NCBI RefSeq assembly: GCF_002797685.1
Contig: NZ_PGFH01000001.1
Coordinates: forward strand, 930,001-994,000
Direction of reading: 5' to 3'
DNA from: Salinibacterium amurskyense
GTDB taxonomy: Bacteria > Actinomycetota > Actinomycetes > Actinomycetales > Microbacteriaceae
DNA length: 64,000 nt
The translations under genes were made by a program, and so were the position numbers. The notes beneath the pieces are model-generated. The model was not told the origin of the DNA. It ran no database searches and saw only the letters and a program-made list of their open reading frames with translations. Shown here one piece after another: positions 1 through 64,000 of the stretch (positions are counted from its first letter, which is position 1; the number at the start of each line of letters is the position of its first letter).

Positions 1-1
1 C

Positions 2-142
2 GAGCGCCTGACGGAGCAGACCCGCCAACAAGTCTTTCCGCTCATCCGCCCCCTCGTTCGTATCGAGCCATCGTCGCTTGGCATGTACGCGGGAGTGCTG
101 GGTGGCGGAACCGCAGCCCTCGAACGCTACTTCTACATCTAA
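2..142 (+). CDS. C-terminal fragment, probable ROK-family protein (partial)
   Basis: Only the last 46 codons and a TAA stop are present; the gene enters from the left. The peptide ends with a run reading roughly [23 protein letters not shown] hydrophobic glycine/alanine segment followed by a short final helix is typical of the end of ROK sugar kinases and repressors (LG..A..LGAA.LAL). The stop lies 59 bases before the ABC permease gene on the same strand. It could therefore be the upstream gene, or the regulator, of that operon. The assignment rests on a short tail; another ASKHA-type protein is possible. Confidence 0.45.
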
Positions 143-201
143 GCCATCACTTACCTACCCAACGAAGAGGATCAGACAATGACGTCGAACAGGAACGCGA
201 C

Positions 202-1026
202 ATGAGTGAACGACAGGTCGAACCAGAGGCCCTAACCATGGCAACACCGACAGCCGTCGCAGAGGACACCGAAAAGGGCGAGCGTTCTCTCAAGGGACTG
301 TATGTGATCACGTTCTTCCTCGGGATCGGGATCTGGACGCTGAGCGCGGTACTCTCGCGCAATGCGTTGATCCCGACCCCGATCGACGTCATCGCGAGCT
401 TCGGTGAACTCATCGCCAACGGCACCCTCTGGGGCCACACGGTAACGAGTCTCACCCGAGTCACGACTGGCTTCCTGCTCGGAGTTGCGTTGGCCATTCC
501 GGCCGGCTTCCTCATGGGCTGGTACTGGCTTGCTCGCGGCTTGCTCGAGCCGTGGATTCAGTTCTTCCGCACGATCCCGCCGCTGGCGCTCATCCCGCTG
601 GTCATCGTGATTCTCGGAATCGGTGAGACCGCCAAGATCTTCGTGATCTTCCTCGCTGCGTTCCTCTCCTGCGTACTCGCTACCTTCCAGGGTGTGAGAA
701 ACGTGGATGTCACGCTCATCAACGCCGCGCGAGTGCTGGGTGCTAAAGACCTCACGATCTTCACTCGCGTCGTTATTCCCGCATCCACCCCGTTCATCTT
801 CGTGGGTATGCGCGTCGCTCTCGGAGCATCGTGGGCCACCCTCGTGGCCTCGGAGTTGATCGCAGCCCCCACCGGCCTTGGTCGAATGATGCAGCAGGCT
901 GCGCAGTTCCTCCAAACCGACCGCATCGTTGTCGGCATCATCATGATCGGTGCTCTCGGATTCATCATGGACCGTTTGCTTCTTCTCGCCGAACGGCGAC
1001 TTACTCGCTGGCAGGAGACTCGCTAA
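202..1026 (+). CDS. ABC transporter permease, SsuC/TauC-like
   Basis: A 274-residue inner-membrane permease of the nitrate/sulfonate/taurine importer family. About six hydrophobic segments follow a short polar N-terminus. The EAA-type cytoplasmic loop is visible around residues 176-195 ([10 protein letters not shown], then a VVIPAS segment), which contacts the ATPase. The start taken is the ATG at 202; an in-frame ATG 12 codons later is an alternative. Its TAA stop overlaps the ATPase start (TAATG), so the two are translationally coupled. With the ATPase, lipoprotein, oxidoreductase and sulfatase that follow, it probably imports a sulfated or sulfonated small molecule; the substrate is inferred from context. 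Confidence 0.9.
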
Positions 1027-1784
1027 TGGCTCTCATCTCGATCAAAGACGTCACCAAGATCTACAATACGGAGCGTGGCCGCACGGTCAGCCTCGACAAC
1101 GTCAGCCTTGACGTTGAACAGGGCGAGTTCATCACTCTTGTCGGCCCCAGCGGTTGCGGCAAGTCCACGATGCTGAACCTGGTGGGTGGCTTGCTTATGC
1201 CGACCTCGGGCCAGGTGCTCGTGAACGATGAGCCCGTCAAGGGCCCCGGTCCCGACCGCGGCGTGATCTTTCAGCAGTACGCCCTGTTCCCGTGGCTGAC
1301 CGCTCAAGAGAACGTTGAGTTCGGGCTTCGGTTGCAGAACGTTCCCAAGAAGGAGCGCGCCGAACGGGCCATGCATTACTTGAGCCTCGTTGGTCTACAG
1401 GACTTCGCCAACGCTCTACCCAAGGAGCTCTCGGGCGGTATGAAGCAGCGTGCGGCAATCGCGCGGGCGTATGCCGTGCATCCGTCGGTATTGCTGATGG
1501 ATGAGCCCTTCGGCGCCCTCGATGCGCTCACCCGGGTGCAGATGCAGGATGACCTGCTCGAGACCTGGGAAAAGGAAAAGCGCACCGTCGTCTTCATCAC
1601 CCACGACGTGGACGAGGCCGTGTACCTCGCCAGCCGCGTTGTTGTGATGAGCCCCCGCCCCGGTCGCATCAGCGAAATTATCGACGTTCCCCTCGCGTAC
1701 CCCCGCGGGGAGGAGATTCGGCTCTCTCCCGAGTTTGCCGAGATCCGTGCCAGAGTCTGGCGCGGAGTGCACCACCACGAATGA
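1026..1784 (+). CDS. ABC transporter ATP-binding protein, SsuB/TauB-like
   Basis: A 252-residue ABC ATPase that energises the upstream permease. Walker A (GPSGCGKST), the Q-loop (FQQYALFPWLT), the signature LSGGMKQR, Walker B (LLMDEPFGALD) and the switch histidine (FITHDVDEA) are all intact. The longer open frame begins inside the permease gene, but the ATG at 1026 overlapping the permease TAA matches the family N-terminus ([13 protein letters not shown]). The 3' end overlaps the next frame by four bases, which supports one operon. The family is SsuB/TauB/NrtD-like. Confidence 0.92.
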   Translation: MALISIKDVTKIYNTERGRTVSLDNVSLDVEQGEFITLVGPSGCGKSTMLNLVGGLLMPTSGQVLVNDEPVKGPGPDRGVIFQQYALFPWLTAQENVEFGLRLQNVPKKERAERAMHYLSLVGLQDFANALPKELSGGMKQRAAIARAYAVHPSVLLMDEPFGALDALTRVQMQDDLLETWEKEKRTVVFITHDVDEAVYLASRVVVMSPRPGRISEIIDVPLAYPRGEEIRLSPEFAEIRARVWRGVHHHE

Positions 1785-1822
1785 ACCAACCACTCATTAC
1801 CAATCACAGGCAAGGACGCCCC

Positions 1823-2845
1823 ATGAAGAAGAAAATGCTCGGCGCGGCAGCAGTCGCCGCAACATTTGCTCTCGCATTGACCGGTTGCACGACAGACTCC
1901 GGCAGCACTGACAGCAGCGGCGAGGACCTCATCGCCATCAACGTTGGCTACATCGACACCAGCATCAACGGCGTAGGCATTATTGCCGTCGCCAACGATC
2001 AAGACCTCTGGACCGAAGCTGGCCTCGACGTCAACCTCGTTCCGTTCACCAATGGCCCCACGCAGATTCAGGCCATGGCCAGTGGATCGCTTGATGTCGG
2101 TTACATCGGTGGTGGCGCCATGTGGATGCCCGCTTCCGGTCAGGGCACAGTTATCACTCCCAACGAGAGCACCTTTGGTGACTACCTCATCGCTTCTCCC
2201 GAGTCGGGCGCTACCGATATGGCTGACCTCAAGGGACTCAAGATTGGTGTTCCAGATGGTGGATCGGGCGAAATGATTCTCGCCCTCGCCCTTGAAGAAG
2301 CTGGTCTCACCGAGGCTGACATTGAGCGCATCCCGCTGGACCCGCCGAGCGTTGTTTCGGCATTCGTCGCTGGCCAGATCGACGTTGCTGCCATCTTCTC
2401 GCCGCTGAGCGACCAGATCTTCGAGTCGGTTCCCGACGCAGAGATCATCGCCAACAACCGCGACTTCCCCGAGACCGAGTTCCTCGGAGCCTGGGTTGCC
2501 TCGAACGATGCCGCTGCTGACAAGAGTGAAGCCCTCACGCGCTTCCTCGAGGTCTGGATTCAGGCCAACGACTACCGCATCTCTGACACCGAAGACACGG
2601 TTGCTCTCTCCGCTGCGCTCTCGGGTGCTCCCGCAGACCAGCTGCAGAGCCAGGCCGATGGCCTCGAGTGGTGGACGTCTGACCAGATTCTGGCCGACAA
2701 CGCCGACGGTTCCACGTTTGAGCGCTTCGGTGCTTTCACGCAGCTCTTCGTTGAGGTTGGTCGCCTGACCACCGACGAAGCTTCCGCACCGGAAGACTTC
2801 ATCAACGTCGACCTCTTCGCCGCCGCCAAGGACAACCTCAAGTGA
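1823..2845 (+). CDS. ABC transporter substrate-binding lipoprotein, NMT1/SsuA-like
   Basis: A 340-residue extracytoplasmic solute-binding lipoprotein. The signal peptide begins MKKKMLG and ends in the lipobox LTGC, with the lipidated Cys at residue 22. The mature part has the type-2 periplasmic binding fold of the NMT1/SsuA family (GYIDTSINGVGIIAVANDQD, then a GSLDVGYIGGG segment). The open frame extends upstream to 1781, overlapping the ATPase stop, but AAGGA just before 1823 and the signal peptide select the ATG at 1823. It is the specificity component of the importer. Its ligand cannot be read from the sequence; a sulfate ester or sulfonate is suggested by the linked sulfatase. Confidence 0.9.
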   Translation: MKKKMLGAAAVAATFALALTGCTTDSGSTDSSGEDLIAINVGYIDTSINGVGIIAVANDQDLWTEAGLDVNLVPFTNGPTQIQAMASGSLDVGYIGGGAMWMPASGQGTVITPNESTFGDYLIASPESGATDMADLKGLKIGVPDGGSGEMILALALEEAGLTEADIERIPLDPPSVVSAFVAGQIDVAAIFSPLSDQIFESVPDAEIIANNRDFPETEFLGAWVASNDAAADKSEALTRFLEVWIQANDYRISDTEDTVALSAALSGAPADQLQSQADGLEWWTSDQILADNADGSTFERFGAFTQLFVEVGRLTTDEASAPEDFINVDLFAAAKDNLK

Positions 2846-3906
2846 CCGGTCGGCTAGGGACCGGTGCTCCGGTCCGCTTAGGGATCGTGGGCGCCGGGTT
2901 CGTAGCCGACTTCTACCTTCGAGCACTCGGCAGCATCCGCGGGCATGACGTAACGGTTGTTGCGGCACGCTCGGCGGAGTCGGGGGCAGCATTTGCGGAA
3001 CGCTTCGGCATTCCGGTTGTTGTCTCCACCGTCGCTGAACTCGTGGAGCGCGACGATGTCGACATCGTCATCGTCGCGCTCCCTCAAGACCAACACGTTG
3101 CGGTTGTTACCGCAGCAGCGGCCGCCGGCAAGGGCATCATTTGCACCAAGCCGCTCGGCCGCAACTCAGCGGAAGCTGCCGAATGCCTGCGCCTCGTTCG
3201 CGAAGCCGGCGTCTGGCACGCCTACGCCGAAACCGAAGTATTTGCTCCGGGCCTCGTGAAAGCGAAAGAACTCGTGGATGCCGGCGCTGTTGGCCGAGTG
3301 ACCTCGGTTCGAGCGCGGGAATCCCACGGACATCCGCACAAGCATGCTCGCGATGTTTCGCGTTCTGGCGGCGGACCACTGCGCGCTCTCGGCTGCCACT
3401 GTGTAGCCATCGGCCGCTGGTTCATCGGCTACGACACCGCTCCCAAAGAAGTCTTCGCGTGGGGTGCACGACTCTCGCGCGACGACGTCGAGACCGAAGA
3501 CACCGCTGTGGCGCTCATCCGCTTCGAGGATGACCGCATGGCTCAGGTCGAAGTGAGCTGGGGCCACATCGCCGGGCTGGATGTGCGCAACGAGATTCAC
3601 GGCACCGCGGGCTGGATCGGCACCGACGAGACCGGTGAGACGGGCATCCGTGCCTTCGCTGGAAAGCCCGCCGACTACGTCGTCGAAAAGGCCGGAGCCG
3701 CGACAGGCTGGATCACCCCGGTGCCCGACGAGCCCTGGGTGTACGGCTACCACGGAGAACTCACCCACTTCGTGGAGTGCTATCGCGCGGGCGTCGAGCC
3801 CCGCCAAACCTTTGTTGATGGCTACATAGACAACGCAATCATTGATGCCGCCTACCGCTCCATGGAGTCCGGAACCTGGGTTCCGATCGACATGTCCGCG
3901 GTCTAA
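2842..3906 (+). CDS. Gfo/Idh/MocA-family oxidoreductase
   Basis: A 354-residue NAD(P)-dependent dehydrogenase. The N-terminal Rossmann fold starts with GIVGAGFVADFY (residues 14-25), and the family lysine sits in the CTKPLG segment (K103), equivalent to the usual EKP motif. The C-terminal half is the alpha/beta substrate domain. A GTG start overlaps the TGA of the binding-protein gene, so it is part of the same operon. Family members oxidise sugars, inositols or related polyols; here it may act on the alcohol released by the sulfatase. That link is inference. Confidence 0.88.
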   Translation: MTGRLGTGAPVRLGIVGAGFVADFYLRALGSIRGHDVTVVAARSAESGAAFAERFGIPVVVSTVAELVERDDVDIVIVALPQDQHVAVVTAAAAAGKGIICTKPLGRNSAEAAECLRLVREAGVWHAYAETEVFAPGLVKAKELVDAGAVGRVTSVRARESHGHPHKHARDVSRSGGGPLRALGCHCVAIGRWFIGYDTAPKEVFAWGARLSRDDVETEDTAVALIRFEDDRMAQVEVSWGHIAGLDVRNEIHGTAGWIGTDETGETGIRAFAGKPADYVVEKAGAATGWITPVPDEPWVYGYHGELTHFVECYRAGVEPRQTFVDGYIDNAIIDAAYRSMESGTWVPIDMSAV

Positions 3907-3936
3907 AGCGGCACCCTGAACGACGAAAGAACAACT

Positions 3937-5367
3937 ATGACTGAGAACGCTAAGCGCCGCCCCAACATTGTGATGATCCTCACCGATGATCACGCCTCGC
4001 ACGCCATCGGTGCGTATGGGTCGGTAGTGAACCAGACTCCGCGCATCGACGAGATCGCGCAGTTGGGCTGGAAGCTCGACAACTGCTTCGCGACCAACTC
4101 GCTCTGTTCGCCGAGTCGGGCATCCATTCTCACGGGGACATATAGTCACATCAACGGTGTCAGTACGCTCGTGACGCCGATCGATGCCAGCCAGCCGACC
4201 TTCGTGTCTCAGCTGAAAGACGCGGGCTACCGCACCGCCATAGTCGGCAAGTGGCATATGGGTGATGGTGGAGAAGCTGACCCCCAGAACTTCGACTATT
4301 GGGATGTGCTCATTGAGCAGGGCGAATACTTCGACCCGAAATTCTTGAACCCGGATGGGCTGCGCACCGTTCCCGGCTACGCCACCGACGTGATCACCGA
4401 CCTTTCGCTCAAATGGGTTGACGAGCTTGAAGGCGACGACCCGTGGTGCGTGCTGATTTACCACAAGGCGCCGCACCGCCCATGGGAGCCCGACGAGAAG
4501 CACGCCGGCATGTACTCCGACCCGATCCCGGTGCCCGCGACCTTCACCGACGACTACGAGACGCGCACATCGTCCGCTCGTCGGGCCGCGATGCGCATCG
4601 CCGAGAATCTCAACGAAGACGACCTCAAGCAGACACCGCCCGAGGGACTCAGCTACGACGAACTCGCTCTGTGGAAGTACCAGCGCTTCATGGAGGACTA
4701 CCTCGCGTGTGTCGCCTCGGTCGACGACAACGTTGGCCGCGTCACCGACTGGCTCAAAGAGCGCGGCGACTTCGACGACACCCTGCTGATGTACAGCTCA
4801 GATCAGGGCTTCTTCTTGGGCGACCACGGCTGGTTCGACAAGCGCTTCATGTACGAAGAATCGCTGCGGATGCCGTTCGTGCTCAGCTATCCAGCGCAGT
4901 TGGCTGCCGGCAAGTCCTACGAGGGCATCGTGACCAACGTTGACCTCGCGCAGACCATCCTCGATGCGGCGGGCGTGGAGCACCACCCGCGCATGCAGGG
5001 CCGCAGCCTCTGGCCCGACCTCATTGAAACCCCGGATGTCGAACCCGCCGAGGGAATGTACTACCGCTACTGGGAGAACGACGATGTCTTCCATCGCGCG
5101 CCCGCCCATTACGGCTACCGCACCGACCGCTACAAGCTGATCTTCTTCTACAACGACGGACTAGGAGTGCCCGGAACCGGGCCATTCTCCTACCCCTCCG
5201 AGTGGGAGCTCTACGACCTCGAAACCGACCCCGACGAACTCAACAACGTCTACGGAACACCGGAATACGCCGAAGTTGAAGCCGACATGAAGGTCAAAAT
5301 GTGGAAGGCGCAAGCATCGTTCAAAGACGAACCGCACCCCAGCCAGCCGAAGCCCGTCGGGGTCTAA
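3937..5367 (+). CDS. type I sulfatase (cytoplasmic)
   Basis: A 476-residue sulfatase of the alkaline-phosphatase superfamily that hydrolyses sulfate esters. The active-site motif C57-S-P-S-R61 is intact; the Cys must be converted to formylglycine by a separate enzyme not encoded here. Metal-binding aspartates occur in MILTDDH (D17, D18), and a second site in the SDQGFFLGDHGW segment near residue 289. There is no signal peptide, so the enzyme should act on imported substrate in the cytoplasm, which fits the ABC importer upstream. The C-terminal region (ELYDLETDPDELNNV) is the usual sulfatase end. The exact substrate is unknown. Confidence 0.9.
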   Translation: MTENAKRRPNIVMILTDDHASHAIGAYGSVVNQTPRIDEIAQLGWKLDNCFATNSLCSPSRASILTGTYSHINGVSTLVTPIDASQPTFVSQLKDAGYRTAIVGKWHMGDGGEADPQNFDYWDVLIEQGEYFDPKFLNPDGLRTVPGYATDVITDLSLKWVDELEGDDPWCVLIYHKAPHRPWEPDEKHAGMYSDPIPVPATFTDDYETRTSSARRAAMRIAENLNEDDLKQTPPEGLSYDELALWKYQRFMEDYLACVASVDDNVGRVTDWLKERGDFDDTLLMYSSDQGFFLGDHGWFDKRFMYEESLRMPFVLSYPAQLAAGKSYEGIVTNVDLAQTILDAAGVEHHPRMQGRSLWPDLIETPDVEPAEGMYYRYWENDDVFHRAPAHYGYRTDRYKLIFFYNDGLGVPGTGPFSYPSEWELYDLETDPDELNNVYGTPEYAEVEADMKVKMWKAQASFKDEPHPSQPKPVGV

Positions 5368-5386
5368 AACTTTTCTGAAGTTTTTT

Positions 5387-5419
5387 GCAGCGCACGTGTC
5401 GATTCGGCACGTGCGCTGC
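5387..5419. terminator. perfect 12-bp hairpin after the sulfatase gene
   Basis: GCAGCGCACGTG at 5387-5398 pairs perfectly with CACGTGCGCTGC at 5408-5419 around a 9-base loop, 19 bases after the sulfatase stop. There is no U-tract on the plus strand; a T-run precedes it. It is a likely terminator of the sulfatase operon. It also overlaps the proposed ECF42 promoter, so it may instead or also be a protein-binding dyad. Confidence 0.55.
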
Positions 5420-5422
5420 GTC
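5397..5422 (+). promoter_or_regulatory. candidate ECF42-type promoter (TGTCGA-N16-CGTC)
   Basis: TGTCGA at 5397-5402 and CGTC at 5419-5422 are separated by 16 bases. As I recall the literature, ECF42 sigma factors recognise TGTCGA in the -35 region and CG(A/T)C in the -10 region upstream of DGPF genes. The site lies about 135 bases upstream of the DGPF gene, which is followed by an ECF42-like sigma gene. The match is seen directly; the function is inferred. Confidence 0.45.
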
Positions 5423-5555
5423 ATGTCAGTGAAGGGCAGGGAAATCCCCGGCCCCGAAAGGACATGATTATCGTGGAGTACTCGCAGTTCTCATCGTCAT
5501 GTCCGTTGTCATCGGCCTCTTCGGCCACACTTCACAGATCGGCTAGGGAAACAAC

Positions 5556-5903
5556 ATGCAGTACATGATCCTGATTCATTCTGAACCTTTCGATGGCCCA
5601 GAACCGGGCACGGACGCCTTCGACGAGATGATGGCGCCGTGGATGGCCTACAACCAGAAGCTCATCGATGGCGGCCACTATGTTGCTGCCGATCAGCTCC
5701 AGGGCGTCGAGACCGCGACCACGATTCGTCGGGCGTATGGCGCCGGCGACACGATCGTCGATGGACCGTTCGCTGAAACCAAAGAGCACTTCGGCGGCTT
5801 CTACATTGTGGAAGCCAAAGATCTGGATGAGGCACTTGCGCTTGCTGCGGAGGTTCCGATTCCGGCCGGCTCGCTCGAGGTTCGCCCGGTGGTGCCCTCG
5901 TAG
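5556..5903 (+). CDS. YCII/DGPF-domain protein
   Basis: A 115-residue protein of the YCII-related family, showing the defining motif DGPFAETKE around residues 69-77 and the family N-terminus MQYMILIH. The biochemical function is not established; the fold is a ferredoxin-like barrel. The next gene starts one base after the stop and encodes an ECF42-type sigma factor. DGPF genes are the usual partners and targets of that sigma group. A 24-codon hydrophobic stretch upstream (about 5469-5543) has no convincing start and is not called. Confidence 0.88.
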   Translation: MQYMILIHSEPFDGPEPGTDAFDEMMAPWMAYNQKLIDGGHYVAADQLQGVETATTIRRAYGAGDTIVDGPFAETKEHFGGFYIVEAKDLDEALALAAEVPIPAGSLEVRPVVPS

Positions 5904-5904
5904 C

Positions 5905-7164
5905 GTGCCGGATAACTCAGAGGCGGTCACCCGCCTGGCGCGTGAGGAGAGTGGGCATGTGCTCGCTCTTCTCACGCACCGCTTTGGCCTCGACGTTGCC
6001 GATGATGCGGTGCAGGATGCGCTGGTTGAGGCTCTGAACTGGGCCGTAGTGCCTGACAACCCCGCAGCCTGGCTCTATACGGTGGCGCGCAATCGCGCGG
6101 TCGACCGGGTGCGGCGCGATGCTGCGGCCGCGCGACGTCTCGCGCGCTCAGCCCCTGATCTTCTGTCGGTCGCCGAGCACAACAGCGATGGCTATGGCCC
6201 CGGCGGCAACGATGAGGAGGTGCCCGAATTGATTGACGATGCTCACTATTCGGGCGACGAACACCTGCGGCTGCTGCTGCTCTGTTGTCACCCGGCACTG
6301 AATCGAGACACCCAAGTGGCGCTGACCCTCCGGCTCGTCGGCGGCCTCACCACAGCGGAGATTGCGGCCGCATTTTTGCTGCCCGAACAGACGCTTGCGC
6401 AGCGGATCGTGCGGGCCAAGCGCAAGATTCGTGATGCGGGCATCCCGCTCAGCATCCCGGAAGACCTCACGTTGCGAGTGGATGCCCTGCTCACCGTGGT
6501 GTACCTCATTTTCAACGAAGGCTATCTCTCAAGGGGGAGCGCGACCGGCGCCCGCATCGACCTCGTTGAGGAAGCGATTCGCCTCACGATCACCGCGCGC
6601 GAGCTGCTCCCCGGCAACGCTGAAGTCGAAGGCCTATTAGCGCTGGAGCTCTACGCTCGCGCCCGCCACGGCACGCGTTTTCGCGGCGACGAACTGGTTC
6701 TTCTCGAGCACCAAGATCGCACCCGTTGGGACGGCGAGCTCATCGAGCAAACGAACGGGCTCCTGCACAGTGCGCTCGCGCGCCGACAGCCGGGGCCGTT
6801 CCAGACCCAAGCGGTCATTGCGCGCCACCATGCCACCGCGCGCACTGCTGCTGACACCGACTGGCCGGCCATCGCATCCGCCTATGCCGTGCTGCTGGCC
6901 ATGACGGGTGGATCGCCCGTGGTGGCACTCAATCGTGCCGTCGCGGTGTCAATGGCCGACGGCCCTGACGCGGGGCTGCGCTTGCTTGCCGAAATCACCG
7001 GCCTCGAGAACTATCACCTGTATTGGGCTACTCGTGCCGAGCTGTTGTTACGTGCGGGCGATGCGGATGCCGCGGCGAAAGCCTTCGCCCGAGCGCGCGA
7101 ACTGGCCACGAATGCCGCCGAGCAGCAGCATCTCGATCGGCGTATCGCGCAGCTGCGCGAGTAA
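5905..7164 (+). CDS. ECF42-type RNA polymerase sigma factor
   Basis: A 419-residue sigma-70 family protein with a GTG start at 5905, one base after the DGPF stop. Sigma region 2 lies at residues ~10-70 (DDAVQDALVEALNW, then WLYTVARNRAVDRVRR). Region 4 lies around 130-170 (LRLVGGLTTAEIAAAFL, then RIVRAKRKIR). A long C-terminal extension of about 240 residues begins with the conserved IFNEGYLSRG and continues as helical repeats. This size and the DGPF neighbour are typical of ECF42, which lacks a classical anti-sigma; the extension is thought to control activity. A longer open frame starts at 5668 inside the DGPF gene but is not used. Confidence 0.88.
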   Translation: MPDNSEAVTRLAREESGHVLALLTHRFGLDVADDAVQDALVEALNWAVVPDNPAAWLYTVARNRAVDRVRRDAAAARRLARSAPDLLSVAEHNSDGYGPGGNDEEVPELIDDAHYSGDEHLRLLLLCCHPALNRDTQVALTLRLVGGLTTAEIAAAFLLPEQTLAQRIVRAKRKIRDAGIPLSIPEDLTLRVDALLTVVYLIFNEGYLSRGSATGARIDLVEEAIRLTITARELLPGNAEVEGLLALELYARARHGTRFRGDELVLLEHQDRTRWDGELIEQTNGLLHSALARRQPGPFQTQAVIARHHATARTAADTDWPAIASAYAVLLAMTGGSPVVALNRAVAVSMADGPDAGLRLLAEITGLENYHLYWATRAELLLRAGDADAAAKAFARARELATNAAEQQHLDRRIAQLRE

Positions 7165-7192
7165 TTCCGCCGGAGTCCCACTCGCCCTGCTG

Positions 7193-7792
7193 CTACGGCC
7201 GTTTCGCCGGAGGCTTGGGCTGCGCGTAGTGGTGCTCGCCGATCGCACCCTTCTCGACGATGTCCCGGATGCGGGCGGCGCGCACTGTTGGTGTTTTGAT
7301 CCCGGTGAGCCGCGCATAGATCTGAAAGCGCTCACTCTTGGTGAGGCTGGCGTGAAACTCTGCCGAGACCGGGTCCGCGTCGAGGGCGGCCTGCAGGTCT
7401 GGGGGAGTCGTCATGTTCTTCTGGCTGTACGCGGCATCCCAGCGACCGTCGGCCTTGGCGCGCTCGACCTCGGCGAGGCCGCCTGGCCGCATCTGGCCCT
7501 CCTCGATGAGCCGCGCAACATGGTCGCGATTCACTTGAGACCACGGGCTGTTTTTGCGGCGCGGGGTGAACGCTTGCAGCGTGTAGTCGTCGTCGAGGCG
7601 TGCCATCTGGCCGTCGATCCATCCGAAGCACAGGGCAACGTCGAGCGCCTCGCTCCAGGTGATGCCGGGGGCCTTCGATAGTTTCTTGCGGAGCTTGAGG
7701 CGCACGCCGTCGGGCGACGGCTCGTTCTCGAGGTAGTCCGTCCACTCGGCGATGTTGACGTCGAGGATGGGTTTGTCGGCGAAGCTGGCCAC
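7193..7792 (-). CDS. YdeI/OmpD-associated family protein
   Basis: A 199-residue protein of the YdeI (bacteriocin-protection, OmdA-like) family. The recognisable core includes FGWIDGQMARLDDD, then FTPRRKNSPWSQVNRD, then a GLAEVERAKADGRWDAAY segment. Its function is poorly defined. I chose the GTG at 7792 because GGGAGGA lies seven bases upstream and the following residues (ASFADKPILDV) fit the family. An ATG at 7840 would add 16 residues without a good ribosome site. It converges on the sigma-factor gene with 28 bases between the stops. Confidence 0.8.
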   Translation of the reverse strand: MASFADKPILDVNIAEWTDYLENEPSPDGVRLKLRKKLSKAPGITWSEALDVALCFGWIDGQMARLDDDYTLQAFTPRRKNSPWSQVNRDHVARLIEEGQMRPGGLAEVERAKADGRWDAAYSQKNMTTPPDLQAALDADPVSAEFHASLTKSERFQIYARLTGIKTPTVRAARIRDIVEKGAIGEHHYAQPKPPAKRP

Positions 7793-7911
7793 GGTGAAGT
7801 CCTCCCTGAGTGTGTCGCCCTCAAGCATCGCACCATCCACTGACGACTACCCCTGCTCGCTGAACGAAGACTGATTCGTCACTCGGGGTCGCGCAGGCGT
7901 TGAATAGGGTC

Positions 7912-8952
7912 ATGCGAGCTACTTACATTTACGGCGCCGGCGATGTCCGCGTCATCACTGCCCCTGACCCGAAGCTCATCGAGAGCACTGACGCGGTCGT
8001 TCGCATTACCCGCGCCTGCGTGTGTGGCAGCGATCTGCACCCCTTCCATTCCATGCCGGCGGATGCGGATGCTCGCCCCATCGGTCACGAATTCATCGGC
8101 GTCGTCGAGGAGCTCGGCAAGGATGTTGCCACACTCAAAGTCGGCGACTTCGTCATCGCACCCTTCGCGTACTCCGACGGCACTTGCGAGTTCTGCCTCG
8201 AAGGGCTCCAGACCTCGTGCATCCACGGTGGGTACTGGGGCAATGGTGGAATCACCGGCGGCCAGGCTGAAGCTGTGCGCGTGCCCTTCGCCGACGGCAC
8301 CCTCGTGAAGGTTCCCGGCACCGTCGACGAGTCGCAGTACGCCGGCCTCCTCACGCTTTCTGATGTCTACGCCACCGGTTGGCACGCGGCTTACAAGGCT
8401 CGCATTGCTCCCGGCCAGACCGTTACCGTCATCGGTGATGGCGCTGTCGGCCTCCTCGCTGTGCTCTCCGCCAAACAGATGGGTGCCGAGCGCATCATTC
8501 TCATGGGCCGCCACAAGGCGCGTACCGACCTTGGCATCCACTTTGGAGCCACGGATGTCGTCGCCGAGCGAGGCGAAGAAGGCATCGCCCTGGTGCGCGA
8601 ACTCACCGGCGGCTCCGGAAGCCACGCGGTTCTCGAAGCGGTCGGCTTCATGCCCGCCTACGAGCAGGCCCTCGGCGTTGTTCGTGCTGGCGGAGTGATC
8701 AGCCGCGTTGGCGTTCCGCAGTACGAGAATGCCCCGGTCGGCCGCGGCAGTCTCTTCGGAAAGAACGTCGGCCTCGTCGGCGGTGTGGCTCCCGCTCGCG
8801 CGTACATCGAGCAACTACTGCCCGCCGTGCTCGACGGAACCGTAAACCCCGGCCTCGTCTTCGACCAGACCGTGAAACTCGAGCAGACCCCCGACGGCTA
8901 CACCGCGATGGACGAGCGCACCGCTCTCAAGGTGATGGTCGACCCGACGTAG
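7912..8952 (+). CDS. zinc-dependent alcohol dehydrogenase, copy 1
   Basis: A 346-residue medium-chain dehydrogenase. The catalytic zinc ligands are C38 in ACVCGSDLHPFH and the H59-E60 pair in GHEF. A cysteine-bearing lobe (CEFCLEGLQTSC) follows, then the nucleotide fold with GDGAVG and ILMGRHKART. The ATG at 7912 matches the family N-terminus (MRATYIYGAGDVRV); a TTG four codons upstream is unlikely. It is closely similar in length and sequence to the next gene, so the pair is a tandem duplication. The substrate is unknown. Confidence 0.88.
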   Translation: MRATYIYGAGDVRVITAPDPKLIESTDAVVRITRACVCGSDLHPFHSMPADADARPIGHEFIGVVEELGKDVATLKVGDFVIAPFAYSDGTCEFCLEGLQTSCIHGGYWGNGGITGGQAEAVRVPFADGTLVKVPGTVDESQYAGLLTLSDVYATGWHAAYKARIAPGQTVTVIGDGAVGLLAVLSAKQMGAERIILMGRHKARTDLGIHFGATDVVAERGEEGIALVRELTGGSGSHAVLEAVGFMPAYEQALGVVRAGGVISRVGVPQYENAPVGRGSLFGKNVGLVGGVAPARAYIEQLLPAVLDGTVNPGLVFDQTVKLEQTPDGYTAMDERTALKVMVDPT

Positions 8953-9129
8953 CCGTCGCGCGGCATCCCACTGGTTCGGGGAGGGCTAAATTCCGCCAAC
9001 CGACGACGCGGATGCCCTGCCATAAATCAAGTATTGCCCCGTGTAATGTGGTGTCGTCAGCTGGTCGCGCGTTCACGGATCCCAGTGAAGAGCGACCTCA
9101 GCCGCAGGCTCATATTGCGAGGTAACCCT

Positions 9130-10170
9130 ATGAAGGCAACATTTCTCTACGGCGCGGGCGACGTGCGAGTGGAAACGGTAGCGGACCCGGTTATCCAGCA
9201 GAAAACGGATGCCATTGTTCGAGTAGTTCGCGCCTGTGTGTGCGGCTCAGACCTGCACCCGTTTCACACGCGTAAGCCAGGGCCGGTCGGTGCTCCGATG
9301 GGCCACGAGATGGTCGGCGTAGTCGAAGAAATCGGCTCCGAGGTTTCTACCGTGAAGCGAGGGGACCTCGTCGTCGCCACGTTCACGTACCAAGACAACA
9401 CCTGCGTCTTTTGCCAAGAGGGATTCCACACCTCCTGCCTCCATGGCGGCTTTTACAACAAGCCCGAAGTCGGCGGCTTCCAAGCCGAATACGCCCGAGT
9501 GCCGCAGGCTGACGGAAGCCTCGTAGCGGTACCGGGCGTCGACGAGAACAGTGAATTGCTCCCGTCGCTCCTCGCCCTCTCCGATGTCTACCTCACGGGC
9601 TATCACGCCGCGCACATGGGACGAGTTGGTGCGGGCAAGACCGTGACAGTCATCGGCGACGGCGCGGTAGGCCTGTCGGCCGTGCTGGCGTCAAAGCGGC
9701 TCGGTGCCGAGCGGGTCATCCTCATGGGGCGGCATCAGTCGCGCACCGATCTCGGTCGTGAGTTTGGGGCAGACGAGGTCGTCGCTGAGCGCGGAGAAGA
9801 GGGAGTCGCGCGGGTGCGCGAACTCACCCGCGGCGAGGGTAGTCACGTTGTCGTCGAAGCGGTTGGTCATTTCCCGGCGTACCAGCAAGCACTGGGGGCG
9901 GTCCGAGTGGGCGGCACCATTTCGCGCGTTGGTGTTCCGCAGTATTCGGAGGCTCCCATCGGCTGGGGTTCACTCTTCAGCCGCAACATCACTCTTACCG
10001 GCGGGCCCGCGCCCGTGCGCGCCTATATCGAATCCGCGCTCAAGGATGTGCTCGACGGCTCGATCGCGCCGGGTCGCGTCTTTGATCGCGTCATCGGCAT
10101 CGACGAAGCAGCTCAGGGCTACAGCGCCATGGACTCCCGCGAAAGCCTTAAGGTGATGATCGCCTTCTAA
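9130..10170 (+). CDS. zinc-dependent alcohol dehydrogenase, copy 2
   Basis: A 346-residue paralogue of the preceding dehydrogenase, identical in length. It has MKATFLYGAGDVRV, ACVCGSDLHPFH, GHEM, CVFCQEGFHTSC, GDGAVG and ILMGRHQSRTDLG. The ATG at 9130 sits about six bases after a weak GAGG. A 177-base gap separates it from copy 1, enough for its own promoter, and the two differ at many positions, so the duplication is not recent. In both copies GRHQ/KxRTD after the Rossmann motif suggests NADP preference, but this is weak. Confidence 0.88.
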   Translation: MKATFLYGAGDVRVETVADPVIQQKTDAIVRVVRACVCGSDLHPFHTRKPGPVGAPMGHEMVGVVEEIGSEVSTVKRGDLVVATFTYQDNTCVFCQEGFHTSCLHGGFYNKPEVGGFQAEYARVPQADGSLVAVPGVDENSELLPSLLALSDVYLTGYHAAHMGRVGAGKTVTVIGDGAVGLSAVLASKRLGAERVILMGRHQSRTDLGREFGADEVVAERGEEGVARVRELTRGEGSHVVVEAVGHFPAYQQALGAVRVGGTISRVGVPQYSEAPIGWGSLFSRNITLTGGPAPVRAYIESALKDVLDGSIAPGRVFDRVIGIDEAAQGYSAMDSRESLKVMIAF

Positions 10171-10189
10171 GGCCCGAGAAGGTTTCTCC

Positions 10190-11305
10190 CTAGCGAGACC
10201 ACGACCGTAGCGAGCTAATCGCCTGGTCGAGGTACTCGTCGCGAACCGTCACGGCAAACCGCACGAATTGGGTGCCGCTCGGACCATAAAACTCACCGGG
10301 GGAGACGAGAACGCCGATGTCGGCGAGCTCCATGGCGGTGTCTACGCCATTTTCACCGAGTGTGGCCCACAGATAGAGGCCGCTCTCCGACCCGTGAATC
10401 GTGAAGCCGGCAGCCTCGACGGCGGAGCGGAGACGCTCGAGTCGGGCCGTGTAGAGGGCGCGCTGTTCGACCACATGCTCGTCGTCGGAAAGGACTGCGC
10501 TGAGCACCAACTGAACGGGTGCCGGAACAATGAGTCCCAAGTCGCGGCGACGGGCGGCGATTTTTGCGATCAGCTGCTCATCTCCGGCCACCATGCCGGC
10601 ACGGTATCCGGCCATGTTCGACTGCTTGCTGACTGAATAGGAGGCGAGGACGTTACTCGTGTCGTCGCCGATCACTCGCGAGTCCAAGATGGAGGGGATC
10701 AACTGCCCGTCGACCTCATTCAACACGGCGTAGCATTCGTCGCCGACGATCACAGCGCCCAGTTCACGAGCTCGTTCGACGGCGCGACGCAACTCCTCAA
10801 CGGTCAAAGTCTGGCCGTCGGGGTTGCGAGGAGAGTTCAGCCAAATGAGCTTGGTTGCCTCAGGCCACTTGGCGGGATCGTCCTCAGCTACGACGTCGGC
10901 GCCCACAGCCAGCGCCCCGGCTTCGTAGGCAGGATAGGCCAGCGCGGGCCGGACCACGACGTCGCCGGCGCTCAGTCCGAGCAGGAATGGCAGCAAACCC
11001 AAGAGCTCTTTAGACCCGATTGTGGGAAGCACTCCGCCCCGAGTGAGGGTGACGCCGCGCACGCGATCGAACCAGTTCACCATCGCGTCACGCAGTTCGA
11101 CGACTCCAATGGTCAAGGGATACCCGGGAGCGCCGCCCGCTGCTGCTAGCGCATCGATGAAGACTTGCGGAGTCGGATCAACGGGGGATGCAGTGGCGAG
11201 GTCGGCAAAGCCACCCGGATGGGCGAGGGCGCGACGGCGGAGTTCCGCCGAAATGTCCTTCGCCGAAGGAGCCGCAGGAGTCGGAGACGACACGGAGGCG
11301 CTCAT
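10190..11305 (-). CDS. dapC: succinyldiaminopimelate transaminase
   Basis: A 371-residue class I PLP aminotransferase. DapC converts N-succinyl-2-amino-6-ketopimelate and glutamate to N-succinyl-LL-diaminopimelate in lysine and peptidoglycan synthesis. The N-terminal segment PVDPTPQVFIDAL is characteristic of actinobacterial DapC. The PLP lysine is K227 in SYSVSKQSNMAGYRAG, and WLNSPRNPDGQ is the substrate/PLP loop. It is transcribed convergently to the dehydrogenases with 19 bases between the stops. The 11306-11546 stretch upstream holds its probable promoter and no gene. Confidence 0.85.
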   Translation of the reverse strand: MSASVSSPTPAAPSAKDISAELRRRALAHPGGFADLATASPVDPTPQVFIDALAAAGGAPGYPLTIGVVELRDAMVNWFDRVRGVTLTRGGVLPTIGSKELLGLLPFLLGLSAGDVVVRPALAYPAYEAGALAVGADVVAEDDPAKWPEATKLIWLNSPRNPDGQTLTVEELRRAVERARELGAVIVGDECYAVLNEVDGQLIPSILDSRVIGDDTSNVLASYSVSKQSNMAGYRAGMVAGDEQLIAKIAARRRDLGLIVPAPVQLVLSAVLSDDEHVVEQRALYTARLERLRSAVEAAGFTIHGSESGLYLWATLGENGVDTAMELADIGVLVSPGEFYGPSGTQFVRFAVTVRDEYLDQAISSLRSWSR

Positions 11306-11502
11306 GCGACAACTCCGGAGCGTCGAATCGAGAGAATCGATACCGCCCGGGGAAGGGGCGATCGGGCTCCGGCGTGGTGAGAGAAGGCATCCATAGCACC
11401 AATGGAATCAACGATTTCTATGAATCTTATGAACGTGGGCACTCCTGAGTGTCGTGAGCACTGCAGTGAGCGTGATCATTGACCAGCCGTAGCCGACGCG
11501 CG

Positions 11503-11531
11503 GCGCCCCGCGCGGCGCCCCGCCGACGCCC
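11503..11531. repeat. short GC direct repeat
   Basis: The motif gcgcggcgccccg occurs twice back to back in the intergenic stretch 11306-11602 between dapC and the tRNA. Apart from this and the hairpin that follows, I see nothing in the stretch that can be assigned. Confidence 0.5.
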
Positions 11532-11546
11532 TCTGGTTAAACAGCG

Positions 11547-11593
11547 ATGTCGAAGGCCGCTAGGGTTAAAACAACCCCGACGGCCTTCGACAT
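11547..11593. terminator. 13-bp perfect hairpin beyond tRNA-Thr
   Basis: ATGTCGAAGGCCG at 11547-11559 pairs with CGGCCTTCGACAT at 11581-11593. A nested GGGTT/AACCC pair sits in the loop. It begins ten bases after the 3' end of the minus-strand tRNA and is probably its terminator, although there is no long U-run. Confidence 0.6.
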
Positions 11594-11602
11594 TCTTTGC
11601 TG

Positions 11603-11676
11603 GGCCTCCTGTCGGATTCGAACCGACGACCCCCGCTTTACAAGAGCGGTGCTCTAGCCAGCTGAGCTAAGGAGGC
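11603..11676 (-). tRNA. tRNA-Thr (anticodon TGT)
   Basis: Read on the minus strand it has a seven-base acceptor stem (GCCTCCT paired with AGGAGGC), a D arm with GCTC/GAGC, an anticodon stem CCGCT/AGCGG with loop CTTGTAA giving anticodon TGT, and a T arm GTCGG-TTCGAAT-CCGAC. A complete CCA end is not encoded. It reads ACA threonine codons. Confidence 0.95.
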
Positions 11677-11700
11677 TTGGGCCAACGCCCTATTTTAGAC

Positions 11701-12684
11701 ATGACTAGCCCTATGCTCCCAACCAGTCCTCGAAGTCGCCGTCGCGCGCTCGCCGGAATCTTCGCCGCAATCGTCGCTGGCGGTCTCGTCGCAGCCCAAA
11801 GTCGCATCAACGGCGAGCTCGCTGTTGAGCTTCACGACTCCACACTCGCGGCGTTCATTTCTTTTGGCTCGGGCCTCGTCATCCTCACGCTCATCGTGCC
11901 GTTTGTGCCCACCGCGCGTGCTGGATTTCGAACGCTCCGCACCGAAGTGGCCAGTAAACGACTGCCCTGGTGGTACCTCAGCGGGGGAGCCTTCGGTGCA
12001 TTCTTCGTTCTGACCCAGGGCCTGGCAGCTACCGCTCTCGGCGTCGCTCTCTTCACCGTGGCGGTCGTCGCGAGCCAAACCATCAGCTCCGCCGTGATCG
12101 ACCGGGTGGGTATCGGCAGCCTCCAGAAGCGACCGGTCACGGTATTGCGGGTGGCGGCATCCGCCCTCGCAGTGGGGGCCGTAATTTTTTCTGGCCTGGC
12201 TGATTTGCGCCTCGACGGACCGTTCTTGCTCGTGTTCTTGCCTCTCACCGCCGGATTCGGGATCGGGTGGCAGCAGGCCATCAACGGTCACGTACGCCAC
12301 GTGACGCGTTCGCCCCTCACGGCCACCTACGTCAATTTCGTCGTCGGCACGACGGTGCTGGCAATCGCGGCGATCTCCTACGGTTTCGCCGGTGGCTGGC
12401 AACACGACTTCCCCACCGACCCGACGCTGTACGTCGGGGGAGCGATCGGTGTCATCTTTATCGCGGTCGCCGCCGTTCTCGTGCCGATCACGGGAGTGCT
12501 GTTTTTTGCGCTCGGATCGATTGCGGGTCAGCTGATCGGTGCGCTCGCACTCGAGATTTTCTTGCCCACAGACAGCGATGGGGTGGCACCGACCACCGTG
12601 ATCGGTGTGGTGCTCACCCTCATCGCCGTGGCGATCGCGTCACTTTCGAGTCAGCGACCGCCTAAGACTCTGCAGCCGAAATAG
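11701..12684 (+). CDS. DMT-family transporter (DUF606, YdcZ-like)
   Basis: A 327-residue membrane protein with about ten hydrophobic segments in two repeated halves, typical of two DUF606/YdcZ units. The sequence after the basic start (RSRRRALAGIFAAIVAGGLVA) includes the family phrase AAQSRINGEL, and the second half repeats it as QQAINGHV. The function is probably export or import of a small solute, otherwise unknown. I use the ATG at 11701 because the longer frame from 11677 would begin at the tRNA edge. A promoter must lie between the divergent tRNA and this gene, in a very short space. Confidence 0.8.
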   Translation: MTSPMLPTSPRSRRRALAGIFAAIVAGGLVAAQSRINGELAVELHDSTLAAFISFGSGLVILTLIVPFVPTARAGFRTLRTEVASKRLPWWYLSGGAFGAFFVLTQGLAATALGVALFTVAVVASQTISSAVIDRVGIGSLQKRPVTVLRVAASALAVGAVIFSGLADLRLDGPFLLVFLPLTAGFGIGWQQAINGHVRHVTRSPLTATYVNFVVGTTVLAIAAISYGFAGGWQHDFPTDPTLYVGGAIGVIFIAVAAVLVPITGVLFFALGSIAGQLIGALALEIFLPTDSDGVAPTTVIGVVLTLIAVAIASLSSQRPPKTLQPK

Positions 12685-12697
12685 CGCTGCCGTCGAA

Positions 12698-13096
12698 CTA
12701 GTCCTGCTCGTCGAATTCCAACGACGAAGAGTTTAAGCAGAAACGGTCTCCGGTCGGAGTCTGGTGGGCGTCATCGAAGAGGTGCCCGAGGTGCGAACCA
12801 CAGGTGGCGCACACCACTTCGGTGCGAACCATGCCGAGTGAACGGTCTTCGCGCAGCTCAACAGCATCCGGGTTGATGGCTTCGTAGAAGCTGGGCCATC
12901 CCGAACCAGAATCGAATTTGGTGTCGCTCTTGAAGAGCTCAGCGCTGCAGGCGCCACAGCGGTAAGTGCCGGCACGCTTCTCGTCGAGAAGAGCGCCAGA
13001 CCACGGGCGGTCGGTGCCAGCCTCGCGGAGCACCGAATACTTGATTCCGAGCTCTTCGCGCCACTGCTCTTCGGTCTTAGTCACCTTGTACGTCAT
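12698..13096 (-). CDS. msrB: peptide-methionine (R)-S-oxide reductase
   Basis: A 132-residue MsrB, which reduces the R-epimer of oxidised methionine in proteins using thioredoxin. The zinc site is two CxxC pairs (C47, C50, C96, C99). The catalytic C120 sits in RFCLNS, and the substrate pocket SGWPSFYE is present. The length is typical. It is followed at 13 bases by the convergent transporter stop and is divergent from the GNAT gene. Confidence 0.95.
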   Translation of the reverse strand: MTYKVTKTEEQWREELGIKYSVLREAGTDRPWSGALLDEKRAGTYRCGACSAELFKSDTKFDSGSGWPSFYEAINPDAVELREDRSLGMVRTEVVCATCGSHLGHLFDDAHQTPTGDRFCLNSSSLEFDEQD

Positions 13097-13144
13097 AGTG
13101 GTCTCCTTAAGTTGCCAGCTCTCGCTGCTCAGTACATTAAACTC

Positions 13145-13609
13145 GTGGTTGTGTCTAATGATTCCGTGATCGCCAAGTCTTGGGGCGAATTAACAACAAC
13201 CGAGCTCTACTCGATCATGAAACTGCGCACAGACGTATTTTTTGTTGAGCAAAAAGTCGACGAGACTGAACTCGACGACCGCGATCAAGAAGACACCACG
13301 CGGCATTACTGGATTACCGACGACCTCGGAGTCGCCGCCTACATCCGCGTTCTACACAACGAAACCGCCGAATACCGTGATGGCCACTGCGTGATCGGTC
13401 GCGTGGTGGTTCGCGAAGATCGCCGCGGAGAAGGTCTTGCGCAGATCATCATGAAACGCATCATCAACGATTACAGCGATCAGGCGATGTTGCTCCACGC
13501 GCAGGAATACATTGTGCCGCTGTACGCCAAGTTCGGTTTCGAAGCCTTCGGTGAGCTCTACGAAGAGGCCACCATCATGCACCAGTCGATGTACCGCCCC
13601 GTACAGTAA
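13145..13609 (+). CDS. GNAT acyltransferase, ElaA-like
   Basis: A 154-residue acetyltransferase of the ElaA type. The family features are TTTELYSIMKLRTDVFFVEQ near the start and the acetyl-CoA loop VVREDRRGEGLAQ. The substrate is unknown. The start is uncertain. A TACATT hexamer ends six bases before the GTG at 13145, suggesting a leaderless message starting there; a TTG at 13112 opens the frame but lacks a ribosome site. The stop overlaps the start of the HtaA gene (TAATG), so the two are cotranscribed. Confidence 0.8.
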   Translation: MVVSNDSVIAKSWGELTTTELYSIMKLRTDVFFVEQKVDETELDDRDQEDTTRHYWITDDLGVAAYIRVLHNETAEYRDGHCVIGRVVVREDRRGEGLAQIIMKRIINDYSDQAMLLHAQEYIVPLYAKFGFEAFGELYEEATIMHQSMYRPVQ

Positions 13610-14502
13610 TGCGTCGACTTAACGTCTGTTTGCTCGGCCCCGCCGCGCTCATTATCACCGCGGTTGCCATCGCGCTCACTCCGATGACAAGCAATGCTGC
13701 AGTTCCGGATGCCGCGGGCGCGAGCCTCCTGCAAGCTGACGCTGCCCCCGCGAACGTAACCGTCGCTGCCGATTCCGACGTCTGCGACGTGACGGATGCC
13801 GCGATCACGTGGGGCGTCAAAGAGTCGCTTCGGTCGTACATCAGCGGCACGATCGCCAATGGTGAATGGGCGGTGAGCGACGGTGCCACCTACGACACCC
13901 CCAACTTCGGCTGGACGGCAGGCTCCGGCCAGCTCGACGCGGGTGAAGGCACCATCGCGTTCGACGGAACGCTGCGCTTCATGGGGCACGACGGCATCCT
14001 CGATACCACCCTCAGCGGCCTCGAGATCGTTTTCGACGCCAGCAAGACAGCAACCCTCGTCTTTGACGTGTCGGGAACCACTCAAGAAGGTGTTCCTGTG
14101 GATGCCCAGAACGTCGACTTTGCGACCATTGATGTCTCAGGCATCACTGTCGAAGACGGCACCGCGCTGCTCGCAGACGCCCCCGTCACTCTCACCGAGG
14201 CCGGGTCGGAAGCTTTCGGAACGTACCCGCCCGATTCCCAGTTTGACCCCATCATGGTGAGCTTCAGTGCGACGCCCGAGTGCATGCCCGAACCTCGCCT
14301 GCGCGACCCTGTGCTGGCCCGCAACCTCGTTGTGATGGCCTCGGTTATCGCGCTGGTCTGGGGCATCGGAGTCGTGTTCTACGTCAGCCGACGTCGCGGA
14401 ACCGCACGCGCACGGGGCGCTAAGGCTGGCAACGCCGCAGACTCGCCCGACAGCTCAACGAAGCCTGACAGTGCAGCGCAGCCCGACAGCAGCGATAGCT
14501 AG
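13609..14502 (+). CDS. HtaA-domain cell-surface heme-binding protein
   Basis: A 297-residue secreted and membrane-anchored protein. A signal peptide covers residues 1-30 (ending near TSNAA). One HtaA-like domain runs from about 55 to 225 (ITWGVKESLRSYISGTIANG, then GTIAFDGTLRFMGHDG). A C-terminal transmembrane helix at about 243-262 is followed by a basic stop-transfer and a polar tail. HtaA domains in corynebacteria bind heme and pass it to HmuT. The convergent neighbour is a HmuT-like lipoprotein, which supports a heme role. No iron box is visible directly upstream, since it is coupled to the GNAT gene. Confidence 0.78.
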   Translation: MRRLNVCLLGPAALIITAVAIALTPMTSNAAVPDAAGASLLQADAAPANVTVAADSDVCDVTDAAITWGVKESLRSYISGTIANGEWAVSDGATYDTPNFGWTAGSGQLDAGEGTIAFDGTLRFMGHDGILDTTLSGLEIVFDASKTATLVFDVSGTTQEGVPVDAQNVDFATIDVSGITVEDGTALLADAPVTLTEAGSEAFGTYPPDSQFDPIMVSFSATPECMPEPRLRDPVLARNLVVMASVIALVWGIGVVFYVSRRRGTARARGAKAGNAADSPDSSTKPDSAAQPDSSDS

Positions 14503-14509
14503 GCGAGGC

Positions 14510-15616
14510 CTAGGAACCCGAGGTTGGCGCGTAGATTGCACGCGCGAGTGCATCCAGCACCGTGACGGTGCGGGGGCCGAAGCTCAATATTTCGCCGTCA
14601 TCCATCTCGACAAAACGTTGATTGATGCCGGCTTCGGTGAGAGCCACGGCGGGGCGAGCTTCGAGCAAGCCGCTCACGCCACCGACGCTATCGAGACCGC
14701 CGGTCATCACCAGAATGAGGTCGGGGTTCGCCGCGACCATGGCCTCGTCCGTCATGGGCCGCATTCCTTCGAGGCCAATTTCGGCCGCGACATCCACGCC
14801 ACCCAGCGCGTTGATCAGCACATCAGAGCCCGACTCCTGCCCGAAGAGGTAGTACACGCCCGAGGTGCCTCTCAAGTAGAGGAACATCATCCGCAAGCGA
14901 TCGCCGGCAGGAACGATCTCGGCGATTTCGGCGATCTTCGCTTCGATCTCCGCACTCAACTGCGCGCCCAGCTCTTCGCCGGCGGCGGGAGTGCCGAGCG
15001 CGGCCGCTGTTTGGCGAGCCAGCTCAGCGACACCCTCGACTGATGGTTCGGTCTCCACAAAAACCACGGGGATCCCCGCATCACGCAACTGCACGACCAC
15101 ATCAATCGGGCCGATCGAGCCATCGGTCAGTACCAGGTCGGGCCGCAGAGCCAGGATCGCCTCGCTGTTTACCGTGTGCGCATTCGACGTAATCACCGGC
15201 AACTCGGATGCCTCATCAAACGTCGTCGAAATATCCCGCGCCACGAGCGAATCAACCAGGCCAAGCCCCGCGATCGTTGCCGCAATCGACCCCGAGATGT
15301 CCATCGCGATAACGCGATCCGTCGACGACACCGTCACAGGAACATCGCCGCTCAAATCGTGCGAGGTAACCGTTACCGGTAACGACTGTGGGGGAGCGGT
15401 CTCCGGAGCAGAAATGCCGGATGTCGGCAGCGCCGCCTGCACCAACCCGCTGTAGTCCTTCGCGTCGCCCAACACCGACAACGCAGTAAGGGGAGAGGTC
15501 AGGTCGGCGGTAACCGTGACCGCTGGAGCCTCCGCAACCGTAGTTGCCGAGCATCCACTAGCTCCAAAAGCAACGCCAGACAACACCACAACAGCAGTGA
15601 GGAGTCGGATGCGCAT
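14510..15616 (-). CDS. hmuT: heme ABC transporter substrate-binding lipoprotein, HmuT-like
   Basis: A 368-residue lipoprotein of the type III metal/heme binding fold. The signal peptide ends at a lipobox reading GASGC. Candidate axial heme ligands are the histidine in TSNAHTVNSE and the tyrosine in GVYYLFGQES, matching the His/Tyr pair known for corynebacterial HmuT. The start is the ATG at 15616; a TTG three codons upstream is less likely. No permease or ATPase gene adjoins it, so its HmuUV partners must be elsewhere. A DtxR-type box lies 24 bases upstream, implying iron repression. Confidence 0.8.
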   Translation of the reverse strand: MRIRLLTAVVVLSGVAFGASGCSATTVAEAPAVTVTADLTSPLTALSVLGDAKDYSGLVQAALPTSGISAPETAPPQSLPVTVTSHDLSGDVPVTVSSTDRVIAMDISGSIAATIAGLGLVDSLVARDISTTFDEASELPVITSNAHTVNSEAILALRPDLVLTDGSIGPIDVVVQLRDAGIPVVFVETEPSVEGVAELARQTAAALGTPAAGEELGAQLSAEIEAKIAEIAEIVPAGDRLRMMFLYLRGTSGVYYLFGQESGSDVLINALGGVDVAAEIGLEGMRPMTDEAMVAANPDLILVMTGGLDSVGGVSGLLEARPAVALTEAGINQRFVEMDDGEILSFGPRTVTVLDALARAIYAPTSGS

Positions 15617-15639
15617 AGAAACCAATCGGAGAAAACGGG

Positions 15640-15658
15640 TACTAAGGCAATCCTAACC
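15640..15658 (-). promoter_or_regulatory. candidate DtxR/IdeR iron box
   Basis: Read on the minus strand, 15656-15640 is TTAGGATTGCCTTAGTA. It keeps TTAGG, GCCT and the following A of the TTAGGTTAGCCTAACCTAA consensus, though the second half is weak. It sits 24 bases before the HmuT start, where a repressor would block transcription. A DtxR-type regulator is encoded at 28448-29149. Confidence 0.5.
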
Positions 15659-15750
15659 TCGACCAGCCCCAAATGGGCTCTCAAGCCGAGTCGCTCGGCA
15701 AAGCCACCGGGCCCACGCCCTAGGCTTACCTGCACAGGGGAGGTTCAGCC

Positions 15751-16047
15751 GTGTCAGAAAACGAAAGCGCATCGCACCCCGCTACTGGTCTGTCCGAACG
15801 CGACAAGACCATCCTCGACTTTGAACGCGAATGGACCCGCCACGTCGGCGCAAAAGAAGAGGCCATTAGCTCCCAGTTTCGAGTCTCCAGTGCGCGCTAT
15901 TATCAAATGCTCAACGCGGTAATCGACACCCCTGCAGCCGTCCGCTATGACCCCATGCTGGTCTCGCGACTGCGCCGCACCCGTGACAACCGCACCCGAA
16001 CCGTGCGAACCACCACCAGCCTCCATGACGAAGAATTGACAGACTAA
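15751..16047 (+). CDS. DUF3263 family protein
   Basis: A 98-residue actinobacterial DUF3263 protein. The conserved core is GLSERDKTILDFEREW, then ISSQFRVSSARYYQMLNAVID, and the conserved end region YDPMLVSRLRRTRD. It resembles a small helix-turn-helix DNA-binding domain; the role is unknown. The GTG start follows GGGGAGG at good spacing. The next gene begins three bases after the stop. The DUF3263, LytR_C, groEL order recurs in related actinobacteria as I recall. Confidence 0.85.
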   Translation: MSENESASHPATGLSERDKTILDFEREWTRHVGAKEEAISSQFRVSSARYYQMLNAVIDTPAAVRYDPMLVSRLRRTRDNRTRTVRTTTSLHDEELTD

Positions 16048-16050
16048 GCA

Positions 16051-16647
16051 ATGGCGAGTTACCCGAAAGATCGATTCGACGAACTGCCCGACGACGTCGA
16101 GCGCATCGGAGCCCACCGCGGCCCCAAGCGCCGTGGTCGTGGCTGGATCGGCTTCGCCTGGGCACTGCTCGCTACCGGCGTTCTCGTCTTCGGGGGTCTC
16201 TTCGCCCTGAGCCAATACCTCGATGACGACCTCGGCCTGCCATTCTTCGCCAGCCCAGAAGAACCCGTCGTCACACCCGAGCCGACGGCAACCGTCGAGC
16301 CTCTCACCGACCCGTCAACCCTCGATGCCGCCCGCGGCATCACCATTGACGTGCTCAATGGAACCCCCGAAAGTGGACTCCAAACCACCATCTTCGACGA
16401 CCTCACCGCCGCAGGCTGGCCCACCGGCAGCGCCGCCCCCGCCTCCGCCCGGGACATCGAAGACACCTACATTTACTACAGCAACGAAGCCGACGAAGAC
16501 GTAGCGGCGGGGCTCGCCATCGCCCTCGGTCGCGGAGAAATCCGCCTCGTCGAAGCTGATGTCTTCCCCGGCGCCGAAATCACCATCGTCATCGGCACCG
16601 ACTACCTCGCACCGGCAGCCGAAGCCACAGAAGAGCCCACGGAATAA
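16051..16647 (+). CDS. LytR_C-domain membrane protein
   Basis: A 198-residue protein with a cytoplasmic basic N-terminus, one transmembrane helix at about residues 33-54, a proline/threonine-rich linker, and an extracellular LytR C-terminal domain. The domain begins ITIDVLNGTPESGL and ends with a IVIGTDYL segment. LytR_C domains occur in cell-envelope proteins; this one lacks the LCP catalytic domain. It follows the DUF3263 gene by three bases, so the two form an operon. Confidence 0.85.
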   Translation: MASYPKDRFDELPDDVERIGAHRGPKRRGRGWIGFAWALLATGVLVFGGLFALSQYLDDDLGLPFFASPEEPVVTPEPTATVEPLTDPSTLDAARGITIDVLNGTPESGLQTTIFDDLTAAGWPTGSAAPASARDIEDTYIYYSNEADEDVAAGLAIALGRGEIRLVEADVFPGAEITIVIGTDYLAPAAEATEEPTE

Positions 16648-16656
16648 CGCCCGCTC

Positions 16657-16696
16657 GCTCCGGACCGCGCCGGACCGCTCCGGACCGCGCCGGTCC
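16657..16696. repeat. 20-bp direct repeat, two copies
   Basis: A 20-base GC-rich unit (GCTCCGGACCGCGCCGGACC) occurs at 16657-16676 and again at 16677-16696 with one change. It lies just after the LytR_C gene. The rest of 16697-16869 contains no gene or motif I can assign. Confidence 0.7.
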
Positions 16697-16871
16697 TGCT
16701 GTGCAAAACCGGGGCTGTTTTCGGAACCCTGCACCGCGCTGAAAGCCGCTACCCGCGCCCTGTGATTGAGCGCACGCACTTCGCCGGTACCCGCGCAGAT
16801 CGCGGCCGAGGGGCCCCCGAGCGCCCGCCCCGAATCACCGCACCACACCACCGCAAGCGTGGCCCCCGTGA

Positions 16872-18686
<1,815 letters not shown>

Positions 18687-18721
18687 GTCTCACCGCTTCA
18701 CACAGCTGCATAGCTGAACAC

Positions 18722-18755
18722 AGAATGGGCGTCTCCTTCGGGAGGCGCCCATTCT
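18722..18755. terminator. groL terminator hairpin
   Basis: A 15-bp stem (18722-18736 with 18741-18755, one G-T pair) is closed by a TTCG tetraloop, 35 bases after the groL stop. It lacks a U-tract, as is common in this group. The remainder of 18756-18832 has no recognisable feature. Confidence 0.85.
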
Positions 18756-18832
18756 GGCGTTAACGTCGCGCTTCGCTGTCGGCTCGGTCGCCGAGACGCA
18801 CCGGTACGGGCACCAGCGGTGAAGCTCTCGCG

Positions 18833-19123
18833 CTAGCGGGAGAAGAGGCGGGCGTTGGCCGCTTCAATTTCCGCGTACTGCTGCCCGGCCTGGCTGAGCG
18901 CCGTGTTGATCGCAGCGAGGTTCTCTTCAACCCGCTGCTGAGTGGCCTTCCAGTCGGTCACGACCGTGGAAAACGCGGTGGCCGCTTGGCCCGTCCACGA
19001 CCCCTGCAGGTTCGTGAGCTGCCCATGAAGGCCCGCTACTTCGGCTTGGATGCGGCTGATGGAGTTCTGAACCGCTCCGGTGGCGCTGAGAACGGCTTCA
19101 CTATCTACTTGGTATCGAGTCAT
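18833..19123 (-). CDS. WXG100-family protein (ESAT-6-like)
   Basis: A 96-residue helical hairpin protein of the WXG100 superfamily with the turn motif GSWTGQA near residues 41-47. It has a following helix and no signal peptide. Such proteins are substrates or cofactors of type VII secretion. No ESX/Yuk secretion gene is present in this window, so it is an orphan here. It lies 39 bases downstream of the histidine kinase on the same strand and may be read from that transcript. Confidence 0.88.
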   Translation of the reverse strand: MTRYQVDSEAVLSATGAVQNSISRIQAEVAGLHGQLTNLQGSWTGQAATAFSTVVTDWKATQQRVEENLAAINTALSQAGQQYAEIEAANARLFSR

Positions 19124-19162
19124 AACTCGACGGTAGATTCTGGCGAGAGCCTCGCCCGGTTG

Positions 19163-20884
19163 CTACTTCGCTTCGGTGGCTTCTGCCTCGGCAGGCTTGC
19201 TGGGGAGGAGGGGAAGTTCAACCCGGAAGGTGGCGCCGCCACCGGGCGTCTCAAGGGCCTGCACGGTGCCCTTGTGGGCGCTGACGATGGCCGACACGAT
19301 AGCGAGTCCCAGTCCACTGCCGCCGGTATCGCGGTTGCGTGAGCTGTCGGCACGCCAGAAGCGCTCGAAGACCTTGCTGCGAATCTGCTCCGGGATGCCC
19401 TCGCCGTGGTCGATGACCGAGAGCACAGCCATCTGGCGCTCATGGTCGACGCCCACGCCGATCTCAACAGGCGTGTCGGTGGTGAAACGAAGTGCGTTCG
19501 TCACGAGGTTGGTGAGCACCTGGCGAATCTTGTTTTCCTCGGCCATGACGACGGCGTTGAGGTCTTTTGGCACGGGAGCGATCGCTTGCGTGATGCGAGC
19601 GGCGGCCTTGGCGACGGCAGCAGACTTCTTGCGCGAGGCCAGTCGTGAGAGACGAGCTCCGGCAGCGGCGATGGGGCCAGTGGCGAGAGCGGCGACGCCA
19701 CGCGACGGCGTGCTGGGGGCTGGATCTGAGCTCTCGGGGAGCGTGATGACCTTAGTGTCGGTGTCTTCATCGTCGTTCAGGTGTGGCTTGACCACAGCAT
19801 CCGAGTCGATACGGGGGTTCGTGTTGATGACCGTGACGACGCGACCAGTGGAGGCCCGAGCATCCATCGCGGCATCGTTAGCGAGGGGCAGAAGATCAAC
19901 TTCGGTCAACTGCAGAGGCTTAGTTTCGTCAATGCGAGCCAGCTCGAGGAGGTCTTCAACCAAACCACCCATGCGGATGGCTTCCTTCTCGATGCGTTCC
20001 ATGGCCTGAGCGACGTCATCAGACTTCGTGATCGCGCCCATGCGGTAGAGCTCGGCGTAACCGCGCACGGTCACAAGGGGAGTGCGCAGTTCGTGGCTCG
20101 CGTCACCGACAAAGCGGCGCATCTGGTCGATCGTGCGGGCACGATCGGCAAAAGCTCGATCGATTCGACCCAGCATGGAGTTGAGGGAGCGGTTGAGGCG
20201 CCCCACTTCGGTATTGGGCGTTGCCACAGAAAGTCGTTGGTCGAAGTCACCCTCGGCGAAACGTGCCGCGGTGGCTTCCACTTCGCGCAGCGGTGCAAAG
20301 GTCGAAGTCACCAAAAGCCGGGTGAGCGCGCCGCCGACAATGACCACGGTCAAGCCGAAGAACAGGAAGATGGCGGCATAGCGAGCAACGATCGCGTTGG
20401 AATCGCCGAGGTCGCGCGCGATCACGATCGTGACGAAGTCAGGGCCGATCGTGCTAATCGCGGGGTAAGCAATGACGCGCCATTGGCCTCCGATGGAGGT
20501 GCTGGGCAGCGTGAACTCGCTTGTTTGGGAGCTGGCGACGGCAATCGTGATGCCATCAAGAACGGGGCGTGCGGCATCCTCTTCACGGCTGTTGCAGCGC
20601 ATGCTGCCATCGTGGTTGAGAACGGCGAAGTACAGGTCGTTGGGCAGTCGAGAAACACTGCACTGCGGGTCTTTAGTGGTGCCCGTGTACTGGATGCGGC
20701 CGTCGAGATCGTCGGCGGCAGCACTGATCTTTTCGTCAGTTTGCTGCAGCAGGTAGTCCCGCAGCACGGCAGCGGTGCCCACGCCTGCGACGAGGAGCCC
20801 CATGGTCAGCAGAAGCACCGTGACTCCGGTGACCTTCGTGCGAAGCGAGATGCGGCTCCACGCGTCGGGGATGTTCTCCTGCAT
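19163..20884 (-). CDS. two-component sensor histidine kinase (HAMP/HisKA)
   Basis: A 573-residue membrane kinase. TM1 is at about 20-42, an extracellular sensor at 43-167, TM2 at 168-190, and HAMP at about 190-245. The HisKA phospho-acceptor is H264 in DASHELRTPL. The ATPase has its N-box at 451-465 (NKIRQVLTNLVTNAL), G1 DHGEGIP and G2 GGSGLGLAI. Unusually, about 80 extra residues (358-440) split the ATPase domain before the N-box: first acidic, then proline/serine, then basic-helical. The response regulator gene lies 91 bases upstream on the same strand. The stimulus is unknown. Confidence 0.92.
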   Translation of the reverse strand: MQENIPDAWSRISLRTKVTGVTVLLLTMGLLVAGVGTAAVLRDYLLQQTDEKISAAADDLDGRIQYTGTTKDPQCSVSRLPNDLYFAVLNHDGSMRCNSREEDAARPVLDGITIAVASSQTSEFTLPSTSIGGQWRVIAYPAISTIGPDFVTIVIARDLGDSNAIVARYAAIFLFFGLTVVIVGGALTRLLVTSTFAPLREVEATAARFAEGDFDQRLSVATPNTEVGRLNRSLNSMLGRIDRAFADRARTIDQMRRFVGDASHELRTPLVTVRGYAELYRMGAITKSDDVAQAMERIEKEAIRMGGLVEDLLELARIDETKPLQLTEVDLLPLANDAAMDARASTGRVVTVINTNPRIDSDAVVKPHLNDDEDTDTKVITLPESSDPAPSTPSRGVAALATGPIAAAGARLSRLASRKKSAAVAKAAARITQAIAPVPKDLNAVVMAEENKIRQVLTNLVTNALRFTTDTPVEIGVGVDHERQMAVLSVIDHGEGIPEQIRSKVFERFWRADSSRNRDTGGSGLGLAIVSAIVSAHKGTVQALETPGGGATFRVELPLLPSKPAEAEATEAK

Positions 20885-20975
20885 GATCTGAACGGTACCT
20901 TGCGTGGCTGGGAATCGGGAACAAATATGGCCAGCCCGACGCCCTAGTTGGTGTCGAGCTGGCCATCAGAGATGG

Positions 20976-21668
20976 TTACGGCTTAGCGGCCTTGAGCATG
21001 TAGCCGAAGCCACGCTTGGTCTGGATGATCGGCTCTTCGGTGTGCTGATCCAGCTTGCGGCGCAGGTAGGAGATGTAGCTCTCTACGATGCCGGCATCGC
21101 CGTTGAAGTCGTACTCCCAGACGTGGTCGAGGATCTGAGCCTTCGAGAGCACGCGGTTGGGGTTGAGCATGAGGTAGCGCAGCAGCTTGAACTCGGTGGG
21201 GCTGAGCTCGATCTGTTCGCTGCCGATCGACACTTCGTGAGTGTCCTGGTCCATGGTGAGGTCGCCGGCGCGGATGATCGTCTCTTCGTCATCCTGCATG
21301 GTGCGGCGCAGAATCGCCTTGATGCGCGCCACGATCTCGTCGAGGCTAAACGGCTTGGTGACGTAGTCATCGCCGCCGACGGTGAGACCCATGATCTTGT
21401 CTTCGGTGTCGTCCTTAGCCGTCAAGAACAGGATGGGGGAGGTGTAGCCCGAAGCGCGAAGGCGCTTGGTCACTCCGAAACCGTTCATGTCGGGCAACAT
21501 CACGTCGAGGATGATCAGGTCGGGTTCTTCTTCAAGAACTGCCGAGATGGTCTGTGCCCCGCTTCCTACCGCACGCACTGCGAAACCTGCGAAGCGCAGG
21601 CTCGTGGTGAGAAGGTCGCGAATGTTGGGTTCGTCGTCAACAATCAGAATCTTTGGTCCGTCAGCCAT
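20976..21668 (-). CDS. OmpR-family response regulator
   Basis: A 230-residue response regulator with a receiver domain (acidic pair D11-D12, phosphorylated D55 in LIILDVMLPD, then a TAKDD segment and the K of VTKPF). A winged-helix DNA-binding domain follows (SPTEFKLLRYLM, then VESYISYLRRKLD). It resembles the mycobacterial TrcR/MprA-like group. It is followed by its cognate kinase. The interval 21669-21809 upstream is divergent with the small membrane-protein gene and includes an AT-rich stretch near 21755-21770 that may hold promoters. Confidence 0.93.
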   Translation of the reverse strand: MADGPKILIVDDEPNIRDLLTTSLRFAGFAVRAVGSGAQTISAVLEEEPDLIILDVMLPDMNGFGVTKRLRASGYTSPILFLTAKDDTEDKIMGLTVGGDDYVTKPFSLDEIVARIKAILRRTMQDDEETIIRAGDLTMDQDTHEVSIGSEQIELSPTEFKLLRYLMLNPNRVLSKAQILDHVWEYDFNGDAGIVESYISYLRRKLDQHTEEPIIQTKRGFGYMLKAAKP

Positions 21669-21809
21669 GAACCAAGTATCTGCATGTTTCCTGTACGCTG
21701 GCTGATAAGCGTAGGCGTGTCGGCGAGTTGTTCACCTATTCGTTCATTGAGTTTTTATTAATTTTAGACGTAGGGTGGATGAACCGAGATCAGGAACAGG
21801 GGACTGCTG

Positions 21810-22073
21810 ATGAAACGACTTTTCTTCGGAGCGCTGAGTGCTTTCGGTCTGGGAGCGCTCGGTTTCGGCGCGATGGCGCTGCTCGGTACGCTTTCCCGCA
21901 CCTACGACGTTCCCTGGCTCAACGGCGACGGCCTGACTCCAATGTGGCCGATGACGGTCGGCTTCAGCTCGATGTGGCTGATGGCGTTGAGCCTTGCGGT
22001 ACTCATTCTGGTCTCTGTGATCGGTCTTATTCGCGACGTGATCATCAAGCGACGCACCCGGATTCAGGCGTAG
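21810..22073 (+). CDS. small two-helix membrane protein
   Basis: An 87-residue hypothetical protein. The first hydrophobic helix covers about residues 6-27 and the second about 53-75, joined by a loop with YDVPWLNGDG, with a basic C-terminal tail (KRRTR). The ATG at 21810 follows AGGGGA at good spacing. I do not recognise the family. It is divergent from the response regulator and may be regulated by it, which is only a positional guess. Confidence 0.7.
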   Translation: MKRLFFGALSAFGLGALGFGAMALLGTLSRTYDVPWLNGDGLTPMWPMTVGFSSMWLMALSLAVLILVSVIGLIRDVIIKRRTRIQA

Positions 22074-22105
22074 AGCCGGACGGGTGCTGAGGATTCGGCT
22101 CGCTG

Positions 22106-23755
22106 CTAGGCGGTCAGATCTGCGGCATCCAGAATCGTGTAGCTGTAGCCCTGCTCGGCCAAGAACCGCTGGCGGTTTTGTGCGAAGTCTTGATCGACGG
22201 TGTCGCGCGCGACGAGCGTGTAGAAGTTGGCGGGCAAGCCGCTTTCTTTCGGGCGCAGCAGGCGACCAAGGCGCTGAGCTTCTTCTTGGCGCGAGCCAAA
22301 CGAGCCGCTGACTTGGATGGCAACGGTCGCCTCGGGCAGGTCGATGGAGAAGTTGGCAACCTTGGAGACCACCAACACCTTCGTGATGCCTTCGCGGAAT
22401 TCTTGGTACAGGCGTTCGCGCTCGACAACGGGCGTGGAACCGGTGAGCTGGGGCGCGTTCAACTGAGTAGCGAGGGTGTCGATCTGATCAAGGTATTGGC
22501 CGATCACGAGAATACGTTCGCCCTCGTGCTTCTTCACGAGCGCGCGCACCACATCGATCTTGGCGGGCGCGGCAGCCGCGAGCCGGAACCGTTCGTCGTC
22601 AGCCGAGGCTGCGTATTCGAGACGGTCGCTTTCAGGCAGGTCGACGCGAACTTCGTAGCAGCTCGCGGGGGAGATAAAGCCTTGAGCCTCAATCTCTTTC
22701 CACGGCGCATCGAAGCGCTTCGGGCCGATGAGGGAGAACACGTCACCCTCGCGACCGTCTTCGCGTACAAGAGTCGCGGTCAAGCCGAGGCGGCGACGCG
22801 CTTGCAAATCGGCGGTGAGTTTGAAGACAGGGGCGGGCAGCAAGTGAACCTCGTCGTACACGACAAGACCCCAGTCGAGAGCATCCAGCAAAGCGAGGTG
22901 AGCGTATTCGCCCTTTCGCTTGGCCGTAAGAATTTGGTAGGTCGCGATCGTGACCGGCAAGATCTCCTTGGTCTGCCCCGAATACTCACCGACCTCTTCT
23001 TCAGTGAGGGTGGTGCGCTTCAGGATCTCGGCACGCCACTGGCGAGCCGACACCGTGTTCGTGACCAAAATCAGCGTCGTGGTCTTGCTTTGAGCCATAG
23101 CGCCCAGACCCACAAGGGTCTTTCCAGCACCACAGGGCAGAACGACTACGCCAGAACCGTGCTCGAAAAAGTTGTCGATGGCGTGCTGTTGGTATTCGCG
23201 CAGGCCCCAGCCCGCGGCATCCAGAGCAATCTCATGGGGCGTGCCGGGGGTGTAGCCGGCGTTGTCTTCAGCGGGCCAGCCGAGCTTGAGCAGCTCTTGC
23301 TTCAACTGGCCACGGGCCCACGCCTGCACAACGAAAGTGTGATCGCCGCGGCGTTCGAACAAGAGGCTCGCGACCTTCTTGGCGCGCGTAATCTCACGCA
23401 GCACGGCCGGGTCGGTTGCGGTCAGAGTGAGGGCACCATCGTCGTCGCGGTCGATGACGAGGCGACCATAGCGGCCAACCGTCTCGGCGATGTCGACGCT
23501 AACGCTCTGCGGAATCGGAAACTTCGAGTACTTTTCGAGCGTCTCCAGCATCGCCGGAGCATCGTGGCCAGCCGCGCGCGCATTCCACAGCCCTAGGCGC
23601 GTGATGCGGTAGGTGTGAATGTGCTCGGGCGCGCGCTCGAGCTCAGCGAACACCGCCAAGTCATGGCGAGCGTCTTCCGCCAAAGGGTGGGCGACCTCCA
23701 GCAGAACCGTGCGGTCAGACTGCACGATCAGGGGTCCGTCGGGTGCTGCGTTCAT
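22106..23755 (-). CDS. XPB/Ssl2-type DNA repair helicase
   Basis: A 549-residue SF2 helicase of the bacterial XPB family. An N-terminal damage-recognition-like region covers about 1-180. Walker A is G209-AGKT, the DEVH box is 301-304, motif III is LTATLVR, and the C-terminal helicase domain has QRLGRLLRPKE. XPB homologues in mycobacteria unwind DNA 3'-5'. The gene upstream (24 bases away, same strand) encodes a helicase-associated-domain protein, and the pair is conserved in actinobacteria. The role in repair is inferred from family. Confidence 0.93.
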   Translation of the reverse strand: MNAAPDGPLIVQSDRTVLLEVAHPLAEDARHDLAVFAELERAPEHIHTYRITRLGLWNARAAGHDAPAMLETLEKYSKFPIPQSVSVDIAETVGRYGRLVIDRDDDGALTLTATDPAVLREITRAKKVASLLFERRGDHTFVVQAWARGQLKQELLKLGWPAEDNAGYTPGTPHEIALDAAGWGLREYQQHAIDNFFEHGSGVVVLPCGAGKTLVGLGAMAQSKTTTLILVTNTVSARQWRAEILKRTTLTEEEVGEYSGQTKEILPVTIATYQILTAKRKGEYAHLALLDALDWGLVVYDEVHLLPAPVFKLTADLQARRRLGLTATLVREDGREGDVFSLIGPKRFDAPWKEIEAQGFISPASCYEVRVDLPESDRLEYAASADDERFRLAAAAPAKIDVVRALVKKHEGERILVIGQYLDQIDTLATQLNAPQLTGSTPVVERERLYQEFREGITKVLVVSKVANFSIDLPEATVAIQVSGSFGSRQEEAQRLGRLLRPKESGLPANFYTLVARDTVDQDFAQNRQRFLAEQGYSYTILDAADLTA

Positions 23756-23779
23756 CCGACCAACCTTACGCGCGGTTGC

Positions 23780-25648
23780 TTAGCGTTCGGTGGTCGCTTC
23801 CACCGAAACGATGCTCGTGAGCGGCAGCGTTCGCTCGATGTCGGCCGCACGGTCGAGCCCGCGCATCCGGCCAGCAGCAACACTCGACGGTTCGAGCGTG
23901 TATTCGACCTCGCGGTCATCCGGCATTCTGACGGTCACTCGAAGCAATAGCTTGTTGCGGATGGCGACCTCAATTTGCCGCGACAGCCAGGCTTGGTCTT
24001 CGTCGCCGGTTGCCCCGCCTTGGCCGTTGCGCAGTTTGGCGAGCAACTTTTCGGGGGCGGAGTCGTGTGCCTCGTCGGGCGTGGCGGTGCTCACTTGATC
24101 GCGGCGCAGCGACAGAATCTGCCCGTCAGCGTCTTCGGCCGCTACCGGGTAGCGGGCATCGCTGAGCGCCCAAAATAGCTGCTCGACGCCGAAGCGCGAG
24201 ACGAGCTGGGCGCCTTCTTTGCGCAAACCAAAGGGCCCGAAATTGGGGTCAACGGCGATTGACTGCAGAGTGACGGGGTCGGGCGAAGACACATAGCTTC
24301 CGCTGGCGCCGTGCAGACCGACGCGCACCAGACCGTGGCGAGCTGCGGCTTCGCTGAGCAAATACTCCACCGGCTGCGGAACACCCGTTAGCGAAATCTC
24401 GGCCAAGAAGCTGCGCATGCCCTCGAGCGTTTCGCCGAGCGTCATCGCGTGATGCAGGCTCGAGCGGGAGATGCGATAGGTGGATGCCAGAGCGCGCGTC
24501 TCCACATCGGCGATCACGCGCAGCCGGGCATCCAGTTGCGGGGCCAACGGACCGGGCGAGATCACGGTGAGGTCGGGCTGAACGTAGACCTGATGTACTT
24601 CGCGCGGAAAGAGTTCCGCCATCACCGCTGCAGCCTCGGCGGGCGTGCGGGTGAGTAGTGCGATTCCCGCGCTGCTCGGCAACTGCTCGGCAGTGACTCC
24701 CAAGAGGTGGGCGTCACGGGCGTAGCGGCGAAGCCGTTCGAGCATCGCGTCGACTCCGGCGGGGAACAGCCAGCGTACGTAGTCTTCGACTCCGCTGCCC
24801 CAGAAGCTCTGCACGCGGTCAGCGAGGATCATGCGGATGTTGTCGGGCACGCCCTGGTGCCAAGCCTCGGCCAGGTACACCCAGCGTTCGGCCGCGCCGA
24901 GGGACATCCACTCGGTGGCGTCGGCGGTGGGCATCCATTGCGCATTTGTGGTGGCGATGAGGCCAGCACGTTCGGCAATGTCGACCAGGCCGGCGATCTT
25001 CTCGAGAGGAACGGACATGGCTACTGCCAGGCGCTTGGAATCAGGAAGCGAGACGCCGCCGCGGGCCAAATCGCGCACAGGACTCGACCGAAGCTGGTTG
25101 ATGAGCTCGGTCACCTCGTTGGTGGTGGCGAAAGCGTTCTCCGCCGCAATGCTGTCGGTGCTGTCGCGCTGAGAGGGTTCAACCGAGGTCAGCGTTGATG
25201 GCGGTGGGGTCTCTAGCAATTCGCCCGTGGTGGGAAGGTCATCGAAGGGCCAGCCTGCAAGATGGTCAGTAACGCCATCAGGGGCGCTGTACCGGCCACC
25301 GCGGTGGATAAGCAGCGCGAGGCTCACGAGGCGGTCTAAGCGTCGCTGAACGGCGACCTCATCTGCACCGAAGTGTCCGAGGGCGGCGGCGACCTCAGAA
25401 GCGGAGAGCGACGTCGTGTCGGCAACAACCGCGAGCGTGGCCAGGGTGGGACGGTCGAGCTTGCTCAAGACCCGTTCGACCGACGTGGGCTGCTGCAGGG
25501 CATCCGCGAGGTCAAAGAAGTCGCTGACAGAGTTGGCACGCACAACGCGCGAGCGCAACAACTCAAGAAGGTGGCTGTCGTCTAGTGCGCGCAATTGTGC
25601 GGCGAGCAGCAGAGCGGCATCGCTAATTGTGGCCATTCCTGTACTCAC
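23780..25648 (-). CDS. helicase-associated domain protein (partner of XPB)
   Basis: A 622-residue protein of the helicase C-terminal/XPB-N-terminal-like domain family. It is predicted soluble, with winged-helix-like repeats early and a central segment FPREVHQVYVQPDLTVISPGPL that marks the XPB N-terminal-like domain. No nucleotide-binding motif is present. A GTG at 25648 opens the frame; an ATG four codons later is equally possible. It overlaps the end of the small membrane gene upstream. It is probably cotranscribed with the XPB helicase and may be its regulatory or nuclease-like partner, by analogy with archaeal XPB-Bax1, though I see no nuclease motif. Confidence 0.8.
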   Translation of the reverse strand: MSTGMATISDAALLLAAQLRALDDSHLLELLRSRVVRANSVSDFFDLADALQQPTSVERVLSKLDRPTLATLAVVADTTSLSASEVAAALGHFGADEVAVQRRLDRLVSLALLIHRGGRYSAPDGVTDHLAGWPFDDLPTTGELLETPPPSTLTSVEPSQRDSTDSIAAENAFATTNEVTELINQLRSSPVRDLARGGVSLPDSKRLAVAMSVPLEKIAGLVDIAERAGLIATTNAQWMPTADATEWMSLGAAERWVYLAEAWHQGVPDNIRMILADRVQSFWGSGVEDYVRWLFPAGVDAMLERLRRYARDAHLLGVTAEQLPSSAGIALLTRTPAEAAAVMAELFPREVHQVYVQPDLTVISPGPLAPQLDARLRVIADVETRALASTYRISRSSLHHAMTLGETLEGMRSFLAEISLTGVPQPVEYLLSEAAARHGLVRVGLHGASGSYVSSPDPVTLQSIAVDPNFGPFGLRKEGAQLVSRFGVEQLFWALSDARYPVAAEDADGQILSLRRDQVSTATPDEAHDSAPEKLLAKLRNGQGGATGDEDQAWLSRQIEVAIRNKLLLRVTVRMPDDREVEYTLEPSSVAAGRMRGLDRAADIERTLPLTSIVSVEATTER

Positions 25649-25889
25649 GTTGGCGGCGGCGCCCGTTCAGCACCACAAGGGTGATGATGAACACCACGCC
25701 CAAAGGCAAGGCAAATTGAGGCATAGTTATCACAGCGGGCCATACACCGTTATCGAATTCGGTTTGGCCCAGTGCAGTAGCTACGACTACGGCAACAAAG
25801 CTAAGCACGGCGAGTGCGATCGAGAAGGCGACGAGGTAGGCGAGCACACGCTCGATACGAAGGTCGCGTTCAGTTGAGTGATTTGTCAC
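25623..25889 (-). CDS. small two-helix membrane protein
   Basis: An 88-residue hypothetical protein with two hydrophobic helices (about 14-38 and 52-74) and a basic tail (NGRRRQREYRNG). The GTG at 25889 is chosen because a TATCCT hexamer ends seven bases upstream, indicating a leaderless message; the longer frame to 25967 would run into the cold-shock gene's control region. Its 3' end overlaps the start of the helicase partner gene by 26 bases, so they are probably coupled. Function unknown. Confidence 0.65.
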   Translation of the reverse strand: MTNHSTERDLRIERVLAYLVAFSIALAVLSFVAVVVATALGQTEFDNGVWPAVITMPQFALPLGVVFIITLVVLNGRRRQREYRNGHN

Positions 25890-25953
25890 GTAGACAAGGA
25901 TACGCGCCCGTTTACGTTCTAAGCTTGAGTCACGATTACAAAGGAGCATGCCC

Positions 25954-26337
25954 ATGCCTACCGGCAAGGTTAAGTTTTACGACGACGAGAAGGGTTTTGG
26001 CTTCATCATGAGTGATGAAGGCCAAGAGGTCTTCTTGCACGCCTCAGCGCTGCCCGCGGGCACGACTGGGGTCAAGGCGGGTACTCGCCTTGAGTTCGGT
26101 ATCGCTGACGGAAAGAAGGGTGCTCAGGCGCTCTCTGTTCGAGTCATGGATGCTCCTGCGAGCATGACAAAGATCAACCGCAAGCCCGCCGATGACATGG
26201 CCGTGATCATTGAAGATCTCGTCAAGCTCATGGACGGCATTGGTTCCGGCCTCAAGCGGGGGCGTTACCCCGACAAGGCGCACGGCGCCAAAATTGCCTC
26301 AATGCTGCGAAAGGTAGCGGACGAACTCGATGCCTAA
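25954..26337 (+). CDS. cold-shock domain protein with C-terminal extension
   Basis: A 127-residue protein. Residues 1-65 are a cold-shock domain with RNP1 (KGFGFI) and RNP2 (VFLHAS) RNA-binding motifs. The remaining 60 residues are a helical extension (ADDMAVIIEDLVKLMDGIGSGL, then HGAKIASMLRKVADELDA) that ordinary CspA proteins lack. The ATG at 25954 has AAGGAG at seven bases; the ATG at 25948 is too close to it. The next gene overlaps by eight bases, so they are cotranscribed. Confidence 0.9.
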   Translation: MPTGKVKFYDDEKGFGFIMSDEGQEVFLHASALPAGTTGVKAGTRLEFGIADGKKGAQALSVRVMDAPASMTKINRKPADDMAVIIEDLVKLMDGIGSGLKRGRYPDKAHGAKIASMLRKVADELDA

Positions 26338-27043
26338 TAGCCAGTACGAAAAGCTCGCTCGGGGAGCACTCCTCGAGATCACCACCGACGCATCGATTGG
26401 CGCGCTCGTTGGTGAGCAGGTCGAGAGCGACGGCATCGTTTCGGTGCTGTTCGCATCGGCTTTGCCGGGCTACCCGGGCTGGAATTGGACAGTGAGCGTC
26501 GCCCACGTCGAAGGCGAAGAGCCGACGGTTCTCGAAGCGGAACTCATGCCGGCCGAAGGCGCACTGCTGTCGCCCGACTGGGTGCCGTGGTCAGAACGTC
26601 TCGCCGAATACAAGGCTGCCCAGGCAGCGAGTGAAGCTGCGGATGCCGAAAAGGCCGCCGCCGACGAAGCTTCAGACGGCGACGAAGACGACGACCTCGA
26701 AGACGACGACGATGAGGATGACGATGCGTTCGGCTCTGCCGTTCTGCACGGCGGAGATCTCGACGGCGTAGACATCGACGCATCCGACGATGAGTCTGAC
26801 GACGACGACGACGACGAAGAAGACGAAGACGACGACGACATCGATGAAGACGAAGATGACGACGACGACATCGATGAAGACGAAGATGACGACGAAGATG
26901 ACGACGACGATGATGACGACCTCGACGGCGACTCCGACGACGACGATGAATCAGACGACGACTACGACACCGGCGCCTTCCGTGGTGGCGACCACGAAGG
27001 CGTCAGCGTCGACGACCTCGACGAGTCAGACGAAGACGACTAG
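26330..27043 (+). CDS. DUF3027-like protein with extreme acidic tail
   Basis: A 237-residue protein. The N-terminal 100 residues carry the DUF3027-type core (GYPGWNWTVSVAHVEGEEP, then LLSPDWVPWSERLAEYK). Residues ~120-237 are almost all Asp and Glu with scattered Ser, interrupted by two similar phrases, SAVLHGGDLDGVD and GAFRGGDHEGVSVD. The DNA of the tail includes a 30-base unit repeated twice. The start overlaps the cold-shock gene. The core family has no known function. Such a tail could bind basic proteins, metal, or mimic DNA. Confidence 0.75.
   Translation: MPNSQYEKLARGALLEITTDASIGALVGEQVESDGIVSVLFASALPGYPGWNWTVSVAHVEGEEPTVLEAELMPAEGALLSPDWVPWSERLAEYKAAQAASEAADAEKAAADEASDGDEDDDLEDDDDEDDDAFGSAVLHGGDLDGVDIDASDDESDDDDDDEEDEDDDDIDEDEDDDDDIDEDEDDDEDDDDDDDDLDGDSDDDDESDDDYDTGAFRGGDHEGVSVDDLDESDEDD
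26831..26890 (+). repeat. 30-bp in-frame direct repeat in acidic tail
   Basis: An identical 30-base unit at 26831-26860 and 26861-26890 encodes DDDIDEDEDD twice. It suggests recent slippage expansion of the acidic tail. Confidence 0.9.
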
Positions 27044-27285
27044 CGAGACTGCTTTCCGCGCCTCACGTGCGTGTACAGCAGCCCGATAAGACCGAGAACC
27101 AGCCCGGCAACAGCAGTCCACAGCCACCAGAGGTTGCCGGCCTCGTTGAGCGGCTCGATAAAGAGCAGCAACAGAGCGAGGCCGAGCACCCACAACGCCA
27201 TTCCGACGAGCATCGCCTTGCGGTCGTCGGTCTGCACCGGCTCAGGGTCGGGCCGGCGCTCTGAGTCTTTCAACCAGATACGCAC
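27040..27285 (-). CDS. DUF2530 membrane protein
   Basis: An 81-residue actinobacterial DUF2530 protein. The N-terminal phrase WLKDSERRPDPEPVQTDDRK is the family signature. Two transmembrane helices follow at about 25-44 and 52-72, with a basic end. Its function is unknown. It converges with the acidic protein gene and overlaps its last four bases. The start is ATG at 27285, close downstream of serC on the same strand. Confidence 0.88.
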   Translation of the reverse strand: MRIWLKDSERRPDPEPVQTDDRKAMLVGMALWVLGLALLLLFIEPLNEAGNLWWLWTAVAGLVLGLIGLLYTHVRRGKQSR

Positions 27286-27294
27286 GGTTTCAGA

Positions 27295-28407
27295 TTAGTG
27301 GCTGTTGGCGATCACGTAGTCGATCGATGAGGCCAACTTGCGTACGTCATCCGGTTCGATCGCAACGAAGGTTGCCACGCGCAGCTGGTTGCGACCGAGC
27401 TTGCGGTACGGGTCGGTGTCGACGACTCCGTTGGCCCGCAACGTCTTAGCGATTGCGGAGGCATCGATGGCGTCGTCGAAGTCGACCGTGACAACAACCT
27501 GCGAGCGGTGCTCCGGGTTGCTGACGAACGGTGTCGCGACGTCGCTGGCGGCAGCCCAGTCGTAGAGCACCGACGACGATTCGCGTGTGCGAGCATCCGC
27601 CCAAGCGAGCCCGCCATTGCCGTTGATCCAGTCGATCTGGTTCTCGAGCAGCAGCAGCGTGCTGAGCGCGGGAGTGTTGAGGGTCTGGTTGAGGCGCGAG
27701 TTATCGATTGCGTTCTTGAGCGACAGGAACTCGGGAATGTAGCGGCCCGACGCGGCGATGCGCTCGACGCGCTCGATGGCGGCGGGGGAGAAGAGGGCGA
27801 ACCAGAGGCCACCGTCTGACGCGAAGTTCTTTTGCGGGGCGAAGTAGTAGACGTCGGCCTGGTTGGCATCGAACTGGATGCCGCCGGCTGCGCTCGTCGC
27901 GTCAACAACCGTCAGAACGTTCGAGTCGTCGAAGCGGCGAACCGGAGCCATCACGCCGGTGGAGGTCTCGTTGTGTGGGTACGCAAACACGTCGGCACCG
28001 TTGATGTCATCGAGTTCAGCGAACGACCCGCCCGGGGCGGAAACTACGTGAGGCGATTCGAGGTGAGGTGCTGCGGCCGCTTTCGCGAACTTGGAACCGA
28101 ACTCTCCGAAGGAAAGGTGGGCGCTGCGGCGCTCGATCAGGGCGAAGGCTGCGGCATCCCAGAACGCCGTTGAACCGCCATTGCCCATGACAACTTCATA
28201 GCCTTCGGGAATCTGGAAAAGCTCGCCGAGGCCTGTACGTACGCGGCCTACGAGGTCGCGAATGGGTGCCTGACGGTGAGACGTGCCGAGGATGGTGCGC
28301 GAGGCGGACACCAAGTGTTCGACCTGTTCGGGGCGCACTTTGGAAGGTCCGCATCCGAATCGTCCGTCGGCGGGAAGGAGGTCGCTGGGAATCGTCAGGC
28401 TAGCCAT
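27295..28407 (-). CDS. serC: phosphoserine transaminase
   Basis: A 370-residue class V PLP aminotransferase that makes phosphoserine from 3-phosphohydroxypyruvate and glutamate in serine synthesis. The PLP lysine is K193 in FAPQKNFASDGG; GNGGSTAFWDAA and YPHNETSTGV are the cofactor loops. The sequence is of the mycobacterial/actinobacterial SerC type (start LLPADGRFGCGPSKVR). The next gene on the same strand, DUF2530, follows nine bases after the stop. It is divergent from the IdeR-like gene with 40 bases between the starts. Confidence 0.93.
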   Translation of the reverse strand: MASLTIPSDLLPADGRFGCGPSKVRPEQVEHLVSASRTILGTSHRQAPIRDLVGRVRTGLGELFQIPEGYEVVMGNGGSTAFWDAAAFALIERRSAHLSFGEFGSKFAKAAAAPHLESPHVVSAPGGSFAELDDINGADVFAYPHNETSTGVMAPVRRFDDSNVLTVVDATSAAGGIQFDANQADVYYFAPQKNFASDGGLWFALFSPAAIERVERIAASGRYIPEFLSLKNAIDNSRLNQTLNTPALSTLLLLENQIDWINGNGGLAWADARTRESSSVLYDWAAASDVATPFVSNPEHRSQVVVTVDFDDAIDASAIAKTLRANGVVDTDPYRKLGRNQLRVATFVAIEPDDVRKLASSIDYVIANSH

Positions 28408-28447
28408 ACGTCCGATTCTATTGGCCAGTACGGGCTAGTCTTGTTTC

Positions 28448-29149
28448 ATGACCGATCTCGTTGACACCACCGAGATGTACCTGCGCACGATTCTTGACCT
28501 CGAAGAAGAGAACATCGTGCCCCTGCGGGCTCGCATCTCCGAACGTCTCGGCCACTCTGGGCCGACCGTTTCGCAAACTATCGGCCGCATGGAACGTGAC
28601 GGCCTTGTCGTCGTTGAAGGCGACCGCCACCTCGAATTTACTGAGGAGGGTCGCCGCCGTGCCACGCAAGTGATGCGCAAGCACCGCCTCGCCGAGCGAC
28701 TGCTCGCTGACGTTATTGGCCTCGACTGGGCGCTCGTTCACGACGAAGCCTGCCGCTGGGAACACGTCATGAGCGAGCAGGTAGAGCGCAAGCTCATCGA
28801 AATGCTCGATCACCCCACCGAGTCGCCCTACGGCAACCCGATCCCGGGACTCGAAGAGTTGGGTGGCACCGCTGCTCCCTCGTTCAGCGCGGGAATGGTG
28901 AACATTGTCGACCTCGTGGCGAATACCTCGGCTCCCGTAGTTGGCCTCATCCGCCGATTGGGCGAGCCCGTACAGTTCGAACCCGAACTGTTGCAGCAGC
29001 TCTTCAGCGCTGGTGTAATGCCAGGCAAAACGGCAACGTTCGCTGCCGCGGACTCCTATGTAGCCGTTACCGTTGAAGGTTTCGGCGAAGGTCTCGAACT
29101 GCCCAACGAGGTAGCCGTGCACATTTTCGTCGAGAAGCCCACGGCGTAG
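28448..29149 (+). CDS. ideR: iron-dependent repressor, DtxR/IdeR family
   Basis: A 233-residue metalloregulator. An N-terminal winged helix (LGHSGPTVSQTIGRMERDGL), a dimerisation/metal domain and a C-terminal SH3-like domain (~150-230) are present. The metal ligands fall at the same numbers as in DtxR: M10, C102, E105, H106 for the primary site, and H79, E83, H98 for the ancillary site. The cysteine argues for Fe(II) sensing over the manganese-type MntR. It would repress iron uptake genes, plausibly including the HmuT-like gene at 14510-15616. Confidence 0.93.
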   Translation: MTDLVDTTEMYLRTILDLEEENIVPLRARISERLGHSGPTVSQTIGRMERDGLVVVEGDRHLEFTEEGRRRATQVMRKHRLAERLLADVIGLDWALVHDEACRWEHVMSEQVERKLIEMLDHPTESPYGNPIPGLEELGGTAAPSFSAGMVNIVDLVANTSAPVVGLIRRLGEPVQFEPELLQQLFSAGVMPGKTATFAAADSYVAVTVEGFGEGLELPNEVAVHIFVEKPTA

Positions 29150-29235
29150 TTCTCTGAATTCTCTGTTTACCGAGGCGTAACCGTCTCGTCATTCGATTCG
29201 GCGCGCCCGCGCGCGGTCTGCCCCAAAAATTGGGT

Positions 29236-29413
29236 TAGCCTGTAGCCCTTGGAGTTCACGAATGAACCGGAGAATCGCATGTTAGGTAGGTGCAGCATCC
29301 AAACCGTGGATGCGCGTGCCCACTTCGACATACGACACAGCAGTACTGTGCGCGGCAGTTTTCGCGCGCTGAATCACTAGGCATCGTCTTACGACGGTGC
29401 CTTTTTGTTTTTT
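29236..29413 (+). ncRNA. candidate structured RNA or leader with intrinsic terminator
   Basis: The 335-base gap between ideR and the HNH gene has no ORF with gene character. It contains a TAGCCT -10-like hexamer at 29236-29241. A GCATCC/GGATGC hairpin follows near 29294-29312, then a GCGCG/CGCGC hairpin near 29350-29368. It ends in a strong terminator at 29379-29413. That is consistent with a short RNA of about 165 bases starting near 29248, or an attenuated leader for the HNH gene. I do not recognise a known RNA family. Confidence 0.45.
29379..29413 (+). terminator. intrinsic terminator
   Basis: AGGCATCGTC (29379-29388) pairs with GACGGTGCCT (29393-29402) around TTAC with one G-U pair, directly followed by TTTTGTTTTTT. 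It is one of the few textbook rho-independent terminators in the window. It lies 72 bases before the HNH start, too far from ideR (230 bases) to be its obvious terminator. Confidence 0.9.
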
Positions 29414-29484
29414 GCCTCCCATTCGCTGAGCCTCAGGGAAGTCGATTGCCTGCAAGCCGTGCAGGCGCTTTCGAGAGGATGACA

Positions 29485-29982
29485 ATGCGCACTTTGGTCC
29501 TGAACGCCGGCTATGAGCCGCTAGCGGTCGTGTCTTTCAAGCGAGCGATTGTGCTCGTAATGAATCAGAAAGCGACGATTGTCGCGGCCGATTCGGAACA
29601 TCCCGTCTGGGGTTCCACCGGATCGTGGGAGAGACCGTCGGTCATCATCCTGCGAAATTACGTGCGCATTCCGTCGACGAGACGGTTGCCGGTTTCCCGC
29701 CGTGGAGTTCTTCGGCGCGATGGTCACCGCTGCGGGTATTGCGGTGGTTCCGCGAACACGATCGACCACGTCATGCCGCGTTCGCGCGGGGGCGAGGATT
29801 CGTGGGAAAACCTGGTGGCGTGCTGCCTTCGCTGCAACAACATCAAGAGCAATCGCACCCCCGCCGAGATGAAGTGGCGACTGCTGATTAAGCCCCGCCC
29901 GCCGCACACGAGCGCGTGGCTTGTGAGGGGTATTGAAAGGGCGCTCCCAGATTGGGAAGAATATTTGGCTCCGGCCGCGTAA
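29485..29982 (+). CDS. HNH endonuclease family protein
   Basis: A 165-residue protein with a C-terminal HNH nuclease domain. A zinc-binding CGYC/CLRC pair brackets the motif IDHVMPRSRGGEDSWENLV and the asparagine of CNNIKSN. The N-terminal part (MRTLVLNAGYEPLAVVSFKRA) is typical of a small conserved actinobacterial HNH family of unknown role. The ATG at 29485 has GAGAGG at six bases; an ATG two codons earlier is too close. No RuvC or IscB-like domain is present, so it is not an RNA-guided nuclease of that kind. Confidence 0.88.
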   Translation: MRTLVLNAGYEPLAVVSFKRAIVLVMNQKATIVAADSEHPVWGSTGSWERPSVIILRNYVRIPSTRRLPVSRRGVLRRDGHRCGYCGGSANTIDHVMPRSRGGEDSWENLVACCLRCNNIKSNRTPAEMKWRLLIKPRPPHTSAWLVRGIERALPDWEEYLAPAA

Positions 29983-30073
29983 CTGTTATGCTGTTGTGAT
30001 TATTCCCGTCGTTCGAGGTTTACCCTAGTTCTGCTTCGAATGAGCCCCGTTTTAAGGTTCCCGATTGTCACGT

Positions 30074-31090
30074 ATGTCGTCTGGTAGCACGGATGATTTT
30101 GGTGCGCCCTCGGTAGAGCCCGCCACGGACGCTCCGGTTTACCTCTCGCGCCGCGAAGCGCGCGCTGCCCGCGAGGCTGCCGCTGTGGGCAAGACCGTTA
30201 CTGCGGCCGCTCCCGCTGTGGTGCCCGAAGTTGTTGTGACCTCCGAGATCGCTGTTCCGCAGATTCCGACTGCGCCGGTGGCCGTCGCTCACGAGGCTGC
30301 CCCTGTTTTGTACGCGCCCACGGCATCCGCGAGTAGTGCGTCGCCGCGCGCTCGCACAGCTCCGAAAGTCAAGGCCAAGCGTGTTCGCAAGAGCCCGCTG
30401 CGTGCTGTTGCCTCGATGGCTGTCATCGGCGGCCTTTTCGCCGTCGCTGGCCTGCCGGCGTATAGCGCGACGGGGCTGGTTTCCGATGAAGGGATGATGG
30501 TCTCCGCGGCTTCGGTAGCGGATGCCGCACCGGCAAGCGTGCAGTCCGTGACAGTGAGTTCAGAGCTCGCCCTTCCTGAGCTCGAGCGCGATCAGTTCTC
30601 CGCAACGTCTCCCGAAGATTTGGAGCAAATCCGCCAGCAGGCAGCAGTTGCTTCGGCAAACGCGCTGTATGCCGCATCGGGTGCACAGGCTTTGGGCGAT
30701 GACTACCCGTGGCCGACTGCCGGCGACACGCTGTCGCCCCTCAACTATTACTACCGCCAGTGCACCGACTTCGTGGCATGGCGTCTGAACCGCGATGTCG
30801 GTTCGTTTTCAGCACCTTTCCGTTGGGCTTGGGCTGACCTCACTCCTAACGGCGGCGACGCCTACCAGTGGAAGTCGGCTTGGGAGGCACACGGTTGGAC
30901 CGTGAGCGCCACTCCCGTAGTCGGTTCGGTTGCATGGTTCGGTTGGGACAACCACGTGTCGTACGTGAAGCAAGTCAATGCCGACGGCTCGGTACTGATC
31001 GAGGAATACAACTACGTTTATCGCGCGTACGGTCAGCGCACGCTGCAAGCTAGCGAAGTTGAAGCGTTCCTTTACCCGCCAGGACAGTAG
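30074..31090 (+). CDS. CHAP-domain cell-wall amidase-like protein
   Basis: A 338-residue protein. A disordered Ala/Val-rich cytoplasmic region covers about 1-100, then a basic stretch (KAKRVRKSPLR) and one transmembrane or signal-anchor helix at ~112-130. A C-terminal CHAP domain follows, with the catalytic cysteine in YRQCTDFVAW and the histidine in WDNHVSYV. CHAP enzymes cleave peptidoglycan cross-bridges or amide bonds. The ATG at 30074 is used; a TTG at 30065 opens the frame. The 91-base upstream gap shows no long riboswitch-like structure. Confidence 0.85.
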   Translation: MSSGSTDDFGAPSVEPATDAPVYLSRREARAAREAAAVGKTVTAAAPAVVPEVVVTSEIAVPQIPTAPVAVAHEAAPVLYAPTASASSASPRARTAPKVKAKRVRKSPLRAVASMAVIGGLFAVAGLPAYSATGLVSDEGMMVSAASVADAAPASVQSVTVSSELALPELERDQFSATSPEDLEQIRQQAAVASANALYAASGAQALGDDYPWPTAGDTLSPLNYYYRQCTDFVAWRLNRDVGSFSAPFRWAWADLTPNGGDAYQWKSAWEAHGWTVSATPVVGSVAWFGWDNHVSYVKQVNADGSVLIEEYNYVYRAYGQRTLQASEVEAFLYPPGQ

Positions 31091-31157
31091 CTGTTTGGTT
31101 CGACAGCGCGCCTGCGGGTGTGACATCAGCGAGATCAACTTCGTGGAGTAATCCAGC

Positions 31158-31556
31158 ATGACCGACGACGAACTCATCACTACCTTCGAAGACGACACGA
31201 TTGCGCCTGCCGCGTTCTCCCATGAACGACACGTACGTGTGGCGTGGCTGCTGGCACGCAAATACGGTGAAGCCGATGGCTTCGCGCGTCTCGTCGTCGG
31301 CATCACAAGTATGGCGGTGCGCGCCGGCAAGCCGGATGCTTTCCACCTCACGATGACCCGCGCGTGGTTTGATCTCATTGCGCTCGTTGACGATGTGGAT
31401 GCCGCGCCAGAGCTGCTCGATAAGTCGATCATCAAGCGCTTCTACTCGCCCGAGCGCATCGCTGCGGGCCGCGCGCAATGGCTCGAGCCTGATCTGAACC
31501 CCCTGCAGTTTCCGCTTCCGGCGGCTGCTGAGGTTGCGGCTGCGCCGACCTCTTAG
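31158..31556 (+). CDS. conserved hypothetical protein
   Basis: A 132-residue soluble protein of a recurring but unnamed family. Recognisable phrases are FSHERHVRVAWLLARKYGE near the N-terminus, the mid-region FHLTMTRAWFDLI, and the end region LLDKSIIKRFYSPERIAAGR. Conserved histidines and a tryptophan suggest a binding or enzymatic role, but none is known to me. It starts 67 bases after the CHAP gene and stands alone before tRNA-Arg. Confidence 0.7.
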   Translation: MTDDELITTFEDDTIAPAAFSHERHVRVAWLLARKYGEADGFARLVVGITSMAVRAGKPDAFHLTMTRAWFDLIALVDDVDAAPELLDKSIIKRFYSPERIAAGRAQWLEPDLNPLQFPLPAAAEVAAAPTS

Positions 31557-31614
31557 CATGCCGGCGATCGGCTGAGGATGCTCAGCGTGGGTCTCGACTA
31601 CACTCGAACCGCTG

Positions 31615-31689
31615 GCCTCTGTAGCTCAACGGAAGAGCAACTCCGTCCTAAGGAGCAGGTTGGGGGTTCGAATCCCTCCAGGGGCACCA
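31615..31689 (+). tRNA. tRNA-Arg (anticodon CCT)
   Basis: The acceptor stem GCCTCTG pairs with CAGGGGC with one G-U. The anticodon stem CTCC/GGAG encloses GTCCTAA giving CCT. The T arm is GGGGG-TTCGAAT-CCCTC, and the 3' CCA is encoded. It reads AGG arginine codons. Confidence 0.95.
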
Positions 31690-31804
31690 AGACGATTGAG
31701 CGCCTTCGCATTCAGGTCACGCTCACGAACGACCAGCACCATAGAAGACTCGGGCGAATCGGAGAGCACTGTTTCGCCGTCCCTGAATCGAGAGGATGAG
31801 TTGC

Positions 31805-32311
31805 ATGTGGTTCGATTCGTGGCCTGACTTGGTGCGCATTGCGGTGGTCGGCGCAGCCGGTTACGCAACGCTCCTTATCGTGTTGCGAATATCTGGCAAG
31901 CGCACGCTGGCGCAACTGAATGTCTTTGACTTCGTCGTGACCGTTGCGCTCGGATCGATTTTCGCCACTCTGTTGCTCAATACCGATGTTTCTTGGTCGG
32001 AAGGTCTTGTAGCGTTCGCGGTGATCGCAGCGCTGCAATTCATCGTGGCCGGGGTGACCGCTCGCTGGCCTGCCGCTCGAAAGATCGTGACATCCAGTCC
32101 GATCCTGCTCTTGAGTGACGGCGTAATGCGGCACGATGCGCTGAAGCGCAGCCGCCTGACTAAGTCTGAGGTTCGCCAAGCAATCCGTGGGAGTGGGGCA
32201 GGGGGAGTCGCGGATATCAAATGCGTCGTTCTCGAAACCAACGGAAAGCTCAGCGTCATTCCGGTCGACAAGTACGGTGATGGTTCCGCGCTCGTCGACA
32301 TCGAACTGTGA
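31805..32311 (+). CDS. DUF421 membrane protein (YetF-like)
   Basis: A 168-residue protein with three N-terminal hydrophobic helices (about 9-28, 39-59, 64-82) followed by a cytoplasmic DUF421 domain (GKRTLAQLNVFDFVVTVALGS, then SEVRQAIRGSG and LETNGKLSVIP). Members such as YetF are implicated in spore or envelope functions, but the general role is unclear. The ATG at 31805 has GAGAGG nine bases upstream; an ATG at 31796 abuts it. It precedes the GlpP gene. Confidence 0.85.
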   Translation: MWFDSWPDLVRIAVVGAAGYATLLIVLRISGKRTLAQLNVFDFVVTVALGSIFATLLLNTDVSWSEGLVAFAVIAALQFIVAGVTARWPAARKIVTSSPILLLSDGVMRHDALKRSRLTKSEVRQAIRGSGAGGVADIKCVVLETNGKLSVIPVDKYGDGSALVDIEL

Positions 32312-32384
32312 CCGGTACTCAGCGTTTGCCGTTTACCTGAGCGTTACCGCTGCGCCAACTGCGGTGGTTAACGTAAACATCAAC

Positions 32385-32987
32385 ATGAGCGAGTTGAGAT
32401 GGCGTGGCACAGCGACGGGGGAGTTTCCTCTCATCGCCTCTGTGCAAGAACACGGCATGCTCAACGATGCACTCGAGAGCGACGTTGCGCGTATCAACTT
32501 GCTGGTCGGAGACATCAACTCTCTCGCCGGCATGGTGGCGCGCATCCACGACGCGGGTAAGACAGCGCATGTGCACCTCGAACTCGTTGGAGGCATCAGC
32601 CGCGACGGTGCCGCGGTGCAATTTCTCGCAGAACACGTCGGCGTCGACGGAGTGATCACCACCAAGAGCGCAGCGGTTGCTGCCGCTCGAAAACTCGGCA
32701 TCGCGTCGGTGCAGCGCTTCTTCGCGGTCGACACCCACGCTGTCGAGAATGCGATGCGTCAAGTGCACGCCAGCCGCCCCACCGAGGTCGAAGTGATGCC
32801 TGGGCTGATGCCGCGAGTGATCCGTGACCTCCGAGCCAGCATCCAGCAGCCCCTCATCGTTGGCGGGCTCATCCGTAATCCTGACGAAATCGATGCCGTG
32901 CTCGATTGCGGCGCCGACTACGTATCTACCGGAAACCCCGCACTGTGGCGGCGTCGACGGTCACGAATTCATACCCGCGTCGCCTAA
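32385..32987 (+). CDS. glpP: glycerol-3-phosphate-responsive antiterminator, GlpP-like
   Basis: A 200-residue protein of the G3P_antiterm family, a TIM-barrel RNA-binding regulator. Matching segments are the N-terminal PLIASVQEHGMLNDAL, then VHLELVGGISRDGAAVQFL, GVDGVITTKSA, and the phosphate-binding end PLIVGGLIRNPDEI and GADYVSTGNPALW. In Bacillus subtilis GlpP with glycerol-3-phosphate lets polymerase pass leader terminators of glpD, glpFK and glpTQ. Here the next 200 bases contain a leader terminator before GDPD genes, the same logic. The start is taken at the ATG 32385; a GTG at 32364 is possible. Confidence 0.9.
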   Translation: MSELRWRGTATGEFPLIASVQEHGMLNDALESDVARINLLVGDINSLAGMVARIHDAGKTAHVHLELVGGISRDGAAVQFLAEHVGVDGVITTKSAAVAAARKLGIASVQRFFAVDTHAVENAMRQVHASRPTEVEVMPGLMPRVIRDLRASIQQPLIVGGLIRNPDEIDAVLDCGADYVSTGNPALWRRRRSRIHTRVA

Positions 32988-33082
32988 CCTCGACGCTTCG
33001 CGAGGCAGCACACCGCCTCACCAGAACGACCCGCAGCATCCATAACTGAACACATCCCCCAGGGCAGAGTCACTAGAGAGCA

Positions 33083-33159
33083 CCCGGAGGGTCAGCACTA
33101 TCAACGCGCACGGCACCGCCGTGTGGTGCGTTGGCGGTGCTGACTCCCCGGGTTTTTTT
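33083..33159 (+). terminator. leader terminator before the GDPD/Ugp operon, likely GlpP target
   Basis: A long hairpin pairs 33083-33098 with 33137-33152 (one mismatch, one G-U). The loop holds a nested CACGGC/GCCGTG hairpin and a CAACGC/GCGTTG pair. Seven T residues follow at 33153-33159, and the GDPD start codon is 30 bases further. A competing GAGTCA at 33067-33072 could pair with TGACTC at 33141-33146. With GlpP encoded directly upstream, this is a candidate antitermination site. The region 32988-33082 otherwise shows only a possible promoter. Confidence 0.85.
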
Positions 33160-33188
33160 ATGCCCCGAACCACACGAAAGAAGCACCC

Positions 33189-33980
33189 ATGACCGCGTCA
33201 CCCCTCATCCTCGGCCACCGAGGAGCCATGGCTTACGCCCCAGAGAACACCCTCGAAGCCTTCGAACTGGGTGCCGATCAGGGCGCGGACGGCATGGAGA
33301 TCGACATTCACGCCACGAAGGACGGCGTGATCGTTGCCATTCACGATGACACCATCGACCGCACGTCGAACGGCACCGGCCGCGTCTCGGAACTCACCTT
33401 CGCTGAACTGCGCCGCTTGGATTTCGGAACCGGTAACGCGGGCGACTACGCGGGGGCTCTCATCCCGACCCTTGATGAGATCTTCGATCTCGTCGAACGC
33501 CGAAGCCTCGTGCTGAACATCGAAGTCAAAGACATCTACCGCCACGATGCCACGTACGGCGAGCTCGCTCGTCGGGCCGCTGACGAGGTCCTGCGTCGCG
33601 GCCTTAACGAGCAAGTTTTCTTTTCATCGTTCAACCACACATCGATGGCCCAGCTCAAGATCAGCCACCCCGACGTGCGCACCGGGCTACTGCACATGAT
33701 GTCGTTGCACGAAATTGGCCACTATGCCGCGACGACCCAGGCGGATGCCATCCACCCGGCCCAGCTCGCGGTCACGCCAGAAACGATGGAGCAAGCGCGC
33801 GCGGCGAATCTTCGCGTGAATGCGTGGACGATGCCAGCCCCGTTCTCGAGCCTGAGCGAAACGGAACAGATCGAGCAACTGATTGCTGCGGGCGTCGACT
33901 CGATCATCACCAACATCCCCGATGTTGCGGTGGCCCAGCGTGCGGCAGCGGCCGCCCTGAGCGCGGGGGTGCTCGTATGA
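33189..33980 (+). CDS. glycerophosphodiester phosphodiesterase 1
   Basis: A 263-residue cytoplasmic GDPD that hydrolyses glycerophosphodiesters to sn-glycerol-3-phosphate and an alcohol. The catalytic set is complete: H10 and R11 in GHRGA, E37 and D39 in MEIDIH, H52 in AIHDD, and the later ENT, K of NIEVKD and NAWTM motifs. There is no signal peptide. It is the first gene after the leader terminator. Its TGA overlaps the next start (ATGA). Regulation through GlpP would let the product, glycerol-3-phosphate, induce the operon. Confidence 0.92.
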   Translation: MTASPLILGHRGAMAYAPENTLEAFELGADQGADGMEIDIHATKDGVIVAIHDDTIDRTSNGTGRVSELTFAELRRLDFGTGNAGDYAGALIPTLDEIFDLVERRSLVLNIEVKDIYRHDATYGELARRAADEVLRRGLNEQVFFSSFNHTSMAQLKISHPDVRTGLLHMMSLHEIGHYAATTQADAIHPAQLAVTPETMEQARAANLRVNAWTMPAPFSSLSETEQIEQLIAAGVDSIITNIPDVAVAQRAAAAALSAGVLV

Positions 33981-34771
33981 CGCTCGTTTTTGCTCGACGC
34001 GGGGCGGCCGACGTCGCTCCGGAGAATTCACTGGTCGCGATTGAGCATGCGCTGCGCGACGGAGTGGATGGAATCGAGGTCGAGGCGCGGCTATCGCGCG
34101 ACGCTGAGCTAGTCGTCATTCGTGACGCGAGCGTTTCCGTCTCATCTGTAGCCCATGATGGCGCTGCGAAAGCTAACGACGGGGCCGTCGAACAGCGTGT
34201 GCTCGTTGAGCAACTCACCCTCGCCGAGCTCAAAACCGTCGACATCGGCGGCCGCCACGACGGGTGCGGCGGTACACGCATTCCCACTCTGGCAGAGGTG
34301 TTCGATCTGCTCGCTGGCTCCGACGCGCACCTTGTCGTCGATATCAAGGAAGACCCGCAGCACCGGGAGGGCGCGAGTCCTGCAGCAATCGCGGTTGCCG
34401 AGCTAGTACGAAAACGGGACCTGCACGATCGTGTGACTCTGACATCCACCAATCACATTTCGATGGCCGCGATTTCTGTGGCGCATCCGAAACTGCAGGT
34501 GGGGCTTCGTCACTTGGTGGTGATGGAGGAGTCCGCACAGTACGCGGCGGAGTTGGGCGCCGGCTCGCTTCACCCGGTGTCGGTCGGTGCTGCCGTCGGT
34601 GATGTGAACGATGAGGAGCGCTCTGTCATGGTGTGCGCGTCCACTCTGGTCGCTGCATTCTGGCCCGTCTCCGAAGAAGATCAGCTCGACCAACTCTTCG
34701 AGCTGGGCGTTGACGCGGTAGTGACCGACTCCTACCAGAGTGCCCTCACACGCCGGGGAGCATCCGCATGA
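33977..34771 (+). CDS. GDPD-family pseudoenzyme
   Basis: A 264-residue GDPD-fold protein aligned end to end with its two neighbours, but with the active site lost. The HRG histidine is Arg (R7 in ARRGA), the E-x-D pair is E-x-E (E34, E36), and the HD histidine is Arg (R49-D50). The NAWT segment is also changed (VCASTL). PEN, LAELK and RIPTLAEVFDLL are kept. The frame is open with good codon use and ATGA overlaps on both sides, so it is a maintained gene, not decay. It could be a regulatory subunit or a sensor of the substrate. Confidence 0.85.
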   Translation: MTLVFARRGAADVAPENSLVAIEHALRDGVDGIEVEARLSRDAELVVIRDASVSVSSVAHDGAAKANDGAVEQRVLVEQLTLAELKTVDIGGRHDGCGGTRIPTLAEVFDLLAGSDAHLVVDIKEDPQHREGASPAAIAVAELVRKRDLHDRVTLTSTNHISMAAISVAHPKLQVGLRHLVVMEESAQYAAELGAGSLHPVSVGAAVGDVNDEERSVMVCASTLVAAFWPVSEEDQLDQLFELGVDAVVTDSYQSALTRRGASA

Positions 34772-35586
34772 GTTCCACAGCATCCACGAACGGCGAGCAA
34801 GCGACTATCGACAGTCGCATCATTGCCCACCGAGGTGCGAGCCACTACGCACCAGAGAACACCCTTGCTGCCTTCGAACTCGCGGTCGACATGGGGGCAA
34901 CAAAAATTGAACTGGATGTCGACGTCACTCGTGATGGTCAGCTGATAGTGATGCACGACTCTCGTGTCGATCGCACCACCAACGGCATGGGTCGAGTGCG
35001 CGATTACACCCTGGCCGAGCTTCGCGAACTCACCGCGGACCGGGGTTGGGAGGGGCAGTTCGCCCGTTCGGAGATTCGAGTACCTACTCTCGCCGAAGTA
35101 CTTGAATTCGCCGGCGCACGAGACCTGTGGGTGAATATCGAAACTAAAGATTTCACCAACTCGTGGGGCACGGTCAATGACCTCGTTGCCGCGGAAGTCG
35201 CGGCATGTGATCGTGTTGAGTCGACTCTTGTCTCGTCGATCAATCACCGCGCCGTGGCAGGGTTCGCCCGCTCCTACCCGCAGTTCAGCACCGCGATTGC
35301 GTTCATCGAAACATTCGCTGACCTGCCCGGCTATGCCCGCCGGTGCGGAGCGAACGTGCTGCATCCGCACTTCTCACTGATCAACGAGCAATTCGTCGCC
35401 GAAGCACGCGAGCACGGCTTGGGCATCAACGCCTGGACCATCGACGATGACGCCGCGGCCGACCACATTCTTGAGTTCGACATCGACGGGCTGATGTCGA
35501 ACCGCCCCGACGTCGGCACCGCACTGAACCGCACCAACCAGCATCCATCCCACCGCTCATCTCACGTCACGGAGGCACACGCATGA
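34768..35586 (+). CDS. glycerophosphodiester phosphodiesterase 2
   Basis: A 272-residue GDPD with intact catalytic residues: H21 in AHRGA, E48 and D50 in IELDVD, H63 in VMHDSR, and NIETKD and NAWTID further on. An N-terminal polar tail of about 15 residues and a His-rich C-terminal tail are variable. It overlaps both neighbours by ATGA, so it is translated in one coupled chain with the pseudoenzyme and the transporter ATPase. Two active copies may serve different head groups; that is a guess. Confidence 0.92.
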   Translation: MSSTASTNGEQATIDSRIIAHRGASHYAPENTLAAFELAVDMGATKIELDVDVTRDGQLIVMHDSRVDRTTNGMGRVRDYTLAELRELTADRGWEGQFARSEIRVPTLAEVLEFAGARDLWVNIETKDFTNSWGTVNDLVAAEVAACDRVESTLVSSINHRAVAGFARSYPQFSTAIAFIETFADLPGYARRCGANVLHPHFSLINEQFVAEAREHGLGINAWTIDDDAAADHILEFDIDGLMSNRPDVGTALNRTNQHPSHRSSHVTEAHA

Positions 35587-36665
35587 GTCAGATCGAACTG
35601 CGAAACATTGGCAAGTCGTATGGCGACAAAGAGATCATCCCGAGCCTTGATCTCACGATCGAAGCCGGCAGCTTCTCGGTACTCGTCGGCCCCTCGGGCT
35701 GCGGAAAATCGACAACCCTTCGCATGATTGCCGGGCTCGAAAAGCCCACGACCGGCACTATCTCGATCGGCGGAAAAACCGTCGACGACGTGACCCCCGG
35801 TCGGCGGGGCGTGGCCATGGTGTTCCAGAACTACGCGATCTATCCGACGATGACGGTCGAAGAGAACATCGAGTTTGGCCTGCGCAACAACAAGGTTCCG
35901 AAAGCTGAACGTCGCGAACTTGTGCACGAAATCGCCGAGACTGTGGGGCTCACTGCCCATCTGCGCAAGAACCCCGACGCACTTTCTGGCGGAGAACGTC
36001 AACGCGTCGCCCTCGCTCGCGCCATGGTGAAGAAGCCTGCGGTCTTTCTGATGGATGAACCGCTCTCGAACCTCGACGCCAAGCTTCGTCAACACATGCG
36101 CATTGAGCTCATTGAACTCCACGAACGTCTCGGTGCCACTTTCGTCTACGTCACTCACGATCAGGTCGAAGCGATGAGCATGGGCACGTCGATTGTTCTG
36201 ATGGATGGGGGCCGCATCCAGCAGCAAGCCGCGCCCACCGAGCTGTACGCGAAGCCGCACAACGTGTTTACGAGCCGTTTCATCGGTACGCCGCCGATGA
36301 ACGTGTTGCGTGTTGGCTCTTTCGGGGCAGATGTCGCATCGGATGCCCCCGCCGGTGCCGAGTGGCTCGGCGTGCGTCCCGAACGAATTACCTTCGCTGA
36401 CACCAGCCGCCCCGCAGTTCCGGGCGAAACCGAGCTCGCCGTCACGATCCTTGCGCTCGAGAATCTGGGGGCGGAGCTCGTGTATCGCGTCGAGCTGCCC
36501 GACGGATCGCGGCTCGCCATTAAGCGCTTCGATGAGATTGCGCGCCCGCTCGGTCACGCCGTAGTGCGTGTCGAGAGCACCGACATCCACTGGTTCGATG
36601 CGAACGAGGAACGCATCGCTGAGCCCGCTATCCCCGGCGCCGTTCGCGAGGTCGTCTCCGCATGA
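35583..36665 (+). CDS. ABC transporter ATP-binding protein, UgpC/MsmK-like
   Basis: A 360-residue ATPase of the carbohydrate/glycerol-phosphate importer type. Walker A GPSGCGKST, Q-loop FQNYAIYPTMT, signature LSGGERQR, Walker B LMDEPLSNLD and the switch histidine VTHDQ are intact. A C-terminal OB/TOBE regulatory domain follows from about 240. It starts by ATGA overlap with the GDPD and ends by ATGA overlap with the permease. The operon context suggests glycerophosphodiester or glycerol-3-phosphate import. Confidence 0.92.
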   Translation: MSQIELRNIGKSYGDKEIIPSLDLTIEAGSFSVLVGPSGCGKSTTLRMIAGLEKPTTGTISIGGKTVDDVTPGRRGVAMVFQNYAIYPTMTVEENIEFGLRNNKVPKAERRELVHEIAETVGLTAHLRKNPDALSGGERQRVALARAMVKKPAVFLMDEPLSNLDAKLRQHMRIELIELHERLGATFVYVTHDQVEAMSMGTSIVLMDGGRIQQQAAPTELYAKPHNVFTSRFIGTPPMNVLRVGSFGADVASDAPAGAEWLGVRPERITFADTSRPAVPGETELAVTILALENLGAELVYRVELPDGSRLAIKRFDEIARPLGHAVVRVESTDIHWFDANEERIAEPAIPGAVREVVSA

Positions 36666-37543
36666 AGAATGCCCTGTTGAGAGATCGGCGATTGCTGCCG
36701 TACGCCTTGATTGCGCCGGCGCTGGTAATTCTCGCCGTCTTCTATCTGTATCCGATCGGCTACAACGCCGTGCTCAGCGTCTTCTCCTGGGACCTTCGCG
36801 GCCCCATGAAGTTCGTGGGTTTCGGAAACTTCGCCGAGCTCTTCACCGACCCGGACTTCGGCAAGGTCATCCAGAACACACTCGTTTACATGGGCATGGA
36901 AGTGTCCCTCGTGATGATCTTCGGCCTCATCTTGGCGCTGTTTCTCAACCGCCAAGGCTGGCTGAGCGAGTTCTTGCAGGGCGTCAGTTTCGCGCCCAAC
37001 GTGATTGCCCTCGTTTCTGTCTCGCTCATTTTTGTGTGGTTGATGGATGACGACATCGGGCTGTTCAACCAGATCTTGAGCGCGGTCGGGCTGGAGCCCG
37101 TTGGCTGGCTTTCCGACCCGCAAGTTGCCCTGTTCTCCTTGGTGCTGGTTTCGGTGTGGAAGTCGGTCGGGCTCAACGCGCTGATCATCCTGTCGGCACT
37201 GCAGTCGATTCCGCGGTATCTATTTGAAGCTGCTGACCTCGACAACGCTTCCGCCTGGACCCGCTTTCGCCGGATCACGATCCCGATGATTTCGCCGACC
37301 CTGTTCTTTCTCGTTCTCGTGAACGTCATTGGCTCCTTCCAGGCCTTCGACACGATCAACGTCATGACCCAGGGCGGTCCCCAGAGCTCGACCAACACGC
37401 TCATCTTCAGCGTTTATCGCGAGGGCTTCGAGTACTACCGGGTCGGCTACGCCGCGGCAATCGCCGTCGTGCTGATGGTTCTCGTGGGGCTCATCACTGT
37501 TCTGTACTTCCGCGCCTTCCAGAAAAGAGTGCACTACCGATGA
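36662..37543 (+). CDS. ugpA: ABC transporter permease, UgpA-like
   Basis: A 293-residue sugar-type permease with six transmembrane segments. The EAA loop is EAADLDNASAWTRFRRITIPMI near residues 188-209. It corresponds to the MalF/UgpA subunit. It overlaps both neighbouring genes by four bases. The symbol follows operon logic; a different polyol-phosphate or sugar substrate is possible. Confidence 0.88.
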   Translation: MKNALLRDRRLLPYALIAPALVILAVFYLYPIGYNAVLSVFSWDLRGPMKFVGFGNFAELFTDPDFGKVIQNTLVYMGMEVSLVMIFGLILALFLNRQGWLSEFLQGVSFAPNVIALVSVSLIFVWLMDDDIGLFNQILSAVGLEPVGWLSDPQVALFSLVLVSVWKSVGLNALIILSALQSIPRYLFEAADLDNASAWTRFRRITIPMISPTLFFLVLVNVIGSFQAFDTINVMTQGGPQSSTNTLIFSVYREGFEYYRVGYAAAIAVVLMVLVGLITVLYFRAFQKRVHYR

Positions 37544-38478
37544 CAACGACGATCGCTCCTCCCGCGCCGCCAACGGCATCCGGTTCTCCCCACGGAGCCG
37601 CTGCGAGTCCTGTACCGCCAACGACACCGTCCACAGCCGCGCCGAAGATTGCTGCGTTGCTCGGGAAAGTCGTTCGAATTTTCGCGCGCATCATCGTCTC
37701 GATCCTGCTCGTGCTGGTGTTCGCTGGGCCGTTCTACTGGATGGTGCTCACGGCCTTCCAGACGGCATCCGAAGCGCTGTCGATCCCTCCGCAGTTCTGG
37801 GTCGATGCCGTGCGCTGGGACAACTTCATCGCAGCGTTCGACCGGGTGAACTTTGGCCACTTCGCGTTGAACTCGGTGATCGTCACTGGCGGAACTCTCC
37901 TCGGGCAGTTTCTGATCATCGTGCCGGCGGCCTATGCCTTCGCGCGCTTTCAGTTCAAGGGTCGCGATGTTCTCTTTGGCGTCGTGCTTGCGACCATGAT
38001 GATCCCCGGCCAGTTGATCTTCCTTCCCGTCTTCGCGATGTACGCCAAAATGGGGCTGCTCAACACGCACCTCTCGCTGATCCTTCCGTTTATTGCGAGT
38101 GGCTTCGGCATCTTCCTGCTGCGTCAAACCTTCATGCGGGTTCCCGACAGCCTTATCGAAGCAGCGCGACTCGATCACGCGAGCGAGTTCACGATTATTC
38201 GACGAATCATGCTCCCCTTGGCGAAACCGACGATCGTCACGATTGGGCTCATTACGTTCATCGGCACCTGGAATAACTACTTCTTCCCGCTGGTGTGGAC
38301 GACGACGGATGCCGCCCGCACGCTGCCCGTCGCTGTGCCGCGCCTCGAAGCGCTTGACGAGATTGCGCCCACGATCGTGATGGCAGGAAACATGCTCCTC
38401 GTCGTGCCGATCCTCATCGTCTTCCTCCTCGCACGCCGGCACATCATCTCGGCGTTCACCTATACCGGCGTCAAGTGA
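37540..38478 (+). CDS. ugpE: ABC transporter permease, UgpE-like
   Basis: A 312-residue permease of the MalG/UgpE type. A 35-residue Pro/Ala/Thr-rich N-terminal tail precedes six helices. The EAA loop is IEAARLDHASEFTIIRRIMLPLA near residues 205-227. It pairs with the UgpA-like protein as a heterodimer. The start overlaps the previous stop. The long low-complexity N-terminus is unusual and might be shortened if a later start were used, but no later start is well placed. Confidence 0.88.
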   Translation: MTTTIAPPAPPTASGSPHGAAASPVPPTTPSTAAPKIAALLGKVVRIFARIIVSILLVLVFAGPFYWMVLTAFQTASEALSIPPQFWVDAVRWDNFIAAFDRVNFGHFALNSVIVTGGTLLGQFLIIVPAAYAFARFQFKGRDVLFGVVLATMMIPGQLIFLPVFAMYAKMGLLNTHLSLILPFIASGFGIFLLRQTFMRVPDSLIEAARLDHASEFTIIRRIMLPLAKPTIVTIGLITFIGTWNNYFFPLVWTTTDAARTLPVAVPRLEALDEIAPTIVMAGNMLLVVPILIVFLLARRHIISAFTYTGVK

Positions 38479-38564
38479 TGCCCCTCAGTTTCCCTGTCCG
38501 CACCAACTCACAACGCACCACCGCATCACGCACCACCACAACCCCCTCAAAGAAAGGCACCACC

Positions 38565-39890
38565 ATGTCCTCCACCCGTTCTTCGCGAGGTCGGGCACGC
38601 GCCGGCGTACTCGCTTCGATTGCCCTCGGCTCGGTTCTGCTCTCCGGCTGCACGGCAGCCAACGCGGATGCCGCGACCTACACCTATGAGCCCGGCGAAG
38701 AGACTGTCGAACTCGAGTTCTGGACCGCCGCAGTAGAAGACGTGAACCAGGAACTCGTTGACATGTTCAACGAGACCCGTGGTGAAGAGCTGAACATTCA
38801 CGTCACCGCCAACTACCAGGGCGACTACGTCGAGACCGAACAGAAGGTCAATGCGGCAGCGCTCGCCGACACTCTCCCCAACATGTTTGTGGATGAGGTC
38901 GGGATGACCGAGCGTTTCGCTCGCGCTACGACGACGCTCAACCTTGAGCCCTACATGGCTGCGGCCGGCATGGATGACGCGGACTTCCAGATGGGGGAGA
39001 CCGACAACCTCTACGTTGACGACGAGATGTACGCGTTCCCGCACATGCGCAGCGTGCCTGTCATGTACGTCAACCAGGACATGATGCGGGAACTGGGCCT
39101 CAAAGAGACCGGCCCGGAGACCTTCGACGAGTTCGAGGATTACCTCGAGGCAGCTCACGACTATGTCGGCGGTCCGGCCATGATCTTCTGCGACTACGAC
39201 TTCTGGGTCATGGAAGCACTCTTCTACTCGTATGGCGGAACCGCTGTGCTCAACGACGATGAAACTGCGTCGATGTATGACACCGAGGGCGCAATCAAGA
39301 CCGTCGAGTGGATCGCCGACCTCGAAGACCGTGACCTCATCAAGGTCACCGGCGCAGCAGACGTGAGTGCATTCTTCGCTGCGGCGGGTAGTGCAGACAC
39401 CGCCTTCACGTTCCTCAGCTCGGGTGGCATCCAGTCGATCCTTGGTCTCGCTGCCGGTAACGGAGTGGATGTCGGAGTCTCGCTGATTCCCGCCGGCGAG
39501 AACGGCCAGCGCGGCGTCTCGGTCGGAGGATCGAACATTTACCTCGCCAACACGGGAACCGACCAGGAAAAGGCTGCTGCTTTCGAGTTCATGAAGTGGA
39601 CGAGCGACACTGAGCAGGCTGCGTACTCGTCGTCGCGCACCGGTTACCTTCCCGTTCGCCTCTCGGCATTGGAAACTGACCTGATCAAGGACCTCATGGA
39701 GACGACGCCCGGCTACGCGGTAGCTGCCGAGCAGATCACCTTCGGTAAGCCCCGCCCGATGACGAAGGCCTACAGCGAGCTCGAAGACCTCATGACGGAG
39801 CGCATCCACGCGATCTACTTCGATGACCTCGACGCTTCAGAAGCGATGTCGGCGCTCGCCGAAGAAGTTAACGCAGTGCTGAAACGCTAA
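38565..39890 (+). CDS. ugpB: ABC transporter substrate-binding lipoprotein, UgpB-like
   Basis: A 441-residue type-1 sugar-like binding lipoprotein. The signal peptide ends at the lipobox LLSGC. The mature domain starts VELEFWTAAVEDVNQELVDMFNE, typical of the UgpB/MalE family. The frame is open from 38475, but AGAAAGG before the ATG at 38565 and the signal peptide fix the start. It is the last gene of the operon and sets specificity, probably for glycerol-3-phosphate or glycerophosphodiesters, by inference from the GDPDs and GlpP. Confidence 0.88.
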   Translation: MSSTRSSRGRARAGVLASIALGSVLLSGCTAANADAATYTYEPGEETVELEFWTAAVEDVNQELVDMFNETRGEELNIHVTANYQGDYVETEQKVNAAALADTLPNMFVDEVGMTERFARATTTLNLEPYMAAAGMDDADFQMGETDNLYVDDEMYAFPHMRSVPVMYVNQDMMRELGLKETGPETFDEFEDYLEAAHDYVGGPAMIFCDYDFWVMEALFYSYGGTAVLNDDETASMYDTEGAIKTVEWIADLEDRDLIKVTGAADVSAFFAAAGSADTAFTFLSSGGIQSILGLAAGNGVDVGVSLIPAGENGQRGVSVGGSNIYLANTGTDQEKAAAFEFMKWTSDTEQAAYSSSRTGYLPVRLSALETDLIKDLMETTPGYAVAAEQITFGKPRPMTKAYSELEDLMTERIHAIYFDDLDASEAMSALAEEVNAVLKR

Positions 39891-39907
39891 CCACGGCCCA
39901 CGCACGC

Positions 39908-39943
39908 AAAGGCCGCAAGCAGGAACACCTGCTTGCGGCCTTT
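39908..39943. terminator. bidirectional terminator, perfect 16-bp stem
   Basis: AAAGGCCGCAAGCAGG pairs perfectly with CCTGCTTGCGGCCTTT around an AACA loop. It sits between the convergent UgpB-like gene and the FtsX-type permease gene and can end transcription from both sides. Confidence 0.92.
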
Positions 39944-39964
39944 GTCATTTACCGAGCTGCGTGG

Positions 39965-41278
39965 CTATTCGTACCGCAGCGACTCCACCGGGTCAGCCTT
40001 GGCTGCACGGGCCGCGGGCAGCGTGCCCGCGAGGAACGCGATTGCCATGACGACGAGGATGATGACGGTGATCGAGAGCGGATCGAACGCGATCAGGGTC
40101 AGTCCGGGGAGATCAGCGAGCACCGCTCCGGAGAGCACCGAACTGATGGCGGTTCCGGCGAGCATTCCGATGCCGGCACCGATGGCGCTACCGAGGAAGC
40201 CGATGAAGACGGCTTCGAGGCTGAAGAGTCCGAAGATCTTGCCCCCGCCCATTCCCATGGCTTTCATCAGTCCGATTTCGCGGGTGCGTTCCTGCACCGA
40301 CATGAACAGGGTGTTCACGATGCCGAAGCTGGCGGCGAGAAGGGCGATGATGGCGAAGGCGTTCAGTACGAGCACGATCGCGTCGATAACGGTCTTGATG
40401 GTGCCGAGTTGGTCAGCGACGGTCGTTCCCGTGAAGCCCGCATCGGCGAGATTGTCTTTCAGCGCCGTGATGTCTGCATCGGTAGCGTTGGCATCAAAAC
40501 GGATGCTGGCCGTGGCGTACCGCTCCAGCTGGTCGTCAGGTAGGCCAATATTTTGGGTGTCGTAGAGGCTGTCGGTCAGCGCCGCGTTCACAACGAGACC
40601 GCCGGCACCGGGAGCGGCGACGCTCTCTTCGGCGACACCAACCACGGTGGCGTCGACGAGATGCTGGGTGCGCTCGGCGTCAGTGATGGCGATCGTGATG
40701 GTCTCGCCAACTGCCGCATCGGCGTCGGAGAAGCCCAAAGGCTCGACATAGGAAATGGGGAGGTCGAGCTCGAAGGCGTCAGAGGTGGCATCCGGTTCTT
40801 CGCCGGCAGCAAGCTGCACGCTTTGACCGGCCACGAGGCCGCCAACCGAGGTGACGTACTGAGTGCCATCGCCGTACTGAATCCAGTCGGGAGTGATTGA
40901 CTTGGTGGCTTCAACGCTCAAAACACCATCGACATCGGCGAGGTCATCGAGCAGTTCGGGCGTGAGCGCGACTACGGTTCCGCCCTCATTCGGGCCAAAC
41001 CCGCCGCTTGAAACAGCTTCGGGGTCGTATTCGGTGGGGCCTGAGGTGGCGCCGCCGAAGCCGCTATCGGCATCCGGAGTCACTGTCACCGTCATGACAT
41101 CTTCGGCACCGATTGAGGTGACAGTGTCGTCAATGTACTGGTTAATGCCGGTGCCCAAGCCGTTGGTGATCGTGAGGGTAAAGGCTCCGACGAAGATCGC
41201 GAGGATGGTTAGAATCGTGCGGGTTTTTGAGCGGAAGGTATTGGCTACCGCAGTGGTGAAGAGGTCGAGAGTTTTCAT
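39965..41278 (-). CDS. MacB/FtsX-type ABC transporter permease
   Basis: A 437-residue permease with one N-terminal helix (about 20-40), a large extracytoplasmic MacB_PCD domain (~45-300) and three C-terminal helices forming the FtsX domain (about 305-330, 352-385, 395-425). The end AARAAKADPVESLRYE is typical. It exports or extracts hydrophobic molecules or transmits mechanical force, depending on family. It overlaps the ATPase stop by four bases. The divergent two-component genes may control it. Confidence 0.9.
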   Translation of the reverse strand: MKTLDLFTTAVANTFRSKTRTILTILAIFVGAFTLTITNGLGTGINQYIDDTVTSIGAEDVMTVTVTPDADSGFGGATSGPTEYDPEAVSSGGFGPNEGGTVVALTPELLDDLADVDGVLSVEATKSITPDWIQYGDGTQYVTSVGGLVAGQSVQLAAGEEPDATSDAFELDLPISYVEPLGFSDADAAVGETITIAITDAERTQHLVDATVVGVAEESVAAPGAGGLVVNAALTDSLYDTQNIGLPDDQLERYATASIRFDANATDADITALKDNLADAGFTGTTVADQLGTIKTVIDAIVLVLNAFAIIALLAASFGIVNTLFMSVQERTREIGLMKAMGMGGGKIFGLFSLEAVFIGFLGSAIGAGIGMLAGTAISSVLSGAVLADLPGLTLIAFDPLSITVIILVVMAIAFLAGTLPAARAAKADPVESLRYE

Positions 41279-41973
41279 GCGGCCACCTCCGTGGTGTCGT
41301 TAACGAGAAGGCCATCGCGAATGTAGAGGCGGCGATCGCAGCGAGCAGCCAACTCCTCATCGTGGGTGACGACGATGAGGGTGATGCCGTGTTCGCGGTT
41401 CAAATTGAAAAGGATGTCTTCGACGACAGCGCCGGTGGCGGTGTCGAGGTTTCCGGTTGGCTCATCAGCGAAGATGATGCGCGGGTTGTTGACGAGAGCA
41501 CGCGCGATTACTGAACGTTGCTTCTGGCCACCCGACAGGTTCACCGCCTTGTTGCCGGCCTTGTCTGCCATTTCCAGCTGCTCGAGGGCGGCGAGGGCGC
41601 GCTGTTTGCGTTCGCTGCGCTTCACTCCGGCAATCTTCATGGGCAACATCACGTTCTCGAGCACCGACGAGTTGGCGGTGAGGAAGAACTGTTGGAACAC
41701 GAACCCGAAAGTCTTGTTGCGTGCCTGGTTGAGGCTCTTGCCATGGAGAGTGCTTGTCTCGACTCCCTCTAGCTCGAGGCTCCCTGAGGTAGGAGCATCG
41801 AGCAGTGCGAGTACGTGCATGAGGGTCGATTTGCCAGAACCACTCTTGCCGATGATGGCAATGCTTTCGCCCTCGTTGATGTCGAAGGTCACGCCCTTGA
41901 GGGCATCGAAACGGTTAGGGCCTCGGCCGTAGGACTTGTGGACATCCTTGACTCGGATGATTGGCGTTTTCAT
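41275..41973 (-). CDS. ABC transporter ATP-binding protein, MacB/LolD-like
   Basis: A 232-residue ATPase. Walker A GKSGSGKST, signature LSGGQKQR, Walker B IIFADEPTGNLD and the switch histidine VVTHDEE are intact. It pairs with the FtsX-type permease, overlapping it by ATGA. The ATG at 41973 is chosen; an ATG at 41985 would add four residues. It is divergent from the histidine kinase gene with a 132-base shared control region. Confidence 0.9.
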   Translation of the reverse strand: MKTPIIRVKDVHKSYGRGPNRFDALKGVTFDINEGESIAIIGKSGSGKSTLMHVLALLDAPTSGSLELEGVETSTLHGKSLNQARNKTFGFVFQQFFLTANSSVLENVMLPMKIAGVKRSERKQRALAALEQLEMADKAGNKAVNLSGGQKQRSVIARALVNNPRIIFADEPTGNLDTATGAVVEDILFNLNREHGITLIVVTHDEELAARCDRRLYIRDGLLVNDTTEVAA

Positions 41974-42105
41974 GGTTACCAGCATCGTCGGTGGCCGTCG
42001 CTGGCGAATCAGCCTGCGGGAGACACCTAACTACTGCAAGCGCAGTACATGCGTCTGCTGCGTGGGGAGGACGCCCCTAACGAGCAGAACCGCGACAATA
42101 GGGGA

Positions 42106-43335
42106 ATGAGCTCAGCTGCCGAACGTCTCGCTGCACCTCAGCCTGCGCGACCGCGCATTCCGGCGTGGGCGATCAATGGTGTTCTCGCCATCCTGATTAT
42201 CGGTTCAGCATTCCTTCCGTTCTCCGAGACAGGATTTCGCTCCACCACCCTCTTCACGCTCATCATCACTTTGCTGCCGGCGGCAATCCTCCCGTTCCGG
42301 CACCGCTGGCCGATCCCTGTGCTCGCTGGTTTCATCGCGTTTTACGGAGTGGGCGCGCTCGCAGGCACTCTCGCTCCAGGGCTCGTGCTCGCTATTGCGG
42401 TTGCGATGTTCAGCCTCGCGAACCGCACAAACCGACGCACCACCGTAATCGCGGGCGTCTCTGCGATGCTCGCTATTGGAGTGCTCAGCCTCCTAGCGGC
42501 TCTGGGTAGTGTCTTCGACCCCCGAGTCGTGCAATTTCTCTTCACTGTCGCCTTTGCGGCAGCGGCCGGCGACGGCGCTCGTTCTCGCCGAGAGTTTATT
42601 GCCGCTATCACTGACCGTGCCGTGCGCGCCGAGGAAACGAAAGAGGCCGAAGCCAAGCGTCGCGTCACCGAGGAGAGGCTGCGCATCGCTCGTGACCTCC
42701 ACGATGTTGTTGCTCACCAAATCGCTGTCATCAGTTTGAATGCGGGCGTTGCTTCGGCATCCCTAGAGTCCCGGCCGGAGAAAGCCAAGGAGTCTCTCGG
42801 CACAATCCGCAGTGCTGCCCGAGTCGTGCTCGGCGAGATTGGCGACCTGCTAGAAATTCTGCGTTCTGACTCGGATGATCCCGCAGACGCTGCGCTCCCA
42901 CAGCCGGGCCTTGACGGGCTCGACGAACTTGTTGAAACATTCGCGAGCAGTGGCCTCACAGTGCAATTGCGAATCGAGGGCGAGCTGGACAGAGTTTCTG
43001 CGGCGACCGCACTGGTTGCGTACCGTGTCATTCAAGAAGCCCTCACCAACGCCCACAAGTACGGGGCGGAAGGCCGGGCGCATGTGTTGGTCGAAGTGGT
43101 TGATGACAGCATGCGCGTTGTCGTGACCAATCCGAGTCGGGTTGCTGACTTCGGCGAGGGTGGTTCCGCCGCAGCAACCGCTGGTGCAGCCGCTTCCGGC
43201 ACCGGCACCGGCTTGGGGCTCGTCGGACTGCGCGAGCGAGTCGCCTCGGTGCGAGGAACAGTCGAAACAGGATTTGTGGGTGGCAGCTACCGCGTGGTGG
43301 CGACCTTGCCGGTTATTCAGGGAGAAACCAGATGA
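42106..43335 (+). CDS. NarL-type sensor histidine kinase
   Basis: A 409-residue kinase with about five N-terminal transmembrane helices (20-155) and no large extracellular sensor. A HisKA_3 domain carries the phospho-acceptor H199 in ARDLHDVVAHQ, and the HATPase ends with GTGLGLVGLRERV. The ATG at 42106 is used; the frame extends to 42049. It overlaps the response regulator start by ATGA. Intramembrane kinases of this form often sense envelope stress or antibiotics and control a linked ABC exporter, which fits the divergent MacB/FtsX-type pair. Confidence 0.9.
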   Translation: MSSAAERLAAPQPARPRIPAWAINGVLAILIIGSAFLPFSETGFRSTTLFTLIITLLPAAILPFRHRWPIPVLAGFIAFYGVGALAGTLAPGLVLAIAVAMFSLANRTNRRTTVIAGVSAMLAIGVLSLLAALGSVFDPRVVQFLFTVAFAAAAGDGARSRREFIAAITDRAVRAEETKEAEAKRRVTEERLRIARDLHDVVAHQIAVISLNAGVASASLESRPEKAKESLGTIRSAARVVLGEIGDLLEILRSDSDDPADAALPQPGLDGLDELVETFASSGLTVQLRIEGELDRVSAATALVAYRVIQEALTNAHKYGAEGRAHVLVEVVDDSMRVVVTNPSRVADFGEGGSAAATAGAAASGTGTGLGLVGLRERVASVRGTVETGFVGGSYRVVATLPVIQGETR

Positions 43336-44009
43336 CCACCGTTCTTGTAGCCGATGATCAGGCGCTTATCCGCCAAGCTGTCTCCGACATTCTCACGGGC
43401 GCAGACGGTATCGAGGTCGTTGGTGACGCGGTTAACGGCCGTCACGCGGTCGAACAATCCCTGGTGCTGCAGCCTGACGTAGTCGTTATGGACATTCGGA
43501 TGCCCGAGCTCGACGGTATCGCGGCCACGGCGGCGATCTGCGCTGACCCGGCGCTGGCATCAACGAAGGTGCTCATTCTCACGACGTTTGAAGAAGACGA
43601 AAATCTTGTTGCGGCCCTCCGAGCGGGAGCAAGCGGATTCATCGGCAAAGGCTCAGAGCCTGACGAGATCATTCGCGCGGTGCGAGCAGTTCACGAGGGA
43701 GAGTCGTTGCTCTCCGCCGCAGCCACTCGCAGCCTCATCCAAAAATATGTGTTGCCGCCCTCCGCCGTAGCAGGCGCACCGGCCACTATCCCTCCTGAAC
43801 TGCTGCAACTGACTGAGCGGGAGCGCGAGGTGCTTCTTCTTGTCGCTCGTGGCTATTCGAATCAAGAAATTGCTGACGAACTCTTCATCTCGCCACACAC
43901 GGCCAAGACCCACGTGAATCGCATCATGACGAAGCTCAATGCCCACGATCGTGCGCAGCTCGTGATCCTTGCTTACGAAAGCGGCTTGCTCGCCCCGGGC
44001 GCGCGCTAA
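43332..44009 (+). CDS. NarL/LuxR-family response regulator
   Basis: A 225-residue regulator. The receiver has D8-D9, phospho-acceptor D54 in VVMDIRMPEL, a TTFEED segment and the K of FIGKGSE. The C-terminal LuxR helix-turn-helix begins LTEREREVLLLVARGYSNQEIA and ends KTHVNRIMTKLNAHDR. It is coupled to the kinase by ATGA. Its likely target is the divergent ABC exporter promoter in 41974-42105; this is a positional inference. Confidence 0.93.
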   Translation: MTTVLVADDQALIRQAVSDILTGADGIEVVGDAVNGRHAVEQSLVLQPDVVVMDIRMPELDGIAATAAICADPALASTKVLILTTFEEDENLVAALRAGASGFIGKGSEPDEIIRAVRAVHEGESLLSAAATRSLIQKYVLPPSAVAGAPATIPPELLQLTEREREVLLLVARGYSNQEIADELFISPHTAKTHVNRIMTKLNAHDRAQLVILAYESGLLAPGAR

Positions 44010-44054
44010 CAGTTCTGTGCCACGCTATTAGGGAGCGGTTGGAACCCCGGGGGC

Positions 44055-44357
44055 CTAGATCTGCTTTCTGAGGTCTGCCTGGCGCTTCTGCTCGGCCGCG
44101 CGTTCGAGTCGCTCAATGCGCAAGAGGTCGAGCAGCAGCAACGCAATGGGCACAACGGAGACGATGCCCCACCATTCCTGAGTTCCGCCGGTCGTGACGT
44201 ACACGATGTTGAACACGACGGCCCACGCGAGACCGCCGATGAGCCAAAGAAGGCGCCACCACGGTGTCGTGAGTTGGCGGATGCGCGTACGCAGCAGGGA
44301 CGTCTTCGCTGGGGGAGTAGCGCCATCGGGGGTGCCTGCCGAAGCTGTATCGTCCAT
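44055..44357 (-). CDS. small 2TM-domain membrane protein
   Basis: A 100-residue hypothetical protein. A polar N-terminus is followed by two transmembrane helices (about 33-54 and 63-80) separated by YVTTGGTQEWWG, then a basic coiled tail (ERLERAAEQKRQADLRKQ). The pattern resembles the actinobacterial 2TM domain. Function unknown. It converges with the response regulator and diverges from the SDR gene. Confidence 0.7.
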   Translation of the reverse strand: MDDTASAGTPDGATPPAKTSLLRTRIRQLTTPWWRLLWLIGGLAWAVVFNIVYVTTGGTQEWWGIVSVVPIALLLLDLLRIERLERAAEQKRQADLRKQI

Positions 44358-44509
44358 GCGCCAACTCTACGTTCTTCGTGCGGCCCCGGAAACTCTCTGT
44401 GCTCGCTGGGAAAAGCTGCACGGTTTCATGAGTTTTCCACTCCTTATCGAGATGGCTTTCTAGGGTGAAACTGGCGTTATCCCGCCTCATCACGAACGAA
44501 AGGGACACC

Positions 44510-45406
44510 ATGGCACACGACCAGTACACCTTCCTTGATCCCGTTACGCGCTTCGACAAGGTGGAACCGCCGAAGCAACACCAGCCCGAGCCGGGCCTCG
44601 ATTCCGAACTTGACCCTCGCGCCGATCTTGGCGAAGACAGTTACCGCGGTAGCGGGCGGCTTGCTGGCCGCAAAGCGCTCATCACCGGAGCCGATTCGGG
44701 AATTGGGGCTGCGGTCGCGATTGCTTTTGCTCGAGAAGGGGCGGATGTTGCCCTGTCCTACCTGCCTAGTGAACAGAGCGATGCCGAGCGCATCGCCGCA
44801 CTCGTGCGCGATGCAGGACGAGAAGCGCACCTGTTGCCGGGTGATATCTCTACCGCAGAGGCAAGCCGCACGCTGGTCGCCGACGCCGTCGAGAAGCTGG
44901 GCGGCCTCGACACTCTCGTCAATAACGCTGGCAAGCAAGTATTCTGCGAAAAGCTCGAAGACCTGACGGATGAGGCTTTCGACCAGACCATGAAGACAAA
45001 CGTCTATGCGATGTTCTGGATTACCAAGGCGGCGCTTCCACATCTCCCCGCCGGGTCGAGCATCATCAACACGACGTCTGTTCAGGCCTATAAGCCTTCG
45101 CCCGTTTTGGTGGATTACGCCACGACGAAGGCGGCAATCAACACCTTCACTAAGGCGACGGCGGCTCAGCTGGCGGAGCGAGGCATCCGCGTTAACGCGG
45201 TCGCTCCTGGCCCGGTGTGGACGGTACTTCAGGTCACGGATGGTCAGCCGCAAGAGAAGATCACGAGCTTCGGCCACGACACCCCGCTGGGTCGCGCCGG
45301 GCAGCCAGCAGAGATGGCACCCGCGTATGTGTTCCTTGCCTCCGCCGAATCCAGTTATGTGGTGGGTGAAACGCTCAACGCCAATGGTGGGATTCCGACT
45401 CCGTAG
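44510..45406 (+). CDS. SDR-family oxidoreductase (YghA/GS39-like)
   Basis: A 298-residue short-chain dehydrogenase with an extra N-terminal arm of about 50 residues typical of the YghA/general-stress type. The cofactor motif is TGADSGIGAAVA, the NNAG motif is present, and the catalytic S-Y-K set is Ser in TTSVQA, Tyr in VDYATTKAA and its Lys. The ATG at 44510 follows AAAGGGA. The physiological substrate is unknown. Confidence 0.9.
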   Translation: MAHDQYTFLDPVTRFDKVEPPKQHQPEPGLDSELDPRADLGEDSYRGSGRLAGRKALITGADSGIGAAVAIAFAREGADVALSYLPSEQSDAERIAALVRDAGREAHLLPGDISTAEASRTLVADAVEKLGGLDTLVNNAGKQVFCEKLEDLTDEAFDQTMKTNVYAMFWITKAALPHLPAGSSIINTTSVQAYKPSPVLVDYATTKAAINTFTKATAAQLAERGIRVNAVAPGPVWTVLQVTDGQPQEKITSFGHDTPLGRAGQPAEMAPAYVFLASAESSYVVGETLNANGGIPTP

Positions 45407-45447
45407 CCACAACTGACAGTCGATTCACCGAATACCTCGGGGTTCTC

Positions 45448-45463
45448 GAAACTTTTCCGTAAC
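45448..45463 (+). promoter_or_regulatory. candidate GlnR-like half-boxes upstream of amtB
   Basis: GAAAC-N6-GTAAC occurs at 45448-45463, and GTTAC with GAAAC again at 45506-45516. GlnR sites in actinobacteria combine GTnAC and GAAAC half-sites with six-base spacing. The palindrome GCACGTTTAACGTGC lies between at 45473-45487. The gap 45407-45630 has no gene. The match is partial. Confidence 0.3.
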
Positions 45464-45630
45464 ACCCGCGCTGCACGTTTAACGTGCGCGAAACATAACT
45501 GAGGGGTTACCGAAACGCTAAGCCGCGATGCTTTGTCGTGCGGGTCGGTGGGAGTGGAATAACCCGACACTCACCGAAATCCGCCACAGCGACACGTGTG
45601 CACCAGGCACACAAAGCGAAAGAGGTTGAG

Positions 45631-46848
45631 ATGGATACAGTGGTTTGGGTACTCATTAGCACTGCACTTGTGCTGCTTATGACCCCCGGTTTGGCATTCT
45701 TTTACGGTGGACTCGTCAAAGAGAAGTCCGTAGTCAGCATGATGATGATGAGCTTCGGATCTCTCGGCCTTGTCGCCGTTCTCTGGATCCTCATCGGCGC
45801 AAACATGAGCTCGATCGACGGTTCCGTCTGGTCATTCTCTGGTAACCCGTTCAGCAACTTCGGTCAAGAAGGCGTAGCCGGTTCTGACCTCCTCTTCGTT
45901 GCTTTCGGTGGAACTTTCGCCATCATCACGACCGCACTGATCTCGGGTGCCATCGCTGACCGTGCTCGCTTCGGTCCGTGGATGATCTACACCGGTGTCT
46001 GGGCAACTCTCGTTTACTTCCCCGTTGCAGCTTGGGTCTGGGGCGGCGGCTGGATTCAGAACCTCGGTGACATCCTCGGTGGTCTTCCCGCCGTAATCGA
46101 CTACGCCGGTGGTACTGCAGTTCACATCAACGCTGGTGCAGCTGCACTTGGTCTCGCTCTGGTTCTCGGAAAGCGCGTTGGCTTCAACAAGGACATCACG
46201 CAGCCTCACAATGTGCCCCTGGTTCTTATCGGTGCTGCACTGCTCTGGTTCGGTTGGTTCGGATTCAACGCCGGTGCCGCTAGCGACCCCGACGAAGCCG
46301 GCCTGATCGTGTTCAACACGCTCGCCGCTCCTGCAGCAGCAATCCTCGGTTGGATCGTTGTCGAGAAGCTCCGCACCGGTAAGGCCACCGCGGTCGGCGC
46401 CGTTTCGGGTGTTGTCGCTGGTCTCGTTGCCATCACTCCCGCTTGTGCAAACCTGACGCCCGGTTGGGCACTCATCCTCGGTCTGATCGCCGGTGCTGTT
46501 TGTGCTCTCGCCATCGAGCTCAAGTTCAACCTCGGCTTCGATGACTCGCTCGACGTAGTGGGCCTCCACCTCGTTGCCGGCATCATCGGAACGATCTACC
46601 TCGGCTTCTTCGCCACCGACACTGGTCTCTTCACCGGTGGAGATGCAGGCCAGCTGGTTGTTCAGACCATCAGTGTTCTCGCCGTAGCTATCTTCTCCTT
46701 CGCAGCCTCCTGGTTGATCGGAACCGCGATTCAGAAGACCATCGGATTCCGCGTTACTTCGGAAGAAGAAATCGCCGGTATCGACCTCGCCGTCCACGGC
46801 GAGTCGGGCTACGCACTGTCGTCACAGGAGACTGTGTCGGCTAAGTAG
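45631..46848 (+). CDS. amtB: ammonium transporter
   Basis: A 405-residue Amt/MEP channel protein with about eleven transmembrane helices that conducts ammonia. Family segments are TPGLAFFYGGLVKEKSVVSMMM, FWFGWFGFNAG-like (LLWFGWFGFNAGAA), and the pore histidines in the TAVHINAGAAALGLAL and VGLHLVAGIIG segments. The ATG at 45631 matches the family start; the longer frame has no support. Unlike many actinobacteria, no glnK/glnD genes follow. Nitrogen control through an upstream GlnR-like site is possible. Confidence 0.95.
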   Translation: MDTVVWVLISTALVLLMTPGLAFFYGGLVKEKSVVSMMMMSFGSLGLVAVLWILIGANMSSIDGSVWSFSGNPFSNFGQEGVAGSDLLFVAFGGTFAIITTALISGAIADRARFGPWMIYTGVWATLVYFPVAAWVWGGGWIQNLGDILGGLPAVIDYAGGTAVHINAGAAALGLALVLGKRVGFNKDITQPHNVPLVLIGAALLWFGWFGFNAGAASDPDEAGLIVFNTLAAPAAAILGWIVVEKLRTGKATAVGAVSGVVAGLVAITPACANLTPGWALILGLIAGAVCALAIELKFNLGFDDSLDVVGLHLVAGIIGTIYLGFFATDTGLFTGGDAGQLVVQTISVLAVAIFSFAASWLIGTAIQKTIGFRVTSEEEIAGIDLAVHGESGYALSSQETVSAK

Positions 46849-46863
46849 AGCCCACAACCTCGG

Positions 46864-46901
46864 GAGGGGCACAACTGTTATCGCGGTTGTGTCCCTCTTT
46901 T
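46864..46901 (+). terminator. amtB intrinsic terminator
   Basis: GAGGGGCACAAC (46864-46875) pairs with GTTGTGTCCCTC (46886-46897) with one G-U, followed by TTTT. It starts 16 bases after the amtB stop. Confidence 0.88.
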
Positions 46902-46915
46902 GGTGTTAAACGAAG

Positions 46916-46953
46916 AACCCCGCACCGGGCGGTTTCGCCGGGGGAGCGGGGTT
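46916..46953 (-). terminator. pdxH terminator hairpin
   Basis: AACCCCGC (46916-46923) pairs with GCGGGGTT (46946-46953) around a GC-rich loop, 32 bases downstream of the pdxH stop on its strand. Confidence 0.65.
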
Positions 46954-46984
46954 TCGTGGCGTTTGAGGAACAGTTAGCCGCGCG

Positions 46985-47626
46985 TTACGGCTGCAGCCGC
47001 AGCCGGTCCCATTCGCCTGAGCCCGTGCGCACGAATCGCACCCGGTCGTGAAGGCGTGAGCTGCGACCCTGCCAGAACTCGATCGTGTGGGGTGCGACAA
47101 CAAAGCCGCCCCAGTCAGCAGGGCGCGGTACATCGCGCCCCTCAAACTCGACTTCGAGCTCTGTCACCCGCTGCTCCAAGAGTGCTCGGGATGCGATGGG
47201 TTGCGATTGTTCGCTGGCGTGCGCCGCGATTTGACTGCCTCGCGGTCGCGTGGCGAAGTAGGCGTCAGAAAGAGCTGCGGCAACGGGGCGAGCGGTTCCC
47301 TGCACGAGTACCTGCCGGTGGATTGAGTACCACGGGAAGGTCAGTGCGGTCGCGGGGTTCGCCAACAGAGCGCGCCCCTTGATCGAGCTGTAGTTCGTGA
47401 AGAATTCGAAGCCAGCGCTGTCAATGGCGCGCAAGAGTACGGTGCGAGCGCTGGGGTAGCCCTCAGCATCCACCGTCGAAAGAACCATTGCGTTGGGTTC
47501 GTAAACAGCCGCCTCGCTGGCGTTGGCCAACCACAAGCGGAACTGCTCGATCGGGTCAGCGAGCACATCCGAATCATTGAGCGGTAGTTGGCCGTAGTCG
47601 GTGTGCTGGCTCAGAGGGTCGGACAC
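46985..47626 (-). CDS. pdxH: pyridoxamine 5'-phosphate oxidase
   Basis: A 213-residue FMN enzyme that oxidises pyridoxamine- or pyridoxine-phosphate to pyridoxal phosphate. Characteristic segments are the N-terminal DPIEQFRLWLANA, the FMN site ARTVLLRAID and FFTNYSSIKGRAL, and the C-terminal signature EFWQGRSSRLHDRVRF, ending WDRLRLQP. The length is normal. It is transcribed alone, downstream of no obvious operon partner; nhaA lies upstream on the same strand 35 bases away. Confidence 0.95.
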   Translation of the reverse strand: MSDPLSQHTDYGQLPLNDSDVLADPIEQFRLWLANASEAAVYEPNAMVLSTVDAEGYPSARTVLLRAIDSAGFEFFTNYSSIKGRALLANPATALTFPWYSIHRQVLVQGTARPVAAALSDAYFATRPRGSQIAAHASEQSQPIASRALLEQRVTELEVEFEGRDVPRPADWGGFVVAPHTIEFWQGRSSRLHDRVRFVRTGSGEWDRLRLQP

Positions 47627-47661
47627 GGTGCATCCTTTCGGCAGTGCCTAGGTGCCGCGGC

Positions 47662-48924
47662 TTAGTCCTCGTCTTCGATGAGGGCCTTGTCGCGGTCGGG
47701 GATTCCATCCTCGTTCATGTCGCGCTTGCGGGCGAGACGTGAGTCCCAGCGCAGGCTGATGGCGGCGAGAACGGCAGCTAGGGCGGTGCCGATGAGAATC
47801 GCGAGCTTGGCTCCGGTGGTGTGCTCGCTATCGGGGAATGAGAGTTCCGAGATGAGCAGTGACACGGTGAAGCCGATACCCGTGAGGAAGCCGATGGGCA
47901 GCAAGTCTCGAAGCCCGATTGAGTCGGCGAGACGGAACTTGGTGACCTTGGTGATGAGCGCGGTGGTCCCGAGTACACCGATGATCTTTCCCAGCACCAG
48001 ACCGAGGATGATGGCGGCCACAACCGGCTGAACCAGCACGTCGTTGACGCTCTCATCGCCACCGAGCGAAACGCCCGCGGCGAAGAAGGCGAAGACAGGC
48101 AGGGCAATTCCGGATGACGTGGGGCGAACAGCGTCATCGAACGCGTGGGTGCGGGTCTCTTTCTCGCCGTGCACGAGCTTGGCGGGAACGGTGAAGCCGA
48201 GAACAACGCCGGCGATCGTCGCGTGCACACCGGAGTCATGCATGAACGCCCAGGCCACAAGAGCGAGGGGGATCAGCAGCCACCAACGAGGCTTGCGCGA
48301 GCGAACGACGAGACCGAAGAGCACGATCGCAACGAGCGAGAACAGCAGCGACAGCAGGTCGATGCTCTCGGTGTAAAACAGGGCGATGATGACGATCGCG
48401 AGCAGGTCATCCACTACGGCCATCGTGAGAAGGAAGGTGCGCAGCGCGCGCGGAAGACCGCGGCCGAAGATAGCGAGCACTGCGAGAGCGAACGCAATAT
48501 CGGTGGCGGTGGGGATCGCCCAGCCGCCAAGGGCGGTCGAATCGCCCGAGATGAGAATGATCAGCGTAAAGAGCAGCGCGGGAAAGAGCATTCCGCCGAT
48601 GGCGGCGAAAACGGGAACAGCGGCTTCGCGCGGCTTGCGCAGGCTGCCGGCAACGAGCTCTTGCTTGAGTTCGACACCAACAACAAAGAAGAAGATCGCG
48701 AGCAGGCCGTCGGCCGCCCACGTGGCGAGAGTGAGGTTCAAGTGCAGTGACTCGGGGCCGATGGTGGTTTCGGCAAGCGCGGCATAGCCTTCACGCCACG
48801 GGGAGTTGGCCCAAATCAGCGCGATCGCTGCCGCGACCATCAGCAGAATGCCGCTGGTGGTCTCCATGGTTACCCACCGGCGTACTCGCTTACGGGGGCT
48901 CAGCTTTTTAGTGGGTGAGGTCAC
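47662..48924 (-). CDS. nhaA: Na+/H+ antiporter NhaA
   Basis: A 420-residue antiporter with about twelve helices that exchanges Na+ for H+. The N-terminal ETTSGILLMVAAAIALIWANSPW and the central WAIPTATDIAFALAVLAIFGRGLP, carrying the active-site Asp pair region, are diagnostic, as is the SIGLRDLLPIGFLTGIGFTVSLLI segment. The frame extends to 49074, but the GTG at 48924 gives the normal NhaA start. A TAGAAT -10-like hexamer lies near 49000. The gap 48925-49180 otherwise holds only the two divergent promoters. Confidence 0.92.
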   Translation of the reverse strand: MTSPTKKLSPRKRVRRWVTMETTSGILLMVAAAIALIWANSPWREGYAALAETTIGPESLHLNLTLATWAADGLLAIFFFVVGVELKQELVAGSLRKPREAAVPVFAAIGGMLFPALLFTLIILISGDSTALGGWAIPTATDIAFALAVLAIFGRGLPRALRTFLLTMAVVDDLLAIVIIALFYTESIDLLSLLFSLVAIVLFGLVVRSRKPRWWLLIPLALVAWAFMHDSGVHATIAGVVLGFTVPAKLVHGEKETRTHAFDDAVRPTSSGIALPVFAFFAAGVSLGGDESVNDVLVQPVVAAIILGLVLGKIIGVLGTTALITKVTKFRLADSIGLRDLLPIGFLTGIGFTVSLLISELSFPDSEHTTGAKLAILIGTALAAVLAAISLRWDSRLARKRDMNEDGIPDRDKALIEDED

Positions 48925-49180
48925 AAAATTCCAGACGTTGAGGTTCGTCAGCGGGGTCGCCGACACAATCGCCGACCAGACTTCCCGGCACTCCAGCCTC
49001 AATTCTACCGGTCGGGTGCCTGAGCGCATGCACCATGACGCGGGCAAATTCGCCACGCACCCTGACCGTCGCATCCCCTCTCTATGAGAGTTGCCTCATA
49101 ATCACCGCTCAGGCTTGCTGACTGCTGCTCACTAAGGAATCGTGGGGGTTTCATCTCGCTGAACCTGGAAGGACGAACAT

Positions 49181-49462
49181 ATGCTCACCCTCACCGAAAC
49201 AGCCACCACGGTCGTCAAAACGATCGTCGAGCAAGACCCCAACGCGGATGCCTCGGGGCTCCGCATTAACGGAGAGCCTGGCGCTCCCAACTTGACCGTC
49301 GCCGTTGTTGCGGCTCCGGAGGCTGGCGACTCTGTCGTTGAAGCCGATGGTGCGCGCGTCTTCCTCGAAGAAAACGCGTCGGTCGCTCTGAGCGACAAGA
49401 CGCTCGATGCCAACGTGGGCGAGAACGGCGCAGTGAACTTCGCCGTGATCGACCAGGCCTAA
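49181..49462 (+). CDS. A-type (HesB/IscA-like) protein without cysteines
   Basis: A 93-residue protein resembling the iron-sulfur carrier fold (start MLTLTETATTVVKTIV, middle GLRINGEPG, end NFAVIDQA). A-type carriers use three cysteines to hold the cluster; this sequence contains none, so it cannot bind a cluster in the usual way. Such cysteine-free members are annotated in actinobacteria as HesB-like. Function unknown. AAGGACG lies just before the ATG. It is divergent from nhaA. Confidence 0.75.
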   Translation: MLTLTETATTVVKTIVEQDPNADASGLRINGEPGAPNLTVAVVAAPEAGDSVVEADGARVFLEENASVALSDKTLDANVGENGAVNFAVIDQA

Positions 49463-49513
49463 CGGGCCACAAGCTTCAGGGACGGTGGCGATGTATTCGT
49501 CACTGTTCCGCCG

Positions 49514-50812
49514 CTAGTAGCGGGCGAGAGCGTCAGCATCTCGAGCATGAGTAACCGATCGGCGGATGGCGTCAAGGGCCTCCACCGGATCTGTCTCAGC
49601 TTCAGCGATCATCAGCTGACGCTCCGCCTCTGCTAGCCGGGTGCGGGCGCGAGCACTGGCTCCGCCCCGCCCCACTAGCTCTCGAACGACTGAGATCTGA
49701 CTTCGTGCCGCCACCAGGGTTCCTTGGTAAGCGGCGCGGGCGTGTTCGAACCGCTGTTGCTGGTTCCGCGCCGTCGCGAGAGCACTATCGAGTTCTGCCC
49801 CCGCATCATTCAGCAATTCCAGCTGTTCGAGCGGGCTGTGGCGAGTGTCGGATTCCGCTGCCGTGAGCTCCAGTGCCCGCTCGTTGGCCGAGATCGCCGT
49901 AAGAATACGTGCACCGCTCTGCGGGTCGGGGGCCGACTCCGCCGCAAATCGAGCTTCGTGCAAATCGGTGCGGGTTGCGTCGCGCAGCTGCAGCACGGCA
50001 GCATCCGCTTCGGCGAGTTCCGCAAGAGCTTGGTCAGTGGCCGCCGCCGCGCGCTGTGCTCGATGGAGCGAGTTTGCTGCGGTGCGCAGGGTGTCGGTGA
50101 CTGCGTTGACGCCGGTGGGGCTAATGCTCGGCGCCGCAGCATCCAGAGCAGTCGCAGCTGCCGCAAGCTCTGTCTGGCCTGCCGCTAGCTCTCGGCGGGC
50201 GACCGTCAGTGCTTCGTCCGCATAGTCGTGTTCCGCTGTTTCCAGTTGACGCGCTGCCGTAGCCAATCGCTCACGAAGTGACTCGACCTCCGAGCGCAAT
50301 TGCTGTTCGGTCGCTGCTGCTGCAGCCTCATTGTGGCGTCGCGCGGCGAATGAGGCGTCGAAATTGTCGAGACTAGCGAGCGCCTTCTCGCAGAGGGCAG
50401 TCATCTGCAGCGTCAGGCTGCGGCGGCGCTGATCGGCGGTGCTCGGGGCCTCGTCCCGTTGCTGGCCGAGCCGGAACGCCTCCGTCAACTGGTCGCGCGC
50501 TTCGGCAAGGGCGTTCGCAAAATCGCGGGCCGTCTCTGCCCCGAATTGGGCAACGGCAAACCCCAGCTCTAAATCAGCTTCGCGAACCCGGTCATCGAGA
50601 GCAACGAGGAGACCAGCCGCACGCGACTCCAGAGTCGATTGCGATGCCGTTCCGCGGATGCCGCGGTCCCCACCGCGACGAAACAGCGCCACAAAGGCAA
50701 CGGCTCCCACTGCCAACACGAGCACAACGACGGTGACTACCGCGATCGTGGTGCCGCGCACGACATCCGCGGCATCGGTCGCGACGAGAAGGGGCAGCCC
50801 GAGGGAGAACAT
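49514..50812 (-). CDS. membrane protein resembling the C-terminal part of TPM-domain proteins
   Basis: A 432-residue protein with one transmembrane helix at about 20-45, then a long Ala/Glu-rich helical region to the end. The segment ALDDRVREADLELGFAVAQFGAE closely resembles the region after the TM helix in actinobacterial TPM-domain (YgcG-like) proteins. The extracytoplasmic TPM domain that should precede the helix is absent. The start has a TAGAAT hexamer exactly seven bases before the ATG, so it is probably leaderless and not a fragment of a longer frame. Confidence 0.7.
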   Translation of the reverse strand: MFSLGLPLLVATDAADVVRGTTIAVVTVVVLVLAVGAVAFVALFRRGGDRGIRGTASQSTLESRAAGLLVALDDRVREADLELGFAVAQFGAETARDFANALAEARDQLTEAFRLGQQRDEAPSTADQRRRSLTLQMTALCEKALASLDNFDASFAARRHNEAAAAATEQQLRSEVESLRERLATAARQLETAEHDYADEALTVARRELAAGQTELAAAATALDAAAPSISPTGVNAVTDTLRTAANSLHRAQRAAAATDQALAELAEADAAVLQLRDATRTDLHEARFAAESAPDPQSGARILTAISANERALELTAAESDTRHSPLEQLELLNDAGAELDSALATARNQQQRFEHARAAYQGTLVAARSQISVVRELVGRGGASARARTRLAEAERQLMIAEAETDPVEALDAIRRSVTHARDADALARY

Positions 50813-50819
50813 GCACCGT

Positions 50820-50825
50820 ATTCTA
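50820..50825 (-). promoter_or_regulatory. -10 element for a leaderless transcript
   Basis: TAGAAT on the minus strand ends seven bases before the ATG at 50812, the spacing expected if transcription begins at or next to the start codon. Confidence 0.55.
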
Positions 50826-50927
50826 CGGTCGCGTGCCGCATGAACTGGGGGTGCCGCCTGCCAGTGAGTCTTGCGAAACCCGCGGCGGTTACAGGCTTTA
50901 TTGCGCTGGGCAGCTTAAGGTGGCGGT

Positions 50928-53900
50928 GTGTGGCGTGCAGATAAAGTTTCGGATGATTTCACGGGGGACCCAGAAACGGGCGGCCCCGACGTTGACGATG
51001 CCGAAAACGAGCACGCTCACGCCCACATTCAAGTGACAGCGCCTCACACGCTGAGTTTTGGTGAGCCAAACATTATGGCCGGAAACGTTGCAGAGCCCAC
51101 GTGGACGCAGTGGCGTACACAGTTGTCTGAACTGGGTGGGCGTTCGCCGCTCATCCACTTCGTTGATTCGCCTCGTACGAGAGTGGATCTCTCAACCACG
51201 CATCCCGGTGGCCTTGCGCAGTTCATCACGGGCAAGCGCACGCTGCTCTCGAGCCTCATTCGTGACGATGTCGCACTGCGCTCGGCAAAGACCGCTGCGG
51301 GCGCTGTTGCGGCCAAGGGCCTTGAACTGGCAACGGCCCGTGGCATCGATTCGGTGCACTTGGGAATCGGCATTGCGCGCTGGACCCATAACGATGTCGA
51401 GTTCTGTGCTCCCGTCTTGTTGCGCCCGCTCGCCATCCGTCGTCACGGTCGAGACTTCGAGCTCAAGCTTCGCGGTAGCGCCTTCTTGAACCCCGCTCTT
51501 GCTCGCGCTCTCGACGAGCAGTTCAATCTGCGCCTCGATGCCGAGTCGTTTGTGGCTCTGACTGACGCCGACGGCACGTTCAAGCCGAATCCCGTTATTG
51601 ACCGACTTCGCGGCCTCACTTCGCACCTCGACGCGTTCGGGGTCAGCCCGCGCCTCGTCGTGTCATCGTTCGCGGATGTCGCCCACGGCCTGGCCGATGA
51701 CGCCGCCGATCTCAAGCACCCGATCCTTGACGCGCTCGCCGGCAACACCGCCGCAGCGTGGACCATCAAGGAGGGTTACGCTCCCGTCCCCGCTCTTTCG
51801 GCCGACGAGCGCTCGCCGCAGACTGACAACCTTCTTCTCGACGCGGATGCTGAACAAGAGAACGTCATCGCGCAGATCGAAGCGGGCAACTCGCTCGTGG
51901 TTCGCACTCTGCCCGGTACCGGCGGCACCCAAACGATCGTGAATGCGGTCGGAGCCCTCGTTGCCCAGAACAAGCGCGTTCTCGTCGTGAGCCCGCGTCG
52001 AGCCTCCCTGCAGTCGATCGCCGATCGCTTCGCCGATATCGGGCTTCCGGGTCTCTCGGTATCCCCGCGCACACTTCGTCGCGACATCATCCGTTCCATT
52101 TCTCGCAGTGAGAAAGCCAGCAAGCCTCAGATCGAAGACGTGGATGACGCGCTACTTCGCCTGCGCAAGATCATGCTCGACTACCGGGAGTCCATGTCGG
52201 TCACCGACGGTGTGCTTGGCGTCTCGGTTCTCGATTGCGTCTCGGAGCTCAGCCGTCTCGCACTGCTGCCCACTCCGCCTTCCACGACGGCACGCCTGTC
52301 GCGCGAAGCGGTAGAGAAGCTCGCCAAGGACCGCAGTGCCGCTACCGGCGTGATCATCGCTGCCGCCAAGCTCGGCGAGTTCAAGTACGGCCCCGGCGAT
52401 TCTCCGTGGTACGGCGCACAGTTCGCTAACGGTGGCGAGGCGCTCAAGGCTCATCAGGTCGCCCAGCGGGTCAATGGCCAACTCTCTGAACTGTTGGATG
52501 TCGCCAACCGTCTCGTGTCGAACACGCGCATGCGCCCGTTCCAGAGCATCGATGAGCTCGGGGTGTACCTGCGACTGCTCGTGGATCTCCGCGAAACCCT
52601 CGACCGCTTCGTGCCTACCGTGTTCGACCGCGCGATCACCGAACTTATTGCGGCCACGGCTCCGCGCCGCGATTTCCCGGAGATGACGAGTGCTAACCGC
52701 CGTCGCCTCAAGAAGCTCGCGCTCGAATACGTGCGCCCCGGCGTTCGCGTTCCTGACATGCACGGCGCTCTCAAGCGCATCCAGAAGCAGCGTGTGCTCT
52801 GGCACCGTTTTGTCGCCGAGGGTGCGAGCCCGGCAGTGCCCGTGGGTATTGGCGAAGTGCAGCGCTCGTACCAGCAGGTGTCGGAAGATCTCGCTCTCCT
52901 CGATATTCCCTTGGGAATCGCGGACTCGCACGTGAACCTCTCGGCGCTTCCGATCCCGTTCCTCATTGAGAAGGTCGCGTCGCTCGCAGCCGAGTCTGAT
53001 GTGCTCAACAACCTGCAGGAGCGCACGGCGCTCATGGGCAGCTTGCGCGACTTGAAGCTCAACCCGCTCATCGAAGACCTGGCCGAGCGCCACGTTCCCG
53101 AAGATCAGGTTGCCGCGGAACTTGAACTGTCGTGGTGGAAGTCGGCGCTCGACTCCATGCTCGAAGTGGATCGCGCTCTGTTGAACGCCAACACGTCCGT
53201 TGTTGACCGTCTCGAAGCGGATTTCCGTCTCGTGGACGAAGCGCACGCCTCGGCCAACGCCAAGCAGCTGTCGTGGCAGATCGCCGAAAACTGGAAGATC
53301 GGTCTGGTCGACTGGCCCGACGAAGCGAGCGCCCTCAAGCGCGCGCTTGCCAAAGACCGTCTCACGTCCTTTGACGTACAAACCTCGGCACCGCACTTGT
53401 CGCGAACGATCGCGCCGGTGTGGCTTGCTTCGCCCTACGAGATCGATTCCGTTGTCGACACTATGCCGTTCGACACCGTCGTGCTCGTGGATGCCGGCGC
53501 CGTCACTGTTGCCGAAGCGGCCGGAGCCATTCGCCGCTCGAAGCAGGTTGTCGTTATTGGTGACCCCGTCATCCAGTCTCCGACACCGTTCGAGACCGCC
53601 GTGCGCGACGCTACCGGCGACCTGCCGCAGCCCATCGATGACGAAACTCGCGAAGCCCTTGTGGCGGACTCGGCGTTTGCCAAACTCAGCGGCCTGCTGC
53701 CGACCTTGACTCTCACGCGCAGCTACCGCCCCGGTGGGGAAGAGCTTGCCGAACTCGTGAACCGTCGTTTCTACGACGGCCAGATCGAGTCGTTGCCGTG
53801 GGCCGGAAGCTTCCTCGGGCACGGCAGCCTTGCGGTCAGTTACGTTGCTGACGGTGTGGGAATGCCCGACCCTGACTCGGGAGCGGTCGAAAGCCCCGAC

Positions 53901-54725
53901 GCTGAGGTTGCGCGCGTTGTCGAGCTCGTTCTCGATCACGCCACCAAGCGCCCTCAAGAGTCGCTCATGGTTATCACGGCAAGCCCCGTGCACTCCGTTC
54001 GCGTTATGCAGGCGGTATTGGATGCTGTCAGCCGCCGTCGCCCGGAATTGCTCGACGTCATCATCGGCGATCGTGCAGAACCGTTCACCGTCACGACGAT
54101 CGATCAGGCCGTGGCCCAAAGCCGCGACCGGGTTATCTTCTCCATCGGATACGGCCGCACGCCGCACGGTCGCGTCCTCTCCGACTTCGGTTCGCTCGGC
54201 GAGCCCGGGGGAGAGCGACTGCTTGCGGTGGCGATGACGCGCGCGCGTCGTTCGCTCGAGATCGTTACGTCGTTCCGCTCAGAAGACCTCGACGATGGTC
54301 GTATGAAGCACGGTGCGGTGGCGCTGGCTGAAGTGCTCGACGAAGTGGATGCCCGCTACGCCGAAGTTCCTGTGCCCGACGACAGCGATCCCATGCTCGT
54401 CGATCTCGCTCGTCGCCTCGAAGCTCGCGGATTGCGCGTTGCTCTCGGCCACCGCGGCAAGCTTGGCCTCGTTGCTTCGCGCGGTGGACGCTGCGGCACG
54501 ATTGAGACCGATGCCATGGTTCACGAGTCGAGCCTGCGCGAGTCACTGCGTTTGCGCCCGGAGCTGCTGCGCCGCCTCGGCTGGCACTACCTGCGCGTGC
54601 ACGCTTTCGAACTTTTCAGCGATCCTGACCAGGTAGCCGACAAGGTGGCCCGGATGCTCGGAGCAGAACCTGCTCCCACCACCGAGCCCATCACGATCAT
54701 CCCCGCCAAGCGCCCCGAGCAGTAA
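50928..54725 (+). CDS. SF1 helicase-like protein with degenerate ATPase and REase-like end
   Basis: A 1265-residue protein with the layout of UPF1-like SF1 helicases fused to a C-terminal restriction-endonuclease-like (REase_MTES_1575-type) domain. The Walker A region (about 328-335) is LPGTGGTQ, lacking the lysine. The Walker B region (about 852-857) is VLVDAG, not DEAQ. Other motifs remain: VVVIGDP (motif III region), LTRSYRPGGEELAELVNRRFYD (~927) and AMTRARRSLE (~1101). The terminal domain keeps LLRRLGWHYLRVHAFELFSDP, but the usual metal-binding Asp region reads LGLVAS. It is probably not an active helicase. The GTG at 50928 after AAGGTGG is taken as the start; this is uncertain. Confidence 0.8.
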   Translation: MWRADKVSDDFTGDPETGGPDVDDAENEHAHAHIQVTAPHTLSFGEPNIMAGNVAEPTWTQWRTQLSELGGRSPLIHFVDSPRTRVDLSTTHPGGLAQFITGKRTLLSSLIRDDVALRSAKTAAGAVAAKGLELATARGIDSVHLGIGIARWTHNDVEFCAPVLLRPLAIRRHGRDFELKLRGSAFLNPALARALDEQFNLRLDAESFVALTDADGTFKPNPVIDRLRGLTSHLDAFGVSPRLVVSSFADVAHGLADDAADLKHPILDALAGNTAAAWTIKEGYAPVPALSADERSPQTDNLLLDADAEQENVIAQIEAGNSLVVRTLPGTGGTQTIVNAVGALVAQNKRVLVVSPRRASLQSIADRFADIGLPGLSVSPRTLRRDIIRSISRSEKASKPQIEDVDDALLRLRKIMLDYRESMSVTDGVLGVSVLDCVSELSRLALLPTPPSTTARLSREAVEKLAKDRSAATGVIIAAAKLGEFKYGPGDSPWYGAQFANGGEALKAHQVAQRVNGQLSELLDVANRLVSNTRMRPFQSIDELGVYLRLLVDLRETLDRFVPTVFDRAITELIAATAPRRDFPEMTSANRRRLKKLALEYVRPGVRVPDMHGALKRIQKQRVLWHRFVAEGASPAVPVGIGEVQRSYQQVSEDLALLDIPLGIADSHVNLSALPIPFLIEKVASLAAESDVLNNLQERTALMGSLRDLKLNPLIEDLAERHVPEDQVAAELELSWWKSALDSMLEVDRALLNANTSVVDRLEADFRLVDEAHASANAKQLSWQIAENWKIGLVDWPDEASALKRALAKDRLTSFDVQTSAPHLSRTIAPVWLASPYEIDSVVDTMPFDTVVLVDAGAVTVAEAAGAIRRSKQVVVIGDPVIQSPTPFETAVRDATGDLPQPIDDETREALVADSAFAKLSGLLPTLTLTRSYRPGGEELAELVNRRFYDGQIESLPWAGSFLGHGSLAVSYVADGVGMPDPDSGAVESPDAEVARVVELVLDHATKRPQESLMVITASPVHSVRVMQAVLDAVSRRRPELLDVIIGDRAEPFTVTTIDQAVAQSRDRVIFSIGYGRTPHGRVLSDFGSLGEPGGERLLAVAMTRARRSLEIVTSFRSEDLDDGRMKHGAVALAEVLDEVDARYAEVPVPDDSDPMLVDLARRLEARGLRVALGHRGKLGLVASRGGRCGTIETDAMVHESSLRESLRLRPELLRRLGWHYLRVHAFELFSDPDQVADKVARMLGAEPAPTTEPITIIPAKRPEQ

Positions 54726-54988
54726 TGGCGGAGCGCAGCAACGACGCGGACGCCGGTACGAACGTGAAGTCATCCGCCGACGCGATGTCGAGCGCCGCGG
54801 CAGATTCGGGCGTCGAACCGGATCCAGCCGCGGAGGCAACGTCGCGGGCGAAGCGATCCAAGAGCCGACGGGTGACGACGCCGCCGCCGGCAGGGTCAGA
54901 TCCGCACCCCACGGGCGAGCCAGAACGGCACCAGAACAACGAAAACGACGAGCGACTCAAGGGCGATAAACCTCCGCATTGGGGGTAA
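54725..54988 (+). CDS. small disordered conserved protein
   Basis: An 87-residue, highly polar protein rich in Ala, Ser, Asp and Pro with a basic patch (RAKRSKSRRV). It ends ENDERLKGDKPPHWG. A closing DKPPHW-type motif recurs in small actinobacterial proteins, as I recall. The start overlaps the helicase-like stop (TAATG), so it is coupled to that gene. No function is known. Confidence 0.65.
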   Translation: MAERSNDADAGTNVKSSADAMSSAAADSGVEPDPAAEATSRAKRSKSRRVTTPPPAGSDPHPTGEPERHQNNENDERLKGDKPPHWG

Positions 54989-55053
54989 GTTCCTTGGCCG
55001 CTCGCCGTGAGTGCTCGAGCTTCGGGAGTAGCTCGAGTGAGAGCTCAGTTTCG

Positions 55054-55464
55054 CTAGCTGTTTTGCTTAGCGAGCAAGTCGCGAATCTGGAGAAGCAGTT
55101 CTGCTTCGGTCGGGCCGGCTTCGGGCTCAACGACCTTGGGCTTGCGGGCATCCGCGAGCTTGTTGGCGTAGTTCATGGGAGCCACGATCGCGAAGTACAC
55201 GACGACAGCAACGAGCAGGAACTGGATGATCGCTGCGATGACCGCACCGAAGTAGATGGTGGCTTCTGCTTCACCGGCCGTGGGGATGACCAGGGGGAGT
55301 GCCGTGGCGAGCGACTCTGCGTTGAAGAGCGCACCGATCAGAGGGTTGAAAACTGCCTCAACGATCGTGTTGACGACTGCGGTGAAGGCAGCGCCAATAA
55401 CGACCGCAACGGCCAGATCGATGACATTTCCGCGCAAAATGAACGCTTTGAATCCGCTTAACAT
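55054..55464 (-). CDS. mscL: large-conductance mechanosensitive channel
   Basis: A 136-residue MscL, which opens under membrane tension to release solutes in osmotic downshock. The first helix is MLSGFKAFILRGNVIDLAVAVVIGAAFTAVV. A second helix lies near 68-92, and the C-terminal helix ends LLLQIRDLLAKQ. The ATG at 55464 has AAGGAG at seven bases; the longer frame to 55494 is not used. It forms a same-strand group with the FmdB-like and cyclo-ligase genes. Confidence 0.95.
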   Translation of the reverse strand: MLSGFKAFILRGNVIDLAVAVVIGAAFTAVVNTIVEAVFNPLIGALFNAESLATALPLVIPTAGEAEATIYFGAVIAAIIQFLLVAVVVYFAIVAPMNYANKLADARKPKVVEPEAGPTEAELLLQIRDLLAKQNS

Positions 55465-55494
55465 TGGTGCTCCTTGTAGTGGGGGATACGTCAA

Positions 55495-55866
55495 CTATGA
55501 CGCTTTAGCAGCCGATGGTGAAGAGGAAGACGAAGAAGATCCCGAAGAAGTTGATGATCCTGACGTCGATGACGAACTCGACGACGACGAGCTCGACGAG
55601 CCGGAATCGCCCGAACCTGAGCCAGATGTCTTGGTCGTCGACGACTTCGAACTCGACGAGCCGGAGCTCGGATCTGTGGAGCTCGTGGTGGAGCGCGAGT
55701 CATTGCGGTAGAAGCCCGAGCCATTGAACGTGACGCCGACGGCGGAGAAAATCTTGCGCAGCTTGCCCTGGCAGGCGGGGCAGACCGTGAGCGAGTCATC
55801 GGTGAACGACTGCTGAATGTCGAAAGCGTTGTCGCACTCGGTGCAGCGGTAAGAGTAGGTAGGCAC
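55495..55866 (-). CDS. FmdB-family zinc-ribbon protein with Ser-rich tail
   Basis: A 123-residue protein. Residues 1-45 are the FmdB zinc ribbon (PTYSYRCTECDNAFDIQQSF, then CPACQGKLRKIFSAVGV). A tail of about 60 residues is almost all Ser, Thr and Gly. The GTG at 55866 follows AAGGATC and matches the family start. The family is a putative regulatory or nucleic-acid-binding zinc protein. The low-complexity tail is typical in actinobacteria. It lies seven bases after the cyclo-ligase gene. Confidence 0.88.
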   Translation of the reverse strand: MPTYSYRCTECDNAFDIQQSFTDDSLTVCPACQGKLRKIFSAVGVTFNGSGFYRNDSRSTTSSTDPSSGSSSSKSSTTKTSGSGSGDSGSSSSSSSSSSSTSGSSTSSGSSSSSSSPSAAKAS

Positions 55867-55873
55867 GAGATCC

Positions 55874-56464
55874 TTAGTTGTGCTCGGTGATGGTGACAAT
55901 CCCCGAGGGGGTAACAATGCCATCCACTGGTTGGTCATGAATTTCGGTGGGCACTTCTGCCACATATTCGTTATCGAAGATCACGGCGTAGACGGGAGGC
56001 TTGGTCTCCATCGAGCCGAGCGTCTTGTCGAAGTAGCCGCGGCCCCAGCCCATGCGCATTCCGGAATGATCGACGGATGCCGCCGGCACAATAATGAGGT
56101 CAACGTCGTTGATAGCGATCGGGCCCAGTACCTCGCTCGTCGGAGCGGGCATACCGATGAGGTCTTTGTCTTCTTCTTCGCCGTCGTAGGGAGCCCAGTC
56201 GAGCAGACCGTCGGCGCGAGAAATCGGCAAGAGCACGGTGATGTCGTGGTCGCACGCCCAGCGCAAAAAACCACGCGTTTCGGGTTCGTCGGTGGTCGAC
56301 AGATAGGCGGCTATCGAGGTGGAACCGAGGCGCTGAGCAAGTTCGATGAGGTTCGCTGTTACGCCTGTGTTAAATTCTTCCCGCTCTTTAGCGGTGCAGA
56401 TGCGTCGGCGTTCGCGTAATTCGGCCCTTAGTGCACGTTTGTCGTGACTGACGTCGTCGGTCAT
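55874..56464 (-). CDS. 5-formyltetrahydrofolate cyclo-ligase
   Basis: A 196-residue enzyme that converts 5-formyl-THF to 5,10-methenyl-THF using ATP. Family motifs are the basic N-terminal ALRAELRERRR, and near the C-terminus the ATP/phosphate site MGWGRGYFDKTLG (about 137-149), followed by the VPTEIHDQPVDGIVTP segment. The length is normal. It is divergent from galU and heads the cyclo-ligase, FmdB-like, MscL group. Confidence 0.92.
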   Translation of the reverse strand: MTDDVSHDKRALRAELRERRRICTAKEREEFNTGVTANLIELAQRLGSTSIAAYLSTTDEPETRGFLRWACDHDITVLLPISRADGLLDWAPYDGEEEDKDLIGMPAPTSEVLGPIAINDVDLIIVPAASVDHSGMRMGWGRGYFDKTLGSMETKPPVYAVIFDNEYVAEVPTEIHDQPVDGIVTPSGIVTITEHN

Positions 56465-56502
56465 ATAGGCATTCTACGAGACTGGCCGACTACCATGTAC
56501 CC

Positions 56503-57393
56503 ATGGCTACGAAGATTACTAAAGCGGTTATCCCTGCTGCAGGTCTGGGCACTCGATTCTTGCCGGCAACAAAGGCAATGCCGAAAGAAATGTTGCCGGT
56601 GGTCGACAAGCCGGCCATCCAATACGTTGTTGAAGAGGCGGTGAACGCTGGCCTTACCGACGTGCTGATGATTACGGGGCGAAACAAGAACGCCCTCGAG
56701 AATCACTTCGATCGCATGACGGAGCTCGAGGCCACTCTCGAGCAAAAGGGCGACACGGATCGCCTGCACAAAGTGGAGTACTCCAACGACCTCGCTGACA
56801 TGCACTACGTGCGCCAGGGCGACCCTCGCGGTCTCGGCCACGCGGTACTGCGCGCCAAGATGCACGTGGGGCAAGAACCCTTCGCTGTACTGCTCGGCGA
56901 CGACCTCATTGACGAGCGCGACGTTTTGCTATCGCGCATGCTCGAGGAGCAGATTTCGCGCAATGCGACCGTTATCGCCCTCATGGAGGTCGACCCCGCC
57001 CAGAGCCACATGTACGGCATCGCCACGGTCGAAGCGACAGACGATGACGACGTCGTGCGCATCACGGGCCTCGTAGAGAAGCCCGCTCAGGGCACTGCTC
57101 CTTCTAACCTCGCCATCATCGGCCGTTACGTGTTGCGCCCCGAAATTTTCGAAATCCTTGAGCGCACCGATCCCGGCAAGGGTGGCGAAATCCAGTTGAC
57201 GGATGCTCTGCTCGAGATGGCCGAAAGCGACATCGCCGGTGGTGTCTACGGTGTCGTCTTCCGCGGCCGCCGTTACGACACGGGTGACCGCCTCGACTAC
57301 ATCAAGGCCATCGTGCAGCTTGCCGTAGAGCGCGACGACTTGGGCCCCGAGCTGCGCCCGTGGCTGCAGCAGTTCAGCGCAACTCTGGACTAG
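56503..57393 (+). CDS. galU: UTP--glucose-1-phosphate uridylyltransferase
   Basis: A 296-residue nucleotidyltransferase that makes UDP-glucose. The signature PAAGLGTRFLPATKAMPKEM (residues 11-30) and VVDKPAIQYVVEEA are diagnostic, as is the LGDDL metal site. The ATG at 56503 is preceded by TACCAT at six bases, suggesting a leaderless or very short leader. It is followed three bases later by the RimJ-like gene and then the GlpR/SepX-like gene, an order that recurs in actinobacteria. Confidence 0.95.
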   Translation: MATKITKAVIPAAGLGTRFLPATKAMPKEMLPVVDKPAIQYVVEEAVNAGLTDVLMITGRNKNALENHFDRMTELEATLEQKGDTDRLHKVEYSNDLADMHYVRQGDPRGLGHAVLRAKMHVGQEPFAVLLGDDLIDERDVLLSRMLEEQISRNATVIALMEVDPAQSHMYGIATVEATDDDDVVRITGLVEKPAQGTAPSNLAIIGRYVLRPEIFEILERTDPGKGGEIQLTDALLEMAESDIAGGVYGVVFRGRRYDTGDRLDYIKAIVQLAVERDDLGPELRPWLQQFSATLD

Positions 57394-57396
57394 TCA

Positions 57397-58056
57397 GTGG
57401 CGTACGGCATTCCGACGCTCGGCGAAGGAAGCATCACGATTCGCGCGATCCGGGTTCGTGATGCTCGGGCGTTGGAACAAGAACTCCGCGATAACCGGGG
57501 GTGGCTCCGCAAGTGGGAAGCCACGAGCCCGGTCGGCCCCGCGTCCTTTGACGTGAAGTCGAGCATCCGGGGTCTGCTGCAACAGTCCCGTGCTGGCACC
57601 GGGCTGCCCTTCGTTATTGAGTACGACGGCGAGGTTGCGGGCCAACTTAACGTGTCGTCGATCACCTACGGGTCGCTGGCGTCGGCATCCATTGGTTATT
57701 GGGTGTCGGAGCGGTTCGCGGGCAAAGGCCTCACGCCCACGGCCGTAGCGCTGGCCACCGACTACTGCTTCTTTCAGCTCGGGCTCCACCGCATGGAGAT
57801 CTGCATTCGTCCGGAGAACGAGCCGAGCCTGCGCGTGGTCGAGAAGCTCGGCTTTCGGTACGAGCAACTCCGCCGCCGCTACATCCACATCGATGGGGAC
57901 TGGCGCGACCACTTTTGCTTCGCGCTCACCGTGGAGGAAATTCCGCAGGGCGTTTACCGTCGCTGGCAATCCGGGCAGGCTCCCGAGCAGGATGCCCACA
58001 TTCCGCCCGCGGACCGCCTCAAGGCATCCCAACCGATGAACCTTCCCCGCCGGTAG
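57397..58056 (+). CDS. GNAT acetyltransferase, RimJ/RimL-like
   Basis: A 219-residue N-acetyltransferase. The acetyl-CoA-binding region is SERFAGKGLTPTAV, followed by MEICIRPENEPSLRVVEKLGF, the conserved end of RimJ/RimL-type enzymes. Members acetylate N-termini of ribosomal or other proteins; the target here is unknown. It starts at GTG three bases after galU. Confidence 0.88.
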   Translation: MAYGIPTLGEGSITIRAIRVRDARALEQELRDNRGWLRKWEATSPVGPASFDVKSSIRGLLQQSRAGTGLPFVIEYDGEVAGQLNVSSITYGSLASASIGYWVSERFAGKGLTPTAVALATDYCFFQLGLHRMEICIRPENEPSLRVVEKLGFRYEQLRRRYIHIDGDWRDHFCFALTVEEIPQGVYRRWQSGQAPEQDAHIPPADRLKASQPMNLPRR

Positions 58057-58136
58057 AAGGCACACTCTCAGCAAGTTTTGAGATCACTGCCGCGTGCCGA
58101 CGGCCTGTCACGCGCGGATGCTCGTACCGTATAGCC

Positions 58137-59075
58137 ATGGAACTCACCAGCATCGGCGGCGGCGTCATGATCGCGCTCGCCGCGGCGCTGTGGTTGGTGT
58201 ACCTGGTTCCCAACTGGTTCAAGAATCGCGAATACTTGGCCACCGAGCGCAATGCCGTTCGACTGCAGCAGACGATCCGCGTACTGGCGCAGACATCGGA
58301 AGTGCCCGACGAGGTTCGCGCCGAAGCAGTGGCGCGTCAGGCCGCCGAACTCGCCAAAGCGCAAGTAAATCAAGGACCCGTTGCCGTGGGTCGCGCCGTG
58401 ACCCCGCCGACACGAGAAGAAGCGCTCGCACTTTCGGCCCGTCGCCTTCGCCGTACCCGCGCCTTCACCGCCCTCGTCTTGCTCGCCAGCATCGCAGTCG
58501 TCACGGTCAACGTCGTCATGATCTTCACCGCTGGAGCAGCTCTTGCCTCCGGAACCTGGTTGATTCTCGCCGCAGCGACCATGGCCGGCATCAGTGCCAC
58601 CGCAATGCTGTCGCGCCTCGCTGAGCGTTCGCGAGCCCGCCGCGACGAGAGCGCTCCCGCAACGCGTACCGCAGCGCCCCGTCGTCGCGTCGTACTGTCG
58701 TCAGACGCTCCCGTCGACGACGTCACCTCGAAAGTCAGCTGGACGCCCGTGCCGGTGCCCAAGCCGATGTACCTCACTCGCAGTAACGCTCCCGAAGCAG
58801 CAGTCGCTGCTGCCCGTCACGCTGGGCAAATCGACAGCGAGCTGCGGGCTGCGGCGGAATCCGCCGAACAAGCCTTGCGCGCTAACACCGCCGCCATGGC
58901 CTCAGCAACGCGAGAAGCAGAGCTTGCGCGCGAAGCTAAGAACACGCCGGCTGCACCTGCCGAAACACCTGCCGCGGCATCCCCGCCCAGCCGCTTTGCT
59001 GGAATGGGCATTGTCGAGGTTGACGGCCGCGCGCCCGACCTCGACGCAGCGCTCGCTCGTCGCCGCGCTAGCTAG
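58137..59075 (+). CDS. GlpR/SepX-like membrane protein (cell-division/polar growth)
   Basis: A 312-residue membrane protein. One N-terminal helix (about 6-24, ALAAALWLVYLVPNWFKNREYLA), a cytoplasmic region, two central helices (~107-150), then a long disordered tail ending ALARRRAS. This layout and the position after galU and rimJ match the actinobacterial proteins called SepX in Streptomyces and GlpR in Corynebacterium, which act at the septum or pole. The identification is by memory of architecture and gene order, not by a database search. Confidence 0.65.
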   Translation: MELTSIGGGVMIALAAALWLVYLVPNWFKNREYLATERNAVRLQQTIRVLAQTSEVPDEVRAEAVARQAAELAKAQVNQGPVAVGRAVTPPTREEALALSARRLRRTRAFTALVLLASIAVVTVNVVMIFTAGAALASGTWLILAAATMAGISATAMLSRLAERSRARRDESAPATRTAAPRRRVVLSSDAPVDDVTSKVSWTPVPVPKPMYLTRSNAPEAAVAAARHAGQIDSELRAAAESAEQALRANTAAMASATREAELAREAKNTPAAPAETPAAASPPSRFAGMGIVEVDGRAPDLDAALARRRAS

Positions 59076-59078
59076 CCG

Positions 59079-59120
59079 CCAGCCGCCAGCACTAACAGTC
59101 AGCACTAACAGCCAGCACCG
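59079..59120. repeat. short imperfect tandem repeats
   Basis: Copies of a CAGCACTAACAG-like unit follow the SepX-like gene. With the hairpin that follows they fill 59076-59309. No gene is seen there. Confidence 0.6.
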
Positions 59121-59249
59121 GCGCGAGCGCGGGCGCCAGCACCGTGTGTCAGTGTCGGCTGTCGATGACGGCCGCCCGCGCCAGCCTTCGCGTCAAGCGG
59201 CGCCCGCACCACCGCATCGAGCACAGTCGACTTGTGGCCAGACAGAACA

Positions 59250-59293
59250 CTGGGGCGTAGCGCACGGTGGTTAGTCCGTGAGCTACGCCCCAG
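59250..59293. terminator. 12-bp perfect hairpin downstream of actP
   Basis: CTGGGGCGTAGC (59250-59261) pairs with GCTACGCCCCAG (59282-59293), with CACGG/CCGTG continuing the stem inside. It sits 17 bases beyond the ActP stop on the minus strand. Confidence 0.75.
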
Positions 59294-59309
59294 CGTGCTG
59301 TGGTTCTCC

Positions 59310-60941
59310 CTAGTGTTCGGTGGCTGCTTCCGCCCCGTGACCAGTGAGAGAACGTACGTCCATCTCGGCAGCAAGATCGGGGTCTTCCGTGCGCGATGAA
59401 GTCACGGTGCCCAACCAGCCGAGAGCAAACCCGAGAGGAATCGAAACGATTCCGGGGTTCTGCAGCGGGAAGAGCGCGAAGTCCACACCCTCGCCCAGCA
59501 TCGAAGTGGGGGTGCCACTCATCACGGGCGAGAACACGATCAACAGGATCGCTGCGGAGAGCCCGCCCACCATGCTCCACACCGCACCGCGGGTGTTGAA
59601 CCGCTTCCAGTAGAGGGAGTACAGAATCGTGGGCAGGTTCGCACTCGCCGCGACGGCGAAAGCGAGAGCCACGAGGAACGCGATGTTTTGGCCCTGAACG
59701 CCGATGCCTCCCGCGACCGCAAGAACTCCGATTACGACGACGGTGCGTCGCGCAATCTTGACCTCGGCATCCGGGTCGCCCTTGCCCTTCTTGATCACGT
59801 TGGAATAGATGTCGTGAGCGAAGGATGCCGCTGCCGTGATCGTGAGCCCCGCCACCACCGCGAGGATGGTCGCAAAGGCGATCGCAGAAACGAACCCGAG
59901 CAACAGGGGGCCTCCGAGCTCGAGCGCCAAAAGCGGCGCCGCCGAGTTCACTCCGCCCGGTGCATCCAGAATCGTTGCAGAACCGACCAGGGCTGCCGCT
60001 CCGTATCCCAAGACGAGGGTGAGGATGTAGAAGCCACCGATGAGCCAAATCGCCCAGACGACCGAGCGCCGAGCCTCTTTAGCCGTGGGCACCGTGTAGA
60101 AACGCATGAGCACGTGAGGCAGGCCCGCCGTGCCCAGCACAAGAGCGAGCGACAACGAGATGAAGTCGAGCGGGTTCGTGCCGTACTTGAGCCCCGGCGC
60201 CAAGATCGCCTCGGCGGGGGTCGCCACCGAGTTGTCTACGGCACTCTGCAGCACGCGCGACAGATCGAAGCCGTTCAGGATGAGTACCCAAATCGCCATC
60301 GCGATGGCGGCGCCCACCAAGAGGAACGCTTTCACAATCTGTACCCACGTGGTGCCCTTCATGCCACCGATGAGCACGTAGAGGATCATCAAACCACCCA
60401 CGATGGCGACAACGATCGACTGCCCGACCTTGTCGTCGATGCCGAGGAGAAGTGAGACAAGTCCACCCGCTCCGGCCATCTGCGCCAAGAGGTAGAAGAA
60501 GCAGACCGCGAGCGTGGTGAGCGCTGCCGCCATTCTTACCGGACGCTGCTTCAGGCGGAAGGATAGGACATCCGCCATCGTGAACTTACCGGTGTTGCGC
60601 ATGAGCTCGGCGACCAAGAGCAGAGCGACGAGCCAGGCCACCAAGAAGCCGATGGAGTACAAGAACCCGTCATAGCCGTTGATCGCGATTGCTCCCACGA
60701 TGCCCAAGAAGGATGCCGCTGAAAGGTAATCGCCCGTGATGGCGAAACCGTTCTGGGGGCCCGTGAACGACCGGCCGCCGGCGTAGTAATCCGCGGCCGA
60801 AGCGTTGTTGCGACTGGCCCGGATGACAATGAAGAGCGTGATGCCGACAAACGCGATGAAGATCGAGATGTTGAGAATCGGATTGCTCTGAGACTCGGCA
60901 TCAACCGCCGCCGCGAGCATGCTCACCGTGAAGAGATTCAT
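59310..60941 (-). CDS. actP: cation/acetate symporter
   Basis: A 543-residue sodium:solute symporter with about thirteen helices that imports acetate or other short carboxylates. Family marks are ASAADYYAGGRSFTGPQNGFAITGDYLSAASFLG-type segments near 48-80 and the later LMRFYTVPTAKEARRSV. A signal-like first helix is present, as in ActP. The start overlaps the DUF485 stop by four bases, the usual YjcH-ActP arrangement. Confidence 0.92.
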   Translation of the reverse strand: MNLFTVSMLAAAVDAESQSNPILNISIFIAFVGITLFIVIRASRNNASAADYYAGGRSFTGPQNGFAITGDYLSAASFLGIVGAIAINGYDGFLYSIGFLVAWLVALLLVAELMRNTGKFTMADVLSFRLKQRPVRMAAALTTLAVCFFYLLAQMAGAGGLVSLLLGIDDKVGQSIVVAIVGGLMILYVLIGGMKGTTWVQIVKAFLLVGAAIAMAIWVLILNGFDLSRVLQSAVDNSVATPAEAILAPGLKYGTNPLDFISLSLALVLGTAGLPHVLMRFYTVPTAKEARRSVVWAIWLIGGFYILTLVLGYGAAALVGSATILDAPGGVNSAAPLLALELGGPLLLGFVSAIAFATILAVVAGLTITAAASFAHDIYSNVIKKGKGDPDAEVKIARRTVVVIGVLAVAGGIGVQGQNIAFLVALAFAVAASANLPTILYSLYWKRFNTRGAVWSMVGGLSAAILLIVFSPVMSGTPTSMLGEGVDFALFPLQNPGIVSIPLGFALGWLGTVTSSRTEDPDLAAEMDVRSLTGHGAEAATEH

Positions 60942-61330
60942 GCTGCGGACTCCTTTGCTTCGAGGTCGGCTCGCAGTTCGGCGGCGAGAGGATCAAGCCG
61001 GCGGTTCGCGAAGGAGACGTAGGTCATGGTGATGATGAACGTCGTAATGAATTGGCCAAAGCCGAGCAACAGTCCGACATTGATTACGCCAAAGACGGGC
61101 GTCGCCATGAAGTCGTGCGCGTATGCCGCGAGGATCACATACGCGAAATACCAGACCAGAAAGAAGACCGTGAGCGGGAACACGAACGAGCGGTGCCGCC
61201 GTTTGAGCTCAATAAAGGTCGGATTCTTCTCTTCGGCTTGATAGTCGAGCCCAGTGCGCGTCGGCGGCGCAGTAGCGGTCTCGCCGGGCGGGGAACTGAC
61301 TTTCTTGGTGGGGAAACTTTCATCAGACAT
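60938..61330 (-). CDS. DUF485 membrane protein (YjcH-like)
   Basis: A 130-residue protein with two transmembrane helices (about 53-73 and 87-107) and the DUF485 core (ELKRRHRSFVFPLTVFFLVWYF, then YVSFANRRLDPLAAELR). It is the usual partner encoded just before ActP and may assist the symporter. AAGGAGG at six bases selects the ATG at 61330. Coupled to actP by overlap. Confidence 0.92.
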   Translation of the reverse strand: MSDESFPTKKVSSPPGETATAPPTRTGLDYQAEEKNPTFIELKRRHRSFVFPLTVFFLVWYFAYVILAAYAHDFMATPVFGVINVGLLLGFGQFITTFIITMTYVSFANRRLDPLAAELRADLEAKESAA

Positions 61331-61406
61331 TTGGGGCCTCCTTGCCACAAACAATTGATACGGGGGATGGATGAAGCGGGTGCGTGTTCGTGTGCGTGTG
61401 CGTGTT

Positions 61407-63413
61407 CTAGAGTGCGCGAGTGCGGCCGGCAGCGGTATAGATGGCGTCCAAAACCGTAACGTCTTCGATGGTCGGCGGAATGCGGACGTCTTCGCCGTCG
61501 AAGATCTGGCGAATTGTCTTGCGCAAAATTTTGCCTGAGCGGGTCTTGGGCAGTCGCTCGACCACCATCACGTCACGGAAAGCGGCGACGGGCCCGATCA
61601 CTTCACGCACGAGCGCTACGAGCTCGATGGCGAGATCGCTCTCGACGCGGTTGCGGCCATGTTTCATCGTGATGAAAGCCGCGGCCCGCTGACCTTTCAG
61701 CTCGTCGTGAAGTCCGAGCACGGCGCATTCCGCGACATCCGGATGCTGGGAGATCACTTCTTCGAATGACCCCGTCGAGAGGCGGTGCCCGGCAACGTTG
61801 ATGACGTCATCGGTGCGCCCCATCACGAAGAGATAGCCGTCATCGTCGAAGTAACCGGCATCACCGGTGGCGTAGTAGCCGGGGAACTCGGTGAGGTAGG
61901 AATTGGCAAATCTCTCCGCGCTACCCCAAAGACCGATCAGGCCTCCGGGCGGCAGCGGTAGCTGAATCGCGATGTTTCCCTCGGTGCCCGGCTGCGTAAC
62001 GTCGTTACCTTCGCGGTCGAGAATGCGAGGGATGAATCCCGGCATCGGCACGCCGGTTGACCCTGCCTTCGACTCAAGCTGCTGGAGTCCACGAGGGTTG
62101 GCGCAAATGGGCCAGCCCGTCTCGGTCTGCCACCAGTGGTCAACGATGGGAACGCGGATGCCGTCGTTGGCCCAGTGCCACGTTTCGGTATCGAGGCGCT
62201 CGCCGGCGAGGTAGATCGCTTGCAGGCTCGAAGTGTCGTATTTCTCCAGCTCATCGAGCGTGGGATCTTCGCGGCGGATCGCACGCAGCGCGGTGGGTGC
62301 TGTGTAGAGCACGTCGACGCTGTGCTCCTGGATGATGCGCCAGAACGCTCCCGCGTCAGGCGTACCAATCGGCTTTCCCTCGTAGAGCACCGTCGCCGCG
62401 CCGGCGAGTAAAGGGCCGTAAACAATGAAGGAATGACCAACGACCCAGCCGACATCCGACGCTGTGAAAATGGTGCTGTCGTGGCCTACAGCGTAGATAT
62501 TGGTCATGGCCCACTGCAGCGCTACGGCGTAACCGCCCGTGTCGCGCACGACGCCCTTCGGGCTGCCGGTGGTTCCGGAGGTATAGAGAATGTAGAGCGG
62601 GTCTTGAGAGCGCATCTCCACGGGGGCAGCGGCACGAGCTCCGGTTTCTAGCTCGTCCCAGTCCAACCACGCGACATCGAGAGACCCGCCGCTGGCAGTT
62701 CCCGTGGCGTACTCGGTGATGTCGCCGGGGATCTGAGGGCGGTCCTTGACGATGACATGGCGCACGCTTCCGCTGCTGAGCCCAATCGCCTGATGGACGA
62801 TGGGCAGGTATTCCACTTGGCGAGTGGGCTCGAGGCCTCCGGTGGCGGTCACGATGACCGAGGGGGTGGCGTCATTGATGCGCACGGCGAGTTCGTTGGC
62901 GGCGAAGCCTCCGAATACAACCGAATGAACGGCGCCGATGCGCGCGCACGCCAGCATGGCGACCACTGCTTCGGAGATCATGGGCAGGTAGATCAAGACA
63001 CGGTCTCCGGCGCTGACCCCCAGTTCTTGTAGGCCGCCGGCAAACGTGCTGACTCGTTCGAGGAGCTCGGCGTAGGTGAGCACGTTCTGCTCGCCCGTCA
63101 TAGCGGAGTCGGTGATGAGTGCGGGGTTGCTGCCCCGACCCGCGGCGACGTGACGGTCGAGAACGTTGGCGCTCATGTTCATGGTGCCGTCGGCAAACCA
63201 GCACCCCTGATCGGTGCCGGGCTGGTCAGCTTGGCTGGGGGAGGACAGGGTTGGTGGGGTGATCCAGTCAACGCGGTCGGCCTGCTGAAGCCAAAATTCG
63301 TCGGGAGCACTTCTGGAATGCTCGTAGGTTTCAGCGTAAGAACCGCTCTGCTGCCGCAAGCGAGCTGCCGCTGTCTGAGCCGAAACTCGTTCTAGCGAAG
63401 GGGCATCTGGCAT
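61407..63413 (-). CDS. acyl-CoA synthetase, propionyl-CoA synthetase (PrpE)-like
   Basis: A 668-residue AMP-forming ligase that activates propionate or acetate. Core motifs are YTSGTTGSPKG, DVGWVVGHSFIVYGPLL, WWQTETGWP, YATGDAG and the C-terminal catalytic lysine region TRSGKILRKT. The DVGWVVGHSFIVYGPLL form favours PrpE over acetyl-CoA synthetase, but both substrates are possible. The ATG at 63413 has AAAGGAG at spacing; a TTG lies one codon earlier. It leads the prpE-DUF485-actP operon. Confidence 0.9.
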   Translation of the reverse strand: MPDAPSLERVSAQTAAARLRQQSGSYAETYEHSRSAPDEFWLQQADRVDWITPPTLSSPSQADQPGTDQGCWFADGTMNMSANVLDRHVAAGRGSNPALITDSAMTGEQNVLTYAELLERVSTFAGGLQELGVSAGDRVLIYLPMISEAVVAMLACARIGAVHSVVFGGFAANELAVRINDATPSVIVTATGGLEPTRQVEYLPIVHQAIGLSSGSVRHVIVKDRPQIPGDITEYATGTASGGSLDVAWLDWDELETGARAAAPVEMRSQDPLYILYTSGTTGSPKGVVRDTGGYAVALQWAMTNIYAVGHDSTIFTASDVGWVVGHSFIVYGPLLAGAATVLYEGKPIGTPDAGAFWRIIQEHSVDVLYTAPTALRAIRREDPTLDELEKYDTSSLQAIYLAGERLDTETWHWANDGIRVPIVDHWWQTETGWPICANPRGLQQLESKAGSTGVPMPGFIPRILDREGNDVTQPGTEGNIAIQLPLPPGGLIGLWGSAERFANSYLTEFPGYYATGDAGYFDDDGYLFVMGRTDDVINVAGHRLSTGSFEEVISQHPDVAECAVLGLHDELKGQRAAAFITMKHGRNRVESDLAIELVALVREVIGPVAAFRDVMVVERLPKTRSGKILRKTIRQIFDGEDVRIPPTIEDVTVLDAIYTAAGRTRAL

Positions 63414-63451
63414 CAATTTCTCCTTTGAAATGTGAGCTGTGGATTCCCTGC

Positions 63452-63515
63452 GGGGGCTAAAGAATCCCGTGCTAGCCTCAGATTACGGAGGGGCGTACAG
63501 GTCGTAATACCCCCG
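63452..63515. promoter_or_regulatory. candidate RamA-type boxes in the prpE/regulator interval
   Basis: Short G- or C-runs occur at 63452-63456 (GGGGG), 63490-63493 (GGGG) and 63509-63515 (ACCCCCG). RamA in corynebacteria binds single or paired runs of this kind. A GGATTCCC at 63441-63448 mirrors GGGAATCC at 63522-63529. The encoded regulator is RamA-like, so autoregulation and control of prpE are plausible. Confidence 0.35.
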
Positions 63516-63532
63516 AAAGTTGGGAATCCGCA

Positions 63533-64000
63533 ATGGCGCAGATGTCTGAACCGAGTGACTTTGATCTGATCCAGCAAGCCACTCGAGAGATTGCCTCGAG
63601 CACAGGCTTTAGCCTGTCTTTTGGTGGGCTCACCTCCGGTATTGAGCTCACCGTAAACGCCTTCAGCGGCGCACGAACAAGCAATCTCGACGGCCTCAAG
63701 GTGCGAAAAGAGCGTGGGCTCGGCGGTTTGGCAATGGCTCACCGAAGCCCACGTTTTACGCGCGACTACGAGCGTGCCAGCGACATTACGCACGACTACG
63801 ACAGCGCAGTTTTGGGCGAAGGTGTCGTGTCTCTGCTGGCTATCCCCATCATTGCCGGGGGCACGTTGCGCGGGCTGATCTATGCCGGATCACACTCTCT
63901 CGTCGAGCCTGATGCGGCGGCGGCCAGGCCCGCAGTGGCCATCGCTGCAGCGCTGGGCAACGAGCTCGCGATTCGGGATGAAGTAACGCGGCGCATGGTG
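63533..64000 (+). CDS. GAF-domain regulator, RamA-like (partial, N-terminal 156 codons)
   Basis: The gene runs off the right end. The visible part is a GAF-like domain: SSTGFSLSFGGLTSG, then LKVRKERGLGGLAMAHRSP, then GVVSLLAIPIIAGGTLRGLIYAGS. This arrangement is that of the N-terminal half of RamA-type LuxR regulators, which control acetate metabolism. A C-terminal LuxR helix-turn-helix would be expected outside the window. It is divergent from the prpE-DUF485-actP operon, which supports the assignment. The ATG at 63533 follows GGGAATC. Confidence 0.65.
   Translation, partial: MAQMSEPSDFDLIQQATREIASSTGFSLSFGGLTSGIELTVNAFSGARTSNLDGLKVRKERGLGGLAMAHRSPRFTRDYERASDITHDYDSAVLGEGVVSLLAIPIIAGGTLRGLIYAGSHSLVEPDAAAARPAVAIAAALGNELAIRDEVTRRMV

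Follow-up and report, generated by a model that had tools for sequence, protein, structure and literature searches.

The 64,000-nucleotide window of the Salinibacterium amurskyense genome analysed here probably carries a horizontally acquired, self-contained operon for glycerophosphodiester uptake under transcriptional attenuation of the GlpP type. The genes, the terminator, the box, their conservation, an antiterminator helix at the level of a group of leaders, and an origin resembling that of Bacilli sequences were all obtained by computation, and the features are collected in Table 1.

Table 1. Features of the acquired block and its leader, in window coordinates
Feature	Coordinates	Strand	Evidence and remarks
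tRNA-Arg (CCT)	31615..31689	+	ARAGORN; left boundary of acquired block
YetF-like membrane protein gene	31796..32311	+	Pfam PF04239 and PF20730; within acquired block
glpP, predicted glycerol-3-phosphate-responsive antiterminator	32385..32987	+	PF04309 184 bits (cut-off 27), residues 17-188; PDB 3kts E 1.1e-23; start ATG at 32385, stop codon 32985-32987
Predicted antiterminator hairpin	33056..33091	+	CCCCC-A-GGG (33056-33064) with CCC-GG-A-GGG (33083-33091); boxes in loop
GlpP box 1 (AGAGTC), predicted	33066..33071	+	Regex plus terminator scan; Bacilli matrix
GlpP box 2 (TAGAGA), predicted	33074..33079	+	Regex plus terminator scan; Bacilli matrix; identical in L022 and L023
Intrinsic terminator	33083..33159	+	Stem-loop 33083-33152, then T7 33153-33159
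GDPD 1, predicted active	33189..33980	+	PF03009 157.6 bits; best PDB 2pz0 E 1e-45
GDPD 2, degenerate	33977..34771	+	PF03009 86 bits; HR to RR, second catalytic H to R
GDPD 3, predicted active	34768..35586	+	PF03009 157.9 bits; motifs retained
ugpC-like ABC ATPase	35583..36665	+	Top NCBIfam match UgpC 373.7 bits, cut-off 432
ugpA-like permease	36662..37543	+	Top NCBIfam match UgpA 172.1 bits, cut-off 335
ugpE-like permease	37540..38478	+	Top NCBIfam match UgpE 107.4 bits, cut-off 297
ugpB-like solute-binding lipoprotein	38475..39890	+	PF13416; sole NCBIfam match UgpB 58.5 bits, cut-off 411

The earlier note had described a GlpP-family gene, a long hairpin with a T7 tract, three genes of GDPD fold and a full ABC importer joined mostly by ATGA overlaps, and this description was borne out. 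The GlpP protein retained 24 of the 31 columns that are at least 85% conserved among 48 Bacilli proteins; the seven that differ include two that are invariant in Bacilli (P87 to V and D133 to T). All three GDPD genes scored above the Pfam cut-off for PF03009 (23.6 bits); for the second, a correction is needed. GDPD enzymes use two catalytic histidines, and GDPD 2 was without both of them in the window and in the two other Salinibacterium species with the operon (L022 and L023); judged by these residues, it is probably not an enzyme. GDPD 1 retained the HRG, ENT, E-x-D, and HD motifs, and inspection by eye revealed no apparent signal peptide on it. The importer is complete: an ABC ATPase is followed by a pair of permeases and by the solute-binding protein. 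The Ugp models of NCBIfam were the best matches for all four importer proteins, though all four fell under the model cut-offs; membership in UgpBAEC is thus unproven by model scores, and we refer to the importer as Ugp-like only, with an uncertain substrate. The nearest PDB entries to UgpB were 4mfi (named UspB; E 7e-22) and 6r1b (named UgpB; E 1e-21). Counting by eye places an in-frame ATG at 38565, ahead of a lipoprotein-like signal, and this is likely to be the ugpB start rather than 38475. By the open reading frame ends, genes overlap through ATGA at 33977, 34768, 35583, 36662, and 37540 and through GTGA at 38475. The place of the YetF-like gene in the regulated unit is only putative; matches to it were found in 5 of 27 genomes of the genus.

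The segment 33075-33165 folded with an energy of -56.2 kcal/mol (z -6.9), and none of 200 shuffles was equally stable. The hairpin 33083-33152 was absent from the list of a consensus terminator scan (4 sites found versus 7.7 expected in shuffles), probably because that scan is limited to short loops without bulges. Immediately 5' of this hairpin stands a motif of two boxes (AGAG...TAGAGA) that is common to GlpP-linked leaders of Bacilli. The spacing in an initial box pattern was fixed and proved too rigid, and the regular expression finally used was devised after the window had been inspected; scanned together with a terminator, it gave a single match in the whole window. With a matrix trained on 34 Bacilli boxes alone, from which 4 actinobacterial matches were excluded, the leader site ranked first in the window, at 12.7 bits compared to 11.0 bits for the runner-up. 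The 22 actinobacterial sources contained 52 terminator-like hairpins; a box accompanied 5 of them, all near glpP, and none of the other 47; two of these five are homologous (the window and L022) and one (L069) is doubtful. A further 20 Bacilli loci had a box on 9 of 73 hairpins, located before glpP-ugp operons, ugpB, or glpD-like genes; these loci were hand-picked and mostly hold second glpP copies, and the operon frequencies among them are no survey. Box 1 of the window reads GAGTC, versus the commoner GAGA. When the Salinibacterium box was searched in its own genome with up to 3 mismatches, 8 matches were obtained, exact only at the leader, compared to 25 for a reversed control pattern. The 7 other matches, considered as further GlpP targets for this form of the box, are chance-like given the control count.

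The two further Salinibacterium genomes in which the operon was detected have kept both the box and the hairpin; Salinibacterium isolates with the operon include SWN248 and NG253. A 42-nt stretch that spans the two boxes and the lower part of the 5' arm was identical in the three species, including 26 invariant bases (33057-33082) immediately 5' of the terminator stem. When 30 terminator pairs were compared between species, 25 were unchanged, 3 had changed on one side and 2 on both sides, and none was broken. The leader hairpin, which the earlier note looked to find in relatives with glpP beside the operon, has therefore been kept in three species with pair-preserving changes only. L022 and L023 are close kin, and this conservation rests on about two lineages.

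Prefix folds of the window, L022, and L023 leaders produced a small hairpin with both boxes in its loop. Because the bases before box 1 pair with the bases after box 2, this predicted antiterminator and the terminator are mutually exclusive; in the window, retaining the two-box hairpin costs 15 kcal/mol relative to the full terminator, even in the best such fold. For the window alone, the energy of the antiterminator stem was no better than chance (z -0.06), 36% of shuffled flanks yielded a stem as strong as GGG/CCC, and the outermost C (33056) was not conserved between species. We additionally compared the flanks of 40 distinct box-plus-terminator matches, from which two on the minus strand (L024 and L103) were removed as off-target, leaving 38 leaders that include the doubtful matches L069/L047 and L112 at 3090. 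Of the 38 leaders, 29 had own flanks that paired over 4 bp or more, versus 38% of cross-pairs, and none of 2002 permutations was as good. In further permutations, the pairing was equalled in 0 of 20000 with all 40 leaders and in 1 of 20000 with the 35 leaders that have distinct upstream flanks. The putative box-flanking helix is thus supported by covariation over the group of 38 leaders, but not by the window on its own.

GlpP could also bind the boxes as unpaired RNA and melt the base of the terminator directly, with no antiterminator hairpin. We regard this as rather unlikely, though it would agree with the weak evidence that the window stem provides by itself. In aligned Bacilli leaders, box 2 pairs with the 3' edge of the terminator in 16 to 18 of 18 sequences at each of four positions, and binding alone would therefore shorten the terminator. 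The large excess of own-flank over cross-pair complementarity in the 38 leaders, however, is not predicted by single-strand binding.

The same picture would arise if the terminator merely ended a monocistronic glpP transcript, with the GDPD and Ugp genes served by their own promoter and GlpP acting elsewhere. The consensus scan, which recognized no promoter-like site anywhere in 31000-41000, would be compatible with such a promoter downstream of the hairpin. However, the gap from the T-run to the GDPD 1 start codon is just 29 nt, which leaves little room for a separate promoter, and transcription into GDPD 1 must then read through the terminator. A simple 3' end would also leave the 26 invariant bases and the Bacilli-type box unexplained, in a genome without any other exact box, and we consider this arrangement improbable. 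Even less probable is that mRNA stability or translation, and not termination, is chiefly affected. A review credits GlpP with stabilizing glpD mRNA in addition to antitermination at the glp leaders of Bacillus subtilis (PMC7430163), but the Salinibacterium hairpin, with its T7 tract, has the look of a full intrinsic terminator, and its pairing has been kept between species.

A covariance model built from 18 whole Bacilli leaders (R1) did not place the leader among its matches to E 10 in the window, where three unrelated matches appeared at E 4 to 9, and missed it in the genome, where one weak match occurred elsewhere (E 2.8). In 37 sources, R1 gave 7 matches, two of them in L070, a training sequence, and the others in L034, L036, L035, L060, and L065; it missed L022, L023, the actinobacterial L033, and the Bacilli ugp-type leaders L024 and L025. 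The likeness of the Salinibacterium leader to Bacilli leaders therefore resides in the box and the layout. That the leader serves another ligand or is an unrelated riboswitch, with glpP adjoining by chance, is highly implausible, as nothing except the missed detection by R1 speaks for it, no Rfam family came near threshold in the leader (the sole overlap, on the minus strand, was with a viral microRNA family at 23.5 bits versus 70), and the box occurs with GlpP in two phyla.

The earlier note had also placed these genes in one actinobacterial unit. The gene unit was confirmed, but it appears to have come from a Bacillota-like donor and not to be native. UgpA grouped with 7 Bacilli permeases with support of 99/98, in a tree whose actinobacterial rows are mostly paralogues from the genus. 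GlpP likewise grouped with Bacilli (91/88), with supports (91/88 and 93/80) under the starred level of the program and with long branches flagged. The operon occurred in 3 of 27 genomes of the genus, and a UgpA match at E 1e-70 was found in 1 of 394 genomes of the class, namely its own (6 candidates scored per genome). In blastn comparisons with three relatives without the operon (L188, L190, and L191), homology ended at the 3' end of the tRNA-Arg gene (31687/31688); these are 3 of the 5 relatives fetched, as L189 and L192 were unalignable upstream of the block. The trees, the patchy distribution, and the homology break at tRNA-Arg together indicate that the block was probably acquired horizontally. 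An att-like repeat was sought for the right end, but no 12-base word from 31615-31692 had a second copy in the window; no integrase was recognized among the annotated genes of the block in a search that did not cover every small open reading frame, and base composition did not set the block apart.

The antitermination by GlpP proposed in the earlier note is supported by the two-box motif, its conservation, and the box-glpP-ugpCAEB operons of Bacilli. In the preferred model, RNA polymerase would start upstream of the boxes, and the nascent leader would first fold the small hairpin, with the two GAG boxes within the loop. In the absence of GlpP carrying its ligand, the far more stable terminator, reusing the same 5' arm, would displace this hairpin and stop transcription before GDPD 1. 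GlpP with glycerol-3-phosphate would hold the two-box hairpin and block the terminator, allowing gdpd-gdpd-gdpd-ugpCAEB to be transcribed. UgpCAEB would then import intact glycerophosphodiesters, from which GDPD 1 and GDPD 3 would release glycerol-3-phosphate inside the cell and keep GlpP active in a positive feedback. GlpP binding, its dependence on glycerol-3-phosphate, the importer substrate, the feedback, and termination in vivo are what we infer from the arrangement of the locus.

It is reasonably likely that GlpP proteins in two or more phyla work through a common RNA switch, in which two GAG boxes sit in the loop of a short antiterminator hairpin that competes with a terminator for its 5' arm. 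The Salinibacterium operon would be a transferred, portable form of it that arrived at a tRNA-Arg locus with its regulator, switch, importer, and enzymes as one unit. If this is true, GlpP antitermination reaches beyond the glycerol genes of Bacillota to a Ugp/GDPD operon for phospholipid scavenging and to actinobacteria. It would also provide a concrete and mutable model of how GlpP acts on RNA, with two loop boxes and a stem that excludes the terminator, and the rule of box plus stem would allow GlpP regulons to be predicted across genomes. The literature searched, as far as the portions available go, contained nothing on actinobacterial control by GlpP, on GlpP acting over Ugp genes, or on a two-box hairpin (PMC9604022, PMC9732521, PMC3997798, PMC3750489, PMC7430163, PMC7912956, PMC9206652, and PMC6958937); the original Bacillus papers of the 1990s, outside that search, may describe part of the binding site.

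The Salinibacterium system resembles that of Bacillus subtilis, with its glpD, glpFK, and glpTQ leaders, in combining a GlpP-family protein with a leader terminator. It differs in that the targets, in an actinobacterium, comprise three GDPD genes together with an ABC importer of Ugp-like type, and also in the GAGTC variant of box 1 and in a whole leader too divergent for R1. The glpQ gene of the glpTQ operon of B. subtilis is itself a GDPD gene. In Escherichia coli, ugpBAECQ joins the Ugp importer and a cytoplasmic GDPD (UgpQ) in one operon, as in Salinibacterium, but it is controlled by phosphate starvation via PhoB and not by RNA antitermination. At 21 other glpP loci of Micrococcales (L027-L036, L041, and L060-L069), glpP adjoins genes of glycerol-3-phosphate metabolism where checked (FGGY kinase, FAD oxidases, SDR, and MFS). 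Box leaders occurred in L033 and L060, and weak R1 matches (E 0.03 to 0.8) occurred at the operon heads of L034-L036. None of these 21 GlpP proteins grouped with that of Salinibacterium, and 13 of them formed one clade (100/100). A GDPD-like match lay beside glpP at only one of the 21 loci, L032 (L032/L193), which has a divergent ABC importer and a GDPD-inositol monophosphatase fusion, is distantly similar, and had no box in the scan. The box-glpP-ugpCAEB operons of Bacilli (L109, L110, L111, L112, L116, L117, and L120) have the regulator, transporter genes, and box-terminator leader as in Salinibacterium, with UgpA identities of 47-51% in 6 of the 7 and 35% in L112. A GDPD gene follows on the 3' side in 4 of the 7 stretches, the remaining 3 ending early. 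In these Bacilli operons the box precedes glpP, which thus lies within the switch, whereas in Salinibacterium glpP lies upstream of the switch and three GDPD genes are placed first.

The earlier note had read glpP, a hairpin, three glycerophosphodiester phosphodiesterase (GDPD)-family genes and an ABC importer as one unit. In the 2.78-Mb window genome, whose genus includes Salinibacterium sp. SWN248 (L022) and NG253 (L023), the gene set, the hairpin and its T7 tract stood, but GDPD 2 lacked both catalytic histidines. The GlpP protein matched the solved Listeria protein 3kts (E value of 1.1e-23) and kept 24 of the 31 columns conserved in 48 Bacilli GlpP proteins. Downstream lie the leader, the three genes of the GDPD family and then four genes for Ugp-like transporter proteins, the Ugp assignment being a best match only, with all four proteins below the NCBIfam cut-offs. 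The HRG, ENT, E-x-D, and HD motifs were present in GDPD 1 and GDPD 3. GDPD 2 was retained in all three species carrying the operon (70% identity, below that of its neighbors), with RRG in place of HRG and RD or RG in place of HD. Because both motifs are replaced in all three species, GDPD 2 is probably a retained non-enzyme; a regulatory role, a binding role, and decay can be posed as alternatives.

Features discussed in the text, with coordinates in the window unless a locus is named
Feature	Location	Details
glpP	32385-32987	PF04309, 184 bits
Two GlpP boxes	33066-33071, 33074-33079	
Segment identical in three species	33057-33098	42 nt; both boxes and lower 5' arm
Terminator hairpin with T7	33083-33159	
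GDPD 2	33977-34771	
Variable site	31615-39966	between tRNA-Arg(CCT) and FtsX-like permease gene
AACTGAACACAT then C-run	33044-33059; L033 10696-10711	similar stretch upstream of both box leaders
Micrococcales box leaders	L033 10735-10785; L060 7478-7541	stem flanking the boxes: 7 bp and 6 bp, respectively
Weak R1 matches (minus strand)	L034 16544-16500; L035 16357-16300; L036 15991-15920	17.5, 12.6, and 13.3 bits, respectively
Box leader before glpD-like FAD oxidoreductase near glpP (some Bacilli)	L105 5058; L088 2046; L122 2538-2594	
glpP of L032	L032 9847-10566	
Divergent ABC importer and GDPD fusion	L193 3882-9925; L032 11882-17501	
Different cargo in genus member L189	L189 5055-13010	flanked by YetF homologue and FtsX-like gene

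The leader hairpin has a folding energy of -56.2 kcal/mol (z of -6.9) and ends in T7, and it was absent from the output of a simple consensus scan. The comparison suggested earlier, with relatives that keep glpP and the operon, showed the pairing preserved in L022 and L023: among 30 pairs, 25 were the same, 3 were altered on one side, 2 were altered on both, and none was broken. The hairpin has the look of a genuine terminator maintained by selection. With just 29 nt between the T-run and the GDPD 1 start, a promoter would hardly fit there, so read-through is the simplest way for transcription to reach the operon.

Bacilli leaders near glpP carry a pair of purine boxes, NGAG(A) and NGAGA, ending at the terminator foot. 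With the spacing between them set to 4 to 8 bases, the combination of box and terminator was found at a single site of the 64-kb window, 33066. A matrix built from 34 Bacilli boxes and no actinobacterial ones put 33062 at the top when both strands of the window were scored (12.7 bits; runner-up, 11.0 bits). The box was present in 5 of 52 terminator-like hairpins from 22 actinobacterial sources (the window, L022, L033, L060, and L069, all near glpP; that of L069, about 700 nt upstream, is doubtful) and in 9 of 73 from 20 Bacilli loci. Six of these nine precede glpP-ugp operons, one precedes ugpB opposite glpP, and two precede glpD-like genes (L105 and L122). The three Salinibacterium species share an identical 42-nt segment that spans the boxes and the lower 5' arm, and the upper hairpin has diverged. 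GlpP control of the operon, as earlier proposed, thus gains a Bacilli-type box before a terminator, ranked first by the matrix, but R1, a covariance model of 18 whole Bacilli leaders, did not detect the Salinibacterium leader in the window or genome. R1 also failed to find L024, L025, and L033; the likeness to Bacilli leaders is therefore one of box and layout. Rfam assigned no family to the leaders tested. The similar stretch upstream of the window and L033 box leaders may be a promoter element that the two have in common, or a coincidence.

In most box leaders, bases 5' of box 1 pair with bases 3' of box 2, placing both boxes in a single loop, and this proposed antiterminator stem has the terminator 5' arm as its 3' side. 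Own-flank stems were better than all 20,000 re-pairings across the 40 distinct box matches; for the 35 with a distinct upstream flank, 1 of 20,000 was as good. After removal of two off-target matches (40 to 38), 29 of 38 leaders had a helix of 4 bp or more versus 38% of cross-pairs, and none of 2,002 permutations was as good. For prefixes of the window RNA, the predicted fold was CCCCC-A-GGG, loop, CCC-GG-A-GGG, with a similar stem in L022 and L023. The window stem by itself was nonsignificant (36% of shuffled flanks reached its strength; z of -0.06), and the stem is therefore argued from the group of leaders. The complete terminator exceeded the best stem-retaining fold in stability by 15 kcal/mol, in keeping with a stem that has to be held by a protein.

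PF04309 was found above the cut-off in 3 of 27 genomes of the genus, 12 of 249 of the family, and 12 of 396 of the order, counting the window genome each time; for the class to which Neobacillus belongs, the count was 140 of 200 genomes. Among 20 Bacilli loci selected by the analyst, seven have ugpC-A-E-B within about 0.7 kb after glpP, all seven with a box leader before glpP and at least four with a GDPD gene after the operon (three stretches end early). In L103 and L105, genes resembling ugpC and ugpE stand upstream of glpP. Against the window's UgpA, the six closest Bacilli proteins scored 285 to 314 bits and the best genus paralogue fetched 197; at an E value of 1e-70, with six candidates scored per genome, only the window's own genome matched among 394 class genomes. 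UgpA of the three Salinibacterium genomes grouped with seven Bacilli proteins (99/98). Salinibacterium GlpP grouped with Bacilli (91/88), nearest to an Alicyclobacillaceae protein (93/80), both below the starred level; 13 actinobacterial GlpP proteins formed a separate group (100/100), and 8 others fell elsewhere. Alignment to three of five relatives fetched (L188, L190, and L191) ended at 31687/31688, the tRNA-Arg 3' end, and restarted at 39953 to 39966. These three lack PF04309 above the cut-off and hold 1.4 to 5.5 kb of other DNA at the site. Given the homology break at the tRNA and the other DNA in relatives, the roughly 8.3-kb block resembles the cargo of a variable site linked to the tRNA. 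Within the window no repeat of the tRNA was found, and the base composition of the block was unremarkable. The cargo in L189 resembles a sugar ABC operon by eye; no tRNA was found in that fetched stretch.

Elsewhere in the family, glpP of L032/L193 lies near a divergent ABC importer (solute-binding protein, two permeases, and ATPase); the gene at its end encodes a GDPD domain fused with one of inositol monophosphatase type, which suggests glycerophosphoinositol uptake. No box was found by the scan in L032. This is not the operon of Salinibacterium but a second pairing of GlpP with glycerophosphodiester genes. The box leaders of L033 and L060 precede operons with FAD-linked oxidase and FGGY kinase genes, L060 also having MFS and SDR genes. 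The weak R1 matches stand at the heads of operons ending in glpP; that of L036 includes MFS, FGGY kinase, glycerol-3-phosphate oxidase-like, and FAD oxidase genes.

The protein families involved are the basis on which we infer that GlpP binds, what its ligand is, which substrate is transported, and that there is feedback. Imported glycerophosphodiesters would most likely be cut intracellularly by GDPD 1 and GDPD 3, the glycerol-3-phosphate released would load GlpP, and, with loaded GlpP holding the two-box hairpin, the terminator would fail. This account of an RNA switch, two-box hairpin versus terminator, is testable and possibly new. The literature search turned up no account of actinobacterial GlpP control or of Ugp genes controlled by GlpP; the earlier note knew of no description of such control of a Ugp/GDPD set in actinobacteria. 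A Streptomyces paper merely names a GlpP-type gene (PMC9206652), and in a paper on Cupriavidus such a gene is named as part of a glp locus (PMC7912956). In Bacillus, according to two papers, GlpP and glycerol-3-phosphate relieve terminators before glpD, glpFK, and glpT, with a GlpP binding site at each (PMC9604022; also PMC7430163). In Bacilli glpP-ugp operons the switch precedes glpP, whereas in Salinibacterium glpP lies upstream of the switch and could therefore be made without inducer.
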